IMG/VR virus record: IMGVR_UViG_3300033153_005880
Span: 1 to 48,013 of that record
DNA from: a virus
Length of the DNA: 48,013 bases
Reading direction: 5' to 3' (one strand)
Of the stretch, positions 1 through 48,013 are shown one piece after another. Position 1 is the stretch's first letter; the number at the start of each line of letters is the position of its first letter. Below the pieces are notes generated by a model, which worked only from the letters and a program-made list of their open reading frames with translations, did no database searches and was not told the DNA's origin. The position numbers were made by a program, and so were the translations under genes.

Positions 1-1
1 G

Positions 2-190
2 AATGAGAAATTATGGAAAGCTCGTAAAAGCATGAATAGAACTCAACGTAAGATGAGCGTGATTAATGCTAAAATGCGTATGATTAGAAATAATAAACTT
101 ATGTCTCCTGAAGCAAAACGAAAAGATTTAAGATTATTAAATGATATGAAAAAATCATACGCTAAACGATATGCTGGGCTTACTTATTAG
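2..190 (+). CDS. C-terminal fragment of a large virion protein (partial)
   Basis: The window opens inside a rightward reading frame that gives about 62 residues and stops at TAG 188-190. The tail is basic and helical, rich in Lys, Arg, Met and Asn, and contains MSPEAKR followed by a Leu/Lys/Asp helix and AKRYAGLTY at the end. Such helical ends built around an MSPEEKR-like turn are common at the C-terminus of very large phage virion or polyvalent proteins; this family link is from memory and is weak. The start lies outside the window. Its strand fits a late virion operon entering from the left. The next gene on the other strand overlaps its last 11 bases. Confidence 0.5.
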   Translation, partial: NEKLWKARKSMNRTQRKMSVINAKMRMIRNNKLMSPEAKRKDLRLLNDMKKSYAKRYAGLTY

Positions 191-320
191 GTTTTATTAA
201 TTCTTCTACACTAAATAATACAAATCCAAATACCACGTACATCCCGTACAATAGTAGTACGAAAGGTAGTATGGGTAACATGAATAAAAGTGTTGCCCAA
301 TTATTTGGTATTACATTCAT
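180..320 (-). CDS. small hydrophobic membrane protein, 46 aa
   Basis: This short ORF begins MNVIPNNWATLLFM and carries one long hydrophobic stretch over about residues 9-37, then a charged tail (EELIKPNK). One membrane span, or a tight helical hairpin broken by the two prolines, is likely. The start is supported by an AGGAG 9-13 bases upstream. It is the last gene of the leftward operon and overlaps the end of the rightward gene at the window edge. The function is unknown; small membrane proteins at the end of phage early operons often act on the host envelope, but nothing here shows that. Confidence 0.6.
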   Translation of the reverse strand: MNVIPNNWATLLFMLPILPFVLLLYGMYVVFGFVLFSVEELIKPNK

Positions 321-322
321 AA

Positions 323-442
323 TTAGCTACTCCTACTGTTTGCGTATAATGCGACTATGAGAAAGAATACAACTACAGTGATTACTATGTCCATTATGTT
401 AGATATTCCTATTAAATTAAAGTCCCGCTTTGTTTTACGCAT
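323..442 (-). CDS. small single-span membrane protein, 39 aa
   Basis: The ORF reads a basic N-terminus (MRKTKRDFN), then a strongly hydrophobic segment (IVITVVVFFLIVALYA), then a polar end (NSRSS). An internal ATG at 392-394 has AGGAA about ten bases upstream and would give a 23-residue protein made almost only of the membrane span; the longer start has no clear ribosome site. The stop lies two bases before the next gene's ATG (318-320), whose own ribosome site sits inside this gene, so the two are probably co-translated. Function is unknown. Confidence 0.5.
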   Translation of the reverse strand: MRKTKRDFNLIGISNIMDIVITVVVFFLIVALYANSRSS

Positions 443-518
443 TGGCAATAGACGGGCAGGTAATCACCATTTATATGCAACCAGGGGAAAAACACATAAC
501 CTGGTAGAGAGTGGTTAT

Positions 519-692
519 TTATAATAGAAATCTTTTTAATAATTTAGAACTGTAGCTACCATAATCTATAGAGCAACCCGATATACTACTAAAGAAAACA
601 TTTTCTAGTGCTAATTTATCTATTTCATGTTCTGACATTTTATCTGTATGTTCAATTTCCATTTCTATTAGTACTTTTACTTTAGTTTTCAT
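519..692 (-). CDS. hypothetical protein, 57 aa
   Basis: Unrecognised small protein starting MKTKVKVLIEMEIEHT. The ATG at 690-692 overlaps the TGA of the upstream gene (ATGA), so translational coupling decides the start; an in-frame ATG 15 bases earlier has no better ribosome site. The N-terminal half looks like a beta strand (KVKVLIEMEIE) followed by an acidic helix, resembling small phage proteins of a beta-alpha-beta type with no known role. It is part of the leftward operon downstream of the DNA polymerase. Confidence 0.6.
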   Translation of the reverse strand: MKTKVKVLIEMEIEHTDKMSEHEIDKLALENVFFSSISGCSIDYGSYSSKLLKRFLL

Positions 693-898
693 TCCATCGG
701 TCCCCATAGAGAATAGTTATTACACCCTGCAAAATATTTATAATTAGGATTGCCCATATTATCATCGGGGATTCTCCATACTTTTTCGCTATAACATTCG
801 CAATTTTCTCTGCATGAATTTTGAATAATAGGACAGAAAATATTTTTTCTATTACGTCTTGTGGATTTTACTTTCTCTTGTGCTTCGTCTTTAGTCAT
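689..898 (-). CDS. cysteine-rich small protein, 69 aa
   Basis: Residues 22-37 carry a cluster of cysteines (FCPIIQNSCRENCECYS), with one more Cys near the end (YFAGCNN). This pattern resembles small phage proteins that probably bind a zinc ion or form a knuckle; it is not a full classical zinc finger and no catalytic motif is visible. A good ribosome site (AAAGGAGCAATAAAAATG) supports the start. It sits between the diphosphohydrolase-domain gene and the 57-residue gene and overlaps the latter by ATGA. The role is unknown. Confidence 0.65.
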   Translation of the reverse strand: MTKDEAQEKVKSTRRNRKNIFCPIIQNSCRENCECYSEKVWRIPDDNMGNPNYKYFAGCNNYSLWGPME

Positions 899-900
899 TT

Positions 901-1713
901 TTATTGCTCCTTTAGCATCAACTCTAATACTGCTAATTCATTCCATGCTTTATGTGCTTGATGCAGTAATCCACTCTCGGGATCATGTGATTCACCACTG
1001 GCTTTATATAATTGATGCCGCCCACTTGCATCTGAATAACGTTTAATACCATCTTTAACCTCAACCCAACCGTTATCGGAGTATTTATTAGCACCCATTG
1101 TTCCTACTTTCGCTACTTCCAGTAAGGCCAAAGCAAATGCGTCCAATACAAGACTAACACGAGGTTTACCATGATCTAATTTAGCACCTGGTTCATGCTG
1201 ATCTATCGGACCAAAGGTTAATGCTTCGTGTGAATCACCCGTTATTTTATCCAGACATTCCTTACTAAATTTACAAGATTCACAGTCATTTTCAGCGTAT
1301 TCTTGAACAGAAGGTTTTGATTTAAAGCAATGGGGAACTTGCATTGGGGTAAATTCTGGTTCAACAATTTCCTCTGTTTCCATTACTTGATAATGAGTGA
1401 TATCACCCAAATTACCTATAATATTCCAACCATATTCTTCTGCGGGTTTAATAGAAATATCACGAAGTTCACTATTTACTGTCCAAATTCTAACATTCAC
1501 CCCGTTAGAAATAGGCTGTCCTGTTCCATCATAACGTGTTCGCTCACCTTGTACGATTTTACACTTTATCCAACATGAATCTGTTTCACAATAAGAATAA
1601 GTAGAAGATTCACCTTGGTAATTATTGAAAGCAGCTACATGTTTTGCTGTTTGTGGTTCATTACTAAATTCACATTTAAGTCCTACCATTCGTTTATCTG
1701 ACCAATCTATCAT
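901..1713 (-). CDS. two-part protein with C-terminal dGTP-diphosphohydrolase-like (DUF5664) domain
   Basis: The last about 95 residues match the family first called DUF5664 and now described as a dATP/dGTP diphosphohydrolase N-terminal domain: GAKLDHGKPRVSLV, then an ALLEVAKVGTMGANKYSDNGW stretch, RYSDASGRHQLY, and HQAHKAWNELAVLELML. Members are thought to act on purine deoxynucleotides in phage nucleotide metabolism. The first about 175 residues are a separate unknown region with strands and a cysteine cluster (C-x2-C-x4-C). No PurZ-like gene is seen, so this does not imply modified adenine. The start has AAGGAGCAATGAT upstream and overlaps the preceding gene. The domain call is good; the substrate is inferred from the family. 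Confidence 0.75.
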   Translation of the reverse strand: MIDWSDKRMVGLKCEFSNEPQTAKHVAAFNNYQGESSTYSYCETDSCWIKCKIVQGERTRYDGTGQPISNGVNVRIWTVNSELRDISIKPAEEYGWNIIGNLGDITHYQVMETEEIVEPEFTPMQVPHCFKSKPSVQEYAENDCESCKFSKECLDKITGDSHEALTFGPIDQHEPGAKLDHGKPRVSLVLDAFALALLEVAKVGTMGANKYSDNGWVEVKDGIKRYSDASGRHQLYKASGESHDPESGLLHQAHKAWNELAVLELMLKEQ

Positions 1714-1961
1714 ATCATTGCTCCTTCATTGATTGTTTGAGGCTGCACTTGTACAGAAAATAAATTTTGAGACTCTTCTGTACAGTTAAAAATTAAATCC
1801 TCATATAGTTCTGTATCGTATTCTTTCCATGTTGAATATTCTTTTTTCCAGTACTCAGAAACTTCAACTGCTATCCTTAAAGCGTCATTTTCGTTTAAGC
1901 ATACCCAGTATTTATCATCAACATGTTTCTCAGTTCTAATTACTATAAATCCGCTAGACAT
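1710..1961 (-). CDS. hypothetical protein, 83 aa
   Basis: Unrecognised. It begins MSSGFIVIRTEKHVDDKYWVCLNENDALRIA; the early part reads as beta strands followed by an amphipathic helix, and the protein is acidic overall. The ribosome site GAGGAAAATAAAAATG supports the start, and the gene ends inside the ribosome-site region of the diphosphohydrolase-domain gene with an ATGA overlap, so the pair is probably coupled. No motif gives a function. Confidence 0.65.
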   Translation of the reverse strand: MSSGFIVIRTEKHVDDKYWVCLNENDALRIAVEVSEYWKKEYSTWKEYDTELYEDLIFNCTEESQNLFSVQVQPQTINEGAMI

Positions 1962-1987
1962 TTTTATTTTCCTCTTTTATTAATACC

Positions 1988-2365
1988 TCAAATTGTTGTT
2001 AAAATGTTAAACTTCATTAGATCTTCTACTTGCTGTTTTAAATCTGCAATTTCTTTTAACATATCTTGATTTAAATCATTAATTATATCTTCTCTGTGAT
2101 TTGCTAATATTGCCTGCCTAATTTCTTTAAAGTCAGATGCACTTTGAATTTTCTTATTATTGTAATTTTTAAATCCATCCATTAAGTCATTTCTAAAGTT
2201 AGTCCAGCTATCACTTTCAATATAAGGTAATATATCGCAATAAAGATTACCTATAGCTTCATCTGCTGCAACTATTAATTGTTTTTTGAAGTTATTGATT
2301 AGTTCTTGCGCTTCATTAGCTGCTTCCTTGCTTAATTCTGGAAATAGCGGAAATTCATTTTCCAT
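1988..2365 (-). CDS. hypothetical helical protein, 125 aa
   Basis: Acidic, mostly helical protein (MENEFPLFPELSKEAANEAQELINNFKKQLI) that ends in a coiled-coil-like helix (EIADLKQQVEDLMKFN). I do not recognise a family. The start has AGAGGAGCAATGAT directly upstream, which also covers the end of the previous gene. It belongs to the run of small leftward genes downstream of the DNA polymerase. No catalytic residues are apparent. Confidence 0.65.
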   Translation of the reverse strand: MENEFPLFPELSKEAANEAQELINNFKKQLIVAADEAIGNLYCDILPYIESDSWTNFRNDLMDGFKNYNNKKIQSASDFKEIRQAILANHREDIINDLNQDMLKEIADLKQQVEDLMKFNILTTI

Positions 2366-2366
2366 A

Positions 2367-2633
2367 TCATTGCTCCTCTGGTTCTAAATCTGAATCAATC
2401 TGCATATATAACAGCTCTTCAACCTTACTGTAAAATTTAGGGTTATCTTCTAATAACCAGGCTAAAAACTCCACATCTTCATTATCATCTGAGATTTCAA
2501 ATTCAATCTCTGGTCCCTCTGCAGGGAAACAATCTTCAGGGAGTGCATTTAGTTTTGCTGGAGTATAAGGTGTATAGCTGGTTACTTCTATTTCCAGCTC
2601 TCTATCTAGTATGGTTATTTTGTGAGTGCTCAT
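2367..2633 (-). CDS. hypothetical acidic protein, 88 aa
   Basis: Very acidic small protein that starts with a beta strand region (KITILDRELEIEVTSY), then a Pro-rich turn (YTPYTPAKLNALPEDCFPAEGPEIEFEI), then Asp/Glu-rich sequence and a final helix. The acidic character is shared by many phage-encoded inhibitors and DNA mimics, but that is only a possibility. Start supported by GGTAGGAGAGTGATATG. It is tightly packed between the 125-aa gene and the DUF7220-like membrane gene. Confidence 0.65.
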   Translation of the reverse strand: MSTHKITILDRELEIEVTSYTPYTPAKLNALPEDCFPAEGPEIEFEISDDNEDVEFLAWLLEDNPKFYSKVEELLYMQIDSDLEPEEQ

Positions 2634-2634
2634 A

Positions 2635-2871
2635 TCACTCTCCTACCATTAATTGTGCTGCGCGATGTAACCTGGCATTAAACCACCGTCTGATAATATA
2701 ACTTCTCACCAGGCTCACCAGGGTAAACCATGCACCTATCCATAAATTGGTATTCAGTGAGATATGGATATCGAATTGAGGAAATATAATTAACTGACTG
2801 GCAATAGCTACACTGTAACCGATTAATATATTCATTAAGGACTCTATTAAACTACCTAGTTTTGATTGCAT
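2635..2871 (-). CDS. DUF7220-like membrane protein, 78 aa
   Basis: Starts MQSKLGSLIESLMNILIGYSVAIASQ and has two hydrophobic segments, about residues 12-33 and 42-59, separated by a polar loop, then a basic tail with RSYIIRRWFNARLH. This matches a widespread phage and prophage family of two-span membrane proteins (DUF7220) as I recall its signature, including the N-terminal MQSK and the SLVRSY-RRxFN end. The ATG at 2871 is preferred because GGAGG lies eight bases upstream; an ATG three codons earlier abuts that site. The family function is unknown. Confidence 0.7.
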   Translation of the reverse strand: MQSKLGSLIESLMNILIGYSVAIASQLIIFPQFDIHISLNTNLWIGAWFTLVSLVRSYIIRRWFNARLHRAAQLMVGE

Positions 2872-2876
2872 TTTAT

Positions 2877-4940
2877 TCATCCTCCTATTATTAATTGCTT
2901 GGCTTTATTAATGTAATATTGCTTATCTAAATTATTCCAGTTAAAATCTTTTATATCATTACAGACAGTAACCAATTCATTAGCATTAATGCCTGTTTCC
3001 GTATTATCTTCGTGTTTTGATTTATTTTTCGTGTGTATTCTTGGGTCCCATATATCCTGCCCTATTTCATTCATAATTTCATTGAAATAATCATCTGTTA
3101 ATTTATTGGCTCGTTTATAATTCCCTACGATATGCTTTTCATTCAAGGGCGCAATTTTAACTAATGATGCGCCTGTTTTAGATATAAAATATCGGGTAAT
3201 TTTTTGTTGCTTAATGTCTACGTTAAAATCTTTATATCTTAAAACTAATTTATTACTATAGGGAACCTTACCCCTAATACAAAAATCATAAGGATCATTA
3301 CTTTCATTAATAGTTTGCTCAATAGGTATTCCTTCTACCATTTGTGCTACAGCCGCTTTGGGTATGATGAGGGCTGATGCATCTTTGTGGGGTTCTAAAT
3401 CAAGCAAGTAATCTTTCTTTAATTTTAAATCGCCACTTTCATATTGAGCAATATAGGAATTAACATTCGGAATCCAAAGTTTTTTATATTGAGCAAGTTC
3501 CATTATTAAACCTGTTTTATTTTCCCACCATTTAACAACTTGTTTGATATGCTGGTTATAAATTTTAGGTACTCGAATGGTGAATCCATCGGTATTGGAT
3601 TGAATCATAGTTAAGTTTGGGATCTTAAACATCTGTTCCATCAGCATACATAATGCCAGTTGGCCCATTAATGTGGTGGATAACATAGCTTTTAAATCAT
3701 ATAGATAACTGTATTCGTTGCCGAAATTACCAAATGATCCATTGGCTGCAATTTTAAGAGCGGCTCCTTTAGTGGTTTTTTTACCCACTCTCATTCGTTC
3801 GTCAACTAATTCTTTAAAATTAGGGCTGAATGTCGAAGTAAGATGTTTAGGAAAAATATTATTAGCGATAATATTTGACGGATAATATGCTTGGACATCC
3901 CAGTCCTGAATTTCATATTCATTATCTTCTTCATATACTCCAGGTGAACAACTGTGAATACCGCCCGCTCCGAATGCAAATTCATGACCATCAATAGTAG
4001 CTGTAAAATCTTTAAATAATGCTTTTACATTAGTTCCTATCAATGTTGTTTCTTTAAATCGTTTCAATACTTCATTAAATTCTGGTCGTTCAAATACGAT
4101 ACTATCTGATATACAATCTTTCAGTTCAACTTGATCTCTAAATGTTTTGCATCCTTTAGTCGTAATACCTGCTTCGTTCAACCGCATTTCAAAGATGACT
4201 GAACCTATTTTAGAATCAGACATGTTCACCATATTTTTACCATACATAGTCGACATTTCATCTCTGAACGCTATTTGCTCTAAGCATAATGCGTAGAATA
4301 AACCTGTAGCAAGTATGTCATGCCAGTTGTAGGATATTAAATTATTCATTTCTAAATCAGTTAACCAAGTTCCCGGTTCATAAGGTAAATCTTGAATACT
4401 CTCCATTTTCATATAAAATTCAAGAGCCTTAAGACTGGTGGAACGGGCTTTATTATCATAATGATTCAATTTAAATAAATCGACTTGCTCTACCAGCATT
4501 TGATTATCGTAAATAATATGTGAGTAACTACCCCTTGGACTATTAATAATACTCATTGCTTTGTTGTAAATGACATCTACTGTAATTAATGAACCTGTAT
4601 CTACAATATAATGTAGGACAGGGTAATCAAAATTAACATTATTAAATCCTATCATTCGCGCGGAGGCATTTTTAAGCTGATATAAAAATTGAATTAACTT
4701 TAATGCTTCATTTTTACGAGTGGATACTTCAAACATCCATTTGGTATCAGTACAAGGATGATATACAGCACATGTAAAAATATTACAATACGTTTCTATA
4801 TCATAAATATAAGAGTTAAATGGTAATTGTGCTAAACCACCAAGTAATGTTTGTGAACCGCCACATGACGGACATTTATCAAGCTTCCCATCATAGTAAG
4901 TACCGCATCCATGTTCTGTATCACATTGGACGATTAACAT
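2877..4940 (-). CDS. family B DNA polymerase with 3'-5' exonuclease
   Basis: The replicative polymerase candidate, 687 residues. In order: an N-terminal zinc ribbon (C-x5-C, then CPSCGG), Exo I YDIETY, Exo II as GFNNVNFDYP, Exo III YNWHD, polymerase motif A DVQAYYPSNI, motif B KIAANGSFGNFG and motif C SNTDGF. All three exonuclease motifs look complete. Motif C has Asn where most family B enzymes have the first Asp of DTD. It lies in a leftward operon with DUF2815 and DUF2800 genes, next to a divergent helicase/VapE operon, a module that more often carries a family A polymerase. The start has AAGGTGAACAATAAATG. Protein priming is not indicated. Confidence 0.92.
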   Translation of the reverse strand: MLIVQCDTEHGCGTYYDGKLDKCPSCGGSQTLLGGLAQLPFNSYIYDIETYCNIFTCAVYHPCTDTKWMFEVSTRKNEALKLIQFLYQLKNASARMIGFNNVNFDYPVLHYIVDTGSLITVDVIYNKAMSIINSPRGSYSHIIYDNQMLVEQVDLFKLNHYDNKARSTSLKALEFYMKMESIQDLPYEPGTWLTDLEMNNLISYNWHDILATGLFYALCLEQIAFRDEMSTMYGKNMVNMSDSKIGSVIFEMRLNEAGITTKGCKTFRDQVELKDCISDSIVFERPEFNEVLKRFKETTLIGTNVKALFKDFTATIDGHEFAFGAGGIHSCSPGVYEEDNEYEIQDWDVQAYYPSNIIANNIFPKHLTSTFSPNFKELVDERMRVGKKTTKGAALKIAANGSFGNFGNEYSYLYDLKAMLSTTLMGQLALCMLMEQMFKIPNLTMIQSNTDGFTIRVPKIYNQHIKQVVKWWENKTGLIMELAQYKKLWIPNVNSYIAQYESGDLKLKKDYLLDLEPHKDASALIIPKAAVAQMVEGIPIEQTINESNDPYDFCIRGKVPYSNKLVLRYKDFNVDIKQQKITRYFISKTGASLVKIAPLNEKHIVGNYKRANKLTDDYFNEIMNEIGQDIWDPRIHTKNKSKHEDNTETGINANELVTVCNDIKDFNWNNLDKQYYINKAKQLIIGG

Positions 4941-5129
4941 TTATTGTTCACCTTCTAAATTTACAAACCATTTTTTTGGAAAACTATGCCAGCCGAACGC
5001 CTCATATAGATTTACGTCATCAAACTGTGCTATGAAATTTTCTGGCTTATCAGGATCTTGTTGAAGGAGAGCGCTTTTGGATTGTAAATGTTGATCGGGC
5101 GCGTCTTCAATGTATGTACCGTGTAACAT
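4941..5129 (-). CDS. hypothetical protein, 62 aa
   Basis: Unrecognised acidic small protein, MLHGTYIEDAPDQHLQSKSA onward, with an aromatic C-terminal part (EAFGWHSFPKKWFVNLEGEQ). The ATG at 5127-5129 overlaps the TAA stop of the preceding gene (TAATG) and has GAGGTAAG upstream, so it is preferred over an in-frame TTG two codons earlier. It lies immediately upstream of the DNA polymerase gene and is presumably co-translated with it. Confidence 0.6.
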   Translation of the reverse strand: MLHGTYIEDAPDQHLQSKSALLQQDPDKPENFIAQFDDVNLYEAFGWHSFPKKWFVNLEGEQ

Positions 5130-5275
5130 TACCAACTTACCTCAACGATGATAGTTTTAGGTGGTTCTTTTGGTAATTCATTATGTTGTATATAAAGACT
5201 AGGAATTGCCGTACTTGATGCCTCATACACATGGGTATTTTTAGTTGATTTTTTCAACGTCATATTTATTTTCAT
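5129..5275 (-). CDS. small conserved-type phage protein, 48 aa
   Basis: Begins MKINMTLKKSTKNTHVYEAS and ends PPKTIIVEVSW. This is the pattern of a small phage protein often found beside replication genes: a Lys/Thr-rich strand, a T-K-N-T motif, an LYIQ strand and a final KTIIVEV strand. It looks like a small all-beta fold, and I know no function for it. The start has AAGGAGAAGTAAATT upstream, overlapping the end of the preceding zinc-ribbon gene; the stop overlaps the next ATG. It is shorter than many gene-calling cut-offs. Confidence 0.65.
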   Translation of the reverse strand: MKINMTLKKSTKNTHVYEASSTAIPSLYIQHNELPKEPPKTIIVEVSW

Positions 5276-5278
5276 AAT

Positions 5279-5584
5279 TTACTTCTCCTTAAACAATGAT
5301 TTAAAATAATCATCTTCTAAAATATTTAATGTATTTACGCAAACTTCAAATGAATCAGCTATAGCAGAGCATACTAAACAATTTTTAGCTTCCTCTATTT
5401 GGTTTCTCATAAACTTAATTTCATCATCTTTTCGGTTTTCTGAAATAATACCATTATCGGATATACGCATTGTCACTCTAGTATTACATTTATGACATAA
5501 TGGTAAATATAACGGTGGTTCTTTAGGATTTACAATATCATCTGCACCAATAGCACCGCATTTAGGACATGTAAATTGTGTCAT
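5279..5584 (-). CDS. zinc-ribbon protein, 101 aa
   Basis: Starts MTQFTCPKCGAIGADDIV and has a second pair PLCHKCN at about residues 30-34, giving a CPxC-x23-24-CxxC zinc ribbon in the first 35 residues. The rest is helical (RNQIEEAKNCLVCSAIADSFEVCVNTLNILEDDYF) with extra cysteines. Related single-ribbon proteins are common among phage early genes and may bind nucleic acid. It lies between the tRNA-like element and the polymerase genes. A purine-rich ribosome site with AAGGATAAAATAAA precedes the ATG. Confidence 0.7.
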   Translation of the reverse strand: MTQFTCPKCGAIGADDIVNPKEPPLYLPLCHKCNTRVTMRISDNGIISENRKDDEIKFMRNQIEEAKNCLVCSAIADSFEVCVNTLNILEDDYFKSLFKEK

Positions 5585-5615
5585 TTTATTTTATCCTTTT
5601 TTTTTTTAATTGATA

Positions 5616-5996
5616 TTATGGTCTGTTGTCACACCCGCAATTTAAACACTCACCGCTCCAATATTGAACCTCACTCATAAACCGACCACATTTATAACAT
5701 TTATACGTTGTTTTTTTATATGGTTCTGGTTTAATTAATTTAATTCCCGTATCTTGCAATGCTGTTTCAATATCAACGTACTGCATATCAACAGCGGGAC
5801 GCGTTCTTGCATCAATGTAATCTTTAGGCCAAGGAATATCTGTTTCCCTGCATTTATGCTGTGATACTGCATCTTCTTTACTATAAATATGTGCTTTACT
5901 TAAGTCGGTTGTATATCCTTTGCCATCTTTAGCCCAAAATAAAATATCATTTCCAACATATGATCTGTTATCTTGTAAGTAATATTGATTATTCAT
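5616..5996 (-). CDS. hypothetical protein with C-terminal zinc ribbon, 126 aa
   Basis: From MNNQYYLQDNRSYVGNDI the N-terminal half resembles a small beta domain found in phage proteins (YYLQDNRSYVGNDILFWAKD, then TTDLSKAHIYSKEDA), which often precedes a nucleic-acid or zinc module. The C-terminus carries YKCYKCGRFM and CLNCGC, a four-cysteine ribbon. The open frame continues 36 codons upstream, but those codons run through the tRNA-like element, so the ATG at 5994-5996 is chosen. No good ribosome site precedes it, which is unusual here and may mean that translation depends on processing of the upstream RNA. Confidence 0.65.
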   Translation of the reverse strand: MNNQYYLQDNRSYVGNDILFWAKDGKGYTTDLSKAHIYSKEDAVSQHKCRETDIPWPKDYIDARTRPAVDMQYVDIETALQDTGIKLIKPEPYKKTTYKCYKCGRFMSEVQYWSGECLNCGCDNRP

Positions 5997-6023
5997 TTTA
6001 TTTAGTTCACGAATTAATATTAG

Positions 6024-6117
6024 TGAGAAGATGTGGAATCGAACCACATAACATCGGTATCCCGAATCATCCAGATCTGCCCAAGGAATCGAACCTCGCT
6101 TCAATCCATGCTTCTCA
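6024..6117 (-). ncRNA. tRNA-like RNA element with two T-arm-like hairpins
   Basis: Read on the minus strand, a 7-bp acceptor-like stem (TGAGAAG / CTTCTCA) closes 94 nt. Inside are two T-arm-like hairpins, each with the loop TTCGATT: CGAGG/CCTTG at 6082-6098 and a perfect TGTGG/CCACA at 6032-6048. Before the second there is a 4-bp hairpin, TCGG-GATA-CCGA (6054-6065), placed like the variable arm of a long-arm tRNA. I cannot find a normal anticodon arm or a GG-containing D-loop, and the 3' end is CTA, not CCA. It could be a degenerate tRNA or a dedicated tRNA mimic. It lies between a terminator and the next leftward gene. Confidence 0.55.
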
Positions 6118-6122
6118 AAATT

Positions 6123-6148
6123 AAAAAAAAGGACGCATTACACGTCCT
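6123..6148 (-). terminator. intrinsic terminator after the DUF2815 gene
   Basis: On the minus strand AGGACG and CGTCCT pair around a 7-nt loop and are followed by a run of seven or more T, the form of a Rho-independent terminator. It lies 11 bases past the stop of the ssDNA-binding protein gene and just before the tRNA-like element, so it should reduce transcription entering the polymerase part of the operon. Confidence 0.85.
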
Positions 6149-6158
6149 AAGTTACATG

Positions 6159-7019
6159 TTAAGCGACAGGTGTTAAGTTTGCTAAGTGAGCTTCTGTCCA
6201 ACCCGGCATAGCTAATAATTGCGTTTTAGATAAACGTTGACCCTGAACACTGTAGTAAACCTCCGCATCTACGGGAACCACAGCCGCAGTAGTGACAGGA
6301 AGTATAGGTGCAGCAGGTGTTACCATATCAGTAGCGGGAACCACAGGTGCTACTCCTGGTGCTACTCCTGGTGCGCCAGTAACTGCCATTGTAGGAGCTA
6401 CCGGAGCAACGCCGCCTGCGCCTAAACCTAATGTGGTAGTATCAACACTTCCTGAGATTACATCATCGTATTCAGATAATGCGATTGCTTGTGGATTTAG
6501 ATAAACACCTGGATTTGCATTGTGATTATTAGCCGCACAGGTACTTACTACTTGAACCCAATATCCGCGTTTAATAGCGTCAGGTTGAGTTAATTCTTCC
6601 TTACCGTCCCAACTACACATTTTAGGTTGAAATCCATTTTTAAACGATATAACCCAATTACCTTGATGGTTTGGTAAATCACAAGGACGTTTACCTTTTA
6701 AATTCGGAACAGCACTATCACCATCTGTCACTTTCCAAGCAAACGGTCTACCAGCAAAAGGCATTTTAGTTGCAGGATCAAATGCAGAAGGTGCGCCGGT
6801 AATTGCTATATTATAAATAGCTGTTCCCCAAGGTTCTTGCAACCAATCAACACCTGGTGTTTTAGGAATGGCTACACCAATAAAAAAACTTTGAGTAGGC
6901 AGTCCTGTTTTTTTATCAATTAAAGGATTACCATCATAATCTTTAGTATTGGGTTCTGTGATACTTCCTGAGATAAATCTACCCTTTGGAAATATTATTT
7001 GTTTTGCTTCATTTGACAT
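6159..7019 (-). CDS. DUF2815 family single-stranded DNA-binding protein
   Basis: 286 residues. The N-terminal about 195 residues fit the DUF2815 family (KGRFISGSITEPNTKDYDGNPLIDKKTG, PWGTAIYNIA, FAWKVTDGDS, GYWVQVVSTCAANN, NPGVYLNPQAIAL), OB-fold-like proteins thought to coat ssDNA during phage replication. A Pro/Ala/Val-rich linker follows (residues about 205-250), then a C-terminal piece YYSVQGQRLSKTQLLAMPGW that looks like a separate small binding module. Start: CGGAGAATAAATTATG. It sits directly downstream of the DUF2800 gene, the usual neighbour of this family, and is followed by an intrinsic terminator. Confidence 0.88.
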   Translation of the reverse strand: MSNEAKQIIFPKGRFISGSITEPNTKDYDGNPLIDKKTGLPTQSFFIGVAIPKTPGVDWLQEPWGTAIYNIAITGAPSAFDPATKMPFAGRPFAWKVTDGDSAVPNLKGKRPCDLPNHQGNWVISFKNGFQPKMCSWDGKEELTQPDAIKRGYWVQVVSTCAANNHNANPGVYLNPQAIALSEYDDVISGSVDTTTLGLGAGGVAPVAPTMAVTGAPGVAPGVAPVVPATDMVTPAAPILPVTTAAVVPVDAEVYYSVQGQRLSKTQLLAMPGWTEAHLANLTPVA

Positions 7020-7076
7020 AATTTATTCTCCGTTATTATTAAATCATTGTTATTAAAATTATCACAATCATGTGAC

Positions 7077-8300
7077 CTAACCGTTATTATTAAAATTATT
7101 AAAAATCATTGCTAAACGAGTACCATCATCGGCTTTTAGCTTTAATCCAGATTTACCTCTGGCTGCATAATTATCAATGATTGACTCATTTATTTTCTTC
7201 TTTTCAAGCATTGTTATTGCTTGAGTAGGTGTTATTAAATCATGCTTTTCAAAATCACATTCTAATAACGCGCCCAATGCCTTAGCTTTATCTGTATTTG
7301 TCCACTTCAAGCGAGCAATTACAGATTCCATTATCCACCCCGGTAATATCCCTCCGTTATTAATTACAGCCGTTGCTTTGGCTTCTATGGCAATTTTTCT
7401 ATATTTGACTATATCGCTAATGTAATTCAATAATGTCCATTCTGCAGCAATTGAATTATCATCCATTTCAACCGGTGAAGCAGACGTTACCACATCGACC
7501 GCATTGTAAATCGTTTGCTGTAATGCATTACAAGGATATTTAGCACTGCAATGTTTACAATGTTGTCCCGGGACGCATTGCGTACTATCACCCATTGCAT
7601 AATGAGCAGCACCTTCGATAATATTAATTTTACCCCGTAACTCAACTGCCTTTATATAAAACGTGCGTACAGGTCCCATTTCGTGAAATTTTCGAGGTTG
7701 AATAATAGTCAATTCAACTTTTAAATTTTCATCATTTGCAACATTAGGATGAAGTAATGTTGCAATAATGCCTGATGTATAAATCATCAATTGTGAATTA
7801 TAATAAGCTTCAACCGTTCCCATTCCATATTTCAAATCAAAAACATGCAAAGTATTGGTATAGCCATCATAAAACCAACAATCAGGCGTACCCCACATTT
7901 TAGGATAAATATGATCTAACATCACACTTTGTTCAACAGCCAAATGCTCTAGTTGTACGGTATCGCCTGCTTTATTGATAATAGCATCAATATACATTTG
8001 TGCAGCGTCCCACATATCTTCATCAATCATTACATTATTGTCAGGACAAACAGCACCGATAGCTTCTGATTTATCTGGAAAATCAAGCCCTTGATTGATA
8101 CACAATAACAATTGTTCAGCTAACCAGTGACAAGCGGTTCCTTCTTCTGCCGCAATATTAGGATCGTTTGGGTCAGGTGGATATTGTTTCTGTAATTCCA
8201 CAGAACCCGAACATTTCACCCATTGATAGGAACCCGATGGACGTAACGGACTAATATAATCTGGACGCAATGCATCAAAAGGGTTCTTAACAATATTCAC
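7077..8300 (-). CDS. DUF2800 family (RecB/Cas4-like) nuclease
   Basis: 407 residues with the layout of DUF2800 phage proteins: an N-terminal RLRPSGSYQWVKCSGSVELQ-like segment, EEGTACHWLAEQLL, the PD-(D/E)XK region MWGTPDCWFYDGYTNTLHVFDLKYGMG (Asp, then D-L-K), and a later cysteine cluster (QHCKHCSAKYPCNAL) that probably holds an iron-sulfur cluster with an earlier Cys, as in Cas4/AddB relatives. It probably trims DNA ends during replication or recombination with the DUF2815 protein. The start is GTG (8298-8300), overlapping the upstream TGA, with AGGAA upstream. Confidence 0.88.
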   Translation of the reverse strand: MNIVKNPFDALRPDYISPLRPSGSYQWVKCSGSVELQKQYPPDPNDPNIAAEEGTACHWLAEQLLLCINQGLDFPDKSEAIGAVCPDNNVMIDEDMWDAAQMYIDAIINKAGDTVQLEHLAVEQSVMLDHIYPKMWGTPDCWFYDGYTNTLHVFDLKYGMGTVEAYYNSQLMIYTSGIIATLLHPNVANDENLKVELTIIQPRKFHEMGPVRTFYIKAVELRGKINIIEGAAHYAMGDSTQCVPGQHCKHCSAKYPCNALQQTIYNAVDVVTSASPVEMDDNSIAAEWTLLNYISDIVKYRKIAIEAKATAVINNGGILPGWIMESVIARLKWTNTDKAKALGALLECDFEKHDLITPTQAITMLEKKKINESIIDNYAARGKSGLKLKADDGTRLAMIFNNFNNNG

Positions 8301-9001
8301 GATAATAATTCCTGATGAAACGTTGGGATTTTTTCAGGAGCAGCATTAACCCCATTGATTCCACCTTCTATTCCCAGTTTTTCACAAATTTCATTAATTC
8401 TAACAACAGGAACCTGCTTTTCAATAACCACATTCATTAAATCAGCAAATGTGGTGACTAATGTGGTTGTATTATCGGTCACATTGGTAATTGGTGGAAT
8501 TATCGTATCGACCCCCGTATCAGTAGGTGTATCTATGGGTATTGGAGGGTTGGTAAGTTCAGTTTTTACTTGGGTAATGTAATCTTCCCACGCTTGTTCT
8601 GTGAATTTTTCTTTATTACGTCTAAAAATTTTCCAGACACCTTTGACCGTTTTGGTTTTAGTAGTCGCATGAATACGCTTATCCCAAGGAATACCCTCTG
8701 CATCTACCTCTACGTCCGATTCCTGTATAACGCTGTCTTCCATCATACCTAAATTAGATGCAAGATCTGCATTTGTTATTGGTGGTACAATATCAGATGG
8801 TGGTGGTGGAATAAGATCGGCGATAGGTGTTGCTTCACTATCCGGAAACATTGTGTCTTTCGCTGGTTTATAGTCTTCTAACGTGTGAGTAGATACAGGT
8901 TCATCTACGGTATTGGTGCGTGAATAATCAAGTAATGCTTGTCCGAATATACTTGCGGCTCGATTATCATCTGCAGGGAACTCGATTTTGATTTTACTCA
9001 T
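8297..9001 (-). CDS. hypothetical replication-operon protein, 234 aa
   Basis: Starts MSKIKIEFPADDNRAASIFGQALLDY, a strand-helix opening, then a long low-complexity Pro/Asp/Thr-rich linker. The middle holds GIPWDKRIHATTKTKTVKGVWKIFRRN and a helix, then another Thr/Ile/Pro linker and a final helical part. The segment WDxRIHxxTKxKxxxGxW is a motif I associate with phage proteins encoded beside DUF2815/DUF2800 genes, where the product may link replication proteins. GAGGAAGATCACAATG supports this ATG over one seven codons upstream. It overlaps the RHH regulator gene by eight bases. Confidence 0.7.
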   Translation of the reverse strand: MSKIKIEFPADDNRAASIFGQALLDYSRTNTVDEPVSTHTLEDYKPAKDTMFPDSEATPIADLIPPPPSDIVPPITNADLASNLGMMEDSVIQESDVEVDAEGIPWDKRIHATTKTKTVKGVWKIFRRNKEKFTEQAWEDYITQVKTELTNPPIPIDTPTDTGVDTIIPPITNVTDNTTTLVTTFADLMNVVIEKQVPVVRINEICEKLGIEGGINGVNAAPEKIPTFHQELLS

Positions 9002-9146
9002 TGTGATCTTCCTCTTCTTCAATGTTATGTAAATAATCTTTAAGTACCAATACTAAATAGTTACTCAATGACCGCTCTTGTTTCTTTGCTAACTCCGATA
9101 GCTTGATTTTCATTTCATCAGGCATTCGGATATTTATACTATCCAT
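8994..9146 (-). CDS. Arc/CopG-type ribbon-helix-helix regulator, 50 aa
   Basis: The sequence MDSINIRMPDEMKIKLSELAKKQERSLSNYLVLVLKDYL is a clear RHH DNA-binding domain: strand (SINIRMP), helix, a turn with RSLSNY, second helix, then an acidic tail. RHH proteins bind as dimers to short inverted repeats through the strand. It is the first gene of the leftward replication operon, directly below the divergent promoter region, so autorepression of both promoters is likely. CGGAGATTGAAATG is the ribosome site. The gene is shorter than common ORF cut-offs. Confidence 0.85.
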   Translation of the reverse strand: MDSINIRMPDEMKIKLSELAKKQERSLSNYLVLVLKDYLHNIEEEEDHNE

Positions 9147-9182
9147 TTCAATCTCCGTTATAATCATTGTGTTCAGTTGCGT

Positions 9183-9211
9183 AAGTTACCCCACTCTGAC
9201 CAACTTGTCAA
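9183..9211 (-). promoter_or_regulatory. sigma70-type promoter for the leftward replication operon
   Basis: On the minus strand a perfect -35 TTGACA (9206-9211) is followed after 17 bases by TAACTT (9183-9188), which keeps the key TA...T of a -10 box. It sits 37 bases upstream of the RHH gene. The -35 box overlaps an inverted repeat TTGT-CA-ACAA (9205-9214) that could be an operator. Confidence 0.65.
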
Positions 9212-9219
9212 CAAATATA

Positions 9220-9247
9220 TTGCATTTAATCACAATTGGAGTATTAT
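9220..9247 (+). promoter_or_regulatory. candidate promoter for the rightward helicase operon
   Basis: TTGCAT (9220-9225), a 16-base spacer and TATTAT (9242-9247) form a reasonable sigma70 promoter 34 bases upstream of the helicase ATG. It is back-to-back with the leftward promoter, within about 30 bases, so one repressor bound between them could control both operons. Confidence 0.5.
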
Positions 9248-9280
9248 GACTACAAATATTAATATAGGAGAGTTACTGGT

Positions 9281-10996
9281 ATGAAATTAAGACCGTATCA
9301 ACAAGAGTCAGTCGATGATATACATGATGCCTGGGCTAAAGGTATCAATAATGTATGCTTAGTTACTCCAACAGGTGGTGGTAAGAGTGTGGTTATTAGT
9401 GATATCGTTCTATATCATAAAGGTGGCTGTGTCGTAATTGCTCATCGTCAAGAATTGGTGTCGCAAATGAGCCTGCATTTAGCAAGAGAAGGTATTTATC
9501 ATAATATTATCGGTAGTATTAAAGTTATAAAAATAATAAGAAATCTTCATTTAAAGCAATATGGTAAATCATTTTATACGCCTTCTTCAAATACGGCAGT
9601 AGCTGGGGTTGATACTATTATTAGGCGAGGTGAGCAGCTTAGGCGATTTTTACCGACAGTTACATTATGGGTTATAGATGAAGCTCATCACCATCAAGGC
9701 GGAAGCGGAGATACTGATAGAGATAATAAATGGGGCAAAGCCATTAGGATGTTTACTCATCCTAATGTTAAAGGATTGGGAACAACTGCCACACCAGGGA
9801 GATTAGATGGTAAAGGATTAGGTAGGCATTCTGACGGCTGTATGGATGTTATCATAGAAGGTCCTAAAATGCGTTGGTTAATAGATAACGATTATCTCTG
9901 TGATTATAAGATATTCGCGCCAGTTAGTGATATTCATTTAGAAAACTGTAAAGTATCCAAAACAACAGGAGAATATACACCCAGTTCTGTAGATGAAGAA
10001 ATAAAAAAGTCCAGTCTTATTGTACATGATAAAAGTACTCAGGTAGGTGACGTTGTTCAACATTATTTAAAGATAGCCAAAGGTAAACTGACCATAATGT
10101 TCGTGCATTCCATGGATGCGGGGTATGATTTGGAGGCTCAATTTAATAATATGGGTATTACTGCAAAATTGGTTAACGCAAAAACGCCTGATGATGAAAG
10201 AGCAAGTATTATCGATCAATTCGCACGTAAAGAATTAATGATTATGATAAATGTGGCTTTATTTGATGAGGGTTTCGATGCTCCGGCAATTGAGGTGGTA
10301 ATGGATGTTAGCCCTACTCAAAGTTTTAATCGTTTTTCTCAGCGATTTGGAAGAATGTTACGATTATTAAAGGGTAAATCACACGGTATTTATATAGACT
10401 GCGTAAGCAACATTGTTAAACACGGACTGCCTGACAGAGATGATATTACCTGGACGCTTGATAGAAAAACTAAACGTTCCAGCGGCGTTAGTGATACGAT
10501 AGGAATTAAAGTTTGCCCTATGTGTTCGTTTGTTTATTCAAAATTATTAAAAGAGTGCCCTGATTGTGGTCATATCGTTATTCCCAGTAATCGCTCCAGC
10601 ATAGAAGAAGTGGAGGGAGAATTATCGGAATTAACAGATGAGATGCTGGCTGAAATGAGAGGAAAGGTTGCCCTTACTGATAGAGATACCAATGAGCAAG
10701 TGATGGAATATAGCCAGGGACTTCACGGAGCCATTAAAGATATTCATAGGCGGCACCATGAAAAATTATTTAGGGAAAAGGTTGAAGGTGATAAGAAATT
10801 ACAAACAGAGCTTAGACGACATATGGCATATTATGGCGGTATATATCGGGGTCAAGGTAAGTCAGATAGTGATATTCACAGGCGGTTCTATTTAACCTAT
10901 AATATTGATTGGTTGACCGCCATGACGTTAAGTGGTGATGAATGTCGGTCGATGATTGAAAGGTTAGCTGTTGTTACGGAGTTGGAGGTATTATGA
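9281..10996 (+). CDS. superfamily II DEAD/DEAH-box helicase
   Basis: 571 residues. Motifs in order: RPYQQESVDDI (Q-motif-like), Walker A TPTGGGKS, Walker B DEAHH, motif III region TTATPGR, and a C-terminal helicase half with FDEGFDAPAIEVV and QRFGRMLR (motif VI). A zinc ribbon follows (CPMCSFVYSKLLKECPDCGH), then a helical tail. This is the SSL2/RecQ-like helicase that usually sits beside VRR-NUC and VapE genes in phage replication modules and probably unwinds DNA at forks or recombination intermediates. ATAGGAGAGTTACTGGTATG gives the start. It overlaps the VRR-NUC gene by four bases. Confidence 0.93.
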   Translation: MKLRPYQQESVDDIHDAWAKGINNVCLVTPTGGGKSVVISDIVLYHKGGCVVIAHRQELVSQMSLHLAREGIYHNIIGSIKVIKIIRNLHLKQYGKSFYTPSSNTAVAGVDTIIRRGEQLRRFLPTVTLWVIDEAHHHQGGSGDTDRDNKWGKAIRMFTHPNVKGLGTTATPGRLDGKGLGRHSDGCMDVIIEGPKMRWLIDNDYLCDYKIFAPVSDIHLENCKVSKTTGEYTPSSVDEEIKKSSLIVHDKSTQVGDVVQHYLKIAKGKLTIMFVHSMDAGYDLEAQFNNMGITAKLVNAKTPDDERASIIDQFARKELMIMINVALFDEGFDAPAIEVVMDVSPTQSFNRFSQRFGRMLRLLKGKSHGIYIDCVSNIVKHGLPDRDDITWTLDRKTKRSSGVSDTIGIKVCPMCSFVYSKLLKECPDCGHIVIPSNRSSIEEVEGELSELTDEMLAEMRGKVALTDRDTNEQVMEYSQGLHGAIKDIHRRHHEKLFREKVEGDKKLQTELRRHMAYYGGIYRGQGKSDSDIHRRFYLTYNIDWLTAMTLSGDECRSMIERLAVVTELEVL

Positions 10997-11349
10997 GCAA
11001 TAGTGAAGCGAGGATTCAAGAGGAAGTGATGTTGCGGGTGAGTGAAATGGGTCATCGAATTTGGCGAAATAATAATGGGGCAGCAATTGATGATAAAGGA
11101 CGACATATTCGTTACGGTTTGTGCAATCAAAGTAGTCAGGTGAATGCTAATCTGAAATCAAGCGATTTAATCGGTATTGAACGTGGAACAGGACGAATGA
11201 TAAGCATTGAATGTAAACGTGAGAGTTGGAAGTACAGCGGAACAGATAGAGAAGTCGCTCAAAAACGCTGGATTGATTTAATATTACAAAAAGGTGGCAT
11301 TGCCGGATTTGTTAATGACGTATCACAAGTTGAGGAGTTGTTTAGATGA
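10993..11349 (+). CDS. VRR-NUC domain nuclease, 118 aa
   Basis: A stand-alone virus-type replication-repair nuclease of the usual size. It has the early EARIQEEVMLRV helix, RNNNGA, the catalytic region SSDLIGIERGTGRMISIECKRE (PD-(D/E)XK core: Asp, then E-x-K) and the downstream QKRWIDLILQKGGIAGFV that is typical of this family. Such enzymes cut branched DNA. It overlaps both neighbours by four bases (ATGA), so helicase, nuclease and methyltransferase are translated as one coupled unit. Confidence 0.92.
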   Translation: MSNSEARIQEEVMLRVSEMGHRIWRNNNGAAIDDKGRHIRYGLCNQSSQVNANLKSSDLIGIERGTGRMISIECKRESWKYSGTDREVAQKRWIDLILQKGGIAGFVNDVSQVEELFR

Positions 11350-12677
11350 TTAGTTTAATGAACGGTGATTGCTTAGAATTAATGAAATACATTCCTGATG
11401 GGAGTGTGGATGCTGTGATTTGTGATCCTCCATATGGTTTAGGAAAAGAACCTGATCCGTTTAAAATGTTACAGGCGTGGATAACAGACGATCATTACGA
11501 GCATAAAGCCAAACGAGGTTTTATGGGAAAAGAATGGGATTCATTTGTACCTCAACCTGCAGTGTGGAAAGAATGTTTAAGGGTGTTGAAGCCAGGAGGG
11601 CATTTAATTTCTTTCTTTGGAACCCGTACTTATGATATTGGAACTTTAGCTGTAAGATTAGCAGGATTTGAAATTCGAGATCAGATAGGATGGTTGTATG
11701 GATCGGGATTTCCTAAAAGTTTGAACATAAGTAAAGCTATTGATAAGTTACACGGTGCAGAGCGCGAGGTGGTTGGAATTAAGATTAACGCTGATGGATC
11801 TAAATCAAGATTTACTAATAATGGTGATGATATAAGTGGTATGAAAGATGGTGGTAATTTAGAAACTCTACCATCAACAGATAAAGCTAAACAGTACGAC
11901 GGATGGGGAACCGCGTTGAAACCAGCATTTGAACCTATTGTAATGGCTAGAAAACCTTTATCTGAGAAAACAGTCGCTAAAAACGTACTCAAGTGGGGAA
12001 CGGGTGGTATAAACATAGATGATTGTCGTGTGAGTGGCGAAGGATACTCTAAGGGAGGTAAAAATAAAAGTGTAGCGTTCGGTTCGGACTTAGAAAAACA
12101 AGAAAGATGTGACGGATCTAAAGGAAGATTCCCAGCTAATATTATACATGACGGCAGTGACGAGGTTGAGTCTGTATTTCCAGACAGTAAGGGACAACAG
12201 GGTGCGTTGAAAAATCATTCAAAAACCAGACAATCACCAAACGGTGTGTTTGGTACGTTGCCACCTGCAAAAGATTGTGAGCCTCGTAATGATTCGTCTA
12301 CATCAGCGTCACGATTCTTTTATTGTACCAAGACATCTAAGAAAGATAGAAATGAAGGGTTAGAAGATTTTAAAATCACTTCTTCGGTTGAGATGGTTAA
12401 CCGAAAAGAAGGTTCTGCGGGCAAAGATAACCCGAGAGCCGGTGCAGGTAGGTCATCAGGTAATCAAAATAATCATCCAACAGTTAAACCGACTGAATTG
12501 ATGAAATACCTATGTAAATTAGTTACGCCTAAGAATGGAACAATACTCGATCCATTTATGGGTTCAGGTTCAACAGGTAAAGCAGCAGTACAGGAAGGTT
12601 TTAATTTTATTGGTATTGAATTGGATAAGGATTACTTTAAGATAGCTGAGAGCAGAATTGACGAAATATTAAAATAA
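11346..12677 (+). CDS. site-specific DNA methyltransferase (DPPY type, beta-like order)
   Basis: 443 residues. Motif IV DPPYG is at about residue 27 and the SAM-binding motif I DPFMGSGSTG is near the C-terminus, the order of beta-class amino-methyltransferases; DPPY favours N6-adenine, though N4-cytosine cannot be excluded. Between them lie GKEWDSF, RVLKPGGHLISFFGTRT and a large insertion with YCTKTSKKDRNEGL and HPTVKPTELMKYL. It may protect phage DNA from host restriction or mark origin DNA. No cognate restriction enzyme is seen. ATGA overlap with the VRR-NUC gene. Recognition sequence unknown. Confidence 0.92.
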   Translation: MISLMNGDCLELMKYIPDGSVDAVICDPPYGLGKEPDPFKMLQAWITDDHYEHKAKRGFMGKEWDSFVPQPAVWKECLRVLKPGGHLISFFGTRTYDIGTLAVRLAGFEIRDQIGWLYGSGFPKSLNISKAIDKLHGAEREVVGIKINADGSKSRFTNNGDDISGMKDGGNLETLPSTDKAKQYDGWGTALKPAFEPIVMARKPLSEKTVAKNVLKWGTGGINIDDCRVSGEGYSKGGKNKSVAFGSDLEKQERCDGSKGRFPANIIHDGSDEVESVFPDSKGQQGALKNHSKTRQSPNGVFGTLPPAKDCEPRNDSSTSASRFFYCTKTSKKDRNEGLEDFKITSSVEMVNRKEGSAGKDNPRAGAGRSSGNQNNHPTVKPTELMKYLCKLVTPKNGTILDPFMGSGSTGKAAVQEGFNFIGIELDKDYFKIAESRIDEILK

Positions 12678-12712
12678 GCATATTATTACACATACATATT
12701 CGATAAAACGAA

Positions 12713-12744
12713 AAGCCGGTCGAGTTGGGATACTTAGCCGGCTT
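12713..12744 (+). terminator. stem-loop after the methyltransferase gene
   Basis: AAGCCGG and CCGGCTT form a 7-bp GC-rich stem around an 18-nt loop, 35 bases past the methyltransferase stop. No T run follows, so it is at most a weak terminator; it may instead attenuate or stabilise the mRNA ahead of the primase-helicase gene. Confidence 0.4.
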
Positions 12745-12782
12745 ATCTAATTAACCTAAACTCTGGAAGAAGAGGTAAATCT

Positions 12783-12869
12783 ATGAAGAATTATACGTTA
12801 GGCATTTATGCCTGTCAAACTACAATCTATACTCTCTTTCACCTACTGATTGAAGGTGAAATCCTATGA
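12783..12869 (+). CDS. 28-residue leader ORF coupled to the primase-helicase gene
   Basis: A short ORF beginning MKNYTLGIYACQTT and ending LLIEGEIL. AAGAAGAGG lies nine bases upstream of its ATG, and its TGA overlaps the ATG of the VapE-type gene (ATGA). The downstream gene also has GAAGGTGAAATCCT before its ATG, inside this ORF. It is hydrophobic in the middle. It may be a leader peptide that couples translation of the replicative helicase; protein function itself is unknown. Confidence 0.5.
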   Translation: MKNYTLGIYACQTTIYTLFHLLIEGEIL

Positions 12870-15316
12870 TACAATTTAGTTTATTCACACACGATTACGA
12901 AACTGGTAAACATTTTGATATCGATCAGAGCGATTCTACCGGAACCACATTAATTAATACTACTGCTGGCAGCATTAAAACGGCCCTGGTTGAAAAAATA
13001 AGTATTAATCACATCGAAGAACTCAAACAAATTATAGATGATGCCAGTGGGAGACAACATTTAACCATGGGGATCAGTGAACACGATACCGTAGGTGCAT
13101 CCTATGACGGTAAAATCGAAGGCAGTATTGCTCGTAATGATAAGTGCTTAAAGCCGCCCAATAGCGGTAATGCTTCATTGATGTGTGTTGATAGTGATGA
13201 TGTTGATGAGAGCGTTAGGGAGCAGTTACTTAATGCTGTGATAGGGTTGGGTTCATATGCTTGTGTTCAAACCACCAGTAGTAGCAGTAATATTTATCAC
13301 GATAACGGCTATGTTTACAGAGGTGTTAGTGGCCTGCATACTTTCTTTGCTGTTAAAGAAGGTAAAGATATTAAGAGAGCGTTGAGTGTTTTTCATAAAC
13401 GATTAATTATGGCAGGGTATGGTAACCATAAGATAAGTGGCGTGGGTGGTTTCTTGGAGCGGTCGGCAGTTGATAAGATGATGTCAGGTGCTAGTCAGCC
13501 TATTTATATGAAGGCGAATTTAGGGGATGGTCTGGTACAACGTAAGTCAGTTAAATACATCGATGGGGATATGGATATCATTGATACCCGAAAAGTATTT
13601 AAAAATTTAACACCGTATGAAAATGAATTGTATCAATCTATGGTGGATGGTGCTAAACAGAGTATGCAGGTTGAAATGGACCGTATTCGATGTGAATGGG
13701 AAGCTAAACAACCCAGCAAATCAACTGCCATGAGTGCGGTAAATGATAATGTGTTGATGGGTGATTTCATTATCGAAGCTAAGAGCGGTGCGGTGAATGT
13801 GGGCGATATACTTATGGCTCCTGAAAAATACCACGGTATGACCTGTCGTGACCCGATTGAACCAGAATACGGAAGTCATACCGTGGCTAAAATATTCTGT
13901 GATCAAAATATACCCGTCATTCACAGTAATGCTCATGGTGGTTGTAATTATAGAATGATGGATTTGTCCCGTATCGGCCTGGGTGAAGGGCGAATAAGTG
14001 TTGATGAGGTTAAGCAGTCTATCAATGGTGTTAATAGCGGTAATGAGATAATGATAATACCGCCGGTGGTTGGAGATGGTGTTGCGGTGGATACTGATAT
14101 TTATGTTCCTACTGCTAAATATGATATTCACGAAGGGATGGGGGAGTTAGAATGGAATGCTACTCATTTGAGTAATAGCGGTAAACCTTTTGCCACATTG
14201 TTTAATTTCAAACGAATGATGGATTTATACGGAATTTCTATATCTTATGACGTGATTAAAAAAGAAACCCGTATATTGGGTCAAAATATGGGTCTTGAAG
14301 GTGATATCAAAGATAATGCCAATCACGCTATCTTATATAATCTATGTCAACTTAATAAAATTGATACGGGATGCATTGACCAATATATTAATCAATTAAT
14401 GTTTCATAATCAAATTAACCCGGTAACAAATTGGGTAGGTAGTGTCGCGTGGGACGGTAAGGATAGGCTGAAGGAATTATTTAATACTCTGGACAGTGAG
14501 AGTGTCGGGGGTATTGACTATATGCTGTTTCGTAAGTGGTTTATGGGCGCATTGAGATTGGCTAAAGGTGAGATAAATAAATTTGAACACGTATTGATAT
14601 TTCAAGCATCTGAAGGGGGCGAAGGTAAAACTCGATGGTTTAATAAATTATGCCCCAGTGAATTGCAAATTGATGGAATGATACTGGATGTGGATAATAA
14701 AGATAAAGTAAAAGATTGTATCTCGCATTGGATTGTGGAGTTGGGAGAACTGGATAGCACATTTAAAAAAGATATTAAGAATTTGATGTCATTTTTAAGC
14801 ATGAGTAAAGATAATATTCGACTGGCCTACGGTAGACATGCAAATTCTTATCGTCGGAGGACTAGTTTCTTTGCGACTGTGAATAATGATTTGTTCCTGG
14901 TGGATGATTCAGGAGAACGTCGTTTTTGGCCCATTAAGGTAGGTAATGTAGACTACACGCATACGATTGATATGCAACAAGTGTGGGCGCAAGTTGATAC
15001 AATGACCGAAAATGAGTGGCTTAATCGGGAAGAAAATCAATTACTGATAGAAAACAATAAACAATTCAAAGCAACCAATCCTATCTATGAAATATTAGAA
15101 ACCTATTTTGAAAGAGATATCGTATCAAATGACACTGTGATAATTAATGCCACCGGAATATTAAAGAAAGCAGGTGTATTGCATCCTAATAGATCGCAAT
15201 TAGTAAGCTGTGCTTCCTGGTTAAAATCCCACCATTATAATCACGTTGATACTCATATTAATGGTAAAAAAATGAAAGGTTTTATAATTCCTAAGTTCAA
15301 TGAGATGTTTCTATAA
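12866..15316 (+). CDS. primase (PrimPol-like) fused to VapE-type helicase
   Basis: 816 residues. The N-terminal about 280 residues look like an archaeo-eukaryotic-type primase: MCVDSDDVDE (DxD-type motif I), then SGLHTFFAV (motif II His) and a basic region. The C-terminal half is a virulence-associated-E type AAA+ helicase: VAWDGKDRL, Walker A-like EGGEGKTRWF, ELGELDSTFKKDIKNL (Walker B region), and the typical RLAYGR-RRTSFFATVNNDLFLVDDSGERRFWPI. It probably both primes and unwinds at the phage origin. The adjacent 3' non-coding region full of repeats supports this. The last four codons form the first unit of a tandem repeat. Confidence 0.9.
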   Translation: MIQFSLFTHDYETGKHFDIDQSDSTGTTLINTTAGSIKTALVEKISINHIEELKQIIDDASGRQHLTMGISEHDTVGASYDGKIEGSIARNDKCLKPPNSGNASLMCVDSDDVDESVREQLLNAVIGLGSYACVQTTSSSSNIYHDNGYVYRGVSGLHTFFAVKEGKDIKRALSVFHKRLIMAGYGNHKISGVGGFLERSAVDKMMSGASQPIYMKANLGDGLVQRKSVKYIDGDMDIIDTRKVFKNLTPYENELYQSMVDGAKQSMQVEMDRIRCEWEAKQPSKSTAMSAVNDNVLMGDFIIEAKSGAVNVGDILMAPEKYHGMTCRDPIEPEYGSHTVAKIFCDQNIPVIHSNAHGGCNYRMMDLSRIGLGEGRISVDEVKQSINGVNSGNEIMIIPPVVGDGVAVDTDIYVPTAKYDIHEGMGELEWNATHLSNSGKPFATLFNFKRMMDLYGISISYDVIKKETRILGQNMGLEGDIKDNANHAILYNLCQLNKIDTGCIDQYINQLMFHNQINPVTNWVGSVAWDGKDRLKELFNTLDSESVGGIDYMLFRKWFMGALRLAKGEINKFEHVLIFQASEGGEGKTRWFNKLCPSELQIDGMILDVDNKDKVKDCISHWIVELGELDSTFKKDIKNLMSFLSMSKDNIRLAYGRHANSYRRRTSFFATVNNDLFLVDDSGERRFWPIKVGNVDYTHTIDMQQVWAQVDTMTENEWLNREENQLLIENNKQFKATNPIYEILETYFERDIVSNDTVIINATGILKKAGVLHPNRSQLVSCASWLKSHHYNHVDTHINGKKMKGFIIPKFNEMFL

Positions 15317-15427
15317 TTAAATTCATGTTTCTATAATTAAATTCATGTTTCTATAATTAAATTCATGTTTCTATAATTAAATTCATGTTTCTATAATTAT
15401 AATAGTCGTTTCTATAATTAAATTCAT
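15305..15427 (+). repeat. 20-bp tandem repeat at the end of the primase-helicase gene
   Basis: The unit ATGTTTCTATAATTAAATTC occurs four times head to tail (15305, 15325, 15345, 15365), then once with a diverged end (15385) and once more from about 15406. The first copy holds the last codons and stop (M F L stop) of the upstream gene, so every copy re-creates ATG TTT CTA TAA. The core CTATAATTA recurs at least nine more times, in both orientations, up to position 15710. Confidence 0.9.
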
Positions 15428-15517
15428 GTTAGTGACCACTAACTTTTGAATTTATAATTATAGAATGCCTTATAATTGAATCCTATAATTACCATTCTAT
15501 AATTATCATTCTATAAT

Positions 15518-15883
15518 CAGCCCCCTGACTATGCCTTAGCCCCCTGACTGCCCCCTGAGAATTATAGAGTCAAGGGGCAGCTGAATCTGTTACTGTGTAT
15601 GCCTTATAGTACTATAGTCCCCTAACCCCTTATATATATATATAAAGACTTTAAGTAAGAGAATAGTACTCTATAATTATGGTAATTATAGTTATAGAAT
15701 TATAGAGTATAAAATATATAGTACTATAAGAGAAAGCATTTTAATAGGGGGCAAAGGGGTTATTGTTTAAAATCAATAACTTAAGACGGATTTAGTCAGG
15801 GGGCAGTCAGGGGGCAGTCAGGGGGCAGCTGGTATTTTTCTTATTTATCAATGAGTTAGAGCAGATTAGTCAGGGGGCAGCGG
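15518..15883. repeat. inverted clusters of the AGTCAGGGGGC motif
   Basis: On the left, three copies of CCCCCTGA (within 15518-15558) read on the plus strand. On the right, AGTCAGGGGGC is repeated three times in tandem (11-bp unit, 15794-15826) and once more at about 15868. A variant AGTCAAGGGGCAG is at 15569. The two blocks are mirror images around the AT-rich centre. The G5 runs could also form a G-quadruplex. Confidence 0.8.
15603..15730. repeat. long-range inverted repeat around an AT-rich centre
   Basis: CTTATAGTACTATA at 15603-15616 is the exact reverse complement of TATAGTACTATAAG at 15717-15730; each also contains the palindrome TATAGTACTATA. Between them are the TATATA tract and palindromic ATAATTATxxTAATTAT sequence. 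This could extrude a cruciform or bind a dimeric initiator. Confidence 0.75.
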
Positions 15884-15953
15884 TTTAAAAAGTTGTAAGC
15901 CCTCATGTGAATAAGAGCTTACGGGATTAGTAGGCATTTGTCAAGGGGTTAAT

Positions 15954-16118
15954 TTACGCCAATTCAAGTAAACTTTTCATCAGTGCGGTTCTGGATAGTC
16001 CTGTTTTATTACATAGGTTATCCAGCTTATCCAGTAGCGGTTTATCTAGGTAGACACTGACTATTTTATCCTTTGGTTTTTTATCATTCATTTCTTTTAA
16101 TTTTTTAACTATACTCAT
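15954..16118 (-). CDS. ribbon-helix-helix (CopG-like) DNA-binding protein, 54 aa
   Basis: After a basic N-terminal arm (MSIVKKLKEMNDKKPKDK), IVSVYLDKPLLDKLDNLCNKTGLSRTALMKSLLELA is a clear RHH fold: strand, helix, turn with GLSRT, second helix. It resembles plasmid copy-number and partition regulators as well as phage repressors. It is the last gene of the leftward operon and lies right beside the iteron region, so binding to those repeats is a natural idea. Its ATG overlaps the TGA of the DUF2958-like gene (ATGA). Missed by length cut-offs. Confidence 0.8.
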   Translation of the reverse strand: MSIVKKLKEMNDKKPKDKIVSVYLDKPLLDKLDNLCNKTGLSRTALMKSLLELA

Positions 16119-16492
16119 TTTCTCATTACCTCTGATAATTTAACAGGTGTCCAGTGTAAATCTAACTCGACATGATTGGCTATTAATTCCTTGATGTTAA
16201 TGTAGCCCAGTTCGTTATCTTGCATTTTTACATACCTGAAAGCCTGGAGTTGCTCTGCTTCCATGTCTTTCTCAGTGACGAACCAGTCAAAACCTCCTAA
16301 GAAATAATGCAAGTGGACGGTGATATCTTTGGAGTCCATTTCTGATGTGTCGTAAGTTTGTGGCATGTGGTCAATGATATCCTTGGTATCTTTCAAGAGC
16401 GTTTTAAAATAGTCTCCTTCTTCGCCTTCAATACCTGTTTGCAATACGTCCAGTTGTGGTTTACTGATGAATTGGTTTAGTTGTGTGGTCAT
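16115..16492 (-). CDS. DUF2958-like protein, 125 aa
   Basis: The C-terminal half, GGFDWFVTEKDMEAEQLQAFRYVKMQDNELGYINIKELI, followed by LDLHWTPVKLSEVM, matches DUF2958, a family known from plasmids, conjugative elements and some phages: an aromatic strand with a Thr-Glu-x-D turn, then a GYxxxxEL helix. The family function is unknown. The protein is slightly longer than usual and acidic. It is coupled by four-base overlaps to the RHH gene after it and the HTH-like gene before it, a gene group that resembles a plasmid maintenance region. Confidence 0.65.
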   Translation of the reverse strand: MTTQLNQFISKPQLDVLQTGIEGEEGDYFKTLLKDTKDIIDHMPQTYDTSEMDSKDITVHLHYFLGGFDWFVTEKDMEAEQLQAFRYVKMQDNELGYINIKELIANHVELDLHWTPVKLSEVMRK

Positions 16493-17079
16493 ATTGATGC
16501 CCCTAAGTTAGCCCACGACATACATGCGGGATTGTTTTTGTTAATTGATACTAAGCTTGCGGTCAGTTCGTTACCTTTGAAATAGCCTGTTTTTTTACTT
16601 CCTCTTGATTCTTTCATTTGAGGGTTGTTAATGGTGCGTTTACGTTCTAAAGTATGCAGTTCTGCAAATAGCGGCTCATAGTCTGCTTTATCTGCCTGTG
16701 TTGCTTTTTTCGTTTTATCAATACCATTACCCAAGTTATATAAAAATGCTCGGGGAACATTGGTATGGTCGGCAATTTCTTTGGTTGAGAATCGGCTTAA
16801 TAAAACAGTTAATATGGCTTCAATTCGACTACTAATTTTTGCTCGTTCTTCCCAAGATACGCGGGTCACTTCGGGTTTAGTACATTTCGGGTTAAGCGTA
16901 AGTAATTTAATAATTTCCGCTTCTGTGAATAGCGTTTTATTTAAGCGACCTAAGAAGGTGTTAAATTTAACCAGGCTATCTTTCTTAACCTGATTTCTAA
17001 AAGTGTTGTACAGTGTCCTATTGATGTATATTTTTCCGTCAACTGTGAATATTTTGTTTGCTGGTCCTTTGTTAGCCAT
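16489..17079 (-). CDS. hypothetical protein with a possible helix-turn-helix, 196 aa
   Basis: Basic protein, MANKGPANKIFTVDGKIYINRTLYNTFRNQ onward. The middle FSTKEIADHTNVPRAFLYNLGNGID has the shape of a helix-turn-helix (KEIADHTNVPRAFLYNL), which suggests DNA binding. The rest is helical with many Lys/Arg. I recognise no named family. The start follows AGGGGTAATAGAACATG. It is the first of a three-gene coupled set (HTH-like, DUF2958-like, RHH) reading toward the origin region, so an origin-binding or regulatory role is possible. Confidence 0.65.
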   Translation of the reverse strand: MANKGPANKIFTVDGKIYINRTLYNTFRNQVKKDSLVKFNTFLGRLNKTLFTEAEIIKLLTLNPKCTKPEVTRVSWEERAKISSRIEAILTVLLSRFSTKEIADHTNVPRAFLYNLGNGIDKTKKATQADKADYEPLFAELHTLERKRTINNPQMKESRGSKKTGYFKGNELTASLVSINKNNPACMSWANLGASI

Positions 17080-17099
17080 GTTCTATTACCCCTGTTTAA

Positions 17100-17489
17100 T
17101 TAAAATAAATCCTCTTCAACGCAATATTTAAAATACTCTTGGTATACTTTGCTCACTTGGTCACGAGTGATCCCGTACATTTCAACTGCATCCACGGTAT
17201 CTGAAATATCCATAGTAATTTGGGCTTCATGGTTCCCCAGTTCATACCAGATTATGTCTCGGTCGCTGTGAGTTGATTTTAAGCGTTTTACGGAATCTTT
17301 ACCGATTTGGGTTAAGCTAGTAACCAGTTTATCAGCAAATACCGTGGGAGCTATTAAACCTGCTCCTAATGAGCAGTATTTGAAGTTGTTATTGGTTTTT
17401 GCATCTAATTGTTTCTGACTAAAAGCAAAGAATGCAAAATATTTAGTCAATGCTTTGGTTCTTGCTTTTTCTGCGTGTGTGTCAATCAT
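17100..17489 (-). CDS. hypothetical protein, 129 aa
   Basis: Helical N-terminus (AEKARTKALTKYFAFFAFSQKQLDAKT) followed by LGAGLIAPTVFADKLVTSL and a C-terminal region with RDIIWYELGNHEAQITMDISDTVDAVEMYGITRDQVSKVYQEYF. The pattern YELGNHEAxITMD-x10-YGIT resembles small conserved phage and plasmid proteins of unknown function. The start has AAGGGGTAATACTAAAATG. It lies in the leftward early-type operon. No catalytic motif can be assigned. Confidence 0.65.
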   Translation of the reverse strand: MIDTHAEKARTKALTKYFAFFAFSQKQLDAKTNNNFKYCSLGAGLIAPTVFADKLVTSLTQIGKDSVKRLKSTHSDRDIIWYELGNHEAQITMDISDTVDAVEMYGITRDQVSKVYQEYFKYCVEEDLF

Positions 17490-17503
17490 TTTAGTATTAC
17501 CCC

Positions 17504-17602
17504 TTAGATTAGATTAAACCTGTTAAAAAATTGAGTTGCCACCGCTTCAAAAACCAGCTCTGTAGTAGTGAATGATTCGTTATAGCATTGGTATATGGTC
17601 AT
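17504..17602 (-). CDS. small ORF, 32 aa
   Basis: Reads MTIYQCYNESFTTTELVFEA and ends FFNRFNLI. AGGAG lies 12 bases upstream of the ATG, a slightly long spacing. It fills the gap between the 129-aa and 104-aa genes on the same strand and in the same operon. No family is recognised, so it may be a real peptide or chance. Confidence 0.4.
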   Translation of the reverse strand: MTIYQCYNESFTTTELVFEAVATQFFNRFNLI

Positions 17603-17617
17603 TAGTTTTTATAACTC

Positions 17618-17932
17618 CTAACCAATAAACGTGTTTACACTACAAACATGGCTGGTGCCGTTCGTGGTTATATCTTCAGTGATAACATTGCCGTGTATAT
17701 CTGTACCCTTTACGGTAACAACTACCTCCTTAGTATTATCACTAACTACCTTGACTTTTTCATGTGCTTGAGTAACATCTATAGTGGTATTTAATATATT
17801 GTTATAGATTTTAAGTTCTAGCTCATGACATACCGCATGGGTGAGATTATTATCAAGCTCAAAGGTGTATATTGCCGATGTTATTGCGTCAACTAAGTTA
17901 TAATTACTTATATAATGTTGTTTATCGCTCAT
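17618..17932 (-). CDS. protein with a virion-type GTDxxG motif, 104 aa
   Basis: After a helical N-terminus, the C-terminal half reads VVVTVKGTDIHGNVITEDI then CSVNTFIG. This matches a motif in the two structural proteins at 31185 and 31880 (TITGTDIYGEALVEVI and FTFTGTDLHGDALVEAI), each followed by a V-x-x-F strand. The protein thus seems to carry one unit of a virion beta domain, although it is encoded leftward in an early-type operon. The start follows AGGAGCAATACAAAAATG. The function is unknown: it could be a displaced virion component or an assembly partner. Confidence 0.65.
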   Translation of the reverse strand: MSDKQHYISNYNLVDAITSAIYTFELDNNLTHAVCHELELKIYNNILNTTIDVTQAHEKVKVVSDNTKEVVVTVKGTDIHGNVITEDITTNGTSHVCSVNTFIG

Positions 17933-18013
17933 TTTTGTATTGCTCCTATTTGGTTGTTAGTAAGTTCAACGCTTGCCCCTAGTGACCCAAGAGCAACGAT
18001 TGAAGCTGACTAT

Positions 18014-18256
18014 TTAACCCTTCCAGTTTGAACGCCAGACTATAACTTTTTTTCTGTTTTTACCTCTCAATTCTATTTTCCAAGGTGAATTTTCAGGGTT
18101 ATCAAAAGCTCTTTGAAATTCTTTTGAGTTTTCCATTTGCCATATTCTAATCATTTTAGATGTTGTTGTATGGGTTGCGCCAACTGTTGACATTTCACCA
18201 AGTTTTGTATTTACATCTAAAATTGCTTCTGCTTCTTGTTGTGTTATTTGTTCCAT
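18014..18256 (-). CDS. hypothetical protein, 80 aa
   Basis: MEQITQQEAEAILDVNTKLGEMSTV, then a region AHTTTSKMIRIWQMENSKEFQRAFDNPENSPWKIELRGKNRKKVIVWRSNWKG. The C-terminus is basic and strand-rich, the N-terminus acidic and helical. I recognise no family. It is in the leftward operon with the J-domain gene. An upstream purine-rich site with GGAGCATAGAACAC supports the start. Confidence 0.6.
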   Translation of the reverse strand: MEQITQQEAEAILDVNTKLGEMSTVGATHTTTSKMIRIWQMENSKEFQRAFDNPENSPWKIELRGKNRKKVIVWRSNWKG

Positions 18257-18273
18257 GTGTTCTATGCTCCGTG

Positions 18274-18549
18274 TTAATTAAGTGTTTTGTTAATAATGTC
18301 TTGTTCAAAATAATAAACGCTATTAATTTCTCTCATGTATTTACTTGTGAAAAGCATCAAAGAAACAATATCTTTTTTAGTTAATGATTTAATAAACTTT
18401 TCTTTCTGATTAAACTCATATTCACCAATATTTTCGTATTTATTGATAAGTTTAATTAATCTAGTACCGTCAATCTCTTTGTATACCCTAAATAAAAAAT
18501 CTAATTCAAAAGGATCGTATTTATTATAGATATCACTTATCATACCCAT
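18274..18549 (-). CDS. hypothetical protein, 91 aa
   Basis: Helical, Lys/Ile/Tyr-rich protein starting MGMISDIYNKYDPFELDFLFRVYKEI. An ATG two codons in (MISDIYNK) is an equal start; AGGAGCATAAAACAT precedes both. No motif is recognised. It is directly downstream of the J-domain gene and co-directional with it. Confidence 0.6.
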   Translation of the reverse strand: MGMISDIYNKYDPFELDFLFRVYKEIDGTRLIKLINKYENIGEYEFNQKEKFIKSLTKKDIVSLMLFTSKYMREINSVYYFEQDIINKTLN

Positions 18550-18554
18550 ATGTT

Positions 18555-19049
18555 TTATGCTCCTATTGCTGTTTGTTTATCAGATTCAAAATTCTTATAA
18601 CCGTACTTACTCGCTAAATCTCCCAGGCTTCCAGAATGTTTTGAATAACGTTTTTTACTGCCGTTTTGGAAGTACCAGCATTTTCTTTTACTGTGCCATT
18701 TACATTTGGCTGTTTTTAATTGCTCTTTGTGTGCTTTGGTTTCGCCTGTGATCCAAATCCAGACACCTATCAAAGCAATTTCAACGTCTGACATATGAAA
18801 TGATAGTAATTCGTTGATTTTAACCATTAGTTCTGCTTCTGTTTGCTCGTTATAATAATAAGTGTGAGCTTTGCCCTGGTTATCTGTTGATTGTTGCTTG
18901 TGACAGCCTTTTAAAGCTTCCTGGTATTCAGTGTTGATAACTTTCATTGTTTCAGTGTCACCGCCTCTATCTGGGTGGTTCTGCATAGCTAATTTTCTGT
19001 AGAGTTTCTTGATTTCTTCTACTGTGATTGCTAGGGTGAAATAAGTCAT
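18555..19049 (-). CDS. J-domain (DnaJ-like) protein, 164 aa
   Basis: Residues about 7-50 form a J domain: TVEEIKKLYRKLAMQNHPDRGGDTETMKVINTEYQEAL, with the essential HPD tripeptide that stimulates the ATPase of host DnaK. There is no Gly/Phe region or zinc centre, so it is a minimal class C J protein. The remainder is helical, with a basic segment (CKWHSKRKCWYFQNGSKKRYSKHSGSLGDLASKYGY) similar to the C-terminus of other phage J proteins, possibly a substrate- or DNA-binding part. It may recruit host DnaK to replication or assembly. An AGGAG sits 13 bases upstream. Confidence 0.85.
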   Translation of the reverse strand: MTYFTLAITVEEIKKLYRKLAMQNHPDRGGDTETMKVINTEYQEALKGCHKQQSTDNQGKAHTYYYNEQTEAELMVKINELLSFHMSDVEIALIGVWIWITGETKAHKEQLKTAKCKWHSKRKCWYFQNGSKKRYSKHSGSLGDLASKYGYKNFESDKQTAIGA

Positions 19050-19117
19050 TTGGTGTTCTCCTGGGTTGTTAGTAAATTTATAATTACCCTCTGTAGTGAG
19101 GGCAACATATAAAGCGG

Positions 19118-19318
19118 CTAATTCTTGTGATGTAAGGTATCATTTACTATAAAAGCGATAACATTTTCAGCTGAAGCTATACCGCTATATAATGTGGCTC
19201 TATCTGCTTTTAGTCTTGATACTTCCGATTGCATAAACTCAATAGCACATGAAGTATTAACAGCACTAAATTCTGAACTGTTAAAATCTCCTGGTAATCT
19301 TAAAATATAGTTTTTCAT
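19118..19318 (-). CDS. hypothetical protein, 66 aa
   Basis: Reads MKNYILRLPGDFNSSEFSAVNTSCAIEFM onward, with a helical middle (SEVSRLKADRATLYSGIASAENVIAFI). No family recognised. The start has the leader AGGAGCAATACAAAAATG, identical to the one before the 104-aa gene at 17932, which suggests local duplication of translation signals. Between its stop and the next gene there is a hairpin CCCTC/GAGGG at about 19094-19109 without a T run. Confidence 0.55.
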   Translation of the reverse strand: MKNYILRLPGDFNSSEFSAVNTSCAIEFMQSEVSRLKADRATLYSGIASAENVIAFIVNDTLHHKN

Positions 19319-19336
19319 TTTTGTATTGCTCCTTGT

Positions 19337-19675
19337 TTAGTATTCATACGCTAAAAAAGCATATAAACTATTTAATTTTTGCATTGTGGTTTTATATGTG
19401 TATGTATAACATTTTGTAATTTCAGATAATAATTTTTCACTATCATAAAATCTTACGTTAGTATTTCTTTTTCCTAGTAAATTATAAATTTTGTTAGCAA
19501 GTTTTAAAACGTCTATATCTTGCTTGCTTTCACCAGTATGATGGTCTGAAATTAAATACATGCCTCCGGTTTTTCTATAAATGTTTGCGCCGAAAATTCT
19601 GTTTTCTTCGCCATTTCTGAAATTACAGAAACAATTAAGAATGATTGATTTAACCATAATATGTGAAAAGTCCAT
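19337..19675 (-). CDS. hypothetical protein, first gene of the leftward operon, 112 aa
   Basis: MDFSHIMVKSIILNCFCNFRNGEENRIFGANIYRKTGGMYLISDHHTGESKQDIDVL onward. It appears to be a small alpha/beta protein with a strand-rich N-terminus and a helical C-terminus. I recognise no family. AAGGAGATTAAGGAAATG supports the start. It is the promoter-proximal gene of the operon that ends with the RHH regulator at the origin region, about 80 bases from a TATAAT box and an FNR-like box. Confidence 0.6.
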   Translation of the reverse strand: MDFSHIMVKSIILNCFCNFRNGEENRIFGANIYRKTGGMYLISDHHTGESKQDIDVLKLANKIYNLLGKRNTNVRFYDSEKLLSEITKCYTYTYKTTMQKLNSLYAFLAYEY

Positions 19676-19756
19676 TTCCTTAATCTCCTTGGTTGTTTTC
19701 AGTTGATGTAATAATCATACGCTCAATAATGTATAAAGTAAAGTATTATTTACATT

Positions 19757-19794
19757 ATTATATAAGTTATTGTTATTTTCTTGATGTAGGTCAA
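19757..19794 (-). promoter_or_regulatory. candidate promoter with FNR/ANR-like box for the leftward operon
   Basis: TTGATGTAGGTCAA (19781-19794) matches nine of ten fixed bases of the FNR/ANR consensus TTGAT-N4-ATCAA. On the minus strand a perfect TATAAT lies at 19757-19762, 18 bases from the box, so the box would centre near -37.5 instead of the usual -41.5. A TATAAT on the plus strand at 19823-19828 is too far for class II activation. Confidence 0.5.
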
Positions 19795-20015
19795 GTTTTA
19801 GGTATAAGTATTTACTGATGGTTATAATAAGGTTTTAGTTATGTTAGTTTATGTAAAAAGATAGAAAATAATTAATTTACGGTTTTACTATACAGTTTGG
19901 CTTACTTTTGCGGGCTGTATCGTGAATCTTTCTATAGTTTGTGGGGTGTTGTAGGCTATAATTTGCGTGAGGGCTTGAATAAAAGCTAGAATTTGGCTAA
20001 ACTTGTAACAATCTC

Positions 20016-20049
20016 TTGACTTAGATCAAGTTTCCTAGCTTTTTATAAT
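20016..20049 (+). promoter_or_regulatory. FNR/ANR-like box and TATAAT upstream of the terminase genes
   Basis: TTGACTTAGATCAA (20016-20029) matches nine of ten fixed FNR-box bases. A perfect TATAAT follows at 20044-20049, only 14 bases away, too close for standard class II activation, so here the box might repress or act from another start. It is 21 bases upstream of the small terminase ATG. Confidence 0.45.
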
Positions 20050-20069
20050 TACAGTTCTAAATTAAAAAT

Positions 20070-20681
20070 ATGGCATTTTCCGCTGAAACATGGATAGAAA
20101 TTAGACAGGAATACGAAAATATTGGCACTGCTGTTTCTGGCCTGGCTAAAAAGTATGATATGTCTGCTAGTGCTATTGATAGACGAATGAAGCGTGATAA
20201 GTGGATAAAGTTTAAAATTATCAAAGATGTTAAGCACCTGGTTAAAGCTGAGGTTAGAGCCACAAAGAAAAAAGTTAGAGCGAAGGAAGTTATAGTCGAA
20301 GCTGAAGAGGTTATACTTGCTGCTGAAGCAGAAGTAATGGATTTTCGTAAGGATATTGATACACAAACAGAATACTTTTCTAAAATCCATGAAGAAGAGC
20401 ATCGACAAATCAGCGTTAAGAATAGAGCAGAAGCAATTGCTGCAGAGGCCAGGCTTAAACTGGCTGAACAGAATCACAGATTAATTAACACTATCGACCA
20501 TAACGATGAGTTTGCTATACAAAAACATAATACCCTGGTTAATGCGAACAAAAACGTTGATACTTCCCGGCAATCTTCAGGTATCAAAATAGACAATTCC
20601 ACTACGAATAACACTCAAGTTAATATCACAATTGAAGAAACAAGAGAAAATTTAACTTCTCTTCTGGGTCAATATGATTGA
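20070..20681 (+). CDS. small terminase subunit
   Basis: 203 residues. The N-terminus MAFSAETWIEIRQEYENIGTAVSGLAKKYDMSASAIDRRMKRDKW is a helix-turn-helix DNA-recognition domain of the kind used to bind the packaging site. The middle is a long helical, Ala/Glu/Lys-rich stretch suited to ring oligomers, and the C-terminus is polar (SSGIKIDNSTTNNTQVNITIEE). It overlaps the large subunit start by eight bases. The ribosome site is weak. Size, HTH and position directly before the large terminase make the call strong. Confidence 0.85.
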   Translation: MAFSAETWIEIRQEYENIGTAVSGLAKKYDMSASAIDRRMKRDKWIKFKIIKDVKHLVKAEVRATKKKVRAKEVIVEAEEVILAAEAEVMDFRKDIDTQTEYFSKIHEEEHRQISVKNRAEAIAAEARLKLAEQNHRLINTIDHNDEFAIQKHNTLVNANKNVDTSRQSSGIKIDNSTTNNTQVNITIEETRENLTSLLGQYD

Positions 20682-22317
20682 TTTAAAAGCTCTGGCTCAT
20701 CAAATCCGGGACAAAGTTCCCCAGATGTCCCAAGTTGATGCAGACAAAGCGACCACATATTTTAATGATATTGTTAAGGATGAGTGTGAGAAATCCCTAG
20801 AACAGTTTGTAAAATCTACCTGGCATATTATAGAACCTGGTACTACTTTGGTCTGGAACTGGCATTTAACTGTTATCTGTGAATATCTCGAAGCAATTGC
20901 AGATACTAGAATAAAGCGATTAATACTCAATATTCCACCTGGTACAATGAAAAGCACCTTAGTTTCTGTCTGTCTACCCGCTTGGCTTTGGATTAAAGAG
21001 CCAGAGCGACGCATTTTAGGTATAACCAACGAACAGGGACTAGCTTTAAGAGATGCAGGAAAAGCTAAATTGATAGTTGCTTCTGATTGGTTCCAAGGTA
21101 AATGGCCTCTGGACTTCGATCCTTCCCAGAATGAAAAGACTTTATACCAAAATGTGAAGCGTGGAATAAGGCAGTCATTAGGTATAACGGGTAGAATTAC
21201 GGGTAAACGGGGTAATTTGCTATTAATTGATGATCCACACTCGGTAACTGAGGTTGAATCGGAAGCAATGCGGGCAACGGTTATTGATAAGTACGACCAG
21301 GAGATAACTTCACGTTTAAATGATATGAATAATGATCCAATCATTCTCATTATGCAGCGTATTCATTATCAAGATTTAACTGGGCATTTGATGGAATTAA
21401 CAGATGACTGGACGCAAGTTTCTATAGCTATGGAGTACGACGGCTCTTCTGGCTTCAATGGTGCAGATATTGATAGACCGGATTTAAAAGATCCTCGAAC
21501 CAAAGACGGTGAACTTCTATTTCCTCAACGCTTCAACCGTAAAACAATAGAAACACTTAAGAAACATTTAGGCTCATTTGGTACAGCGGGACAGCTTCAA
21601 CAATCACCCGTTCCTAAAGGTGGTGGTATTATTAAGGACTATTGGTGGAAAACATGGCCTGATGATAAGCCCCTTCCACGGTGTGAACATCTATTCTCTA
21701 GTTGGGACACAGCATACAGTGAAGCAGACCTTAAGAACAATGCATATTCAGCAATGACAATGTGGGGTGTATTCTGGAATGAGACAGCGAATGATGATAA
21801 AGGTGCATATTGTTTGTTATTAACTAAAGCTTGGGCTGGTCAGGTCGGTTTTCCTGATTTACGAAAGAAAGCGAAAGAGTTAGATAAAACAGATAGATTA
21901 GATAGTCAACTGATAGAGAAGAAAGCCAGCGGTATCTCATTGGTTCAAGACTTAAGACAAGCTGGTCTAAAGATAAGAACCTACACACCAGATAGAGACA
22001 AAGTTGCAAGGGCTTACTCAGTATCTGCTATGTTTGAAAGTGGACAAGTTTATATCCCTAATCGCAAATGGGCTACAAAAGTAGTTAATAACGTCGCTCA
22101 GTTTCCTAATGGTGCGCCACCGTCGGCAGATATCACAGATACGGTTACACAAGCATTAATTTATTTAAGAAACAACTGGTGGGTATCTCACCCTGATGAT
22201 CCATTAAACAACGACATAAACACCCAGCACAATGACGAAATTGCAAAACAGAATCATGAATGGGATAATGATATAGACGATATAACAGTAACTAAGGTAC
22301 AGCCAGCATATAGTTAA
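20674..22317 (+). CDS. terL: large terminase subunit
   Basis: 547 residues with an N-terminal ATPase (Walker A variant IPPGTMKSTL, Walker B LLLIDDPH, coupling region IILIMQRIHYQDLTGHLM) and a C-terminal RNase H-like nuclease (SSWDTAYSEADLKNNAYSAMTMW, then LLTKAWAGQVGFPDL, IEKKASGISLVQDL and ITDTVTQALIYL). It drives DNA into the prohead and cuts the concatemer. The layout is that of Terminase_6-type proteins. It overlaps the small subunit gene and is 12 bases from the portal gene. A phylogeny of this protein would help to predict the packaging mode. Confidence 0.95.
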   Translation: MIDLKALAHQIRDKVPQMSQVDADKATTYFNDIVKDECEKSLEQFVKSTWHIIEPGTTLVWNWHLTVICEYLEAIADTRIKRLILNIPPGTMKSTLVSVCLPAWLWIKEPERRILGITNEQGLALRDAGKAKLIVASDWFQGKWPLDFDPSQNEKTLYQNVKRGIRQSLGITGRITGKRGNLLLIDDPHSVTEVESEAMRATVIDKYDQEITSRLNDMNNDPIILIMQRIHYQDLTGHLMELTDDWTQVSIAMEYDGSSGFNGADIDRPDLKDPRTKDGELLFPQRFNRKTIETLKKHLGSFGTAGQLQQSPVPKGGGIIKDYWWKTWPDDKPLPRCEHLFSSWDTAYSEADLKNNAYSAMTMWGVFWNETANDDKGAYCLLLTKAWAGQVGFPDLRKKAKELDKTDRLDSQLIEKKASGISLVQDLRQAGLKIRTYTPDRDKVARAYSVSAMFESGQVYIPNRKWATKVVNNVAQFPNGAPPSADITDTVTQALIYLRNNWWVSHPDDPLNNDINTQHNDEIAKQNHEWDNDIDDITVTKVQPAYS

Positions 22318-22329
22318 GGAATTATAAAT

Positions 22330-23826
22330 ATGGATAATTTAGATATTACAGCAATTGAAGACATGGTGAATTCTGAAGGTATGGAGATATTGACGCCTGA
22401 AGAAGAAGAGTTATATACACTCAATAACCCTATTCAAGAGAAAGATGAAGGGCATTATGCTAATTTAGCAGATGATATGAGCGAGGGAGAACTTGCGAGT
22501 ATAGCACAGCAAGTTGAAGACTGGGTAGATGAAGACGAATCAAGCCGTGATGATTGGAAAACTAGAGAGTCCAAAGGCATTAAAGCTCTTGGTGTATCAG
22601 AGAAAACTATCGGCGGTGCTTCATTTGAAGGAGCCTCCAAGGTTGTACACCCTCTATTGATAGAAGCCATTACGCAATTTCACTCTAGGGCATTATCTGA
22701 AATGTGGCCTGCTGATGGTCCCGTTAAAACTAAGGTACTAGGGGAACCGACACCAGAGCTTAACAGTCAGGGTGAGCGAGTTAAGGATTACATGAATTAT
22801 CTTTATCTTAATAAGATGCCTGGGGCATTTGAAGAAGAGGACAAGTTATTATTCAGGCTCCCATTATCCGGTTCATGCTTCAAAAAATTGTATTATTGTC
22901 CATTAGAAGAGACATTTATCACCCGTTTAATAGAGCCTAGCGATTTTATTGTTCCTTATTCTGCTATTGATTTACGGACAACACCAAGATATACCCATCG
23001 TTTTTATGAACAAGTCAACGATATTAAGAAAAAGCAGTTAGTCAAGCATTACAGAGAACGTGAAGTCAATGATAACGGTCAAACGCCTGATTACAGCGAT
23101 AACATTATAAAAGATGCTATTGACGATACAGAAGGGCGAAAAGATACCAGTGACGATCAACAACCTCACACCATGTATGAAATGGTAGTTGATTTGGATT
23201 TAGTAGGATATGAAGATGATGACGGTATTGCAAGACCTTATATGGTTACAGTGGATAAGGATGAACAGACAGTTCTACGTATTCAACGTAACTGGAAGCC
23301 AGAAGATGAGAAGAAAACTCGAAAGATAGCGGTTGCGCACTATAAATATAACCCAGGCTTCGGCTTCTATGGTTTTGGTTTATATCATTTGATTGGTGGA
23401 TTATCGGCAGCAGCTACAGGTGCATTAAGACAGTTATTGGATGCTGGAGCCTTTGCAAATCTTCCCGCGGGCTACAAAACACGTGACGCAAGAATACCGG
23501 GGGACAATAAACCATTAAACCCTGGGGAATGGCGTGAAGTTAATAGCAGTGCGGAAGAATTAAAGAAAGCATTTTTTCCTCTACCCTATAAAGAACCCAG
23601 TCCCGCATTGTTTAATTTACTGGGTTATCTGGATGAACGGGGACAAAGATTTGCAAGCACATCAGATAACATGGTGGGTGAAGCAAATAACAGCGCACCA
23701 GTGGGAACTACTCTGGCATTAATTGAGCAAGGCTCCAAAGTATTCAGCGCAATTCATAAACGTCTGCATATGGCACATGCCGAAGAGTTTTTTACCAGAT
23801 GGACAATATCCATATCATACGGGTGA
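22330..23826 (+). CDS. portal protein, N-terminal and central part (frame broken)
   Basis: 498 residues in this frame. Recognisable portal features include FEGASKVVHPLLIEAITQFHSRALSEMWP, RVKDYMNYLYL, RLPLSGSCFKKLYYCP, PSDFIVPYSAIDL, FYGFGLYHLIGGLSAAATGALRQLLDAGAFANLPAGYK, and VPVGTTLALIEQGSKVFSAIHKRLH-type sequence near the end. After HAEEF the frame runs off to a premature stop (TRWTISISYG), while the +1 frame continues portal-like sequence. The protein forms the dodecameric DNA gate and the connector for the tail. See the following entry for the C-terminal part. Confidence 0.9.
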   Translation: MDNLDITAIEDMVNSEGMEILTPEEEELYTLNNPIQEKDEGHYANLADDMSEGELASIAQQVEDWVDEDESSRDDWKTRESKGIKALGVSEKTIGGASFEGASKVVHPLLIEAITQFHSRALSEMWPADGPVKTKVLGEPTPELNSQGERVKDYMNYLYLNKMPGAFEEEDKLLFRLPLSGSCFKKLYYCPLEETFITRLIEPSDFIVPYSAIDLRTTPRYTHRFYEQVNDIKKKQLVKHYREREVNDNGQTPDYSDNIIKDAIDDTEGRKDTSDDQQPHTMYEMVVDLDLVGYEDDDGIARPYMVTVDKDEQTVLRIQRNWKPEDEKKTRKIAVAHYKYNPGFGFYGFGLYHLIGGLSAAATGALRQLLDAGAFANLPAGYKTRDARIPGDNKPLNPGEWREVNSSAEELKKAFFPLPYKEPSPALFNLLGYLDERGQRFASTSDNMVGEANNSAPVGTTLALIEQGSKVFSAIHKRLHMAHAEEFFTRWTISISYG

Positions 23827-24421
23827 TGTTAGTCAAATTATCATGGTGGCTGATTTTGATGGACGTATTGATATAACGCCTGTAAGCGACCCGGAGATTA
23901 TATCCAATACTCAGCGTATCACCATGGCTCAAGCTGAATTGGATTTGGCTGATAAATACCCACAAATTATCAATGTGAGAATTGCAGTTCGTAATATGCT
24001 CCAGGCCATACGTTCATCTAATATTGATGAGTTAATGCTTCCTGAATCCAATGAACCAACCGAAGAAGATAAGTTAGCGGGTAAGCAATCTGAAAAAGTG
24101 GAGGCTGAGATTAAGAAGCTTGAAGCTGAAACAGTCACTAAGAACATTGAGAGTACCTTCAGCGCTGTACAGTCAGCCGGTTCCTTAGCTATGCAACCGG
24201 ATTTAATCCCCGTTGCTGATAGTATTTTAGAATCCAGCGGCTTTGAAGATGTGAACAGCGCCCCAGTGGCCCAAGTAACAGATGGTATTATCCCAGAGCA
24301 AGCAGAAGAGATGCCATTACCGGAGGGGGTGAATATGAATACCTCTCCTAATTCCCCTCCGGTAATGCCCAGTCCAGTTGATGGGATGAATAGAGGCATT
24401 GAAACACAGGAGATTGAATAA
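23723..24421 (+). CDS. portal protein, C-terminal part in the +1 frame
   Basis: From about 23789 this frame gives FLPDGQYPYHTGDVSQIIMVADFDGRIDITPVSDPEIISNTQRITMAQAELDLA, the usual portal sequence after HxAxxxEF. A C-terminal helical part follows with EEDKLAGKQSEKVEAEIKKLEAETVTKNIE, then an acidic Pro-rich tail. The in-frame ATG at 23723 lies in sequence that is portal in the other frame, so it is unlikely to be a real start. The junction is a run of six T (23788-23793). Homologues usually have about ten more residues between EF and LP, so a small deletion may also be present. Confidence 0.75.
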   Translation: MSKAPKYSAQFINVCIWHMPKSFLPDGQYPYHTGDVSQIIMVADFDGRIDITPVSDPEIISNTQRITMAQAELDLADKYPQIINVRIAVRNMLQAIRSSNIDELMLPESNEPTEEDKLAGKQSEKVEAEIKKLEAETVTKNIESTFSAVQSAGSLAMQPDLIPVADSILESSGFEDVNSAPVAQVTDGIIPEQAEEMPLPEGVNMNTSPNSPPVMPSPVDGMNRGIETQEIE

Positions 24422-24627
24422 TGTCTGATGACGAATTGAAGTTACGAATTTTATTAGCAATTAGTTATTCTGGGATAAATTTATATTCGGATGACGGAGA
24501 ATTGCAAGATAATTTAATGTTACCTCATATAGATTTTAAGCGTGATTCAGTAAATGAAATTGAATCAAAAATACATCAACGAAATGCAGGAGCGGTTATT
24601 AAATGTCAACTACTAAAACAGCAATAG
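24421..24627 (+). CDS. hypothetical protein, 68 aa
   Basis: MSDDELKLRILLAISYSGINLYSDDGELQDN onward. The ATG overlaps the portal TAA (TAATG), so it is probably coupled. The segment LYSDDGELQDN-x5-IDFKRDSV resembles small phage proteins found near portal genes, which begin with a short helix then a polar beta region; no function is known. It overlaps the next ORF by 25 bases. Confidence 0.55.
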   Translation: MSDDELKLRILLAISYSGINLYSDDGELQDNLMLPHIDFKRDSVNEIESKIHQRNAGAVIKCQLLKQQ

Positions 24628-24950
24628 AACAAGTAGTACCACCAAAGGTATTAACTAAACAAGCGCCGAAAACCATGGGTAACACCGATCAAAATGGTTG
24701 TAAAAAGAACGTCAAAGATGTGGTTATGTTCGGTGAAGATTTATTTAAATTACTCTCCAAAGCATCCAGTAAGAAAGAAGGTTGGATGAAATCAACAAAA
24801 GCCATGCAGACAACCAAAGGCTGTGTGGTTCAGGTAACGACTCAACAAGGCGATAATGTTGCTGAAGCTGTTACTTTTGTACCAGGTGTTAGAATTAAAG
24901 AAACATTTGGAGAAGATGGTAAAACCGTAATTGGTAGGAGGTTGGTGTAA
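24603..24950 (+). CDS. hypothetical head-region protein, 115 aa
   Basis: After a Thr/Pro-rich N-terminus, KDVVMFGEDLFKLLSKASSKKEGWMKSTKAMQTTKGCVVQVTTQQGDNVAEAVTFVPGVRIKE gives a helix then a beta-rich domain. The pattern VFGxxLFKLxxKASSxxEGWMKSTKA, followed by V-Q-V-T-T-Q-Q, is one I associate with a conserved protein next to podovirus portal genes; its role is unknown. It overlaps the previous gene and abuts the next one (TAAATG). Confidence 0.6.
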   Translation: MSTTKTAIEQVVPPKVLTKQAPKTMGNTDQNGCKKNVKDVVMFGEDLFKLLSKASSKKEGWMKSTKAMQTTKGCVVQVTTQQGDNVAEAVTFVPGVRIKETFGEDGKTVIGRRLV

Positions 24951-25181
24951 ATGAAACAGGGTGTAATTAAAGTGTTATGTTCCTCAGAATTTGTAGAACA
25001 TAATCTTAAAACAGGGAATATTATTAAGCATACGGAAGTTACTGAAGGTTTGCCTGATGATTCAAAGTTAATACATGTTGGTTTGGATAATGTAGGTAGG
25101 CTTGAACTTGTATTTTCTAGTGCAAAATTAGAGAACAATGATGAATATATTAATATTGAGTTTACAACCTTGGAGAAATAA
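24951..25181 (+). CDS. hypothetical protein, 76 aa
   Basis: Strand-rich small protein, MKQGVIKVLCSSEFVEHNLKTGNIIKHTEVTEGLPDDSKLIHVGLDNVGRLELVF onward, with an acidic character and no catalytic motif. The start abuts the stop of the 115-aa gene. It lies in the head-gene cluster between portal and scaffold, so a minor head or assembly role is possible. I recognise no family. Confidence 0.6.
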   Translation: MKQGVIKVLCSSEFVEHNLKTGNIIKHTEVTEGLPDDSKLIHVGLDNVGRLELVFSSAKLENNDEYINIEFTTLEK

Positions 25182-25185
25182 TTAA

Positions 25186-25386
25186 ATGTTAACTAAAGAC
25201 GTGCTTAAGAAACACGATAAATTATGTAATGAAATACTTGAGGAAATGACGGACTATGTTACGTCCGGTAAGTGTGCAGATTTTAGCGAGTATAAACTAC
25301 TTGTTGGAAAAATACGCGGGATGCATATGTCTCGTGAAGTGTTAGATGAATCAAAACGTTCAATTGAGGAGGACGACGATGAATAA
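25186..25386 (+). CDS. small conserved-type head-cluster protein, 66 aa
   Basis: MLTKDVLKKHDKLCNEILEEMTDYVTSGKCADFSEYKLLVGKIRGMHMSREVLDESKR and an acidic end. The motif GKxxDFxEYKxLVGxIxGxxxxREVL is a recurring one in small helical proteins encoded between portal and scaffold of podovirus-like phages. The function is unknown. Its last eight bases overlap the co-chaperonin start. Confidence 0.65.
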   Translation: MLTKDVLKKHDKLCNEILEEMTDYVTSGKCADFSEYKLLVGKIRGMHMSREVLDESKRSIEEDDDE

Positions 25387-25768
25387 ATTTAATGGTGATA
25401 ATGTTGAAAACTTACCACAACCAGCAGGTTATAGGGTGTTGGTAGGTCGAATGAAACTTGAGGAAAAAACACAGGGAGGAATTATTCTACCTGATGAAAT
25501 AACCAAAGCAAAAGAAAACAACCTTAGCATTATGAAGGTATTGGCTTTAGGTAATTTAGCATATAAAGCTAAATCATTTAAAGTAGATGATCATGATGAT
25601 GCTCCAACCGCACCCTGGTGTAAAGTGGGTGATGTTGTTCTGGTAAGTAAATATACAGGTCTTGATGTTCTGGTAACAGACAATGAGGGCAGTATTGAGA
25701 CACTTAAAATTATTAATGATGATGAAGTCATTAGTGTGGTAAGTGATATCAACGCATTAGTAGTATAA
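25379..25768 (+). CDS. GroES-like co-chaperonin (Cpn10)
   Basis: 129 residues. PAGYRVLVGRMKLEEKTQGGIILPDEITKAKENNLSIMKVLALGNLAYK is the N-terminal GroES core with the GGIILP element before the mobile loop region; WCKVGDVVLVSKYTGLDVLV and LKIINDDEVISVV complete the fold. It probably caps host GroEL to help fold the major capsid protein, as T4 gp31 does. The phage version has an insertion (SFKVDDHDDAPTA) before W. The ATG at 25379 has GAGGAGGACG upstream and is preferred over one 11 codons earlier. It lies just before the scaffold and capsid genes. Confidence 0.88.
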   Translation: MNKFNGDNVENLPQPAGYRVLVGRMKLEEKTQGGIILPDEITKAKENNLSIMKVLALGNLAYKAKSFKVDDHDDAPTAPWCKVGDVVLVSKYTGLDVLVTDNEGSIETLKIINDDEVISVVSDINALVV

Positions 25769-25781
25769 CGGAGATTTTATA

Positions 25782-26609
25782 ATGGATACCGAAGATATAG
25801 AACAAGAAGAAGTCAGCGAATTTGATGATATAGATCAGACAGATGATTTTCTTGATAGCGATAAGGAAGAAGAACAGGAGCAAGCAGAAGCACCTGAACC
25901 CATTCATGTTGCGAAAAATGATTTTGATGATTACGGTAAAAAAGTTCAGAAACGTATAGGTCAAGAAATAAGTAAACGTAAAGTTTTAGAAGATGAAAAT
26001 CGTTCATTAAATGAGCGTTTATCAAATTTAGAAACTACGGTTCATGTTAATACACAAGAAACCAATGATGCTGATTTAAAACAGCGTATGCAATCGGTGC
26101 AGGCTAAACGTAAAGAAATGTATGATGTAGGTGACATTGATCCTCAGGTTGAGGATGAATGGCAGGATTTACGTTATGAGCAGAAACAAGCCAATGAACG
26201 TAAGCAAGCACCAAAGCAGGAAGCGGCACCACAGCGACCATCAATGTCTGAAGCTCAGCAGGACTGGATGACTGCCAATAGTGATTGGTATGGTGTGGAT
26301 GAAGAACGCACAGCCAAGGCGAATGATGCATTTCAAAGTGTATTGGATGATGGTTTTAATGAGAATCACCCTGGAGCCTATAAGGAATTTGATAAACGTT
26401 TACAAGTTGCTCCACCTGAACCTGAACCAGAGCCACCAGCAACACCTAGAGAAAAGGCTCCACCTCCTGCCAGTCCTTCAGGTAATAATAGCGTTCCTAA
26501 GTCTAAAGCTAAATTAAGTCAAGCTGACTTTGTTATGATGCAGGAGATGGGAATGGATCCACGTAATCCAGAAGATAGAAAAGCATTATTAGCACAGCGG
26601 AGAGCATAA
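25782..26609 (+). CDS. scaffold / capsid assembly protein
   Basis: 275 residues, very acidic N-terminus (DTEDIEQEEVSEFDDIDQTDDF and onward), then a coiled-coil region (KKVQKRIGQEISKRKVLEDENRSLNERLSNLE), a helical middle with QAKRKEMYDVGDIDPQVEDEW, a Pro-rich linker (PPEPEPEPPATPREKAPPPAS) and a C-terminal helix pair (SQADFVMMQEMGMDPRNPEDRKAL) that would contact the capsid protein. Composition, coiled coil, and position before the decoration and capsid genes all fit a phage scaffold. ACGGAGATTTTATAATG gives the start. Confidence 0.82.
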   Translation: MDTEDIEQEEVSEFDDIDQTDDFLDSDKEEEQEQAEAPEPIHVAKNDFDDYGKKVQKRIGQEISKRKVLEDENRSLNERLSNLETTVHVNTQETNDADLKQRMQSVQAKRKEMYDVGDIDPQVEDEWQDLRYEQKQANERKQAPKQEAAPQRPSMSEAQQDWMTANSDWYGVDEERTAKANDAFQSVLDDGFNENHPGAYKEFDKRLQVAPPEPEPEPPATPREKAPPPASPSGNNSVPKSKAKLSQADFVMMQEMGMDPRNPEDRKALLAQRRA

Positions 26610-26610
26610 A

Positions 26611-27105
26611 ATGACAACAAATACAAGAACTGAAGAAGAAATTAGTGCAAAAACTTTACATGCACAGCGAAAAGCGATAAGATCTCAAAGAGGGATGAAA
26701 CTTCCCCATGTAAAACCGCGCGATGGTTATGTCCAAAGATGGGTAAGAACTCAACTTGACGGTAAGCAGGATGACGGTAATATATATAAACGCAAACAGG
26801 AAGGATGGCAACCACGTAAGGCCGATACGTTAAAAGAAGGCGAATTTCTTCCGACAACAGAATTAACAAAAAAAGGTAACAATCATAAAGAAGTCGTGAT
26901 TGGTACACACAACATGATACTTATGGAGCGACCTCAAGCAATCCATAATGAATATCGTGAATTAGTTAAAGAGGATGTACGCCTGCAACAGCAAGCGATA
27001 GATAATGACGTGAATAAATTTCGCGGTGAAGAGACTGGACAACGTATGTCCGGCTTAACGTCTGAAGTTCATGGAGGGAGAACCCCGAATATAGCTCCAG
27101 ATTAA
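26611..27105 (+). CDS. hypothetical virion-region protein, 164 aa
   Basis: Basic protein with PRDGYVQRWVRTQLDGKQDDGNIYKRKQEGWQPRKADTL and HNMILMERPQAIHNEYRELVKEDVRLQQQAIDND. The pattern in which W-V-R is followed by D-D-x-N-I-x-K-R and GWxP, then an L-M-x-R-P helix, is shared with proteins encoded between scaffold and capsid genes in several podovirus-like phages, as far as I recall. The function is not established. Starts two bases after the scaffold stop. Confidence 0.6.
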   Translation: MTTNTRTEEEISAKTLHAQRKAIRSQRGMKLPHVKPRDGYVQRWVRTQLDGKQDDGNIYKRKQEGWQPRKADTLKEGEFLPTTELTKKGNNHKEVVIGTHNMILMERPQAIHNEYRELVKEDVRLQQQAIDNDVNKFRGEETGQRMSGLTSEVHGGRTPNIAPD

Positions 27106-27130
27106 ATTATTTAATTAAAAGGAAATTAAA

Positions 27131-27676
27131 ATGGCTAATATAGATGGTCCATTTGGTTTGCGTCCTTCTCGTCAAATGACTGGTGAAGCTACGGAAACTA
27201 CAGAATATGCTATGGCAGACGCGCATTCAACTGCTATTTCAATCGGAGACGCAGTTATGCTTAGCTCCGGTTATCTTATAATCGGTGGTGCTGGTGATAC
27301 TCCTGTAGGTGTTTTTGCTGGTTGTAATTATACAAATGGTGCTGGTGATTATGTAGTTGCTAAAGCTTTTCCAGGTGATGCAGCAGCAACTAATATTAAA
27401 GCATTGGTGCTTGATGATCCCGCTACTAAATTTACCATTCAGTGCGATGATGCATTAACAGTTGCTAATGTCGGCAATCAAATGGATTTAGTTATTGTTG
27501 CAGGGGATGCCGCTATTGGTGTCTCTAAATCAACACTGGATTCAACAGCAGCAGGCGATCATGCATGGCGTGTTGTAGGTTTGGTTGATAGACCGGATAA
27601 TTCATGGGGGGCTAATCAAGAAGTTGAAGTAGTCGCGGCGAAACATGCTAACGGCAACTTTAATTCAGCCACTTAA
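27131..27676 (+). CDS. capsid decoration-like structural protein, 181 aa
   Basis: MANIDGPFGLRPSRQMTGEATETTEYAMADAHSTAISIGDAVMLSSGYLIIGGAGDTPVGVFAGCNY is typical of phage structural proteins encoded just before a capsid gene: GPFGLRP near the N-terminus, a GD-x-V strand, P-V-G-V-F-x-G, then PGDAAATN and VGLVDRPDNSWGANQEVEVVA. All-beta and Ala/Gly-rich. It is likely a head decoration or stabilising protein. AAAAGGAAATTAAAATG is the ribosome site. The exact role is inferred from position and composition. Confidence 0.7.
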   Translation: MANIDGPFGLRPSRQMTGEATETTEYAMADAHSTAISIGDAVMLSSGYLIIGGAGDTPVGVFAGCNYTNGAGDYVVAKAFPGDAAATNIKALVLDDPATKFTIQCDDALTVANVGNQMDLVIVAGDAAIGVSKSTLDSTAAGDHAWRVVGLVDRPDNSWGANQEVEVVAAKHANGNFNSAT

Positions 27677-27689
27677 GGAGTAAATGACA

Positions 27690-28601
27690 ATGCCTATAAA
27701 TAGAAGTTTTAACCCTAAACAACTTGAAGAGGGTTTAAATGCGATTTTTGGACAAAATTATAAAGAATTTGGTAATGAATATCAGCAAATATTCTCTGCC
27801 AATACGTCCACTAAGCATAAAGAAGAAGATGTGTTAATGACGGGTTTTGGTGCTGCGGTTCGTAAAACCGAAGGTAGTAGTGTAACTTATGATCAGGCTG
27901 TTGAAGCTTGGGCAGCTCGTTACATTCATAATACTTATGCTCTTGCGTTCAGCATTACTGAAGAAGATATTGATGATAATTTATATAATGCTAAGGGTGC
28001 TAAGTTCTCTAAAGCACTTGCGCGTTCTATGAATCAAACTAAAGAAATCATCCATGCTGCTATATTAAACAATGGTTTCGATTCTAACTTTACTGGTGGT
28101 GATGGAGTATCTTTATTCTCTACATCTCATCCGTTAGTTGGTGGTGGCGTAGCGTCTAATACATTAGCTACACCTGCTGATTTTTCTGAATCAGCATTGG
28201 AAGATGTATTGATTATGCAGCGTAGAGCAGTTGATGATCGTTCATTGCCCATTAGTATCATGCCTAAAGATGTCGTTATTCCACCTGAAGAAGAATATAA
28301 TGCATTACGCATTTTACGTTCTACTTTACGTGCTGGCACTGCGGATAATGATATCAATGCAGTTGCTAAGAAAGGTATCTTCACAAGAGATCCCGTTCTT
28401 ATCACTCGTTTAACGGATCCTGATGCATGGATGGTAACAACTGACTGTCCAGATGGCTTGAAAACCTTTACACGTAAGGGTATTACCAAGAAATTCGATC
28501 AAGAATTTAATACTGGTAATCACCGTTATTTATGTAAAGAGCGTTATTCTGCTGGCTGGACGGACTGGCGTGGAATTTATGGTAGTGCAGGTGCTGGTTA
28601 A
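27690..28601 (+). CDS. major capsid protein (HK97-fold type)
   Basis: 303 residues from MPINRSFNPKQLEEGLNAIFGQNYKEFGNEY. Features of capsid proteins related to Mu gpT and similar HK97-fold proteins are present: TYDQAVEAWAARYIHNTYALAFSITEEDIDDNLY, a helix of ALARSMNQTKEIIHAAILNNGF, GVSLFSTSHPLVGGGVASNTL, PKDVVIPPEEEYNALRILRS, and TDCPDGLKTFTRKGITKKFDQEFNTGNHRYLCKERYSAGWTDWRGIYGS. An ATG two codons upstream is possible, but AGGAG is nine bases from this one and only three from the other. A terminator follows. Confidence 0.9.
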   Translation: MPINRSFNPKQLEEGLNAIFGQNYKEFGNEYQQIFSANTSTKHKEEDVLMTGFGAAVRKTEGSSVTYDQAVEAWAARYIHNTYALAFSITEEDIDDNLYNAKGAKFSKALARSMNQTKEIIHAAILNNGFDSNFTGGDGVSLFSTSHPLVGGGVASNTLATPADFSESALEDVLIMQRRAVDDRSLPISIMPKDVVIPPEEEYNALRILRSTLRAGTADNDINAVAKKGIFTRDPVLITRLTDPDAWMVTTDCPDGLKTFTRKGITKKFDQEFNTGNHRYLCKERYSAGWTDWRGIYGSAGAG

Positions 28602-28628
28602 TATCTGATTGTAGATATTAAATGTAGT

Positions 28629-28656
28629 GAAAAGCCTCTTTAATCGGAGGCTTTTT
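28629..28656. terminator. intrinsic terminator between capsid and homing-endonuclease genes
   Basis: GAAAAGCCTC and GAGGCTTTTT form a stable stem around an 8-nt loop. On the plus strand a run of six T follows, so it ends the capsid transcript. The stem also ends in TTTT on the minus strand, so it can serve the convergent leftward gene too. Confidence 0.85.
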
Positions 28657-28658
28657 TA

Positions 28659-30243
28659 TTATTTAATGTATCTAGCACTACCCGCATCGAATAATCTATA
28701 CCAACCATTATTGTTACAGTTCTCTACTTCTGTTAATTCAGTTCATCATAGATTGACGACTTACCGTTTTTTTACCTTTTGTATATCTATAATTAGGTTT
28801 AGTTATATAATCTAATTTAAAACCCGCTTTCAAATAACTAGCACCACCGAAAAAAGATAAATCACAAAATGAAAATGTTATATCTTCATCTTTAATCAAT
28901 TTTGGTAAAGCACCTAATATTTGCCATCCGTTTTTAACAACATAACGTATCAGTTCTCCTAGTTTATTATAACCAATACAAGCAACTAACTCACCATTAT
29001 AATATAAACCCTTCTTAACACTCGCACCTCTGAAACCTTGTAGATGATGAGAGCATAACTCTTTATATTCGTTATTACTGATATCTTTTTTTACTGTTTT
29101 CCTTGCACCAATACGCCGGTCAAAAATACCTAATTGTGACTTAAGTAAACTCTTGACTAGTTCTTTTTGTTCCAACCACTGATCTTCTCTTATGTGTATA
29201 CATCGTAAGCCGTTAGTTTTTGCTAAATCAGATTTAATTCGTATATTATATATATCTGGTCTTTTGTATTCACTATGGAAGAAACTTCCATTAAATTCTA
29301 TTATCATATTCAGTTTAGGGATATAAATATCGGCTTCTTTCTTAGTACCTTTAAATAAACTTCGATTACTTCGCTCTATACTAAAACCTAAACTTACTAT
29401 AAAGTTAGCTACTTGTTTCTCTAATTTAGATACTTTCTCGATACATTTTGGACAACCATTACCAGTCAGATGGTCGTTGGGGCGCTGTAGAAAATCGTTA
29501 TGTTTCAAGCAGGTTATCGATACTTTGTTTTTATTTCCTGAGTAAATAACGTTATCATACGTATATACGTTGTTATGTTTCGCTGTAGCTTTTAATATGA
29601 ATTGTTCTTTTGTCATTACTAATGATTTGGCGGCTATCTCTTTAACGCATTTCGGACAATTTGACCCTTCCATGTGATCTCCAGCAATTTGGCGAAACGT
29701 ACCGTGTTTTGTACATTCTATATTTATTTTCGTTCTACTGTCCTTGTATTCACTATCTGCGTAGTTGTATTTATTTCCATGCATTAATTTTGCTTTCTGT
29801 ATAAACTTGTCTTTCGTGTATCTTCTTTTATCAGCCCTAGAAACAACACTACATTTCAAACAGCCGTTTTTAGCACGTAGATGTTGGTGCGGTTCCTGTA
29901 AGGTTGGTCCGTGTATCTTGCATATAATTTTAACTTTGGTTGTAGCATTGACATACTGCATTTCTGAGTAGTTAAATCTGTCTCCATACATTAATTTTGC
30001 TTCATGCAGAAATTCAGATAATGTTTTAATTAGGTTTTTACGATTAATTAACCCACACTTTGGGCAACCATGCGTGCGATTAATGTGTAAATTAGGTTGC
30101 TGTAAAAACTCTCCATGAATCTTACAGTCAATCTTAACTTTGGTTTTTGAACCTTCGTATTCTACTGTATCATATGAATACAAATCCCCATGAACAGCGC
30201 GCGCTTTCTTTATAAATTCTTTTGTAGTTAATTTCTTTGACAT
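28659..30243 (-). CDS. homing endonuclease-like protein: four zinc-repeat units plus Vsr-like nuclease (C-terminus frameshifted)
   Basis: Four units of about 65 residues (F-x2-KA-x3-HG-x2-Y-x-Y, a KVxIxC strand, HGxFxQ-x-P-x2-HL, GCPKC) fill residues 1-270. Then comes a Vsr/EDxHD-type nuclease core: EADIYIPKLNMIIEFNGSFFH (catalytic Asp/Glu region) and GLRCIHIREDQW. The C-terminal part resembles phage homing proteins (HLQGFRGASVKKGLYYNGELVACIGY). The main frame stops at 28738, but the neighbouring frame continues with TELTEVEN and GWYRLFDAGSARYIK to 28659, the usual family ending, so one extra base near 28740 seems to truncate it. It is probably a selfish element in the virion operon. Confidence 0.8.
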
Positions 30244-30345
30244 GTGTAATTCTCCAGTTTAAGAATTATCAGTAGTTGAGTGTGTGAGTAGCAAGTTACT
30301 GAAGCTTGTATTCGGTCGCTAAACCTAACTCACACTTTTAGTGTA

Positions 30346-30564
30346 TCAAACTTTAACTACTCTATCAATCCCGATAGTTACATCATTGCCGAATTTTTTA
30401 CATTGAACATATATGATGGCGAAAGTATCTTTTTGATCTTCCGTTAACTCAGTGTAAGGAATGGTTAAATCAAAATTAATATACTTTAACTTATTGGCTC
30501 GACACTCTACATCATCGTAAGCCATGGCGTTAAAAGATAAAAGTAAGAGGATTAGTGTTTTCAT
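30346..30564 (-). CDS. small secreted or periplasmic protein, 72 aa
   Basis: From MKTLILLLLSFNAMAYDDVE the first 15 residues form a signal peptide with an AMA-like cleavage site; the mature part (YDDVECRANKLKYINFDLTIPY, then IIYVQCKKFG) has two cysteines that could form a disulfide. A longer start at 30591 adds MKKCCIVIG but lacks a ribosome site. The predicted transcription start of the FNR-type promoter is at 30565, one base before this ATG, so the mRNA may be leaderless or the start a little different. It lies in a leftward island within the virion genes. The function is unknown. Confidence 0.6.
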   Translation of the reverse strand: MKTLILLLLSFNAMAYDDVECRANKLKYINFDLTIPYTELTEDQKDTFAIIYVQCKKFGNDVTIGIDRVVKV

Positions 30565-30571
30565 ACCTATT

Positions 30572-30613
30572 ACTATACAACATTTTTTCAATTTTGTAAT
30601 TGACCTAGATCAA
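30572..30613 (-). promoter_or_regulatory. class II FNR/ANR-type promoter for the secreted-protein gene
   Basis: In the direction of transcription the box reads TTGATCTAGGTCAA (30600-30613), nine of ten fixed FNR-box bases, then a spacer of exactly 22 bases and TATAGT (30572-30577). This puts the box centre at -41.5, the class II activation position. The box sits at the very end of the Gln-rich gene. The same arrangement occurs at 47432-47473. Confidence 0.65.
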
Positions 30614-31047
30614 GGATTTAACATTTTATTAAACCATCCTTGCCCCTGCTGAACAGGTTGAGCTGTCGGTAATTGTTGTTGCCCATGAGCTGATTGTTGT
30701 TGAGCATCAATTGCCTTATTCCGAGCAGCAACTTTTTGTTCATATGTTGGTTCTTGCGCTAATTGTACCTGTTGAGATTCATATTGTGCCCAGGCATCAT
30801 TTGCACTAGTACCTATTTGCTGTTGGTGTTGTTGATTCAATAACGCTCTTTCTTGGTCTGTATAAGTATCAACCGCTCTATCACCTGTTGGTTGTTGGGC
30901 CGTGGGTAGTTGAGGTGTACCAGCACCTAATAAATCACCACTTTGATACATTCTAGTTTGTACTTCGGCAGGTCCAAAACCTTCCCTTACATTAAACTTC
31001 TTATTGGTCACTGCATTTTGACGAGCATCTTGCATATAGTCATTCAT
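30610..31047 (-). CDS. glutamine-rich hypothetical protein, 145 aa
   Basis: MNDYMQDARQNAVTNKKFNVREGFGPAEVQTRMYQSGDLLG, then sequence rich in Gln, Ala and Pro (NQQHQQQIG, AQQQSAHGQQQLPTAQPVQQGQGW) ending WFNKMLNP. Low complexity and probably disordered; it resembles small virion-cluster proteins but is encoded against the virion genes. TAGAGGATATAATTATG and a promoter at 31075-31103 precede it. No function can be assigned. Confidence 0.65.
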   Translation of the reverse strand: MNDYMQDARQNAVTNKKFNVREGFGPAEVQTRMYQSGDLLGAGTPQLPTAQQPTGDRAVDTYTDQERALLNQQHQQQIGTSANDAWAQYESQQVQLAQEPTYEQKVAARNKAIDAQQQSAHGQQQLPTAQPVQQGQGWFNKMLNP

Positions 31048-31074
31048 AATTATATCCTCTATTTCGTTAATAAG

Positions 31075-31103
31075 ATTATACTATTATGGTCGCTTAACTC
31101 CAA
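31075..31103 (-). promoter_or_regulatory. promoter for the leftward Gln-rich gene
   Basis: TTGGAG (31098-31103), a 17-base spacer and a perfect TATAAT (31075-31080) on the minus strand, 28 bases upstream of the ATG. This gives the leftward island its own transcription, independent of the surrounding late operon. Confidence 0.65.
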
Positions 31104-31184
31104 ATATTGCCATAAGGTTTTACTTATGGTATTCTCTAACTTTATTTTCGTTTAGTCGATTCCTAACTTATAAAGGTGAATATC

Positions 31185-31877
31185 ATGTCAAAACATCACA
31201 TTACTCATGCTGCCGAAGTTTATCAAGGTGCCGCATATTATCCTCCACTTACAGACGATCAAAAACGTGTTGGTGCACCCATTACATTTGTAACTAAATT
31301 AGATTTAGGTACTCCAATACCCGATGTAGCCGATGGTATTTCTGCTAGTCATACAGGAACTTCAGTTTTAACAATTGTCCTTGACGGCACGTTAGCTTCT
31401 GGTGGTGCAGTTACTCTTGATGTACCTCGTACTCTTATTGTTACTGGTACGGGAGCTGATACAGAAACAGTTACAATTACTGGTACAGATATTTATGGTG
31501 AAGCATTAGTTGAGGTTATTACCTTAAATGCAGCTACTCCTGTTGAAGGATTAAAAGCATTTAAAACTGTTACATCTGCAATATTAAGTGGAGCTATTGA
31601 TGCTGATATTGATGTTGGTACAACTGATACCATAGGTTTACCTTATAGATTAGCTGATGCGTCGGATTTAGGTGCAGTATGGTTTGATAGCGTACAAGAA
31701 GCAACAGCGCCAACTATTATAGCAGGCGATGACACAACTGCTACGGCTACCACAGGTGATACACGCGGTACGTTGCTATTAAACAGTGCAGCTAATACTA
31801 AGCAAACTTATGTTTATCTGGCAGTTGATGCCTCCACTAAAGATGCTATGGTTGGTATTACTCAATACGGAGGTTAA
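31185..31877 (+). CDS. structural protein with GTDxxG beta domain, 230 aa
   Basis: MSKHHITHAAEVYQGAAYYPPLTDDQKR onward. The middle holds VPRTLIVTGTGADTETVTITGTDIYGEALVEVI, the motif shared with the next gene and with the early protein at 17618; the end has DTTATATTGDTRGTLLLNSAANTKQTYVYLAVDAS. Thr/Ala/Gly-rich and all-beta, typical of phage head or tail structural proteins. The ATG is preferred over the GTG three codons upstream because AAAGGTG lies six bases before it. It is the first rightward gene after the leftward island and lies just before its paralogue. Confidence 0.72.
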   Translation: MSKHHITHAAEVYQGAAYYPPLTDDQKRVGAPITFVTKLDLGTPIPDVADGISASHTGTSVLTIVLDGTLASGGAVTLDVPRTLIVTGTGADTETVTITGTDIYGEALVEVITLNAATPVEGLKAFKTVTSAILSGAIDADIDVGTTDTIGLPYRLADASDLGAVWFDSVQEATAPTIIAGDDTTATATTGDTRGTLLLNSAANTKQTYVYLAVDASTKDAMVGITQYGG

Positions 31878-31879
31878 TC

Positions 31880-32462
31880 ATGCCTAGTTCAATCATTAAG
31901 ACGTATACAATGATTGCTGCTGATGCGGATGGTGTTTGTTTATCACAGACACCTGCTGCCTGATGGAACCGTCACATTAACTACTGCTCAAAGAGCTTCT
32001 GTTACAGGCGGTGCTGAAACATCTCGAACATTTACATTTACTGGAACAGATTTACATGGCGATGCATTAGTTGAAGCGATTGTAGGACCTAACAGTAATA
32101 CAGTCTATACTGTAGGTAATTTCTTAACCATTACTTCGGTAACTGTTGACGATGATACTGCTGGTGCTATTACAGTCGGTATTGATGATTCAACCGAGTT
32201 TGATTGGATCCCGTTAGATAAATATCAATCACCGTTTGAGTATGCTTATCAGGTAGAAATAGAAACTGCTACTTTTCAGATAGAATCTACATTAAATAAT
32301 GTGCAGGATCCTACTGTCACACCGACAGTTTTTGCTACAGTTGAAGCTTCTGGTTCCTCTGATGTAAGTGGTAATTCAGCAGTACCTTGTATCGCTATTC
32401 GAGTAAAAGTTACAGCATTTACTACTGGTGATATTGTATTTAAGGTTCTTCAACCAGGATGA
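31880..32462 (+). pseudogene. structural protein paralogue, frameshifted near 31961
   Basis: The ATG at 31880 has CGGAGGTTAATC upstream and reads MPSSIIKTYTMIAADADGVC, then LSQTPAA before a TGA at 31961. The next frame continues DGTVTLTTAQRASVTGG, then FTFTGTDLHGDALVEAIVG, YTVGNFLTITSVTVDDDTAGAITVG and a tail ending DIVFKVLQPG. One extra base at or just before 31961 breaks an otherwise continuous protein of about 193 residues, closely related in layout to the 31185 product. Whether the break is real is open; without it this would be a normal structural gene. Confidence 0.7.
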
Positions 32463-32468
32463 TAGATA

Positions 32469-33200
32469 ATGGCTACTGCACAAGAATTAATCGACAGGAT
32501 CCGCTTTGATTATCTAAGTGATTCCTTTGATGGGTATGAAGATGCCACACAAGCAGAACGTGATTTAAATGTTCTCTGGACAGATACACGCTTATTAGTA
32601 TTACTGAATGATGCTCACCAAGAATCGTGTATTCGCGGTGAGATAATGACGGAAGATACACCATTTACAATGAAGATTAAAGCATTGACTAATGGTTATG
32701 ATGTCGATCACCGTATTACTCAACTTAGACATGTTCGTATTGAATCTCAAGATACGCCTGAATTAATTCATGTATCACGTACAGATATGGAAAACAATAA
32801 ATTCCCAGACTTTAAAACAGCTACTGGAGAACCTACCCACTATTATATGCATGGTTATAAGATGTTTTTATACCCTACGCCTATTATTGCCGATACGATT
32901 ACCTTAGAATGTTATGCCTATCCTGATGATATGGATTTAACAGATGAGCCTACTATTCCTTTAGGAATGCATAAAGATTTAATCTGGTGGGTATTAACTC
33001 AAGCATTTTCTAAACCCGATGCTGATGGGTATGATCCCTCACGAGTTGATTTCTATGAGAAAAAATTTGATAGAGCTTTTGGCCCACAAATAGATAATAG
33101 AGTAATCGTACATCAATTAGAGAATCCACGCCACGACAATTATATAGGTGGAATATCATATTTAGATAATACGAACAAGGATAGTTCTAATGACTGGTAG
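32469..33200 (+). CDS. head-tail adaptor-like protein, 243 aa
   Basis: MATAQELIDRIRFDYLSDSFDGYEDATQAERDLNVLWTDTRLLVLLNDAHQESC onward: an N-terminal helix pair, ending in LLxxLNDA, then RITQLRHVRIESQD and GEPTHYYMHGYKMFLYPTPIIADTITLECYAYPDDM, and a C-terminal helical part. This is the architecture of podovirus adaptor or tail-tubular-A-like proteins (P-T-x-Y strand, LYPTP, Y-x-x-P). It would seat on the portal. The last 14 bases overlap the 3' end of the antisense HNH gene, which suggests that its C-terminus was altered by that insertion. Confidence 0.75.
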   Translation: MATAQELIDRIRFDYLSDSFDGYEDATQAERDLNVLWTDTRLLVLLNDAHQESCIRGEIMTEDTPFTMKIKALTNGYDVDHRITQLRHVRIESQDTPELIHVSRTDMENNKFPDFKTATGEPTHYYMHGYKMFLYPTPIIADTITLECYAYPDDMDLTDEPTIPLGMHKDLIWWVLTQAFSKPDADGYDPSRVDFYEKKFDRAFGPQIDNRVIVHQLENPRHDNYIGGISYLDNTNKDSSNDW

Positions 33201-33816
33201 TACTTTTTTTAAACACAGCATCTTCGGGGGGCCATCCTTTATTCAAACGAGAGTAAATCGTGGATGTGGCAACGGGGGAAATTTTTCCCCATTGGGCTAC
33301 GTTTTTAGTTTTATCCTTTATTGTAATAAGTCTATTGCTTCGTTGATTACCGTTCTGCTCTTGTCTTGTAGCCCATTTAATATTACCAGGCTCATAATTT
33401 TTATTGTTATTAATCCTTTCTATAGAATATTCATTAGAAGGTCTAGAGCCAATATAATCAATAAAAGCTTGAGCATCATTTTTCCATATATCACATATAG
33501 TAATTCCTCTACCCCCATAATTCGGAAAGGCTTTACAAGAAGAATTAAAGCAACGTTTTTTAATTCCTTTCCATATTTTATATTCTACAGTTTTAGACAG
33601 GCCATGAGTTTTAACACGCTGACTAAGTTGTTTTTTACGGAGACACCCGCAAGATTTAGTACTACCATTCCTGATAGAAGTACCGAGGATAGTTTTGGTA
33701 TTCCCACAAGTACATTCGCAAAACCACATAGGTTTTCCGTACTTATCAGTACCATTCTTATGTATAATAGTAAGTTGGTTAAATGTTTTTCCTGTCAAAT
33801 CGATAGATTTAGTCAC
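33187..33816 (-). CDS. HNH homing endonuclease-like protein, 209 aa
   Basis: GTG start with AAGGAGTTTGTT upstream. The N-terminal half (DLTGKTFNQLTIIHKNG, WFCECTCGN, GSTKSCGCLRKKQ) is the zinc-binding module of AP2/HNH phage endonucleases. Then WKGIKKRCFNSSCKAFPNYGGRGITICDIW and the HNH core YSIERINNNKNYEPGNIKWAT. The C-terminus has a NUMOD-like DNA-binding helix (AQWGKISPVATSTIYSRLNKGWPPEDAVF). It is encoded against the virion operon, at the exact 3' end of the adaptor gene, as expected for a free-standing homing gene. Confidence 0.88.
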   Translation of the reverse strand: MTKSIDLTGKTFNQLTIIHKNGTDKYGKPMWFCECTCGNTKTILGTSIRNGSTKSCGCLRKKQLSQRVKTHGLSKTVEYKIWKGIKKRCFNSSCKAFPNYGGRGITICDIWKNDAQAFIDYIGSRPSNEYSIERINNNKNYEPGNIKWATRQEQNGNQRSNRLITIKDKTKNVAQWGKISPVATSTIYSRLNKGWPPEDAVFKKSTTSH

Positions 33817-33853
33817 AACAAACTCCTTTATTTAAATTATGGGATATAATAAC

Positions 33854-33928
33854 ATGAATATAAATAAAAAACCAATATATTTATCCGTAATAGGTAATTC
33901 TGTTTCAGAAGAAAGGAGTGATTGGTAA
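33854..33928 (+). CDS. 24-residue ORF, possible displaced C-terminus of the adaptor
   Basis: Reads MNINKKPIYLSVIGNSVSEE and ends RSDW; its TAA overlaps the ATG of the next gene (TAATG). The adaptor gene on the other side of the HNH insertion ends in SSNDW. The similar endings suggest that this is the old 3' end of the adaptor gene, left behind when the HNH gene entered, or a short peptide used for coupling. No ribosome site is obvious. Confidence 0.35.
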   Translation: MNINKKPIYLSVIGNSVSEERSDW

Positions 33929-34263
33929 TGGGTTGTAAGAAATTTAAAAAGTTTAAAGACTGTCATGATCCAGATGCTAATCTTCCTTATTCATTTACTT
34001 GGAATTTGTGGTTAACTGAAGAAACGGCTGTTCTTGTTGACGATGTAGATAATCGAAGTATCACGATTACTCCAGATGATGTATCAGGTGATACAACTCC
34101 ATTAGTTATAGGAGCAATTATTACTGACGTTGATAATGGAATAATCTATGTTTGGTTAAGTGGTGGAACAGCAGGTATTAAATATAATATCACTTGTCGT
34201 ATAACAACAGATACAGGATTAACAGAAGACCAAACAGGTATCTTGACTTGTAGTGAGAAGTAA
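33928..34263 (+). CDS. phage fiber-tail adaptor-like protein, 111 aa
   Basis: MGCKKFKKFKDCHDPDANLPYSFTWNLWLTEETAVLVDDVDNRSITITPDDVSGDT onward. The opening K-D-P-D-A-x-L-x-Y-x-F-x-W-x-x-WL, followed by an Ig-like beta domain that ends TYxITCRITTDTG, is the signature of a small family annotated as fiber-tail adaptor in many phages. It probably links tail fibers to the tail hub. AAGGAG is 10 bases upstream of this ATG; a TTG two codons earlier is less likely. It is followed directly by the repeat fiber gene. Confidence 0.78.
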   Translation: MGCKKFKKFKDCHDPDANLPYSFTWNLWLTEETAVLVDDVDNRSITITPDDVSGDTTPLVIGAIITDVDNGIIYVWLSGGTAGIKYNITCRITTDTGLTEDQTGILTCSEK

Positions 34264-34266
34264 GAG

Positions 34267-36138
34267 ATGAGTTTAAATACTTTTCCTCTAAATACTGCAC
34301 CACTTAATACCTTCTGTGGTCTTAATATATTTGCTACTACGGCAACGGTAGTTATCGATGAGCAACCTGCAGTAATTGGTTATTCTTTAGAGGTTCCTGC
34401 AACACAAGATAGTTTAGTTATCACAGAACAACCCGCTTCACTTAATCTGGGTATAAATATTCATGCGGGTCGTGATATCCTCGTTATTACCGAAAGATTA
34501 GCTTCATTATCGTTAAATACTAATATTCCCGCCGCACAAGATAGTTTAACTATCACTGAACAAACAGCTACACTCAACCTTGCTTTAAATATTCCCGCAG
34601 TACAGGACAGTTTAGTTATTACAGAATATCCTACTACACTGATATTAGGTAATGCGATTCAAGCAGTACAAGATAGTTTAGTTTTGATTGAACAGTTAGC
34701 CGCAGTTAAAGCGGATACTACGATTACTACTGTACAAGACAGCCTTGTTATAGCAGAGCAATTATCCGTTATCGGTATCAGCACCAATATTAGTGCAACA
34801 ACAGATACTCTTGCTATCACTGAATATTTAGCTAGTTTAAATAACACCATAGATATTCGAGCGACATCTGATAGTTTAGTTATAGACGAGAAAGAGGCAA
34901 CCTTAAAAGCTGATTTAGGTATTCAGGCTGTACAAGATACACTGAGCATAACAGGTCAAGAAGCCATTGTTAATATCGGTGGTGATATAGGCTGTACGGT
35001 AGATACACTATCCATAACCGAGCAACTCGCAAGTATTAATGCAAGTATAAATATATCTGCAGAATTAGATACAATCGTTATATCTGAACAAGATATTATA
35101 TTAGGTATCAGTCATAATATTGCTGGTATTACAGATACACTGGTAATAGAAGAACAGTTAGCAATTGTAAAAGCTGATACGACTATATCTACAGAGTTAG
35201 AAACATTAGTAATAGCGGAACAAACAGCTAGTCTTAATGCGGGTATAGATATAGCAGCTAGTTCTAAATCGTTATCTTTAACAGAATATACAGCTTCGGT
35301 AGGTATAGGCTTAAATATTTTAGCAGAAGTAGATACGATAGTTATATCAGAACAAACAGCTAGTCTTAGTTTAGATACTAATATTACGACTGATACAGAA
35401 GCATTAGTAATAACAGAGCAACTAAGTACAGTACAATTAGATACAGCAATTGATGCCTCTTCGGATAATTTAGTATTAACTAAATATCAATCATTAATTA
35501 GTATTGATATTGATATAACAGCAACTACCGACACAGTTGTTACAACAGAAAATCAAGCAGCCGTAAGTATTGGTTTAAATATTGTAGCAACAACAGATAC
35601 TTTAATTATAGCGGAATATCCCGCTGCACTTGTTGAAGATATCAATGTAACGACAACTACAGATTCACTTATTATAAGTGAACAGTTAGCAATTATTAAT
35701 GTCGGGCTAAATATTGATGCATCAAGTGATGCCTTATCTCTTACGCAATACCCCAGTAGTATTAATATTATACAGAATATTCAATCTGTACAAGATGCTC
35801 TTAATATAAGTGAACAGTTAGCAAGCATTAATGTTGCTACGAATATCAGTACTACTCCTGATGTACTTTCTATTACAGAATACCTCGCTAGTATAAAAGT
35901 AGAACAAATAATATCCGGTGGACGAGATTCACTGATTATAACTTCGTTTACTTCCAATATTATTTTAGGAACCAATATCCATACCTCAGTATATGAATTG
36001 ACTATTACCGGACCTCCTGCAGATATAATAGGTTCGGCAACTATACCTGACTTTTCATCTAGGCGAAATATAGGTATAATTGCTAAAGATAGAAATATAG
36101 ATATTAAAATTGGTAACAGAAATATAATTATAGTTTAG
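34267..36138 (+). CDS. repeat fiber protein: 26 copies of a 22-residue beta repeat
   Basis: 623 residues. After a short N-terminus (MSLNTFPLNTAPLNTF), about 26 consecutive units of 22 residues follow, each like DSLVITEQPASLNLGINIPA with variation: D-(S/T)-L-x-I-x-E-(Q/Y)-x-A-x-(L/V/I)-x-x-x-x-x-I-x-A. The alternation of hydrophobic and polar residues suggests a beta-solenoid or a stacked-hairpin fiber. The C-terminus changes to a basic segment (SRRNIGIIAKDRNIDIKIGNRNIIIV) that may cap or attach. DNA copies have diverged while the protein pattern holds, so selection keeps the repeat. Intact despite its length and repetitiveness. Confidence 0.85.
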   Translation: MSLNTFPLNTAPLNTFCGLNIFATTATVVIDEQPAVIGYSLEVPATQDSLVITEQPASLNLGINIHAGRDILVITERLASLSLNTNIPAAQDSLTITEQTATLNLALNIPAVQDSLVITEYPTTLILGNAIQAVQDSLVLIEQLAAVKADTTITTVQDSLVIAEQLSVIGISTNISATTDTLAITEYLASLNNTIDIRATSDSLVIDEKEATLKADLGIQAVQDTLSITGQEAIVNIGGDIGCTVDTLSITEQLASINASINISAELDTIVISEQDIILGISHNIAGITDTLVIEEQLAIVKADTTISTELETLVIAEQTASLNAGIDIAASSKSLSLTEYTASVGIGLNILAEVDTIVISEQTASLSLDTNITTDTEALVITEQLSTVQLDTAIDASSDNLVLTKYQSLISIDIDITATTDTVVTTENQAAVSIGLNIVATTDTLIIAEYPAALVEDINVTTTTDSLIISEQLAIINVGLNIDASSDALSLTQYPSSINIIQNIQSVQDALNISEQLASINVATNISTTPDVLSITEYLASIKVEQIISGGRDSLIITSFTSNIILGTNIHTSVYELTITGPPADIIGSATIPDFSSRRNIGIIAKDRNIDIKIGNRNIIIV

Positions 36139-36148
36139 GAGATTTATC

Positions 36149-36589
36149 ATGGCACAAGGTACAGTAACAGTATTCGATTTAGCTAAAGTAGCTTTAGCAG
36201 ATGGAACATTCGATTTAGACACACACGTTTTTAAAGTTGCGTTTGTAAGCGATACCAGTTTAACAGCAGCAGAAGTCGCTATTACATTAACGGATTTCAC
36301 TGAGTGTTCAGGTGGAACTTACGCAGCAGACACTATTGATAATGTCACATGGACAGAATCCAGTGGTACGGTTACGTTTGATGGCGATAACGTCACATGG
36401 GCGCAAGATGCTGGTTCCGGTCCAACAGATGTGCGTTATGGTATTATTTATGATGATACGGATGGAAGTGATACAGCATTAGCGATGGTCGATCTTACAT
36501 CGGGTGGAGATGGCACAACAGCTATTAGTTTACAAACGGGTGATATCACCGTGACCTGGAATGCTCTTGGTGTGTTCACTTTAACGTAA
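36149..36589 (+). CDS. small structural protein, 146 aa
   Basis: MAQGTVTVFDLAKVALADGTFDLDTHVFKVAFVSDTSL, then a beta-rich domain with GTYAADTIDNVTWTESSGTVTFDGDNVTWAQDAGSGPTDVRYGIIYDDTD and a final TWNALGVFTLT. This type (FKVAF, then YGIIYDDT and a closing strand) is common in phage tail-fiber clusters, often annotated as tail or adhesin protein. RBS TTAGGAGATTTATCATG. It lies between the repeat fiber and the tail spike, fitting a fiber or spike accessory. Confidence 0.72.
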   Translation: MAQGTVTVFDLAKVALADGTFDLDTHVFKVAFVSDTSLTAAEVAITLTDFTECSGGTYAADTIDNVTWTESSGTVTFDGDNVTWAQDAGSGPTDVRYGIIYDDTDGSDTALAMVDLTSGGDGTTAISLQTGDITVTWNALGVFTLT

Positions 36590-36602
36590 GTACCTGATTT
36601 TA

Positions 36603-36629
36603 AAGGACTTTCTATTTTAGGGAGTCCTT
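36603..36629 (+). terminator. stem-loop between tail genes
   Basis: AAGGACT and AGTCCTT pair around a 13-nt loop in the 66-base gap before the tail-spike gene. No T run follows, so it is more likely an mRNA processing or attenuation hairpin than a strong terminator. Confidence 0.35.
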
Positions 36630-36655
36630 ATCACGAATTATAAAGGAACTAAATC

Positions 36656-37570
36656 ATGGCACTTGATGTAAAAGATTTTATACAAGAAACGACTTCCACA
36701 ACTGGAACGGGCACTATTACTCTTGTCGCATCTGATGGATTTGCTGAATTTATTGATGCGTATTCTGAAAGTGATTTAGTTTATTACACGATTGTAAATG
36801 GTGATAACCGTGAAACTGGAGAAGGTACTCTTGGTGCTACAAAAACACTAGCCAGAACGACTCCTCAAGTGACTTTAGTCGCGGGTTCGTATGATGACAG
36901 TTCCCCATCAGCCATTACTTTAGTCGGAGACAGTACGGTATTTTTAGGAACTAGTGCTGCTTTAGTAAACAGTATAACAACCAGTCACGAACAATCTTAT
37001 TACGTCGGAAAACACGGTAGTGATTCCAATGACGGAAAATCTAATTTCAAAGCATTTTTAACCTTTGGTGCGGCTAAGACAGCAGTAGAAGCACAGTCGC
37101 CTACTAGTACAAATAGATTTGTTGCTTATTGCGATGATGCAGGTGTTTACAGTGAGGATATTGTTGGCATAGATTGGATGGATATCAAAGCTACCAGTGC
37201 GGTAATAGATGGTTCAATCACATTAGCGAATAATACATCCACTAGAATCTGTACAGTTGATAAAGTGATTAAAAGTGCAGCAAGTGGAAAAGCTTATATT
37301 GATTGTTGCCTTATCGATACTCCTGATGGCGAAACAGGCGTATTAAATTCAGGTACAGATAGCAATCTGGTTATATTTGCCCGACAAATTAATGCTCCTT
37401 TAAATGGTATCGGTATACAACTTACCGGTTCTAATTGTGAAGTGCATACCCTGATAAACGATTTAATGGTTACTGGTAATAATGGTATTGGTGTTCAAGT
37501 TGATGATGGTAATGCTTTTGGGGTAGTAGAACACATTAAAGAGAATAATGGCGTAACAATAATGGCGTAA
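36656..37570 (+). CDS. tail spike, N-terminal part (interrupted by a 14-bp duplication)
   Basis: 304 residues before the frame is lost. The N-terminus (ALDVKDFIQETTSTTGTGTITLVASDGFAEF, then YYTIVNGDNRETGEGTLG, LARTTPQVTL) is the usual attachment domain of phage tail proteins. YYVGKHGSDSNDGKSNFKAFLTFGAAKTAVEAQ opens a pectate-lyase-like beta-helix, and turns such as GIGIQL and NNGIGVQVDDG fit its coils. The frame ends NNGVTIMA, where a 14-bp unit is repeated; the continuation TGTTGIKILSG is in the next frame. It probably binds or cuts a surface glycan. Confidence 0.78.
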   Translation: MALDVKDFIQETTSTTGTGTITLVASDGFAEFIDAYSESDLVYYTIVNGDNRETGEGTLGATKTLARTTPQVTLVAGSYDDSSPSAITLVGDSTVFLGTSAALVNSITTSHEQSYYVGKHGSDSNDGKSNFKAFLTFGAAKTAVEAQSPTSTNRFVAYCDDAGVYSEDIVGIDWMDIKATSAVIDGSITLANNTSTRICTVDKVIKSAASGKAYIDCCLIDTPDGETGVLNSGTDSNLVIFARQINAPLNGIGIQLTGSNCEVHTLINDLMVTGNNGIGVQVDDGNAFGVVEHIKENNGVTIMA

Positions 37571-37571
37571 C
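37544..37571 (+). repeat. 14-bp tandem duplication that breaks the spike frame
   Basis: AATAATGGCGTAAC occurs twice in direct succession, at 37544-37557 and 37558-37571. Removing one copy restores a continuous frame, NNGVTGTTGIKIL. The length, 14, is not a multiple of three. Confidence 0.9.
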
Positions 37572-37629
37572 AGGTACTACAGGAATTAAAATTTTAAGTG
37601 GTGCGGAAGCCAATATCACAGCCAATATT

Positions 37630-38691
37630 ATGGAGGTAGATACTTCTTATAATGTAGCGACAAATTCCACATTAAGATTAACTGTGCAAAAACTGTCGGG
37701 TGCAGAAACAGTTGCTGCTGGCGGCAATGCTGCTATATCTCAAGCCGATAAATCAACTGATGATTTAGCAGCTACAGGTATCGTAAACGGTTGTGGTGAA
37801 GTTTCACTAAATGCAGATATATCAAAGTTAGATATTTCCGGAGGTGTCTATTATATCCAAGGAACTCGTTATATTTATGCAGGAGGTACAGCTATTGTAC
37901 CTACTATTGCTGGAGGAGATAGTTCTACTTGGGTAGGTCTTGATTCCAGTGGATTAGTATATAGTGCGACCAAATGGTCATCTATTCAAAAACAGACTAT
38001 TTTACCTTTGGCTAGATTACAATCCGTACAAGGTGATTCTGGTCCAGGCTCAGATTTAATTACCCCTGTTGATGAACGGTATATTATTTCTGAAACTGGC
38101 TATTTACAAAGACTATGGCAAGAAGAAGCCATTGGAGCATTGTATAGCTCGGGTGGAACCTATGTTGAAAGCTCTACAGCCTTACAAGTAGATCAATTAT
38201 CCGGCGTGTTATACACTGCGCAAAGAAATAGGATTGACATATCGGCTTCAGGCGATATAACTGCCAAAGCAGTTTATCATGTCAGTGGGTCTATAACTGT
38301 TCAAAATGATGCTACTCTTGTCATGCCGAAATATTTTGATGACGGTACCGATATCGACGGTCTATTGACTAATAAATGGGCAACACATACGCTATTAAAA
38401 ACCCCTAAAGAAGAAGATAATTTCTTCCTAATCTATGGGGATACTGCATACAGCTCACAAGAGGAAGCAGAAGCCGCTCCCATTAATTACAGTGTATTTA
38501 CCAGTCAAGCGGCATCAGGATTAATAGCAGTTGCTAATTTCACTATTAGGGGTGGTTCAACGAATATAGAATCTATTGTGGATTTTAGACCTCAAATTGT
38601 CGGGTCTGGAGCAACATCTACTACCAGCATCACAACCCTACAAGCGGCTTATGATAATTCATCTAATCCATGGTTCAACTCCAATAGGTGA
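37630..38691 (+). CDS. tail spike, central part in a second frame
   Basis: This frame is already open upstream from the duplication (about 37549) and continues the spike: GAEANITANIMEVDTSYNV, then a beta-rich domain (GIVNGCGEVSLNADISKLDISGGVYYIQGTRYIYAGGTAIV) and DLITPVDERYIISETGYLQRLWQEEAIGALYSSGG, which resembles the appendage domains seen after a spike beta-helix. The ATG at 37630 is an internal Met, not a convincing start. The frame ends NSSNPWFNSNR at 38691, while the next frame continues TPIGENLFEVEN. It is likely one part of a single protein of about 820 residues. Confidence 0.7.
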   Translation: MEVDTSYNVATNSTLRLTVQKLSGAETVAAGGNAAISQADKSTDDLAATGIVNGCGEVSLNADISKLDISGGVYYIQGTRYIYAGGTAIVPTIAGGDSSTWVGLDSSGLVYSATKWSSIQKQTILPLARLQSVQGDSGPGSDLITPVDERYIISETGYLQRLWQEEAIGALYSSGGTYVESSTALQVDQLSGVLYTAQRNRIDISASGDITAKAVYHVSGSITVQNDATLVMPKYFDDGTDIDGLLTNKWATHTLLKTPKEEDNFFLIYGDTAYSSQEEAEAAPINYSVFTSQAASGLIAVANFTIRGGSTNIESIVDFRPQIVGSGATSTTSITTLQAAYDNSSNPWFNSNR

Positions 38692-39139
38692 AAATTTATT
38701 TGAGGTTGAAAATAATGCGGGTGATGCTCAATACTTAGAAGTGGATGCCGACAATGCTACTTTTGGTGTAAACGCATTGATGGGGGATAAATTAATTATT
38801 CGCCCCAAGTTCAAAGATGTATCAGAGACAGTGACAGCAATAGGAAATACAGGATCGACGACTACGTTTGACATGGAAGATGGTAACGTCTTTACAGCTA
38901 CACACGATGAGATTTGTACCTTTACATTTGACCACCCTCCAGCTTCGGGTAGTGGTGGTGGCTTCTCAGTTATCTTTACGAATCTTGGAGCGTTTGCACC
39001 TGTGTGGCCTGGAAGCGTAGATTGGGAAGATGCCACAGAACCTGAATGGACAGCCGCAGGGGTTGATATAGTGAGTTTCTATACCACAGACGAGGGTACA
39101 ACTTGGTTAGGAAAATTGGGGTTATTAAATGTCAGCTAA
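38576..39139 (+). CDS. tail spike, C-terminal part in a third frame
   Basis: Real spike sequence begins near 38675 (STPIGENLFEVENNAGDAQYLEVDADNATFGVNALMGDK) and continues through KDVSETVTAIGNTGSTTTFDMEDGNVFTATHDEICTFTFDHPPASGSGGGFSVIFTNLGAF and GSVDWEDATEPEWTAAGVDIVSFYTTDEGTTW to the end. This is the DWxxGxxPxxxxxG-V-D-x-x-x-FxT-x-D-x-G-x-x-W type of C-terminal domain found on phage fibers. Residues before about 38675 in this frame are out-of-frame noise. It overlaps the next gene by 11 bases. Confidence 0.7.
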   Translation: MWILDLKLSGLEQHLLPASQPYKRLMIIHLIHGSTPIGENLFEVENNAGDAQYLEVDADNATFGVNALMGDKLIIRPKFKDVSETVTAIGNTGSTTTFDMEDGNVFTATHDEICTFTFDHPPASGSGGGFSVIFTNLGAFAPVWPGSVDWEDATEPEWTAAGVDIVSFYTTDEGTTWLGKLGLLNVS

Positions 39140-40115
39140 TATTCTACTTAATCAAATGATGATGAGTCAGCGGGTTGATGATATTATCACTGTTACTGAT
39201 GTGTTCAGTGCAGATCCTTATACTGGGGACGGTTCAACGCCTTCTATAGTTAATGATATTGATTTAGATGGTGAAGGCGGCCTAGTATGGATAAAAAACA
39301 GGGATGCCGAGGACTCGTATATATTAGCCGATACAGTTAGAGGTGCTGGTTATATACTTTCTTGTGATTCCACGGTAGCAAGCACATTAGATGCTGATAC
39401 GGTAACAGCGTTTAATGCCGATGGTTTTACATTGGGTGCAGACGTAAAAGTTAATACAAATACAGAGGATTATGCATCTTGGACATTTCGGATAGCGCCT
39501 ACATTTTTTGATATTCAAACATGGGTTGGTGATGGTAGTAGTGATAGGCAAATTTCACATGATTTATCCGCTATCCCTGAAATGATGATCGTCAAAGAAA
39601 CAAGCGAAGCTGGTAGTGATTGGATCGTTTATCACATAGCAACAGGAAACACCTCATTTGGCTATTTACACAGAAATTTAGCTTTTGCATCCGCATCAAC
39701 AGTATGGAATGATACTACGCCTACCGATTCGGTGTTTACAGTAGGATCTCATAATGTTGTAAATCAATCAGGCTCAACTTTTATAGGTTATTTTTTAACA
39801 ACATTACCTGAAATATCAAAATGCGGAACTTATACAGGTAATGGTACAAGTCAGAATCTTGATATGGGGTTCATTTCAGGCGCTCAGATGGTGATTTTTA
39901 AAAATACTGGATCAGGTAATTGGATTATAGTTGATAGTGAGCGTGGTATAATAGCGGGCAATGATCCTTATCTTCAACTAGATGTTGTAGATGTTGAAGA
40001 TACAAATGAAGATTGTGTTGACCCATACGCAGCAGGAATAACTATTAATGAAACATCAGCGGCTAATATCAATACAAACACTGAAGAATATGTATACTAC
40101 GCGGTAGCAATATAA
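39129..40115 (+). CDS. DUF7483-like tail adhesin, 328 aa
   Basis: Three related units, each with a Y/W-x-G-(D/N)-G-(S/T) strand, an I-P-E/G-x-M/V-x-I/V-K-x strand and an aromatic strand: DPYTGDGSTPSIVNDIDLDGEGGLVWIKNRD, QTWVGDGSSDRQISHDLSAIPEMMIVKETSE, and TYTGNGTSQNLDMGFISGAQMVIFKNTG. This is the DUF7483 type of phage tail or fiber-tip protein as I recall it. It ends NTNTEEYVYYAVAI, also typical. It probably contributes to receptor binding beside the spike. Confidence 0.78.
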   Translation: MSANILLNQMMMSQRVDDIITVTDVFSADPYTGDGSTPSIVNDIDLDGEGGLVWIKNRDAEDSYILADTVRGAGYILSCDSTVASTLDADTVTAFNADGFTLGADVKVNTNTEDYASWTFRIAPTFFDIQTWVGDGSSDRQISHDLSAIPEMMIVKETSEAGSDWIVYHIATGNTSFGYLHRNLAFASASTVWNDTTPTDSVFTVGSHNVVNQSGSTFIGYFLTTLPEISKCGTYTGNGTSQNLDMGFISGAQMVIFKNTGSGNWIIVDSERGIIAGNDPYLQLDVVDVEDTNEDCVDPYAAGITINETSAANINTNTEEYVYYAVAI

Positions 40116-40124
40116 GGAAAAATT

Positions 40125-40823
40125 ATGGATAAGTTTGTAATAGATAATAGGACAGAGAACGGCCTAGGCTTTGAAGATATGGATTCACTTATATCGCATT
40201 TCAAAGCTTCTGGTATTAATACCAGTTTAAAGCCTTTCAACGAAAACACGCAACAACGTTTTAAGATTAGTGTGGTATTTCCTACACCAAAGCCAAAGCC
40301 CAGCACATTACTAAAGTCTGTTAGCAAAGATGGCAGGGTGAAAGATGGGTTAGGGAATTGGGCATATGCTTGGAAAGAAACTGACGCTTTTCACGATGAT
40401 GAAAACGGCACAAAGGAAGAAAACGAACAGGCTTTCTTAGCTGATACTTTGTCCAAAGCCAAAGAATCTAAACTAAAAACATTAAAAAAGTTAGCTCTCG
40501 AAAAAGAAGAAGCAGGAATCACAGTATCAGGTATGGAGATAGATACTGAACGTGGATCACAATCGCGGGCAACCAGTGCATTGAGTGTTATGGGTAGAAA
40601 TCCTAATGCAACGATTCCTTTTGAAGCTAAAAATAGTTTTCCTACTGCAAATAAAGCTACTTTAGTAGCTGTGCAAGATGCAATGTTTAACCATGTGAGA
40701 ACTGTCAGTATAAACCATCAAAATCATTATGAGGCTATTAATGTGATTAATGATAATGTAGAATTAACGGATGAAGAAAAGATTAATTCAATTGGTAGCT
40801 TTGATATAAACACGGGGTGGTAA
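40125..40823 (+). CDS. tail-fiber assembly/DUF4376-like protein, 232 aa
   Basis: N-terminus MDKFVIDNRTENGLGFEDMDSLISHFKASG, a middle with DGRVKDGLGNWAYAWKETDAF, and a C-terminal helical part with LKKLALEKEEAGITVSGMEIDTERGSQSRATSAL, PNATIPFEAKNSFPTANKATLVAVQDAMFNHV and a final helix. The latter matches the pattern of DUF4376 (E-x-G-I-x-V-x-G-x-x-I-x-T-D-x-x-S-Q) found in phage tail-fiber assembly chaperones. It probably assists folding or attachment of the upstream fiber proteins. AAGGAAAAATTATG gives the start. Confidence 0.75.
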   Translation: MDKFVIDNRTENGLGFEDMDSLISHFKASGINTSLKPFNENTQQRFKISVVFPTPKPKPSTLLKSVSKDGRVKDGLGNWAYAWKETDAFHDDENGTKEENEQAFLADTLSKAKESKLKTLKKLALEKEEAGITVSGMEIDTERGSQSRATSALSVMGRNPNATIPFEAKNSFPTANKATLVAVQDAMFNHVRTVSINHQNHYEAINVINDNVELTDEEKINSIGSFDINTGW

Positions 40824-40824
40824 T

Positions 40825-41310
40825 ATGAAAAATTTAATGCTAAGTATTGTTTTAATGGGACTAATTACAGGTGTAGCAAATGCACAAACGTATTATGTGA
40901 TACCCCAATTCTTAACGGCTGAGAGTTCAAGTAACCAGCTTTATCAAACACCCTCGGGCATAACGATTAAAACCGATAAAGATTGCACTATCCCTGATAG
41001 AACGCCAGCGCGATTAAACACAGAGTTAAAAACTTTAGTATATGAAGTAGACGAACCGTTTATTAACCTACTTAATGAAATTGACTATGAAACAGTAGAA
41101 AAAGTCTGTGCTGTGCTGGATTGGATGGGTGTTGCTAAGTCAAATTACATAGTTATAAATAGTAATGTTAAATATGATGAAACGCATCATTTTCTGGAGT
41201 TTAATAATATTCGTGTAACAGATGGTTTTCAGGACACTGGGAAAATTTATACCCGGGCAACTATGATGTTTAATGGGCAATGTTTTGATATTGAGGAATT
41301 TGAACAATGA
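40825..41310 (+). CDS. secreted protein with signal peptide, 161 aa
   Basis: MKNLMLSIVLMGLITGVANAQTYYVIPQFL: a clear signal peptide with the ANA-QT cleavage site. The mature part (TPSGITIKTDKDCTIPDRTPARLNTELKTLVYEVDEPFINLLNEIDYETVEKVCAVLDWMGV, then KYDETHHFLEFNNIRVTDGFQDTG) contains three cysteines and no catalytic motif that I recognise. It is the first gene of the lysis/envelope cassette and overlaps the lipoprotein gene by ATGA. A periplasmic role is likely. Confidence 0.65.
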   Translation: MKNLMLSIVLMGLITGVANAQTYYVIPQFLTAESSSNQLYQTPSGITIKTDKDCTIPDRTPARLNTELKTLVYEVDEPFINLLNEIDYETVEKVCAVLDWMGVAKSNYIVINSNVKYDETHHFLEFNNIRVTDGFQDTGKIYTRATMMFNGQCFDIEEFEQ

Positions 41311-41570
41311 ACAAAGTAGCACTATTTGTTGTAGGGATTATATTGTTATCAAGCTGTTCAAGCACTATTGATGCAGTACATACCAAAGAATTTAATACAG
41401 GATGTGCTGTAATTAATGCACAAGCTAAGCTCGGCATATTAAACCAGGAAGGACAAGCCGAAGCCTGTAAGTTAGTATGCTCCAAGGAATTACCAGATAA
41501 CTTTCACTACGAATATACAAATGGTATGTGCAAAGTTAAGATTGGTAAAAGTGGGCGAGAGGACTATTAA
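41307..41570 (+). CDS. small lipoprotein, 87 aa
   Basis: MNKVALFVVGIILLSSCSSTIDAV has a lipobox (LLSSC) with acylation at the Cys. The mature part is short with four further cysteines (GCAVINAQAKLGILNQEGQAEACKLVCSKE, and MCKVK). It is in the lysis cassette, where outer-membrane lipoproteins can act as o-spanins, but the cysteine-rich body differs from typical Rz1 (Pro-rich). Translation is coupled by ATGA to the secreted protein before it. Confidence 0.65.
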   Translation: MNKVALFVVGIILLSSCSSTIDAVHTKEFNTGCAVINAQAKLGILNQEGQAEACKLVCSKELPDNFHYEYTNGMCKVKIGKSGREDY

Positions 41571-41571
41571 C

Positions 41572-41649
41572 ATGGATTTACATGCAGTATCAGCAATAGT
41601 AGCTTTATTGGTTGGAACAGCTCTTTTAGTTATGGTTTGGTACTTATGA
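41572..41649 (+). CDS. single-span membrane peptide, 25 aa
   Basis: MDLHAVSAIVALLVGTALLVM then VWYL: almost entirely one transmembrane helix. The TGA overlaps the next ATG (ATGA), and it follows the lipoprotein gene by one base, with GAGAGG upstream. Size and position between lipoprotein and holin-like genes suggest a small lysis helper or pinholin-like peptide; direct evidence is lacking. Confidence 0.5.
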   Translation: MDLHAVSAIVALLVGTALLVMVWYL

Positions 41650-42098
41650 GCATCTTTGATAAAAATATGGTTCCCATACCTGCAAATCTTAGACTAAAAA
41701 TGTCAAAAGAGTTTGACGGGTACGGTGAAGAATATAACCATTCAGGTATAGTAGCTCCCGTTGATGTATGGGATGTTATGGAAAACACTCTTAATAAAGG
41801 GTTTATCCATAAACTATGTAATGGGTGTGGTAGTGCATCAACAGAAGTTGTACCCGATACGCAATGGGGATTATGTATAACGCCTATTTGCAATCCCCAT
41901 GATGTGACTCATGCATTGTCAGAAACTCCAGAGGATTGTGATCGAAGTAATAAATTATTTTTATTGAATAATATTACCTTTATTAATAATAATTCAAATT
42001 TTATTATGCGTATAATGAGGCGGTACAGGGCAACAACTTATTATTCAGGTGTTGAAGAGGGTAAACGACTTTTTTGTAACGGATATAAAGGAATCTAG
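41646..42098 (+). CDS. phospholipase A2-like phage protein, 150 aa
   Basis: CNGCGSASTEVVPDTQWGLCITPICNPHDVTHALSETPEDCDRSNKLFLLNN, then RIMRRYRATTYYSGVEEGKRLF. The C-x2-H-D core followed by a helix with D-x-x-N-x-x-F-L-x-N is like the metal-free/His-Asp helix of small phospholipase A2-like proteins, and a conserved phage family with CNGCG, WGL, C-x-x-HD and YY-x-x-V is known to me from lysis regions. It may act on membrane lipids during entry or release. ATGA coupling to the 25-aa membrane peptide decides the start. Enzyme activity is inference. Confidence 0.5.
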   Translation: MSIFDKNMVPIPANLRLKMSKEFDGYGEEYNHSGIVAPVDVWDVMENTLNKGFIHKLCNGCGSASTEVVPDTQWGLCITPICNPHDVTHALSETPEDCDRSNKLFLLNNITFINNNSNFIMRIMRRYRATTYYSGVEEGKRLFCNGYKGI

Positions 42099-42099
42099 C

Positions 42100-42426
42100 A
42101 TGACAGATGAATGCAAAGTTGAGCGAGATGAGTTAGTCCAAGAATTAAATGCTCGGTTGGACATACAACAAGAAGTTGTAAATAATCACGCATCAACATT
42201 AGAATCTAATACTGTAAAACTAGAATGCTTAGTTGAAAGTTTTGATAAACTAGAGAAAAGTATGAAGCCTGTACTGACTGGAGTGCATTCTATCCAAGAA
42301 TCAGTTAAAGTATTAACGTGGATTGTTACAGGCGTAAAATGGGTAGCCACTATATCTGTCAGCGTTACGGGTACAGTCTATGTATGGAGTGAACACGCTC
42401 ACCACTTCTTTACTAAAGGTCATTAA
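42100..42426 (+). CDS. holin-like / XhlA-type membrane protein, 108 aa
   Basis: A long N-terminal coiled coil (DELVQELNARLDIQQEVVNNHASTLESNTVKLECLVESFDKLEKSM) followed by a single transmembrane segment (VLTWIVTGVKWVATISVSVTGTVYVW) and a His-rich end. This is the layout of XhlA-like haemolysin/holin accessory proteins. The ATG at 42100 has AAAGGAATCTAGC upstream; a start 17 codons earlier would overlap the previous gene. It is placed three genes before the M23 endolysin. Confidence 0.65.
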   Translation: MTDECKVERDELVQELNARLDIQQEVVNNHASTLESNTVKLECLVESFDKLEKSMKPVLTGVHSIQESVKVLTWIVTGVKWVATISVSVTGTVYVWSEHAHHFFTKGH

Positions 42427-42427
42427 T

Positions 42428-42604
42428 ATGAAGCGATTTAGTTTACTATTACACTCGAATGACACCAAAGGCTATTGGAAGAACGGAAGATACAGAACCA
42501 TAAAAGATTGCATGAAAGCGTATAAACAATTAATGGAACCTTTGAATTTAGATAAGGGCAAGATTATTGATAACCGGGATAAATCAGAGGTTGAGATTTC
42601 GTGA
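42428..42604 (+). CDS. hypothetical protein, 58 aa
   Basis: MKRFSLLLHSNDTKGYWKNGRYRTIKDCMKAYKQLMEPLNLDKGK onward; basic, with an aromatic strand, a helix, then a polar C-terminus. It starts one base after the holin-like gene stop and overlaps the next GTG start (GTGA). I recognise no family. Confidence 0.55.
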   Translation: MKRFSLLLHSNDTKGYWKNGRYRTIKDCMKAYKQLMEPLNLDKGKIIDNRDKSEVEIS

Positions 42605-42774
42605 GTAGCTATACTCCCATATATAAAAGATTACCTAATAAGTTTATACGGTATGAAGAAAGAGCTTTCGATGATGGAGCTGGACATAAAGCTATATTGA
42701 ATATAGCAATCTTTTCGGATAAGAAAAATACCATACAAGAAATGGTCGCACATGTAAATTGGAATATATCGTGA
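42601..42774 (+). pseudogene. N-terminal part of a frameshifted cassette protein
   Basis: GTG start overlapping the previous TGA. It reads MSSYTPIYKRLPNKFIRYEE, a strand-rich region, then IQEMVAHV before NWNIS and a stop. In the neighbouring frame the sequence continues KLEYIVTDAQALAAHKMTRFR. One missing A in GTAAATTGG (about 42751) would explain the break, giving HVKLEYIVTD, an H-x3-E pattern with a later His that could bind metal. Joined length would be about 147 residues. Confidence 0.55.
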
Positions 42775-43043
42775 CAGACGCGCAAGCATTAGCCGCACAT
42801 AAAATGACACGATTTAGATTGTTTAAAGCAATCTTTAGATTAAACAAAACTATGATGAAAGCAAAAGCGATAGAGACCATTAAATATCAGACGTATTTTG
42901 GAAATACTACCTCTGATTATGATAAACAAATTAACCTTGCTTTAGCTAATAGAGAGCAAAACACGCAAGCTTTTGATGAATTGTTTAAAAGTATTGAACA
43001 GGATAAGATGTTGTCTCTTGGTGAATTTGAGGGCTGGAAATGA
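42759..43043 (+). CDS. C-terminal part of the frameshifted cassette protein, 94 aa
   Basis: As an isolated ORF it would begin at TTG 42759 (LEYIVTDAQALAAH) or GTG 42771; neither has a good ribosome site, supporting the idea that it is the second half of the 42601 gene. It continues as a helical protein (FRLFKAIFRLNKTMMKAKAIETIKYQTYFG) and ends LGEFEGWK. It overlaps the endolysin start by four bases. The function is unknown. Confidence 0.55.
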   Translation: MEYIVTDAQALAAHKMTRFRLFKAIFRLNKTMMKAKAIETIKYQTYFGNTTSDYDKQINLALANREQNTQAFDELFKSIEQDKMLSLGEFEGWK

Positions 43044-43453
43044 TATTCTCTGTTAATTTTAGAAAATGTGATAAATTCGGATGCGGACACCACTTGGCAT
43101 CAAGAGGCACTAGGGCGCATAACGGTGTTGATATTATTGCAAAGCCCAATGATATAGTACTTTGTATAAAAGATGGTGAGGTGACTAAATTAGGCTACTG
43201 CTACCGTGACGACTTAAGTTATCGGTATGTTCAAGTAACTGACAGCGATGGGACTAAATTAAGATATTTTTATGTAACTCCCAGTGTTAGAAAAGGTGAC
43301 AAGATTAAAAAATATACTGCCATTGGTAGAGCGCAAGATTTAGAAAAACGTTATGAAGGTATCACCCCACATGTACACTTTGAGGTAATGAGGGACCAAG
43401 AATATCTTAATCCTATGATTTATCTTATTGATTCTGGATTAATCAGTCATTAA
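43040..43453 (+). CDS. M23-family peptidase endolysin, 137 aa
   Basis: MIFSVNFRKCDKFGCGHHLASRGTRAHNGVDIIAKPNDIVLCIKDGEVTKLG, then RYFYVTPSVRKGDKIKKYTAIGRAQDL and ITPHVHFEVM. The zinc ligands of the LytM/M23 fold are visible: H in AHNGVD (H-x3-D), and the HVHFEV motif. It cuts peptide cross-bridges in peptidoglycan. No signal peptide, so release needs the holin-like gene. It is the last rightward gene and ends the cassette. In contrast to full-length M23 enzymes it is a bare catalytic domain. Confidence 0.88.
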   Translation: MIFSVNFRKCDKFGCGHHLASRGTRAHNGVDIIAKPNDIVLCIKDGEVTKLGYCYRDDLSYRYVQVTDSDGTKLRYFYVTPSVRKGDKIKKYTAIGRAQDLEKRYEGITPHVHFEVMRDQEYLNPMIYLIDSGLISH

Positions 43454-43482
43454 AAACATACCCATTCTAAGGTTTAGCTTCC

Positions 43483-43662
43483 TCAAGAACTTATAGTTAG
43501 TTGTTGACAATTTTCTGTTGAAAAATAATTTGCGCTAATATTTAAATTATCTAGATACAGAATCCATAAAGGGAATTTAAATAGTTTTCCTAGTCTTCTC
43601 ATTAACATTTTACTTTCTTTATATCTTTGTTTGTGTGTTTCAATGCAATAGTATTTACTCAT
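43483..43662 (-). CDS. hypothetical protein, 59 aa
   Basis: MSKYYCIETHKQRYKESKMLMRRLGKLFKFPLWILYLDNLNISANYF onward, a basic helix then a hydrophobic stretch. A very strong ribosome site, AAGGGGGTGAAATAATG, supports it although it is below 60 residues. It ends 29 bases from the convergent endolysin gene. I recognise no family. Confidence 0.6.
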   Translation of the reverse strand: MSKYYCIETHKQRYKESKMLMRRLGKLFKFPLWILYLDNLNISANYFSTENCQQLTISS

Positions 43663-43674
43663 TATTTCACCCCC

Positions 43675-43773
43675 TTAATCAAACATTAAAACCATACCCA
43701 TACCCACTACAACCAAACACATAACATTAATGCAGAATGTGCATAGGATATATTTTCTTGTTTCTTTGTCCAT
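43675..43773 (-). CDS. single-span membrane peptide, 32 aa
   Basis: MDKETRKYILCTFCINVMCL then VVVGMGMVLMFD: a short charged start followed by one transmembrane helix. GAGAGGATGTAATA lies upstream, overlapping the end of the zinc-finger-like gene. Small membrane peptides of this type are frequent in phage early regions; no role can be given. Confidence 0.55.
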   Translation of the reverse strand: MDKETRKYILCTFCINVMCLVVVGMGMVLMFD

Positions 43774-43775
43774 TA

Positions 43776-43904
43776 TTACATCCTCTCAATATGTAAATGT
43801 TTAAGTTTATCCTTAAACTTAACTACCTTTCGACAATATAAGCATATAAGTTCTTTTTTCCGTTTTTCTTTAAACGGTTTAGAATCTTTTATTTTCTTAT
43901 TCAT
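43776..43904 (-). CDS. small basic zinc-finger-like protein, 42 aa
   Basis: MNKKIKDSKPFKEKRKKELI, then CLYCRKVVKFKDKLKHLHIERM: a CxxC followed by H-x-H at the end, an atypical C2H2 arrangement, on a strongly basic protein (pI clearly high). It may bind nucleic acid. AGGAGTAAATA precedes the ATG. Below common ORF length limits but well placed in the operon. Confidence 0.6.
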   Translation of the reverse strand: MNKKIKDSKPFKEKRKKELICLYCRKVVKFKDKLKHLHIERM

Positions 43905-43913
43905 TATTTACTC

Positions 43914-44144
43914 CTATTGTTCAAGGTTAATATGATTTTGTGCGGTAAAACCTTTCTCAATCATCAATGCATCAAAGATTAATGGATATTCTAAATCTTT
44001 AATTTTTTGCAATGGTGTTAGCTCAAATCCACTACAAAGCATCGCGCTTATAGAAAAAATTGTTCCTGTTGGGATTAACAAAGGTTCGCCTTCTTGTATC
44101 GCACCATAGTTAATTGGATGTTTATTTACATAAAACCTTTCCAT
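43914..44144 (-). CDS. hypothetical protein, 76 aa
   Basis: MERFYVNKHPINYGAIQEGEPLLIPTGTIFSISAMLCSGFEL onward, beta-rich first half and a helical second half (LEYPLIFDALMIEKGFTA). No family recognised. TTAGGAGAATATAATG supports the start. The 110 bases upstream (44145-44254) hold no clear gene; a 30-codon open stretch there lacks a start codon. Confidence 0.6.
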   Translation of the reverse strand: MERFYVNKHPINYGAIQEGEPLLIPTGTIFSISAMLCSGFELTPLQKIKDLEYPLIFDALMIEKGFTAQNHINLEQ

Positions 44145-44254
44145 TATATTCTCCTAATTTAGAAACAACACCAGCAGGTACGGAATTTACCTTTTAACGC
44201 TGGTATTGTTTGTTCTTTACAATTCCAATAATGCTCAGTATTAAGGGTAGTTAC

Positions 44255-44581
44255 TTATTCTGTCTCTTTTTGATTATCCAATAAGTGCTTCACCATATTT
44301 ATAACACTGCTATGTTCTGAGTTAGAATAGCGTCCGGTACTTCCTACCTCAAGAGTATCGCGTACCTCTTTAAGCTGTCTAATAGCATCCGCGTTATCGT
44401 TAATCAGGTTTAATCCTACCTTTATAATTTTATATAGGAGTGTAAATATAAATACGCCCATAGCGTAACCTATAATCTCTACTCCTGTATAAGTCATTAA
44501 GTAATATATAAAGCCCTGAGTAGCGTTATCTCCAAGCCCTGATATTAACGTTACAATTTGTTCTAATTCGCTTGTTTTCAT
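44255..44581 (-). CDS. membrane protein with C-terminal helical domain, 108 aa
   Basis: An N-terminal helix, then a hydrophobic segment about residues 25-58 (GFIYYLMTYTGVEIIGYAMGVFIFTLLYKIIKVGLNLI, probably one or two spans), then a polar helical tail (ADAIRQLKEVRDTLEVGS). The layout is reminiscent of small holin-like or superinfection-exclusion membrane proteins, but it is encoded leftward away from the lysis cassette. Its ATG overlaps the upstream TAA region (44578-44581). Confidence 0.6.
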   Translation of the reverse strand: MKTSELEQIVTLISGLGDNATQGFIYYLMTYTGVEIIGYAMGVFIFTLLYKIIKVGLNLINDNADAIRQLKEVRDTLEVGSTGRYSNSEHSSVINMVKHLLDNQKETE

Positions 44582-45108
44582 TTAAATGCTCCTTTATCGA
44601 TAATCATAAGGCGTGCAACTTTAGACCAGTCGAGTACGTCAATACCTATAATTGGAGTAGATGGATAATCTCTATCTTTACACCATATTAGTATAATTAG
44701 CTTCTCTAGCCCTTCTGGACATTTATCCTCACCACTATGAGCAATCCATGTATTGCGTGGCGATTCTTCTATAGTTGGGATTCTTAGTTCTTCCCAACCT
44801 ATGTCACGACTATCATTACATTCTTTAGTATAAAACCTAGATAAAACTACACTATAAAAAGAACGTAAAACCCAATTATTACAACCATCTCTTACCATCA
44901 CAGGCGCACCTTTAAATATGTTCTGTAGTAGGTTTGGTTTTGGTTTGAAGTTATTAGTAAAGGCAGGGTTGACAACACAGCCTAAGCAATTTTTCATAGA
45001 TGTATATTGGTATTTGCATTCATTGCACTTATCCATTTTATTTTCCTTATCTGCTAATAAATAAAATATATAGTTAAAACCACTGGTAGGTTCTTTGTCT
45101 ATATTCAT
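44578..45108 (-). CDS. protein with C-terminal HSGxxCPEG-type phage domain, 176 aa
   Basis: The N-terminal part has a cysteine set (CNECKYQYTSMKNCLGC) that may bind zinc. The C-terminal part WIAHSGEDKCPEGLEKLIILIWCKDRDYPSTPIIGIDVLDWSKVARLMI matches a small domain repeated in many phage proteins: W-x2-H/W-x-G-G-E-C-P-x-P, a V-x-V strand, then DWxxV-x-x-x-x-I. The same domain ends the protein at 45671. Its function is unknown. Overlaps both neighbours by four bases. Confidence 0.65.
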   Translation of the reverse strand: MNIDKEPTSGFNYIFYLLADKENKMDKCNECKYQYTSMKNCLGCVVNPAFTNNFKPKPNLLQNIFKGAPVMVRDGCNNWVLRSFYSVVLSRFYTKECNDSRDIGWEELRIPTIEESPRNTWIAHSGEDKCPEGLEKLIILIWCKDRDYPSTPIIGIDVLDWSKVARLMIIDKGAFK

Positions 45109-45299
45109 TTTGTTAACTCTTTTAACTTCTTAATCATTTCATCAATACTTTTAGGGTACATAGAAAATTCTTTTAAATCGTCTAATTTCTCTGCAACTTC
45201 TAACAAGAATGCATCGTCTTTAATAGTTAATACTGTATAACCCATGTGACCACAAGTACAAGGCGTGTTCCAACATTCTGGGCAGTCTGATAGGCTCAT
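45105..45299 (-). CDS. small cysteine-containing protein, 64 aa
   Basis: MSLSDCPECWNTPCTCGHMG at the N-terminus gives a C-x2-C-x4-C-x-C set typical of a short zinc knuckle often seen in phage early proteins; the rest (YTVLTIKDDAFLLEVAEKLDDL) is strand then helix. ATGA-type overlaps on both sides show tight coupling. The function is unknown. Confidence 0.65.
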   Translation of the reverse strand: MSLSDCPECWNTPCTCGHMGYTVLTIKDDAFLLEVAEKLDDLKEFSMYPKSIDEMIKKLKELTK

Positions 45300-45496
45300 T
45301 TTAATCTCCTTAAGTGTTTACGTTCACGCGCTAAATCTATTGGGTATTGTTTCATATCTTCTTCACTATCAAAGGAATAACATTTACCTAAAGAAAAGAT
45401 ACAAATCATTTGAGGCTCGCCTCCTAATACAGGCTTCAGCTTTTCTGGAATTGGTGGACCCGTAAATAGCTCAGTCGCTTTTATGAGCTCGCTCAT
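45296..45496 (-). CDS. hypothetical protein, 66 aa
   Basis: MSELIKATELFTGPPIPEKLKPVLGGEPQMICIFSLGKCYSFDSEEDMKQY then a basic end with RERKHLRRLK. Small alpha/beta protein with no known motif. It starts one base after the upstream stop and overlaps the 64-aa gene by four bases. Confidence 0.6.
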   Translation of the reverse strand: MSELIKATELFTGPPIPEKLKPVLGGEPQMICIFSLGKCYSFDSEEDMKQYPIDLARERKHLRRLK

Positions 45497-45497
45497 T

Positions 45498-45680
45498 CTA
45501 CTTCTCCAATAGTTGTCCTAGCATAAAATGGAGTTGTTCTGCCATCTCCTTGCTACATAATGTTATTTCTGAGTCGCTATCCCCACGCACCTCTAATACC
45601 ACACAGCACAGATTTGATTTTTTATCTTTTTGGACACATATTTCGTCTACACTTTCATGTGCCGTTTTGTTTATCCCCAT
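45498..45680 (-). CDS. hypothetical protein, 60 aa
   Basis: MGINKTAHESVDEICVQKDKKSNLCCVVLEVRGDSDSEITLCSKEMAEQLHFMLGQLLEK: strands followed by one helix, with four cysteines. It overlaps the end of the 171-aa gene by ten bases. I recognise no family. Confidence 0.6.
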   Translation of the reverse strand: MGINKTAHESVDEICVQKDKKSNLCCVVLEVRGDSDSEITLCSKEMAEQLHFMLGQLLEK

Positions 45681-46186
45681 CCATCTGCTGTGCCTGTGAT
45701 TTTGAAGGCTGTAATAGCTTTCCAGTCTAAAATGCCATCATCATACTTACCTATATTATGCATCGTAGCTATTTGGTAATAGCTATTTACGTGTTGATAC
45801 GCAATAACTAACCCTTCAGGAATAGGACACTCACCACCTTGCCAGCTGTGCCAGGTATCTTGGCGTACTCTGCACTGTTCATAAAGATTATCATTAGTTG
45901 AAACATATTTCGATGTAGCGTTATATTGAATCGCTTTTAATTTACTTATTTGTAATCCTAACCCAAACTCCATATCTATTTGGCTGGTTATCACAATACT
46001 TAAGTCTATCTTCTTAACTTTTGGTTTGGGTGGGTTGACTTTAAAATTCTTAAGTCTAGTTATATCTAAATCTATTATTGGATATTTATAGTGTGAGTAA
46101 TCTTTGCTGGTCACACCATTCTTATTCTCAGCCAGTTCAGTCCAGAATTTAGCAAAAAATTCTATTTTTTCTTGATTAGTATCCAT
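45671..46186 (-). CDS. protein with C-terminal GGECPxP-type phage domain, 171 aa
   Basis: N-terminal helical region (EKIEFFAKFWTELAENKNGVTSKDY), a linker with PPKPKVKKIDLS, a middle of unknown type, and a C-terminal module WHSWQGGECPIPEGLVIAYQHVNSYYQIA, then GILDWKAITAFKIT. This is a compact domain widely reused in phage early proteins (W-x-W-x-GGECP-x-P, V-x-V, DW-x-x-I-x-A-F-x-I); the domain also ends the 44578 protein. It looks like a small beta module that binds something small, though nothing is proven. Confidence 0.68.
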   Translation of the reverse strand: MDTNQEKIEFFAKFWTELAENKNGVTSKDYSHYKYPIIDLDITRLKNFKVNPPKPKVKKIDLSIVITSQIDMEFGLGLQISKLKAIQYNATSKYVSTNDNLYEQCRVRQDTWHSWQGGECPIPEGLVIAYQHVNSYYQIATMHNIGKYDDGILDWKAITAFKITGTADGWG

Positions 46187-46195
46187 CCATCACCT

Positions 46196-46420
46196 CTATT
46201 TATTATGCTCACATTCACTACAAGTAATTAAGCAATTATCTTTTCCTGCATCAGGGCAGGTATCACTCAGCTCATCAGTCCATTTGTCAAATCCATCAGG
46301 CTCTTTAATCTGCTCACTAGCCCGTAATAAATGCTCAATTACTTCAATCTCATCATTGTATTGAGTAGCATTTATAATATTTTGGGCTAAGTGGTTTATT
46401 CTTTGTTTTTCTGGTGTCAT
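46196..46420 (-). CDS. hypothetical helical protein, 74 aa
   Basis: MTPEKQRINHLAQNIINATQYNDEIEVIEHLLRASEQI, a helical hairpin, then an acidic loop and a C-terminal cysteine set (CPDAGKDNCLITCSECEHNK) that could hold zinc. The ATG abuts the end of the previous gene. No family recognised. Confidence 0.62.
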   Translation of the reverse strand: MTPEKQRINHLAQNIINATQYNDEIEVIEHLLRASEQIKEPDGFDKWTDELSDTCPDAGKDNCLITCSECEHNK

Positions 46421-46590
46421 TACAGTCTATCCCATCCATAAGGCTCACTTTCATCTTTTGGTTTATAGTAATCGCTTAACCATGATTGATGTTTACATGA
46501 GCTACAGTAAGTTTCTTGTATTAGTTCTTCTACTTCACCCCTATGTGTACAAGTAGAGCAATCTATCTCAGGTACGTTATCTTTTCTCAT
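46420..46590 (-). CDS. zinc-ribbon protein, 56 aa
   Basis: From MRKDNVPEIDCSTCTHRGEV, with a second set YCSSCKHQSWLSDYYKPKDE: two CxxC pairs plus nearby His, a compact zinc-binding protein of a type that is common in phages (C-x2-C-x3-W-x-D-x-Y-x-P). The ATG at 46588-46590 has GGAGAGGAAAAGA upstream and is preferred over a TTG five codons earlier. It overlaps the end of the 54-aa ribbon gene. Confidence 0.65.
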   Translation of the reverse strand: MRKDNVPEIDCSTCTHRGEVEELIQETYCSSCKHQSWLSDYYKPKDESEPYGWDRL

Positions 46591-46741
46591 TCTTTTCCTC
46601 TCCAACCAACCCTTTAATGAAAATAGATTTCTGCCCTGGCTTAAGTCTAAATTCTACTTTATATCCACAGTCACAAACTTTTAAATTCATGCTAGTTAGA
46701 ATAATTAATCCGCACCCACAATCAGGGCATTTGCTTTTCAT
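46577..46741 (-). CDS. small zinc-ribbon protein, 54 aa
   Basis: MKSKCPDCGCGLIILTSMNLKVCDCGYKVEFRLKPGQKSIF, then a charged end. Two pairs, CPDC and CDC(G), frame a classic small zinc ribbon. Its ATG overlaps the TGA of the 100-aa gene (ATGA). Missed by length limits. A role in nucleic-acid binding is likely but unproven. Confidence 0.65.
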   Translation of the reverse strand: MKSKCPDCGCGLIILTSMNLKVCDCGYKVEFRLKPGQKSIFIKGLVGEEKNEKR

Positions 46742-47031
46742 CCCCATTTTTGACACATAGGATTATTTATATGCACATGCGTTAAATGCTCGGCATTGGC
46801 TAATTTCTCTTTTTCATTAAGCGGGATTTCATCCTGATACGCCCTTGTTCTAACACCCATTAATGATTTAATATCTGCTTTGGAGAGATGGTCTTTTTGT
46901 AACTCACCTAACCGTAATATAAACCTAGCATAATTTACGTGTTTTTTATTAACATGCTTATACTTATCAAATATTTCTTTGTTAGTCATGGCAATGCCAC
47001 CTATCATGTATACCTTTTTAGGTCTGCTCAT
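46738..47031 (-). CDS. hypothetical basic protein, 97 aa
   Basis: MSRPKKVYMIGGIAMTNKEIFDKYKHVNKKHVNYARFILRLGELQ then KADIKSLMGVRTRAYQDEIPLNEKEKLANAEHL. The part around DIKSLMGVRTRAYQDEI looks helix-turn-helix-like, but I would not call it one. An ATG three codons upstream is also possible; GGATGATAAAA favours the chosen start. It overlaps the previous gene by 14 bases. Confidence 0.6.
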   Translation of the reverse strand: MSRPKKVYMIGGIAMTNKEIFDKYKHVNKKHVNYARFILRLGELQKDHLSKADIKSLMGVRTRAYQDEIPLNEKEKLANAEHLTHVHINNPMCQKWG

Positions 47032-47242
47032 TTTTATCATCCATATAATATATCCGCATATCCAATATTTCAGTATAACTTACCATTACATTAAGTTGAG
47101 CTTTCATTAACACTTGTTGCTCTATAGGTAATTTTAGTAATTTTTCATCCATGTCAATAAAATGAAATAAGTTATGCATTTTTAAATCCAGTTCTTCTTT
47201 TTCTGATTTTAATCTTTCTATTATGCTATCTATATTATCCAT
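47018..47242 (-). CDS. hypothetical coiled-coil protein, first gene of the right-end leftward operon, 74 aa
   Basis: MDNIDSIIERLKSEKEELDLKMHNLFHFIDMDEKLLKLPIEQQVLMKAQLNVMVSYTEILDMRIYYMDDKN: two long helices, probably a coiled-coil hairpin. This pattern (helix, F-x-x-x-E-x-x-x-x-L-P, helix) is a recurring one in phage small proteins. AGGAGAATAATTTATG supports the start. It is 183 bases downstream of a predicted FNR-type transcription start and just after the hairpin region. Confidence 0.65.
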   Translation of the reverse strand: MDNIDSIIERLKSEKEELDLKMHNLFHFIDMDEKLLKLPIEQQVLMKAQLNVMVSYTEILDMRIYYMDDKNEQT

Positions 47243-47264
47243 AAATTATTCTCCTATTTATAAA

Positions 47265-47327
47265 TTAGCAATATCAACTCTTTGAATAACTATTGCTAAT
47301 AGCTTTTATAATTATAAAAGCTATTAG
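47265..47327 (-). promoter_or_regulatory. leader with a 32-bp perfect palindrome and a competing hairpin
   Basis: A perfect palindrome spans 47296-47327 (half CTAATAGCTTTTATAA). TATTGCTAA at 47291-47299 is also the exact reverse complement of TTAGCAATA at 47265-47273, and this second stem uses four bases of the palindrome, so the two hairpins exclude one another. Both lie in the predicted mRNA leader before the 74-aa gene, the second one about 15 bases from the ribosome site. Confidence 0.65.
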
Positions 47328-47431
47328 CCTGACCTGTGTCAGCTCATATGTGTTTTCTGTTTATAAAATCACTAGTTAATTAGTGCATGACGTTCACCTC
47401 TCTGTTTGTGTTTAGTCCAGGTTAAAAATAC

Positions 47432-47473
47432 ACTATATACCTATAATTTTGATTTGTAATTGACTTAGATCAA
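47432..47473 (-). promoter_or_regulatory. class II FNR/ANR-type promoter for the right-end operon
   Basis: In the transcription direction TTGATCTAAGTCAA (47460-47473; nine of ten fixed FNR-box bases) is followed after exactly 22 bases by TATAGT (47432-47437). The box centre is at -41.5 from a start predicted at 47425. The arrangement and the flank just after the box (TTACAAA) are the same as at 30572-30613. Confidence 0.65.
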
Positions 47474-47476
47474 GAG

Positions 47477-47701
47477 TTATTCCATTAATTCATTCTCACA
47501 TACTTCAAAACTAACATGCCCAGGCATAAAATCCATACTGGTTTTACCTATGATTGCTCTGCTTTCATAACCTTCATTAAATCGGTTATTTAACCATTTA
47601 TTACCGGCTTTCCACGCTCCTTTTTTTGTTCTGTGTGTTGTCTGTGTCCAAGATTCCCAGCAATCAGTAACAACACATTCATATAGAGGATCATTCTGAA
47701 C
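47477..47701 (-). pseudogene. open frame without a start, possible frameshifted gene
   Basis: An open frame of 74 codons begins just after a TGA at 47702-47704 and reads VQNDPLYECVVTDCWESWTQ, then HRTKKGAWKAGNKWLNNRFNEGYES and a tail ending CENELME. It has a protein-like composition (conserved-looking W, C and G) but no ATG, GTG or TTG near its start. It may be the second half of the gene at 47691-47843 (which ends VYHCVSSE) after a 4-base insertion, or a gene whose start was lost. Confidence 0.45.
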
Positions 47702-47843
47702 TCACACAATGATAAACTTTATCACCGACAGTAAATCGCCCATGTTCATTACAGTTTTTTGTAATACTGAGTGTTGTGAATACTGAGATTAAAATTACAA
47801 CAAGTAATAAATACAGAATTTCTTCCTTTTTTAATTTAATCAT
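47691..47843 (-). CDS. small signal-anchored membrane protein, 50 aa
   Basis: MIKLKKEEILYLLLVVILISVFTTLSI, then KNCNEHGRFTVGDKVYHCV: a basic start, one membrane anchor, then a short exported part with two cysteines. The ATG lies six bases inside the end of the upstream gene, with GAGGAAAGAAG as ribosome site. Function unknown; it may continue into the following open frame. Confidence 0.55.
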   Translation of the reverse strand: MIKLKKEEILYLLLVVILISVFTTLSITKNCNEHGRFTVGDKVYHCVSSE

Positions 47844-47976
47844 CTTCTTTCCTCACCTGGTTCTCTTTACCAATTAAATAGTTTAATTTAGCTCGTAGCC
47901 TATCCGCTTCTTCCTGTTGATAAGTATCTTCTAAATCTACTATCTTTTTGATTAAAGCCTCGAATTGATCATTCAT
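47836..47976 (-). CDS. small helical protein, 46 aa
   Basis: MNDQFEALIKKIVDLEDTYQ, then QEEADRLRAKLNYLIGKENQV and an acidic-basic tail: a single amphipathic helix or helical pair with a heptad-like pattern. GGTGAGGACTGATAAATG supports the start. It is the first complete leftward gene at the right edge. Function unknown. About 37 bases to the window end contain no further gene. Confidence 0.6.
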   Translation of the reverse strand: MNDQFEALIKKIVDLEDTYQQEEADRLRAKLNYLIGKENQVRKEDD

Positions 47977-48013
47977 TTATCAGTCCTCACCAACAAACCA
48001 TTATCATAATCAA

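What the first reader, a model, noticed from the sequence alone, without database searches (positions are those of the whole stretch)
47432..47473. Class II FNR/ANR-type promoter geometry at the right-end early operon
Directly seen: TTGAT-CTAA-GTCAA, then exactly 22 bp, then TATAGT, reading leftward. Established knowledge: FNR, ANR and related CRP/FNR regulators bind TTGAT-N4-ATCAA and activate class II promoters from -41.5, which needs just this spacing. Inference: the host's oxygen sensor turns on this phage operon. Phage promoters wired to FNR would be unusual, so infection could depend on oxygen level.
Basis: partly seen in the sequence, partly recalled or inferred. Interest (0 to 1): 0.8.

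Follow-up and report, generated by a model that had tools for sequence, protein, structure and literature searches.

The report
Phage promoters wired to host oxygen/nitric-oxide sensor
This phage carries promoters built to be switched on by its host's FNR-type sensor of low oxygen or nitric oxide, and many unrelated phages, including known E. coli, Klebsiella and cholera phages, carry the same design, so parts of infection may depend on oxygen or nitric oxide.

Summary
On the minus strand TTGATCTAAGTCAA is followed by 22 bp and TATAGT, with a predicted start at 47425. It is not chance: the window has four perfect TTGAYN4RTCAA boxes (order-3 Markov mean 0.58), and two (47460, 30600) have the same 22-bp/TATAGT layout (expected 0.01). 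An orthologous promoter in a related contig keeps 40 of 42 bases although the neighbouring genes on both sides are replaced.

A full viral-contig scan gives 48 stretches at spacing 22 and 8 at spacing 25. The 22-bp hits are mostly intergenic and often precede an RBS and start codon. In those phages, boxes outside the query also sit 22 bp from a -10. The same layout precedes anaerobic nrdD in Escherichia, Klebsiella, Salmonella, Aeromonas and Vibrio phages, including 121Q, RaK2 and ICP1. In bacteria it precedes hcp, norC and a globin gene. The window encodes no CRP/FNR-type protein.

Best reading: a class II promoter activated by the host's CRP/FNR-family regulator. Whether the signal is low oxygen (FNR/ANR) or nitric oxide (DNR) cannot be read from sequence. 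The host is unknown, and nothing was tested at the bench. I found no published description of FNR-driven phage promoters.

The parts
47460..47473 (-). CRP/FNR-family box TTGATCTAAGTCAA (extended C-TTGATCTAAGTCAA)
   Evidence: conserved as TTGACCTAAGTCAA in L362
47432..47437 (-). -10 hexamer TATAGT, exactly 22 bp from the box (box centre at -41.5)
47425..47425 (-). predicted transcription start (inferred from the -10, not mapped)
   Evidence: inference from geometry
47243..47425 (-). 183-nt leader, strongly folded (z = -3.8), conserved in L362 although the first gene differs
47380..47388 (-). two-codon mini-ORF ATG CAC TAA after AGAGAGGTGAAC, conserved in L362
47295..47328 (-). 34-bp perfect palindrome in the leader; outer stem GCTAATAGCT/AGCTATTAGC mostly kept in L362, loop changed
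44255..47242 (-). leftward operon of small genes read from this promoter (47018-47242, 46738-47040, 46577-46756 and on to 44255); mostly no known domain, the first gene crAss001_48-related
30600..30613 (-). second CRP/FNR box TTGATCTAGGTCAA
   Evidence: present in L143
30572..30577 (-). -10 TATAGT, 22 bp from the second box; the ATG at 30564 lies at the predicted start, so the mRNA may be leaderless
28738..30564 (-). two-gene cassette, antisense to the late genes, under the second promoter: 72-aa protein with a signal-peptide-like N-terminus (30346-30564) and a 501-aa DUF723/DUF4379 protein (28738-30243)
19781..19794 (-). third box (TTGACCTACATCAA on minus) with AATAAT at 21 bp or TATAAT at 18 bp, upstream of the leftward operon starting at 19675; plausible class II promoter, weaker case
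20016..20029 (+). fourth box in the same divergent region; TATAAT at 20044-20049 (+) only 14 bp away, so not class II geometry; role unknown (repression or alternative positioning)
20070..20681 (+). first gene of the rightward operon, directly before TerL (20674-22317); putative small terminase by position only

Best explanation
The site is a sigma-70 promoter with a poor -35 element and a CRP/FNR-family box centred at -41.5. A host regulator of the FNR/ANR/DNR type would bind it when oxygen falls, or when nitric oxide appears, contact RNA polymerase as a class II activator, and start transcription at about 47425, through a structured leader, into the leftward operon of small genes. A second identical promoter drives a two-gene cassette at 30564-28738, and a third may drive the operon at 19675. 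The phage encodes no CRP/FNR-type protein, so it reads the host's sensor. Shown by sequence: box, spacing, -10, recurrence, conservation, absence of the regulator from the window. Inferred: binding, activation, start site, timing of the operon and the physiological signal.
For: (1) Exact geometry, twice in the window, against 0.01 expected. (2) Ortholog L362 keeps TTGACCTAAGTCAA-22-TATAGT, 40/42 bases identical, while the gene upstream and the first gene downstream are different; the one change in the box stays inside the FNR consensus. (3) Scans of all viral contigs: spacing 22 gives 48 stretches, spacing 25 gives 8. After merging duplicates, 31 distinct with 23 intergenic and 16 intergenic plus RBS/ORF, against 6, 2 and 0. 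In the variable-spacing scan, intergenic 15/19 at 22 against 15/66 elsewhere, Fisher 1.3e-5. (4) Independent check: in phages with a hit, boxes not matching the query also lie exactly 22 bp from a -10 (16 of 58 strand-boxes; none at 20, 21, 23, 24), and nearly all precede a start codon. Control contigs show 2 of 101. (5) 45 distinct phage promoters give C-TTGAT-NTAR-GTCAA-G/T; 36 have RBS+ORF, median 24 nt after the -10; a C at -49 not asked for by the query is 91% conserved; -35 matches are mostly only 2-3 of 6. (6) Known phages: box plus -10 at 21-23 bp upstream of nrdD in 7 of 13 lineages examined, including 121Q, RaK2, Munch, GAP32, muut, 4L372XY and ICP1. (7) In 84,980 bacterial and archaeal genomes the pattern plus GG precedes hcp, norC and a truncated globin gene. 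(8) No HTH_Crp_2 in the window. (9) 4 matches in 369 Gammaproteobacteria genomes against 2 in 48 kb here.
Against: No binding, start-site or expression data. Host unknown, so the presence of an FNR-type protein there is assumed. The box 20016-20029 is not in class II position. The -10 TATAGT is one base off consensus. The operon's genes are mostly of unknown function, with no obvious link to anaerobic life.
Confidence: 0.86

Rival explanations
1. Same promoter, but the sensor is a nitric-oxide-responsive member of the family (DNR/NnrR/HcpR type), so the operon answers denitrification or nitrosative stress rather than low oxygen as such.
For: The Dnr site is reported as indistinguishable from the Anr box (PMC5398030). 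Bacterial genes behind the same pattern are largely nitric-oxide related: hcp x4, norC x3, truncated globin.
Against: In phages of facultative anaerobes the layout precedes anaerobic nrdD, a gene needed without oxygen. Oxygen and nitric-oxide regulators often share targets, so neither is excluded.
Confidence: 0.4
2. The box is an operator for a phage-encoded repressor or activator unrelated to CRP/FNR, and the FNR likeness is coincidental.
For: Four near-identical boxes in intergenic DNA look like a phage operator set; one (20016) is outside class II position.
Against: Exact FNR/DNR consensus, exact -41.5 spacing, poor -35 elements, and the same layout in unrelated phages and before FNR/DNR-type genes in bacteria. 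No CRP-type HTH in the window, though other HTH folds were not exhaustively excluded.
Confidence: 0.08
3. CRP (cAMP) rather than an FNR-type protein binds the site at -41.5.
For: Same protein family and same class II position (established knowledge).
Against: CRP half-sites are TGTGA/TCACA (established knowledge); all four window boxes read TTGA/TCAA.
Confidence: 0.03
4. Chance resemblance in AT-rich phage DNA.
For: Two of four boxes are not perfect class II promoters; single boxes do occur by chance (mean 0.58).
Against: Two exact copies in one 48-kb genome, orthologous conservation, 22-bp enrichment in two independent tests, control spacing low.
Confidence: 0.02

Closest known systems
Class II FNR/ANR-dependent bacterial promoters
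   Same: TTGAY-N4-RTCAA box, centre at -41.5, good -10, poor -35; same pattern precedes hcp and norC in bacteria
   Different: Located in a phage genome and driving phage operons; strong preference for a GTCAA proximal half-site; regulator supplied by the host
DNR/NnrR/HcpR (nitric-oxide responsive) promoters
   Same: Site not distinguishable from the ANR box (PMC5398030); norC and hcp targets carry the same pattern
   Different: No nitric-oxide response shown; host unknown
nrdD promoters of phages 121Q, PBECO4, RaK2, Munch, GAP32, muut, 4L372XY, ICP1 (found here; no description found in the papers searched)
   Same: Perfect box 21-23 bp from a -10
   Different: There it precedes one anaerobic enzyme gene; in the window it precedes operons of unknown small genes and a cassette
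Cyanophage genes under host PhoB control (from memory, not checked here)
   Same: A phage promoter reads a host environmental sensor
   Different: Phosphate two-component regulator, auxiliary genes only; different protein family and signal

Membership tests
Class II CRP/FNR-family promoter (FNR/ANR type) | Palindromic box TTGAY-N4-RTCAA | tested here: met
   47460-47473 and 30600-30613, no mismatch
Class II CRP/FNR-family promoter (FNR/ANR type) | Box centre at -41.5, i.e. 22 bp to the -10 | tested here: met
   22 bp at both sites; 22-bp enrichment in related phages
Class II CRP/FNR-family promoter (FNR/ANR type) | Sigma-70 -10 with weak -35 | tested here: met
   TATAGT (5/6); best -35-like hexamer ATTACA; across 45 promoters mostly 2-3 of 6 matches
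Class II CRP/FNR-family promoter (FNR/ANR type) | Conservation of box and spacing in an ortholog | tested here: met
   L362, 40/42 bases
Class II CRP/FNR-family promoter (FNR/ANR type) | Host encodes an FNR-type regulator | not testable with these tools
   Host not identified; viral record only
Class II CRP/FNR-family promoter (FNR/ANR type) | Oxygen-dependent activation in vivo and binding in vitro | not testable with these tools
   needs bench work
DNR/NnrR/HcpR-type promoter | Site sequence | tested here: inconclusive
   Not separable from the ANR box (PMC5398030)
DNR/NnrR/HcpR-type promoter | Activation by nitric oxide | not testable with these tools
   needs bench work
CRP (cAMP) promoter | TGTGA-N6-TCACA half-sites | tested here: not met
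   Half-sites are TTGAT/GTCAA
Phage-encoded CRP/FNR regulator with its own operators | CRP-type HTH gene in the phage | tested here: not met
   PF13545 absent from the window; in 20 related records 3 weak hits, one over the cut-off in a cellular bin rather than a phage record

The most novel reading that the evidence does not exclude
A set of phages of low-oxygen or denitrifying habitats uses the host's FNR/DNR-family regulator as a main activator, with 2 to 6 class II promoters per genome, so that infection is gated by oxygen or nitric oxide. The nrdD promoters of phages such as 121Q, RaK2 and ICP1 are the isolate-level counterpart.
Probability: 0.55. Interest if true: 0.88.

Novelty: new variant of a known kind. 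Interest (0 to 1): 0.78.

Why it matters
Oxygen is known to change phage infection, but the phage side of the response has been treated as passive: two papers on phages and anaerobiosis mention FNR only as a host regulator. If phage promoters are wired to FNR/DNR, phages sense oxygen or nitric oxide through the host and can switch gene sets, for example anaerobic nucleotide synthesis, when they enter gut, sediment or denitrifying cells. Because the layout is present in phages that grow on laboratory E. coli, the idea can be tested directly.

Tried and rejected
Close relatives of the phage through TerL and DNA polymerase: none in viral contigs, none by megablast. Phage-encoded CRP/FNR: rejected. 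Known RNA families in the window or leader: none. Host identification: not achieved; IMG sample numbers gave no paper, protein relatives are too distant. The ATCAA form of the box with 22 bp and TATAAT is mostly chance inside coding sequence (65 distinct, 7 intergenic with RBS), so the case rests on the GTCAA form, the nrdD set and the internal tests. Box-like palindromes in Nitratiruptor phage NrS-4 and part of Thiohalocapsa phage MD03: none. Ten paper searches found no description of FNR-driven phage promoters; subscription journals are mostly not covered.

Full report
1. The observation. The minus strand at 47473-47432 reads TTGATCTAAGTCAA, 22 bp, TATAGT. The 22-bp gap places the box centre at -41.5 for a start at 47425. 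The window is 36% G+C and holds four perfect TTGAYN4RTCAA boxes: 19781, 20016, 30600 and 47460. Order-3 Markov sequences of the same composition hold 0.58 on average; two of the four real boxes are 22 bp from a 5/6 -10, against 0.01 expected. The second copy, at 30613-30572, was found independently as a repeat pair (D9).

2. The phage. The window is a 48-kb viral record with a PolA-type DNA polymerase, terminase, portal and adaptor genes. Relatives among named phages are distant: polymerase 41% to Edwardsiella phage MSW-3, terminase 41% to Roseobacter phage CRP-902. An 8.3-kb contig, L143 (IMG 3300033148), is essentially identical to about 23-31 kb of the window, so the window probably comes from the same sample series.

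3. Orthologous conservation. A related contig, L362 (IMG 3300033143), is about 82% identical over 46191-47033. Its operon is preceded by TTGACCTAAGTCAA-ttacaaatcaaaaatataggta-TATAGT. The alignment keeps 40 of 42 promoter bases although the upstream gene is unrelated and the first downstream gene is missing; the one change in the box (T to C) stays within TTGAY. The leader is also kept: AGAGAGGTGAACRTC-ATG-CAC-TAA, the outer stem of the 34-bp palindrome, and the stretch before the first gene. A more distant relative (terminase 30%) has TTGATCTAGGTCAA-22-TATATT in the corresponding divergent region beside its terminase genes.

4. The layout is recurrent in phages. A scan of viral contigs with spacing 17-27 stopped at 120 stretches; among distinct hits, those at 22 bp were intergenic in 15 of 19 cases against 15 of 66 at other spacings (Fisher 1.3e-5), and intergenic with RBS and ORF in 9 of 19 against 5 of 66 (2.4e-4). 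Full fixed-spacing scans gave 48 stretches at 22 bp and 8 at 25 bp; after merging duplicates 31 against 6, of which 16 against 0 are intergenic with RBS and ORF. Many hits come from contigs of IMG samples 3300033141, 148, 149, 153 and 388.

5. A test not built into the query. In phages that have a hit, the remaining TTGAYN4RTCAA boxes, which do not match the query, were examined for a -10 at any spacing from 10 to 35. Sixteen of 58 strand-boxes had it at exactly 22, none at 20, 21, 23 or 24, six at 17 and five at 19; control contigs had 2 of 101 at 22. Several of these phages carry 3-6 such promoters in 20-53 kb. Whole bacterial genomes that carry a hit have one or two, and 369 Gammaproteobacteria genomes have four in all. 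The 45 distinct promoters give a consensus C-TTGAT-NTAR-GTCAA-G/T, 22 bp, TATAAT; 36 have RBS and ORF, median 24 nt downstream; the C at -49 is 91% conserved although not asked for; -35 hexamers are poor.

6. Bacterial counterparts. The pattern with GG after the box occurs 42 times in 84,980 genomes. Reading the encoded proteins (identified by me from their sequence, not by a domain scan), the genes behind it include the hybrid-cluster protein (four), norC (three), a truncated globin, and in Firmicutes and Mollicutes many metal-binding (HMA-like) proteins. The first three are textbook FNR/DNR/HcpR-family targets (established knowledge). This supports the view that the pattern marks working promoters of this regulator family.

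7. Known phages. One viral hit was Escherichia phage 121Q, upstream of its anaerobic ribonucleotide reductase nrdD. The box and a -10 at 22-23 bp are kept in Asteriusvirus (121Q, Sharanji, PBECO4, slurp01, SD-1_S14), Alcyoneusvirus (RaK2, KP13-7), Munch and GAP32. They are also present at 21-22 bp in muut (TAAAAT), Aeromonas phage 4L372XY (TAAAAT) and Vibrio phage ICP1. In ICP1 the annotated start overlaps the box; the better start is a TTG after AGGAGAG downstream, directly before the ATP-cone domain. Vibrio phages VmeM-32 and Wyman have perfect boxes at other positions. KE23, a T4-like and a Felix O1-like phage have none, and a T5-like phage has one with a mismatch.

8. Mechanism. The phage has no CRP-type HTH, so the regulator must come from the host. 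The best reading is class II activation by an FNR/ANR/DNR-type protein. [quoted passage not shown]). Of the other two boxes, 19781 has AATAAT at 21 bp and may be a third promoter; 20016 is not in class II position.

9. Literature. Ten searches of the open library found no report of FNR-driven phage promoters. Two papers on phages and anaerobiosis discuss FNR only as a host regulator (PMC10734468, PMC7599459). Subscription journals are mostly absent, so novelty is provisional.

10. Limits. No binding, start mapping or expression; host and habitat unknown; the sample series is inferred from neighbouring IMG numbers only; the functions of the operon's genes are unknown, so what the phage gains is not explained.

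Noticed in passing
window 47243-47425 (-): Structured leader (z = -3.8) with a conserved two-codon mini-ORF ATG-CAC-TAA behind a good ribosome-binding site and a 34-bp palindrome; kept in L362 although the first gene differs. Could be a regulatory leader or small RNA.
   Followed up: partly
window 30346-30564 and 28738-30243 (-): Cassette antisense to the late genes under the second promoter; the ATG lies at the predicted start site, suggesting a leaderless mRNA. The 501-aa DUF723/DUF4379 protein has a 36% relative in a 241-kb phage contig (L361).
   Followed up: partly
window 15285-15430: Four to five 20-bp direct repeats (ATGTTTCTATAATTAAATTC) right after the primase/helicase gene; iteron-like, possibly a replication origin.
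   Followed up: no
window 34388-35897: Diverged tandem repeats of 66 bp (22 aa) within the 623-aa ORF 34267-36138, probably a repetitive tail or fibre protein.
   Followed up: no
L228 350-440 (ICP1_2006_C): Annotated start of nrdD (TTG at 350) overlaps a perfect box-22-TATAAT promoter; the better start is the TTG after AGGAGAG, just before the ATP-cone domain.
   Followed up: partly
L110 1215-2042 (-) and L024 3339-3851 (+): Genes directly behind such promoters in other phages encode a Band_7/SPFH protein and a pentapeptide-repeat protein.
   Followed up: no
L192 (JAFCGI010000029.1): 5-kb contig binned as Pacearchaeota carries a phage-like gene behind the same bacterial-type promoter; probably a mis-binned phage.
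   Followed up: no
L165-L204, Firmicutes and Mollicutes genomes: The pattern repeatedly precedes small metal-binding (HMA-like, CPSC motif) proteins, suggesting a shared FNR-like metal/nitric-oxide regulon there.
   Followed up: no
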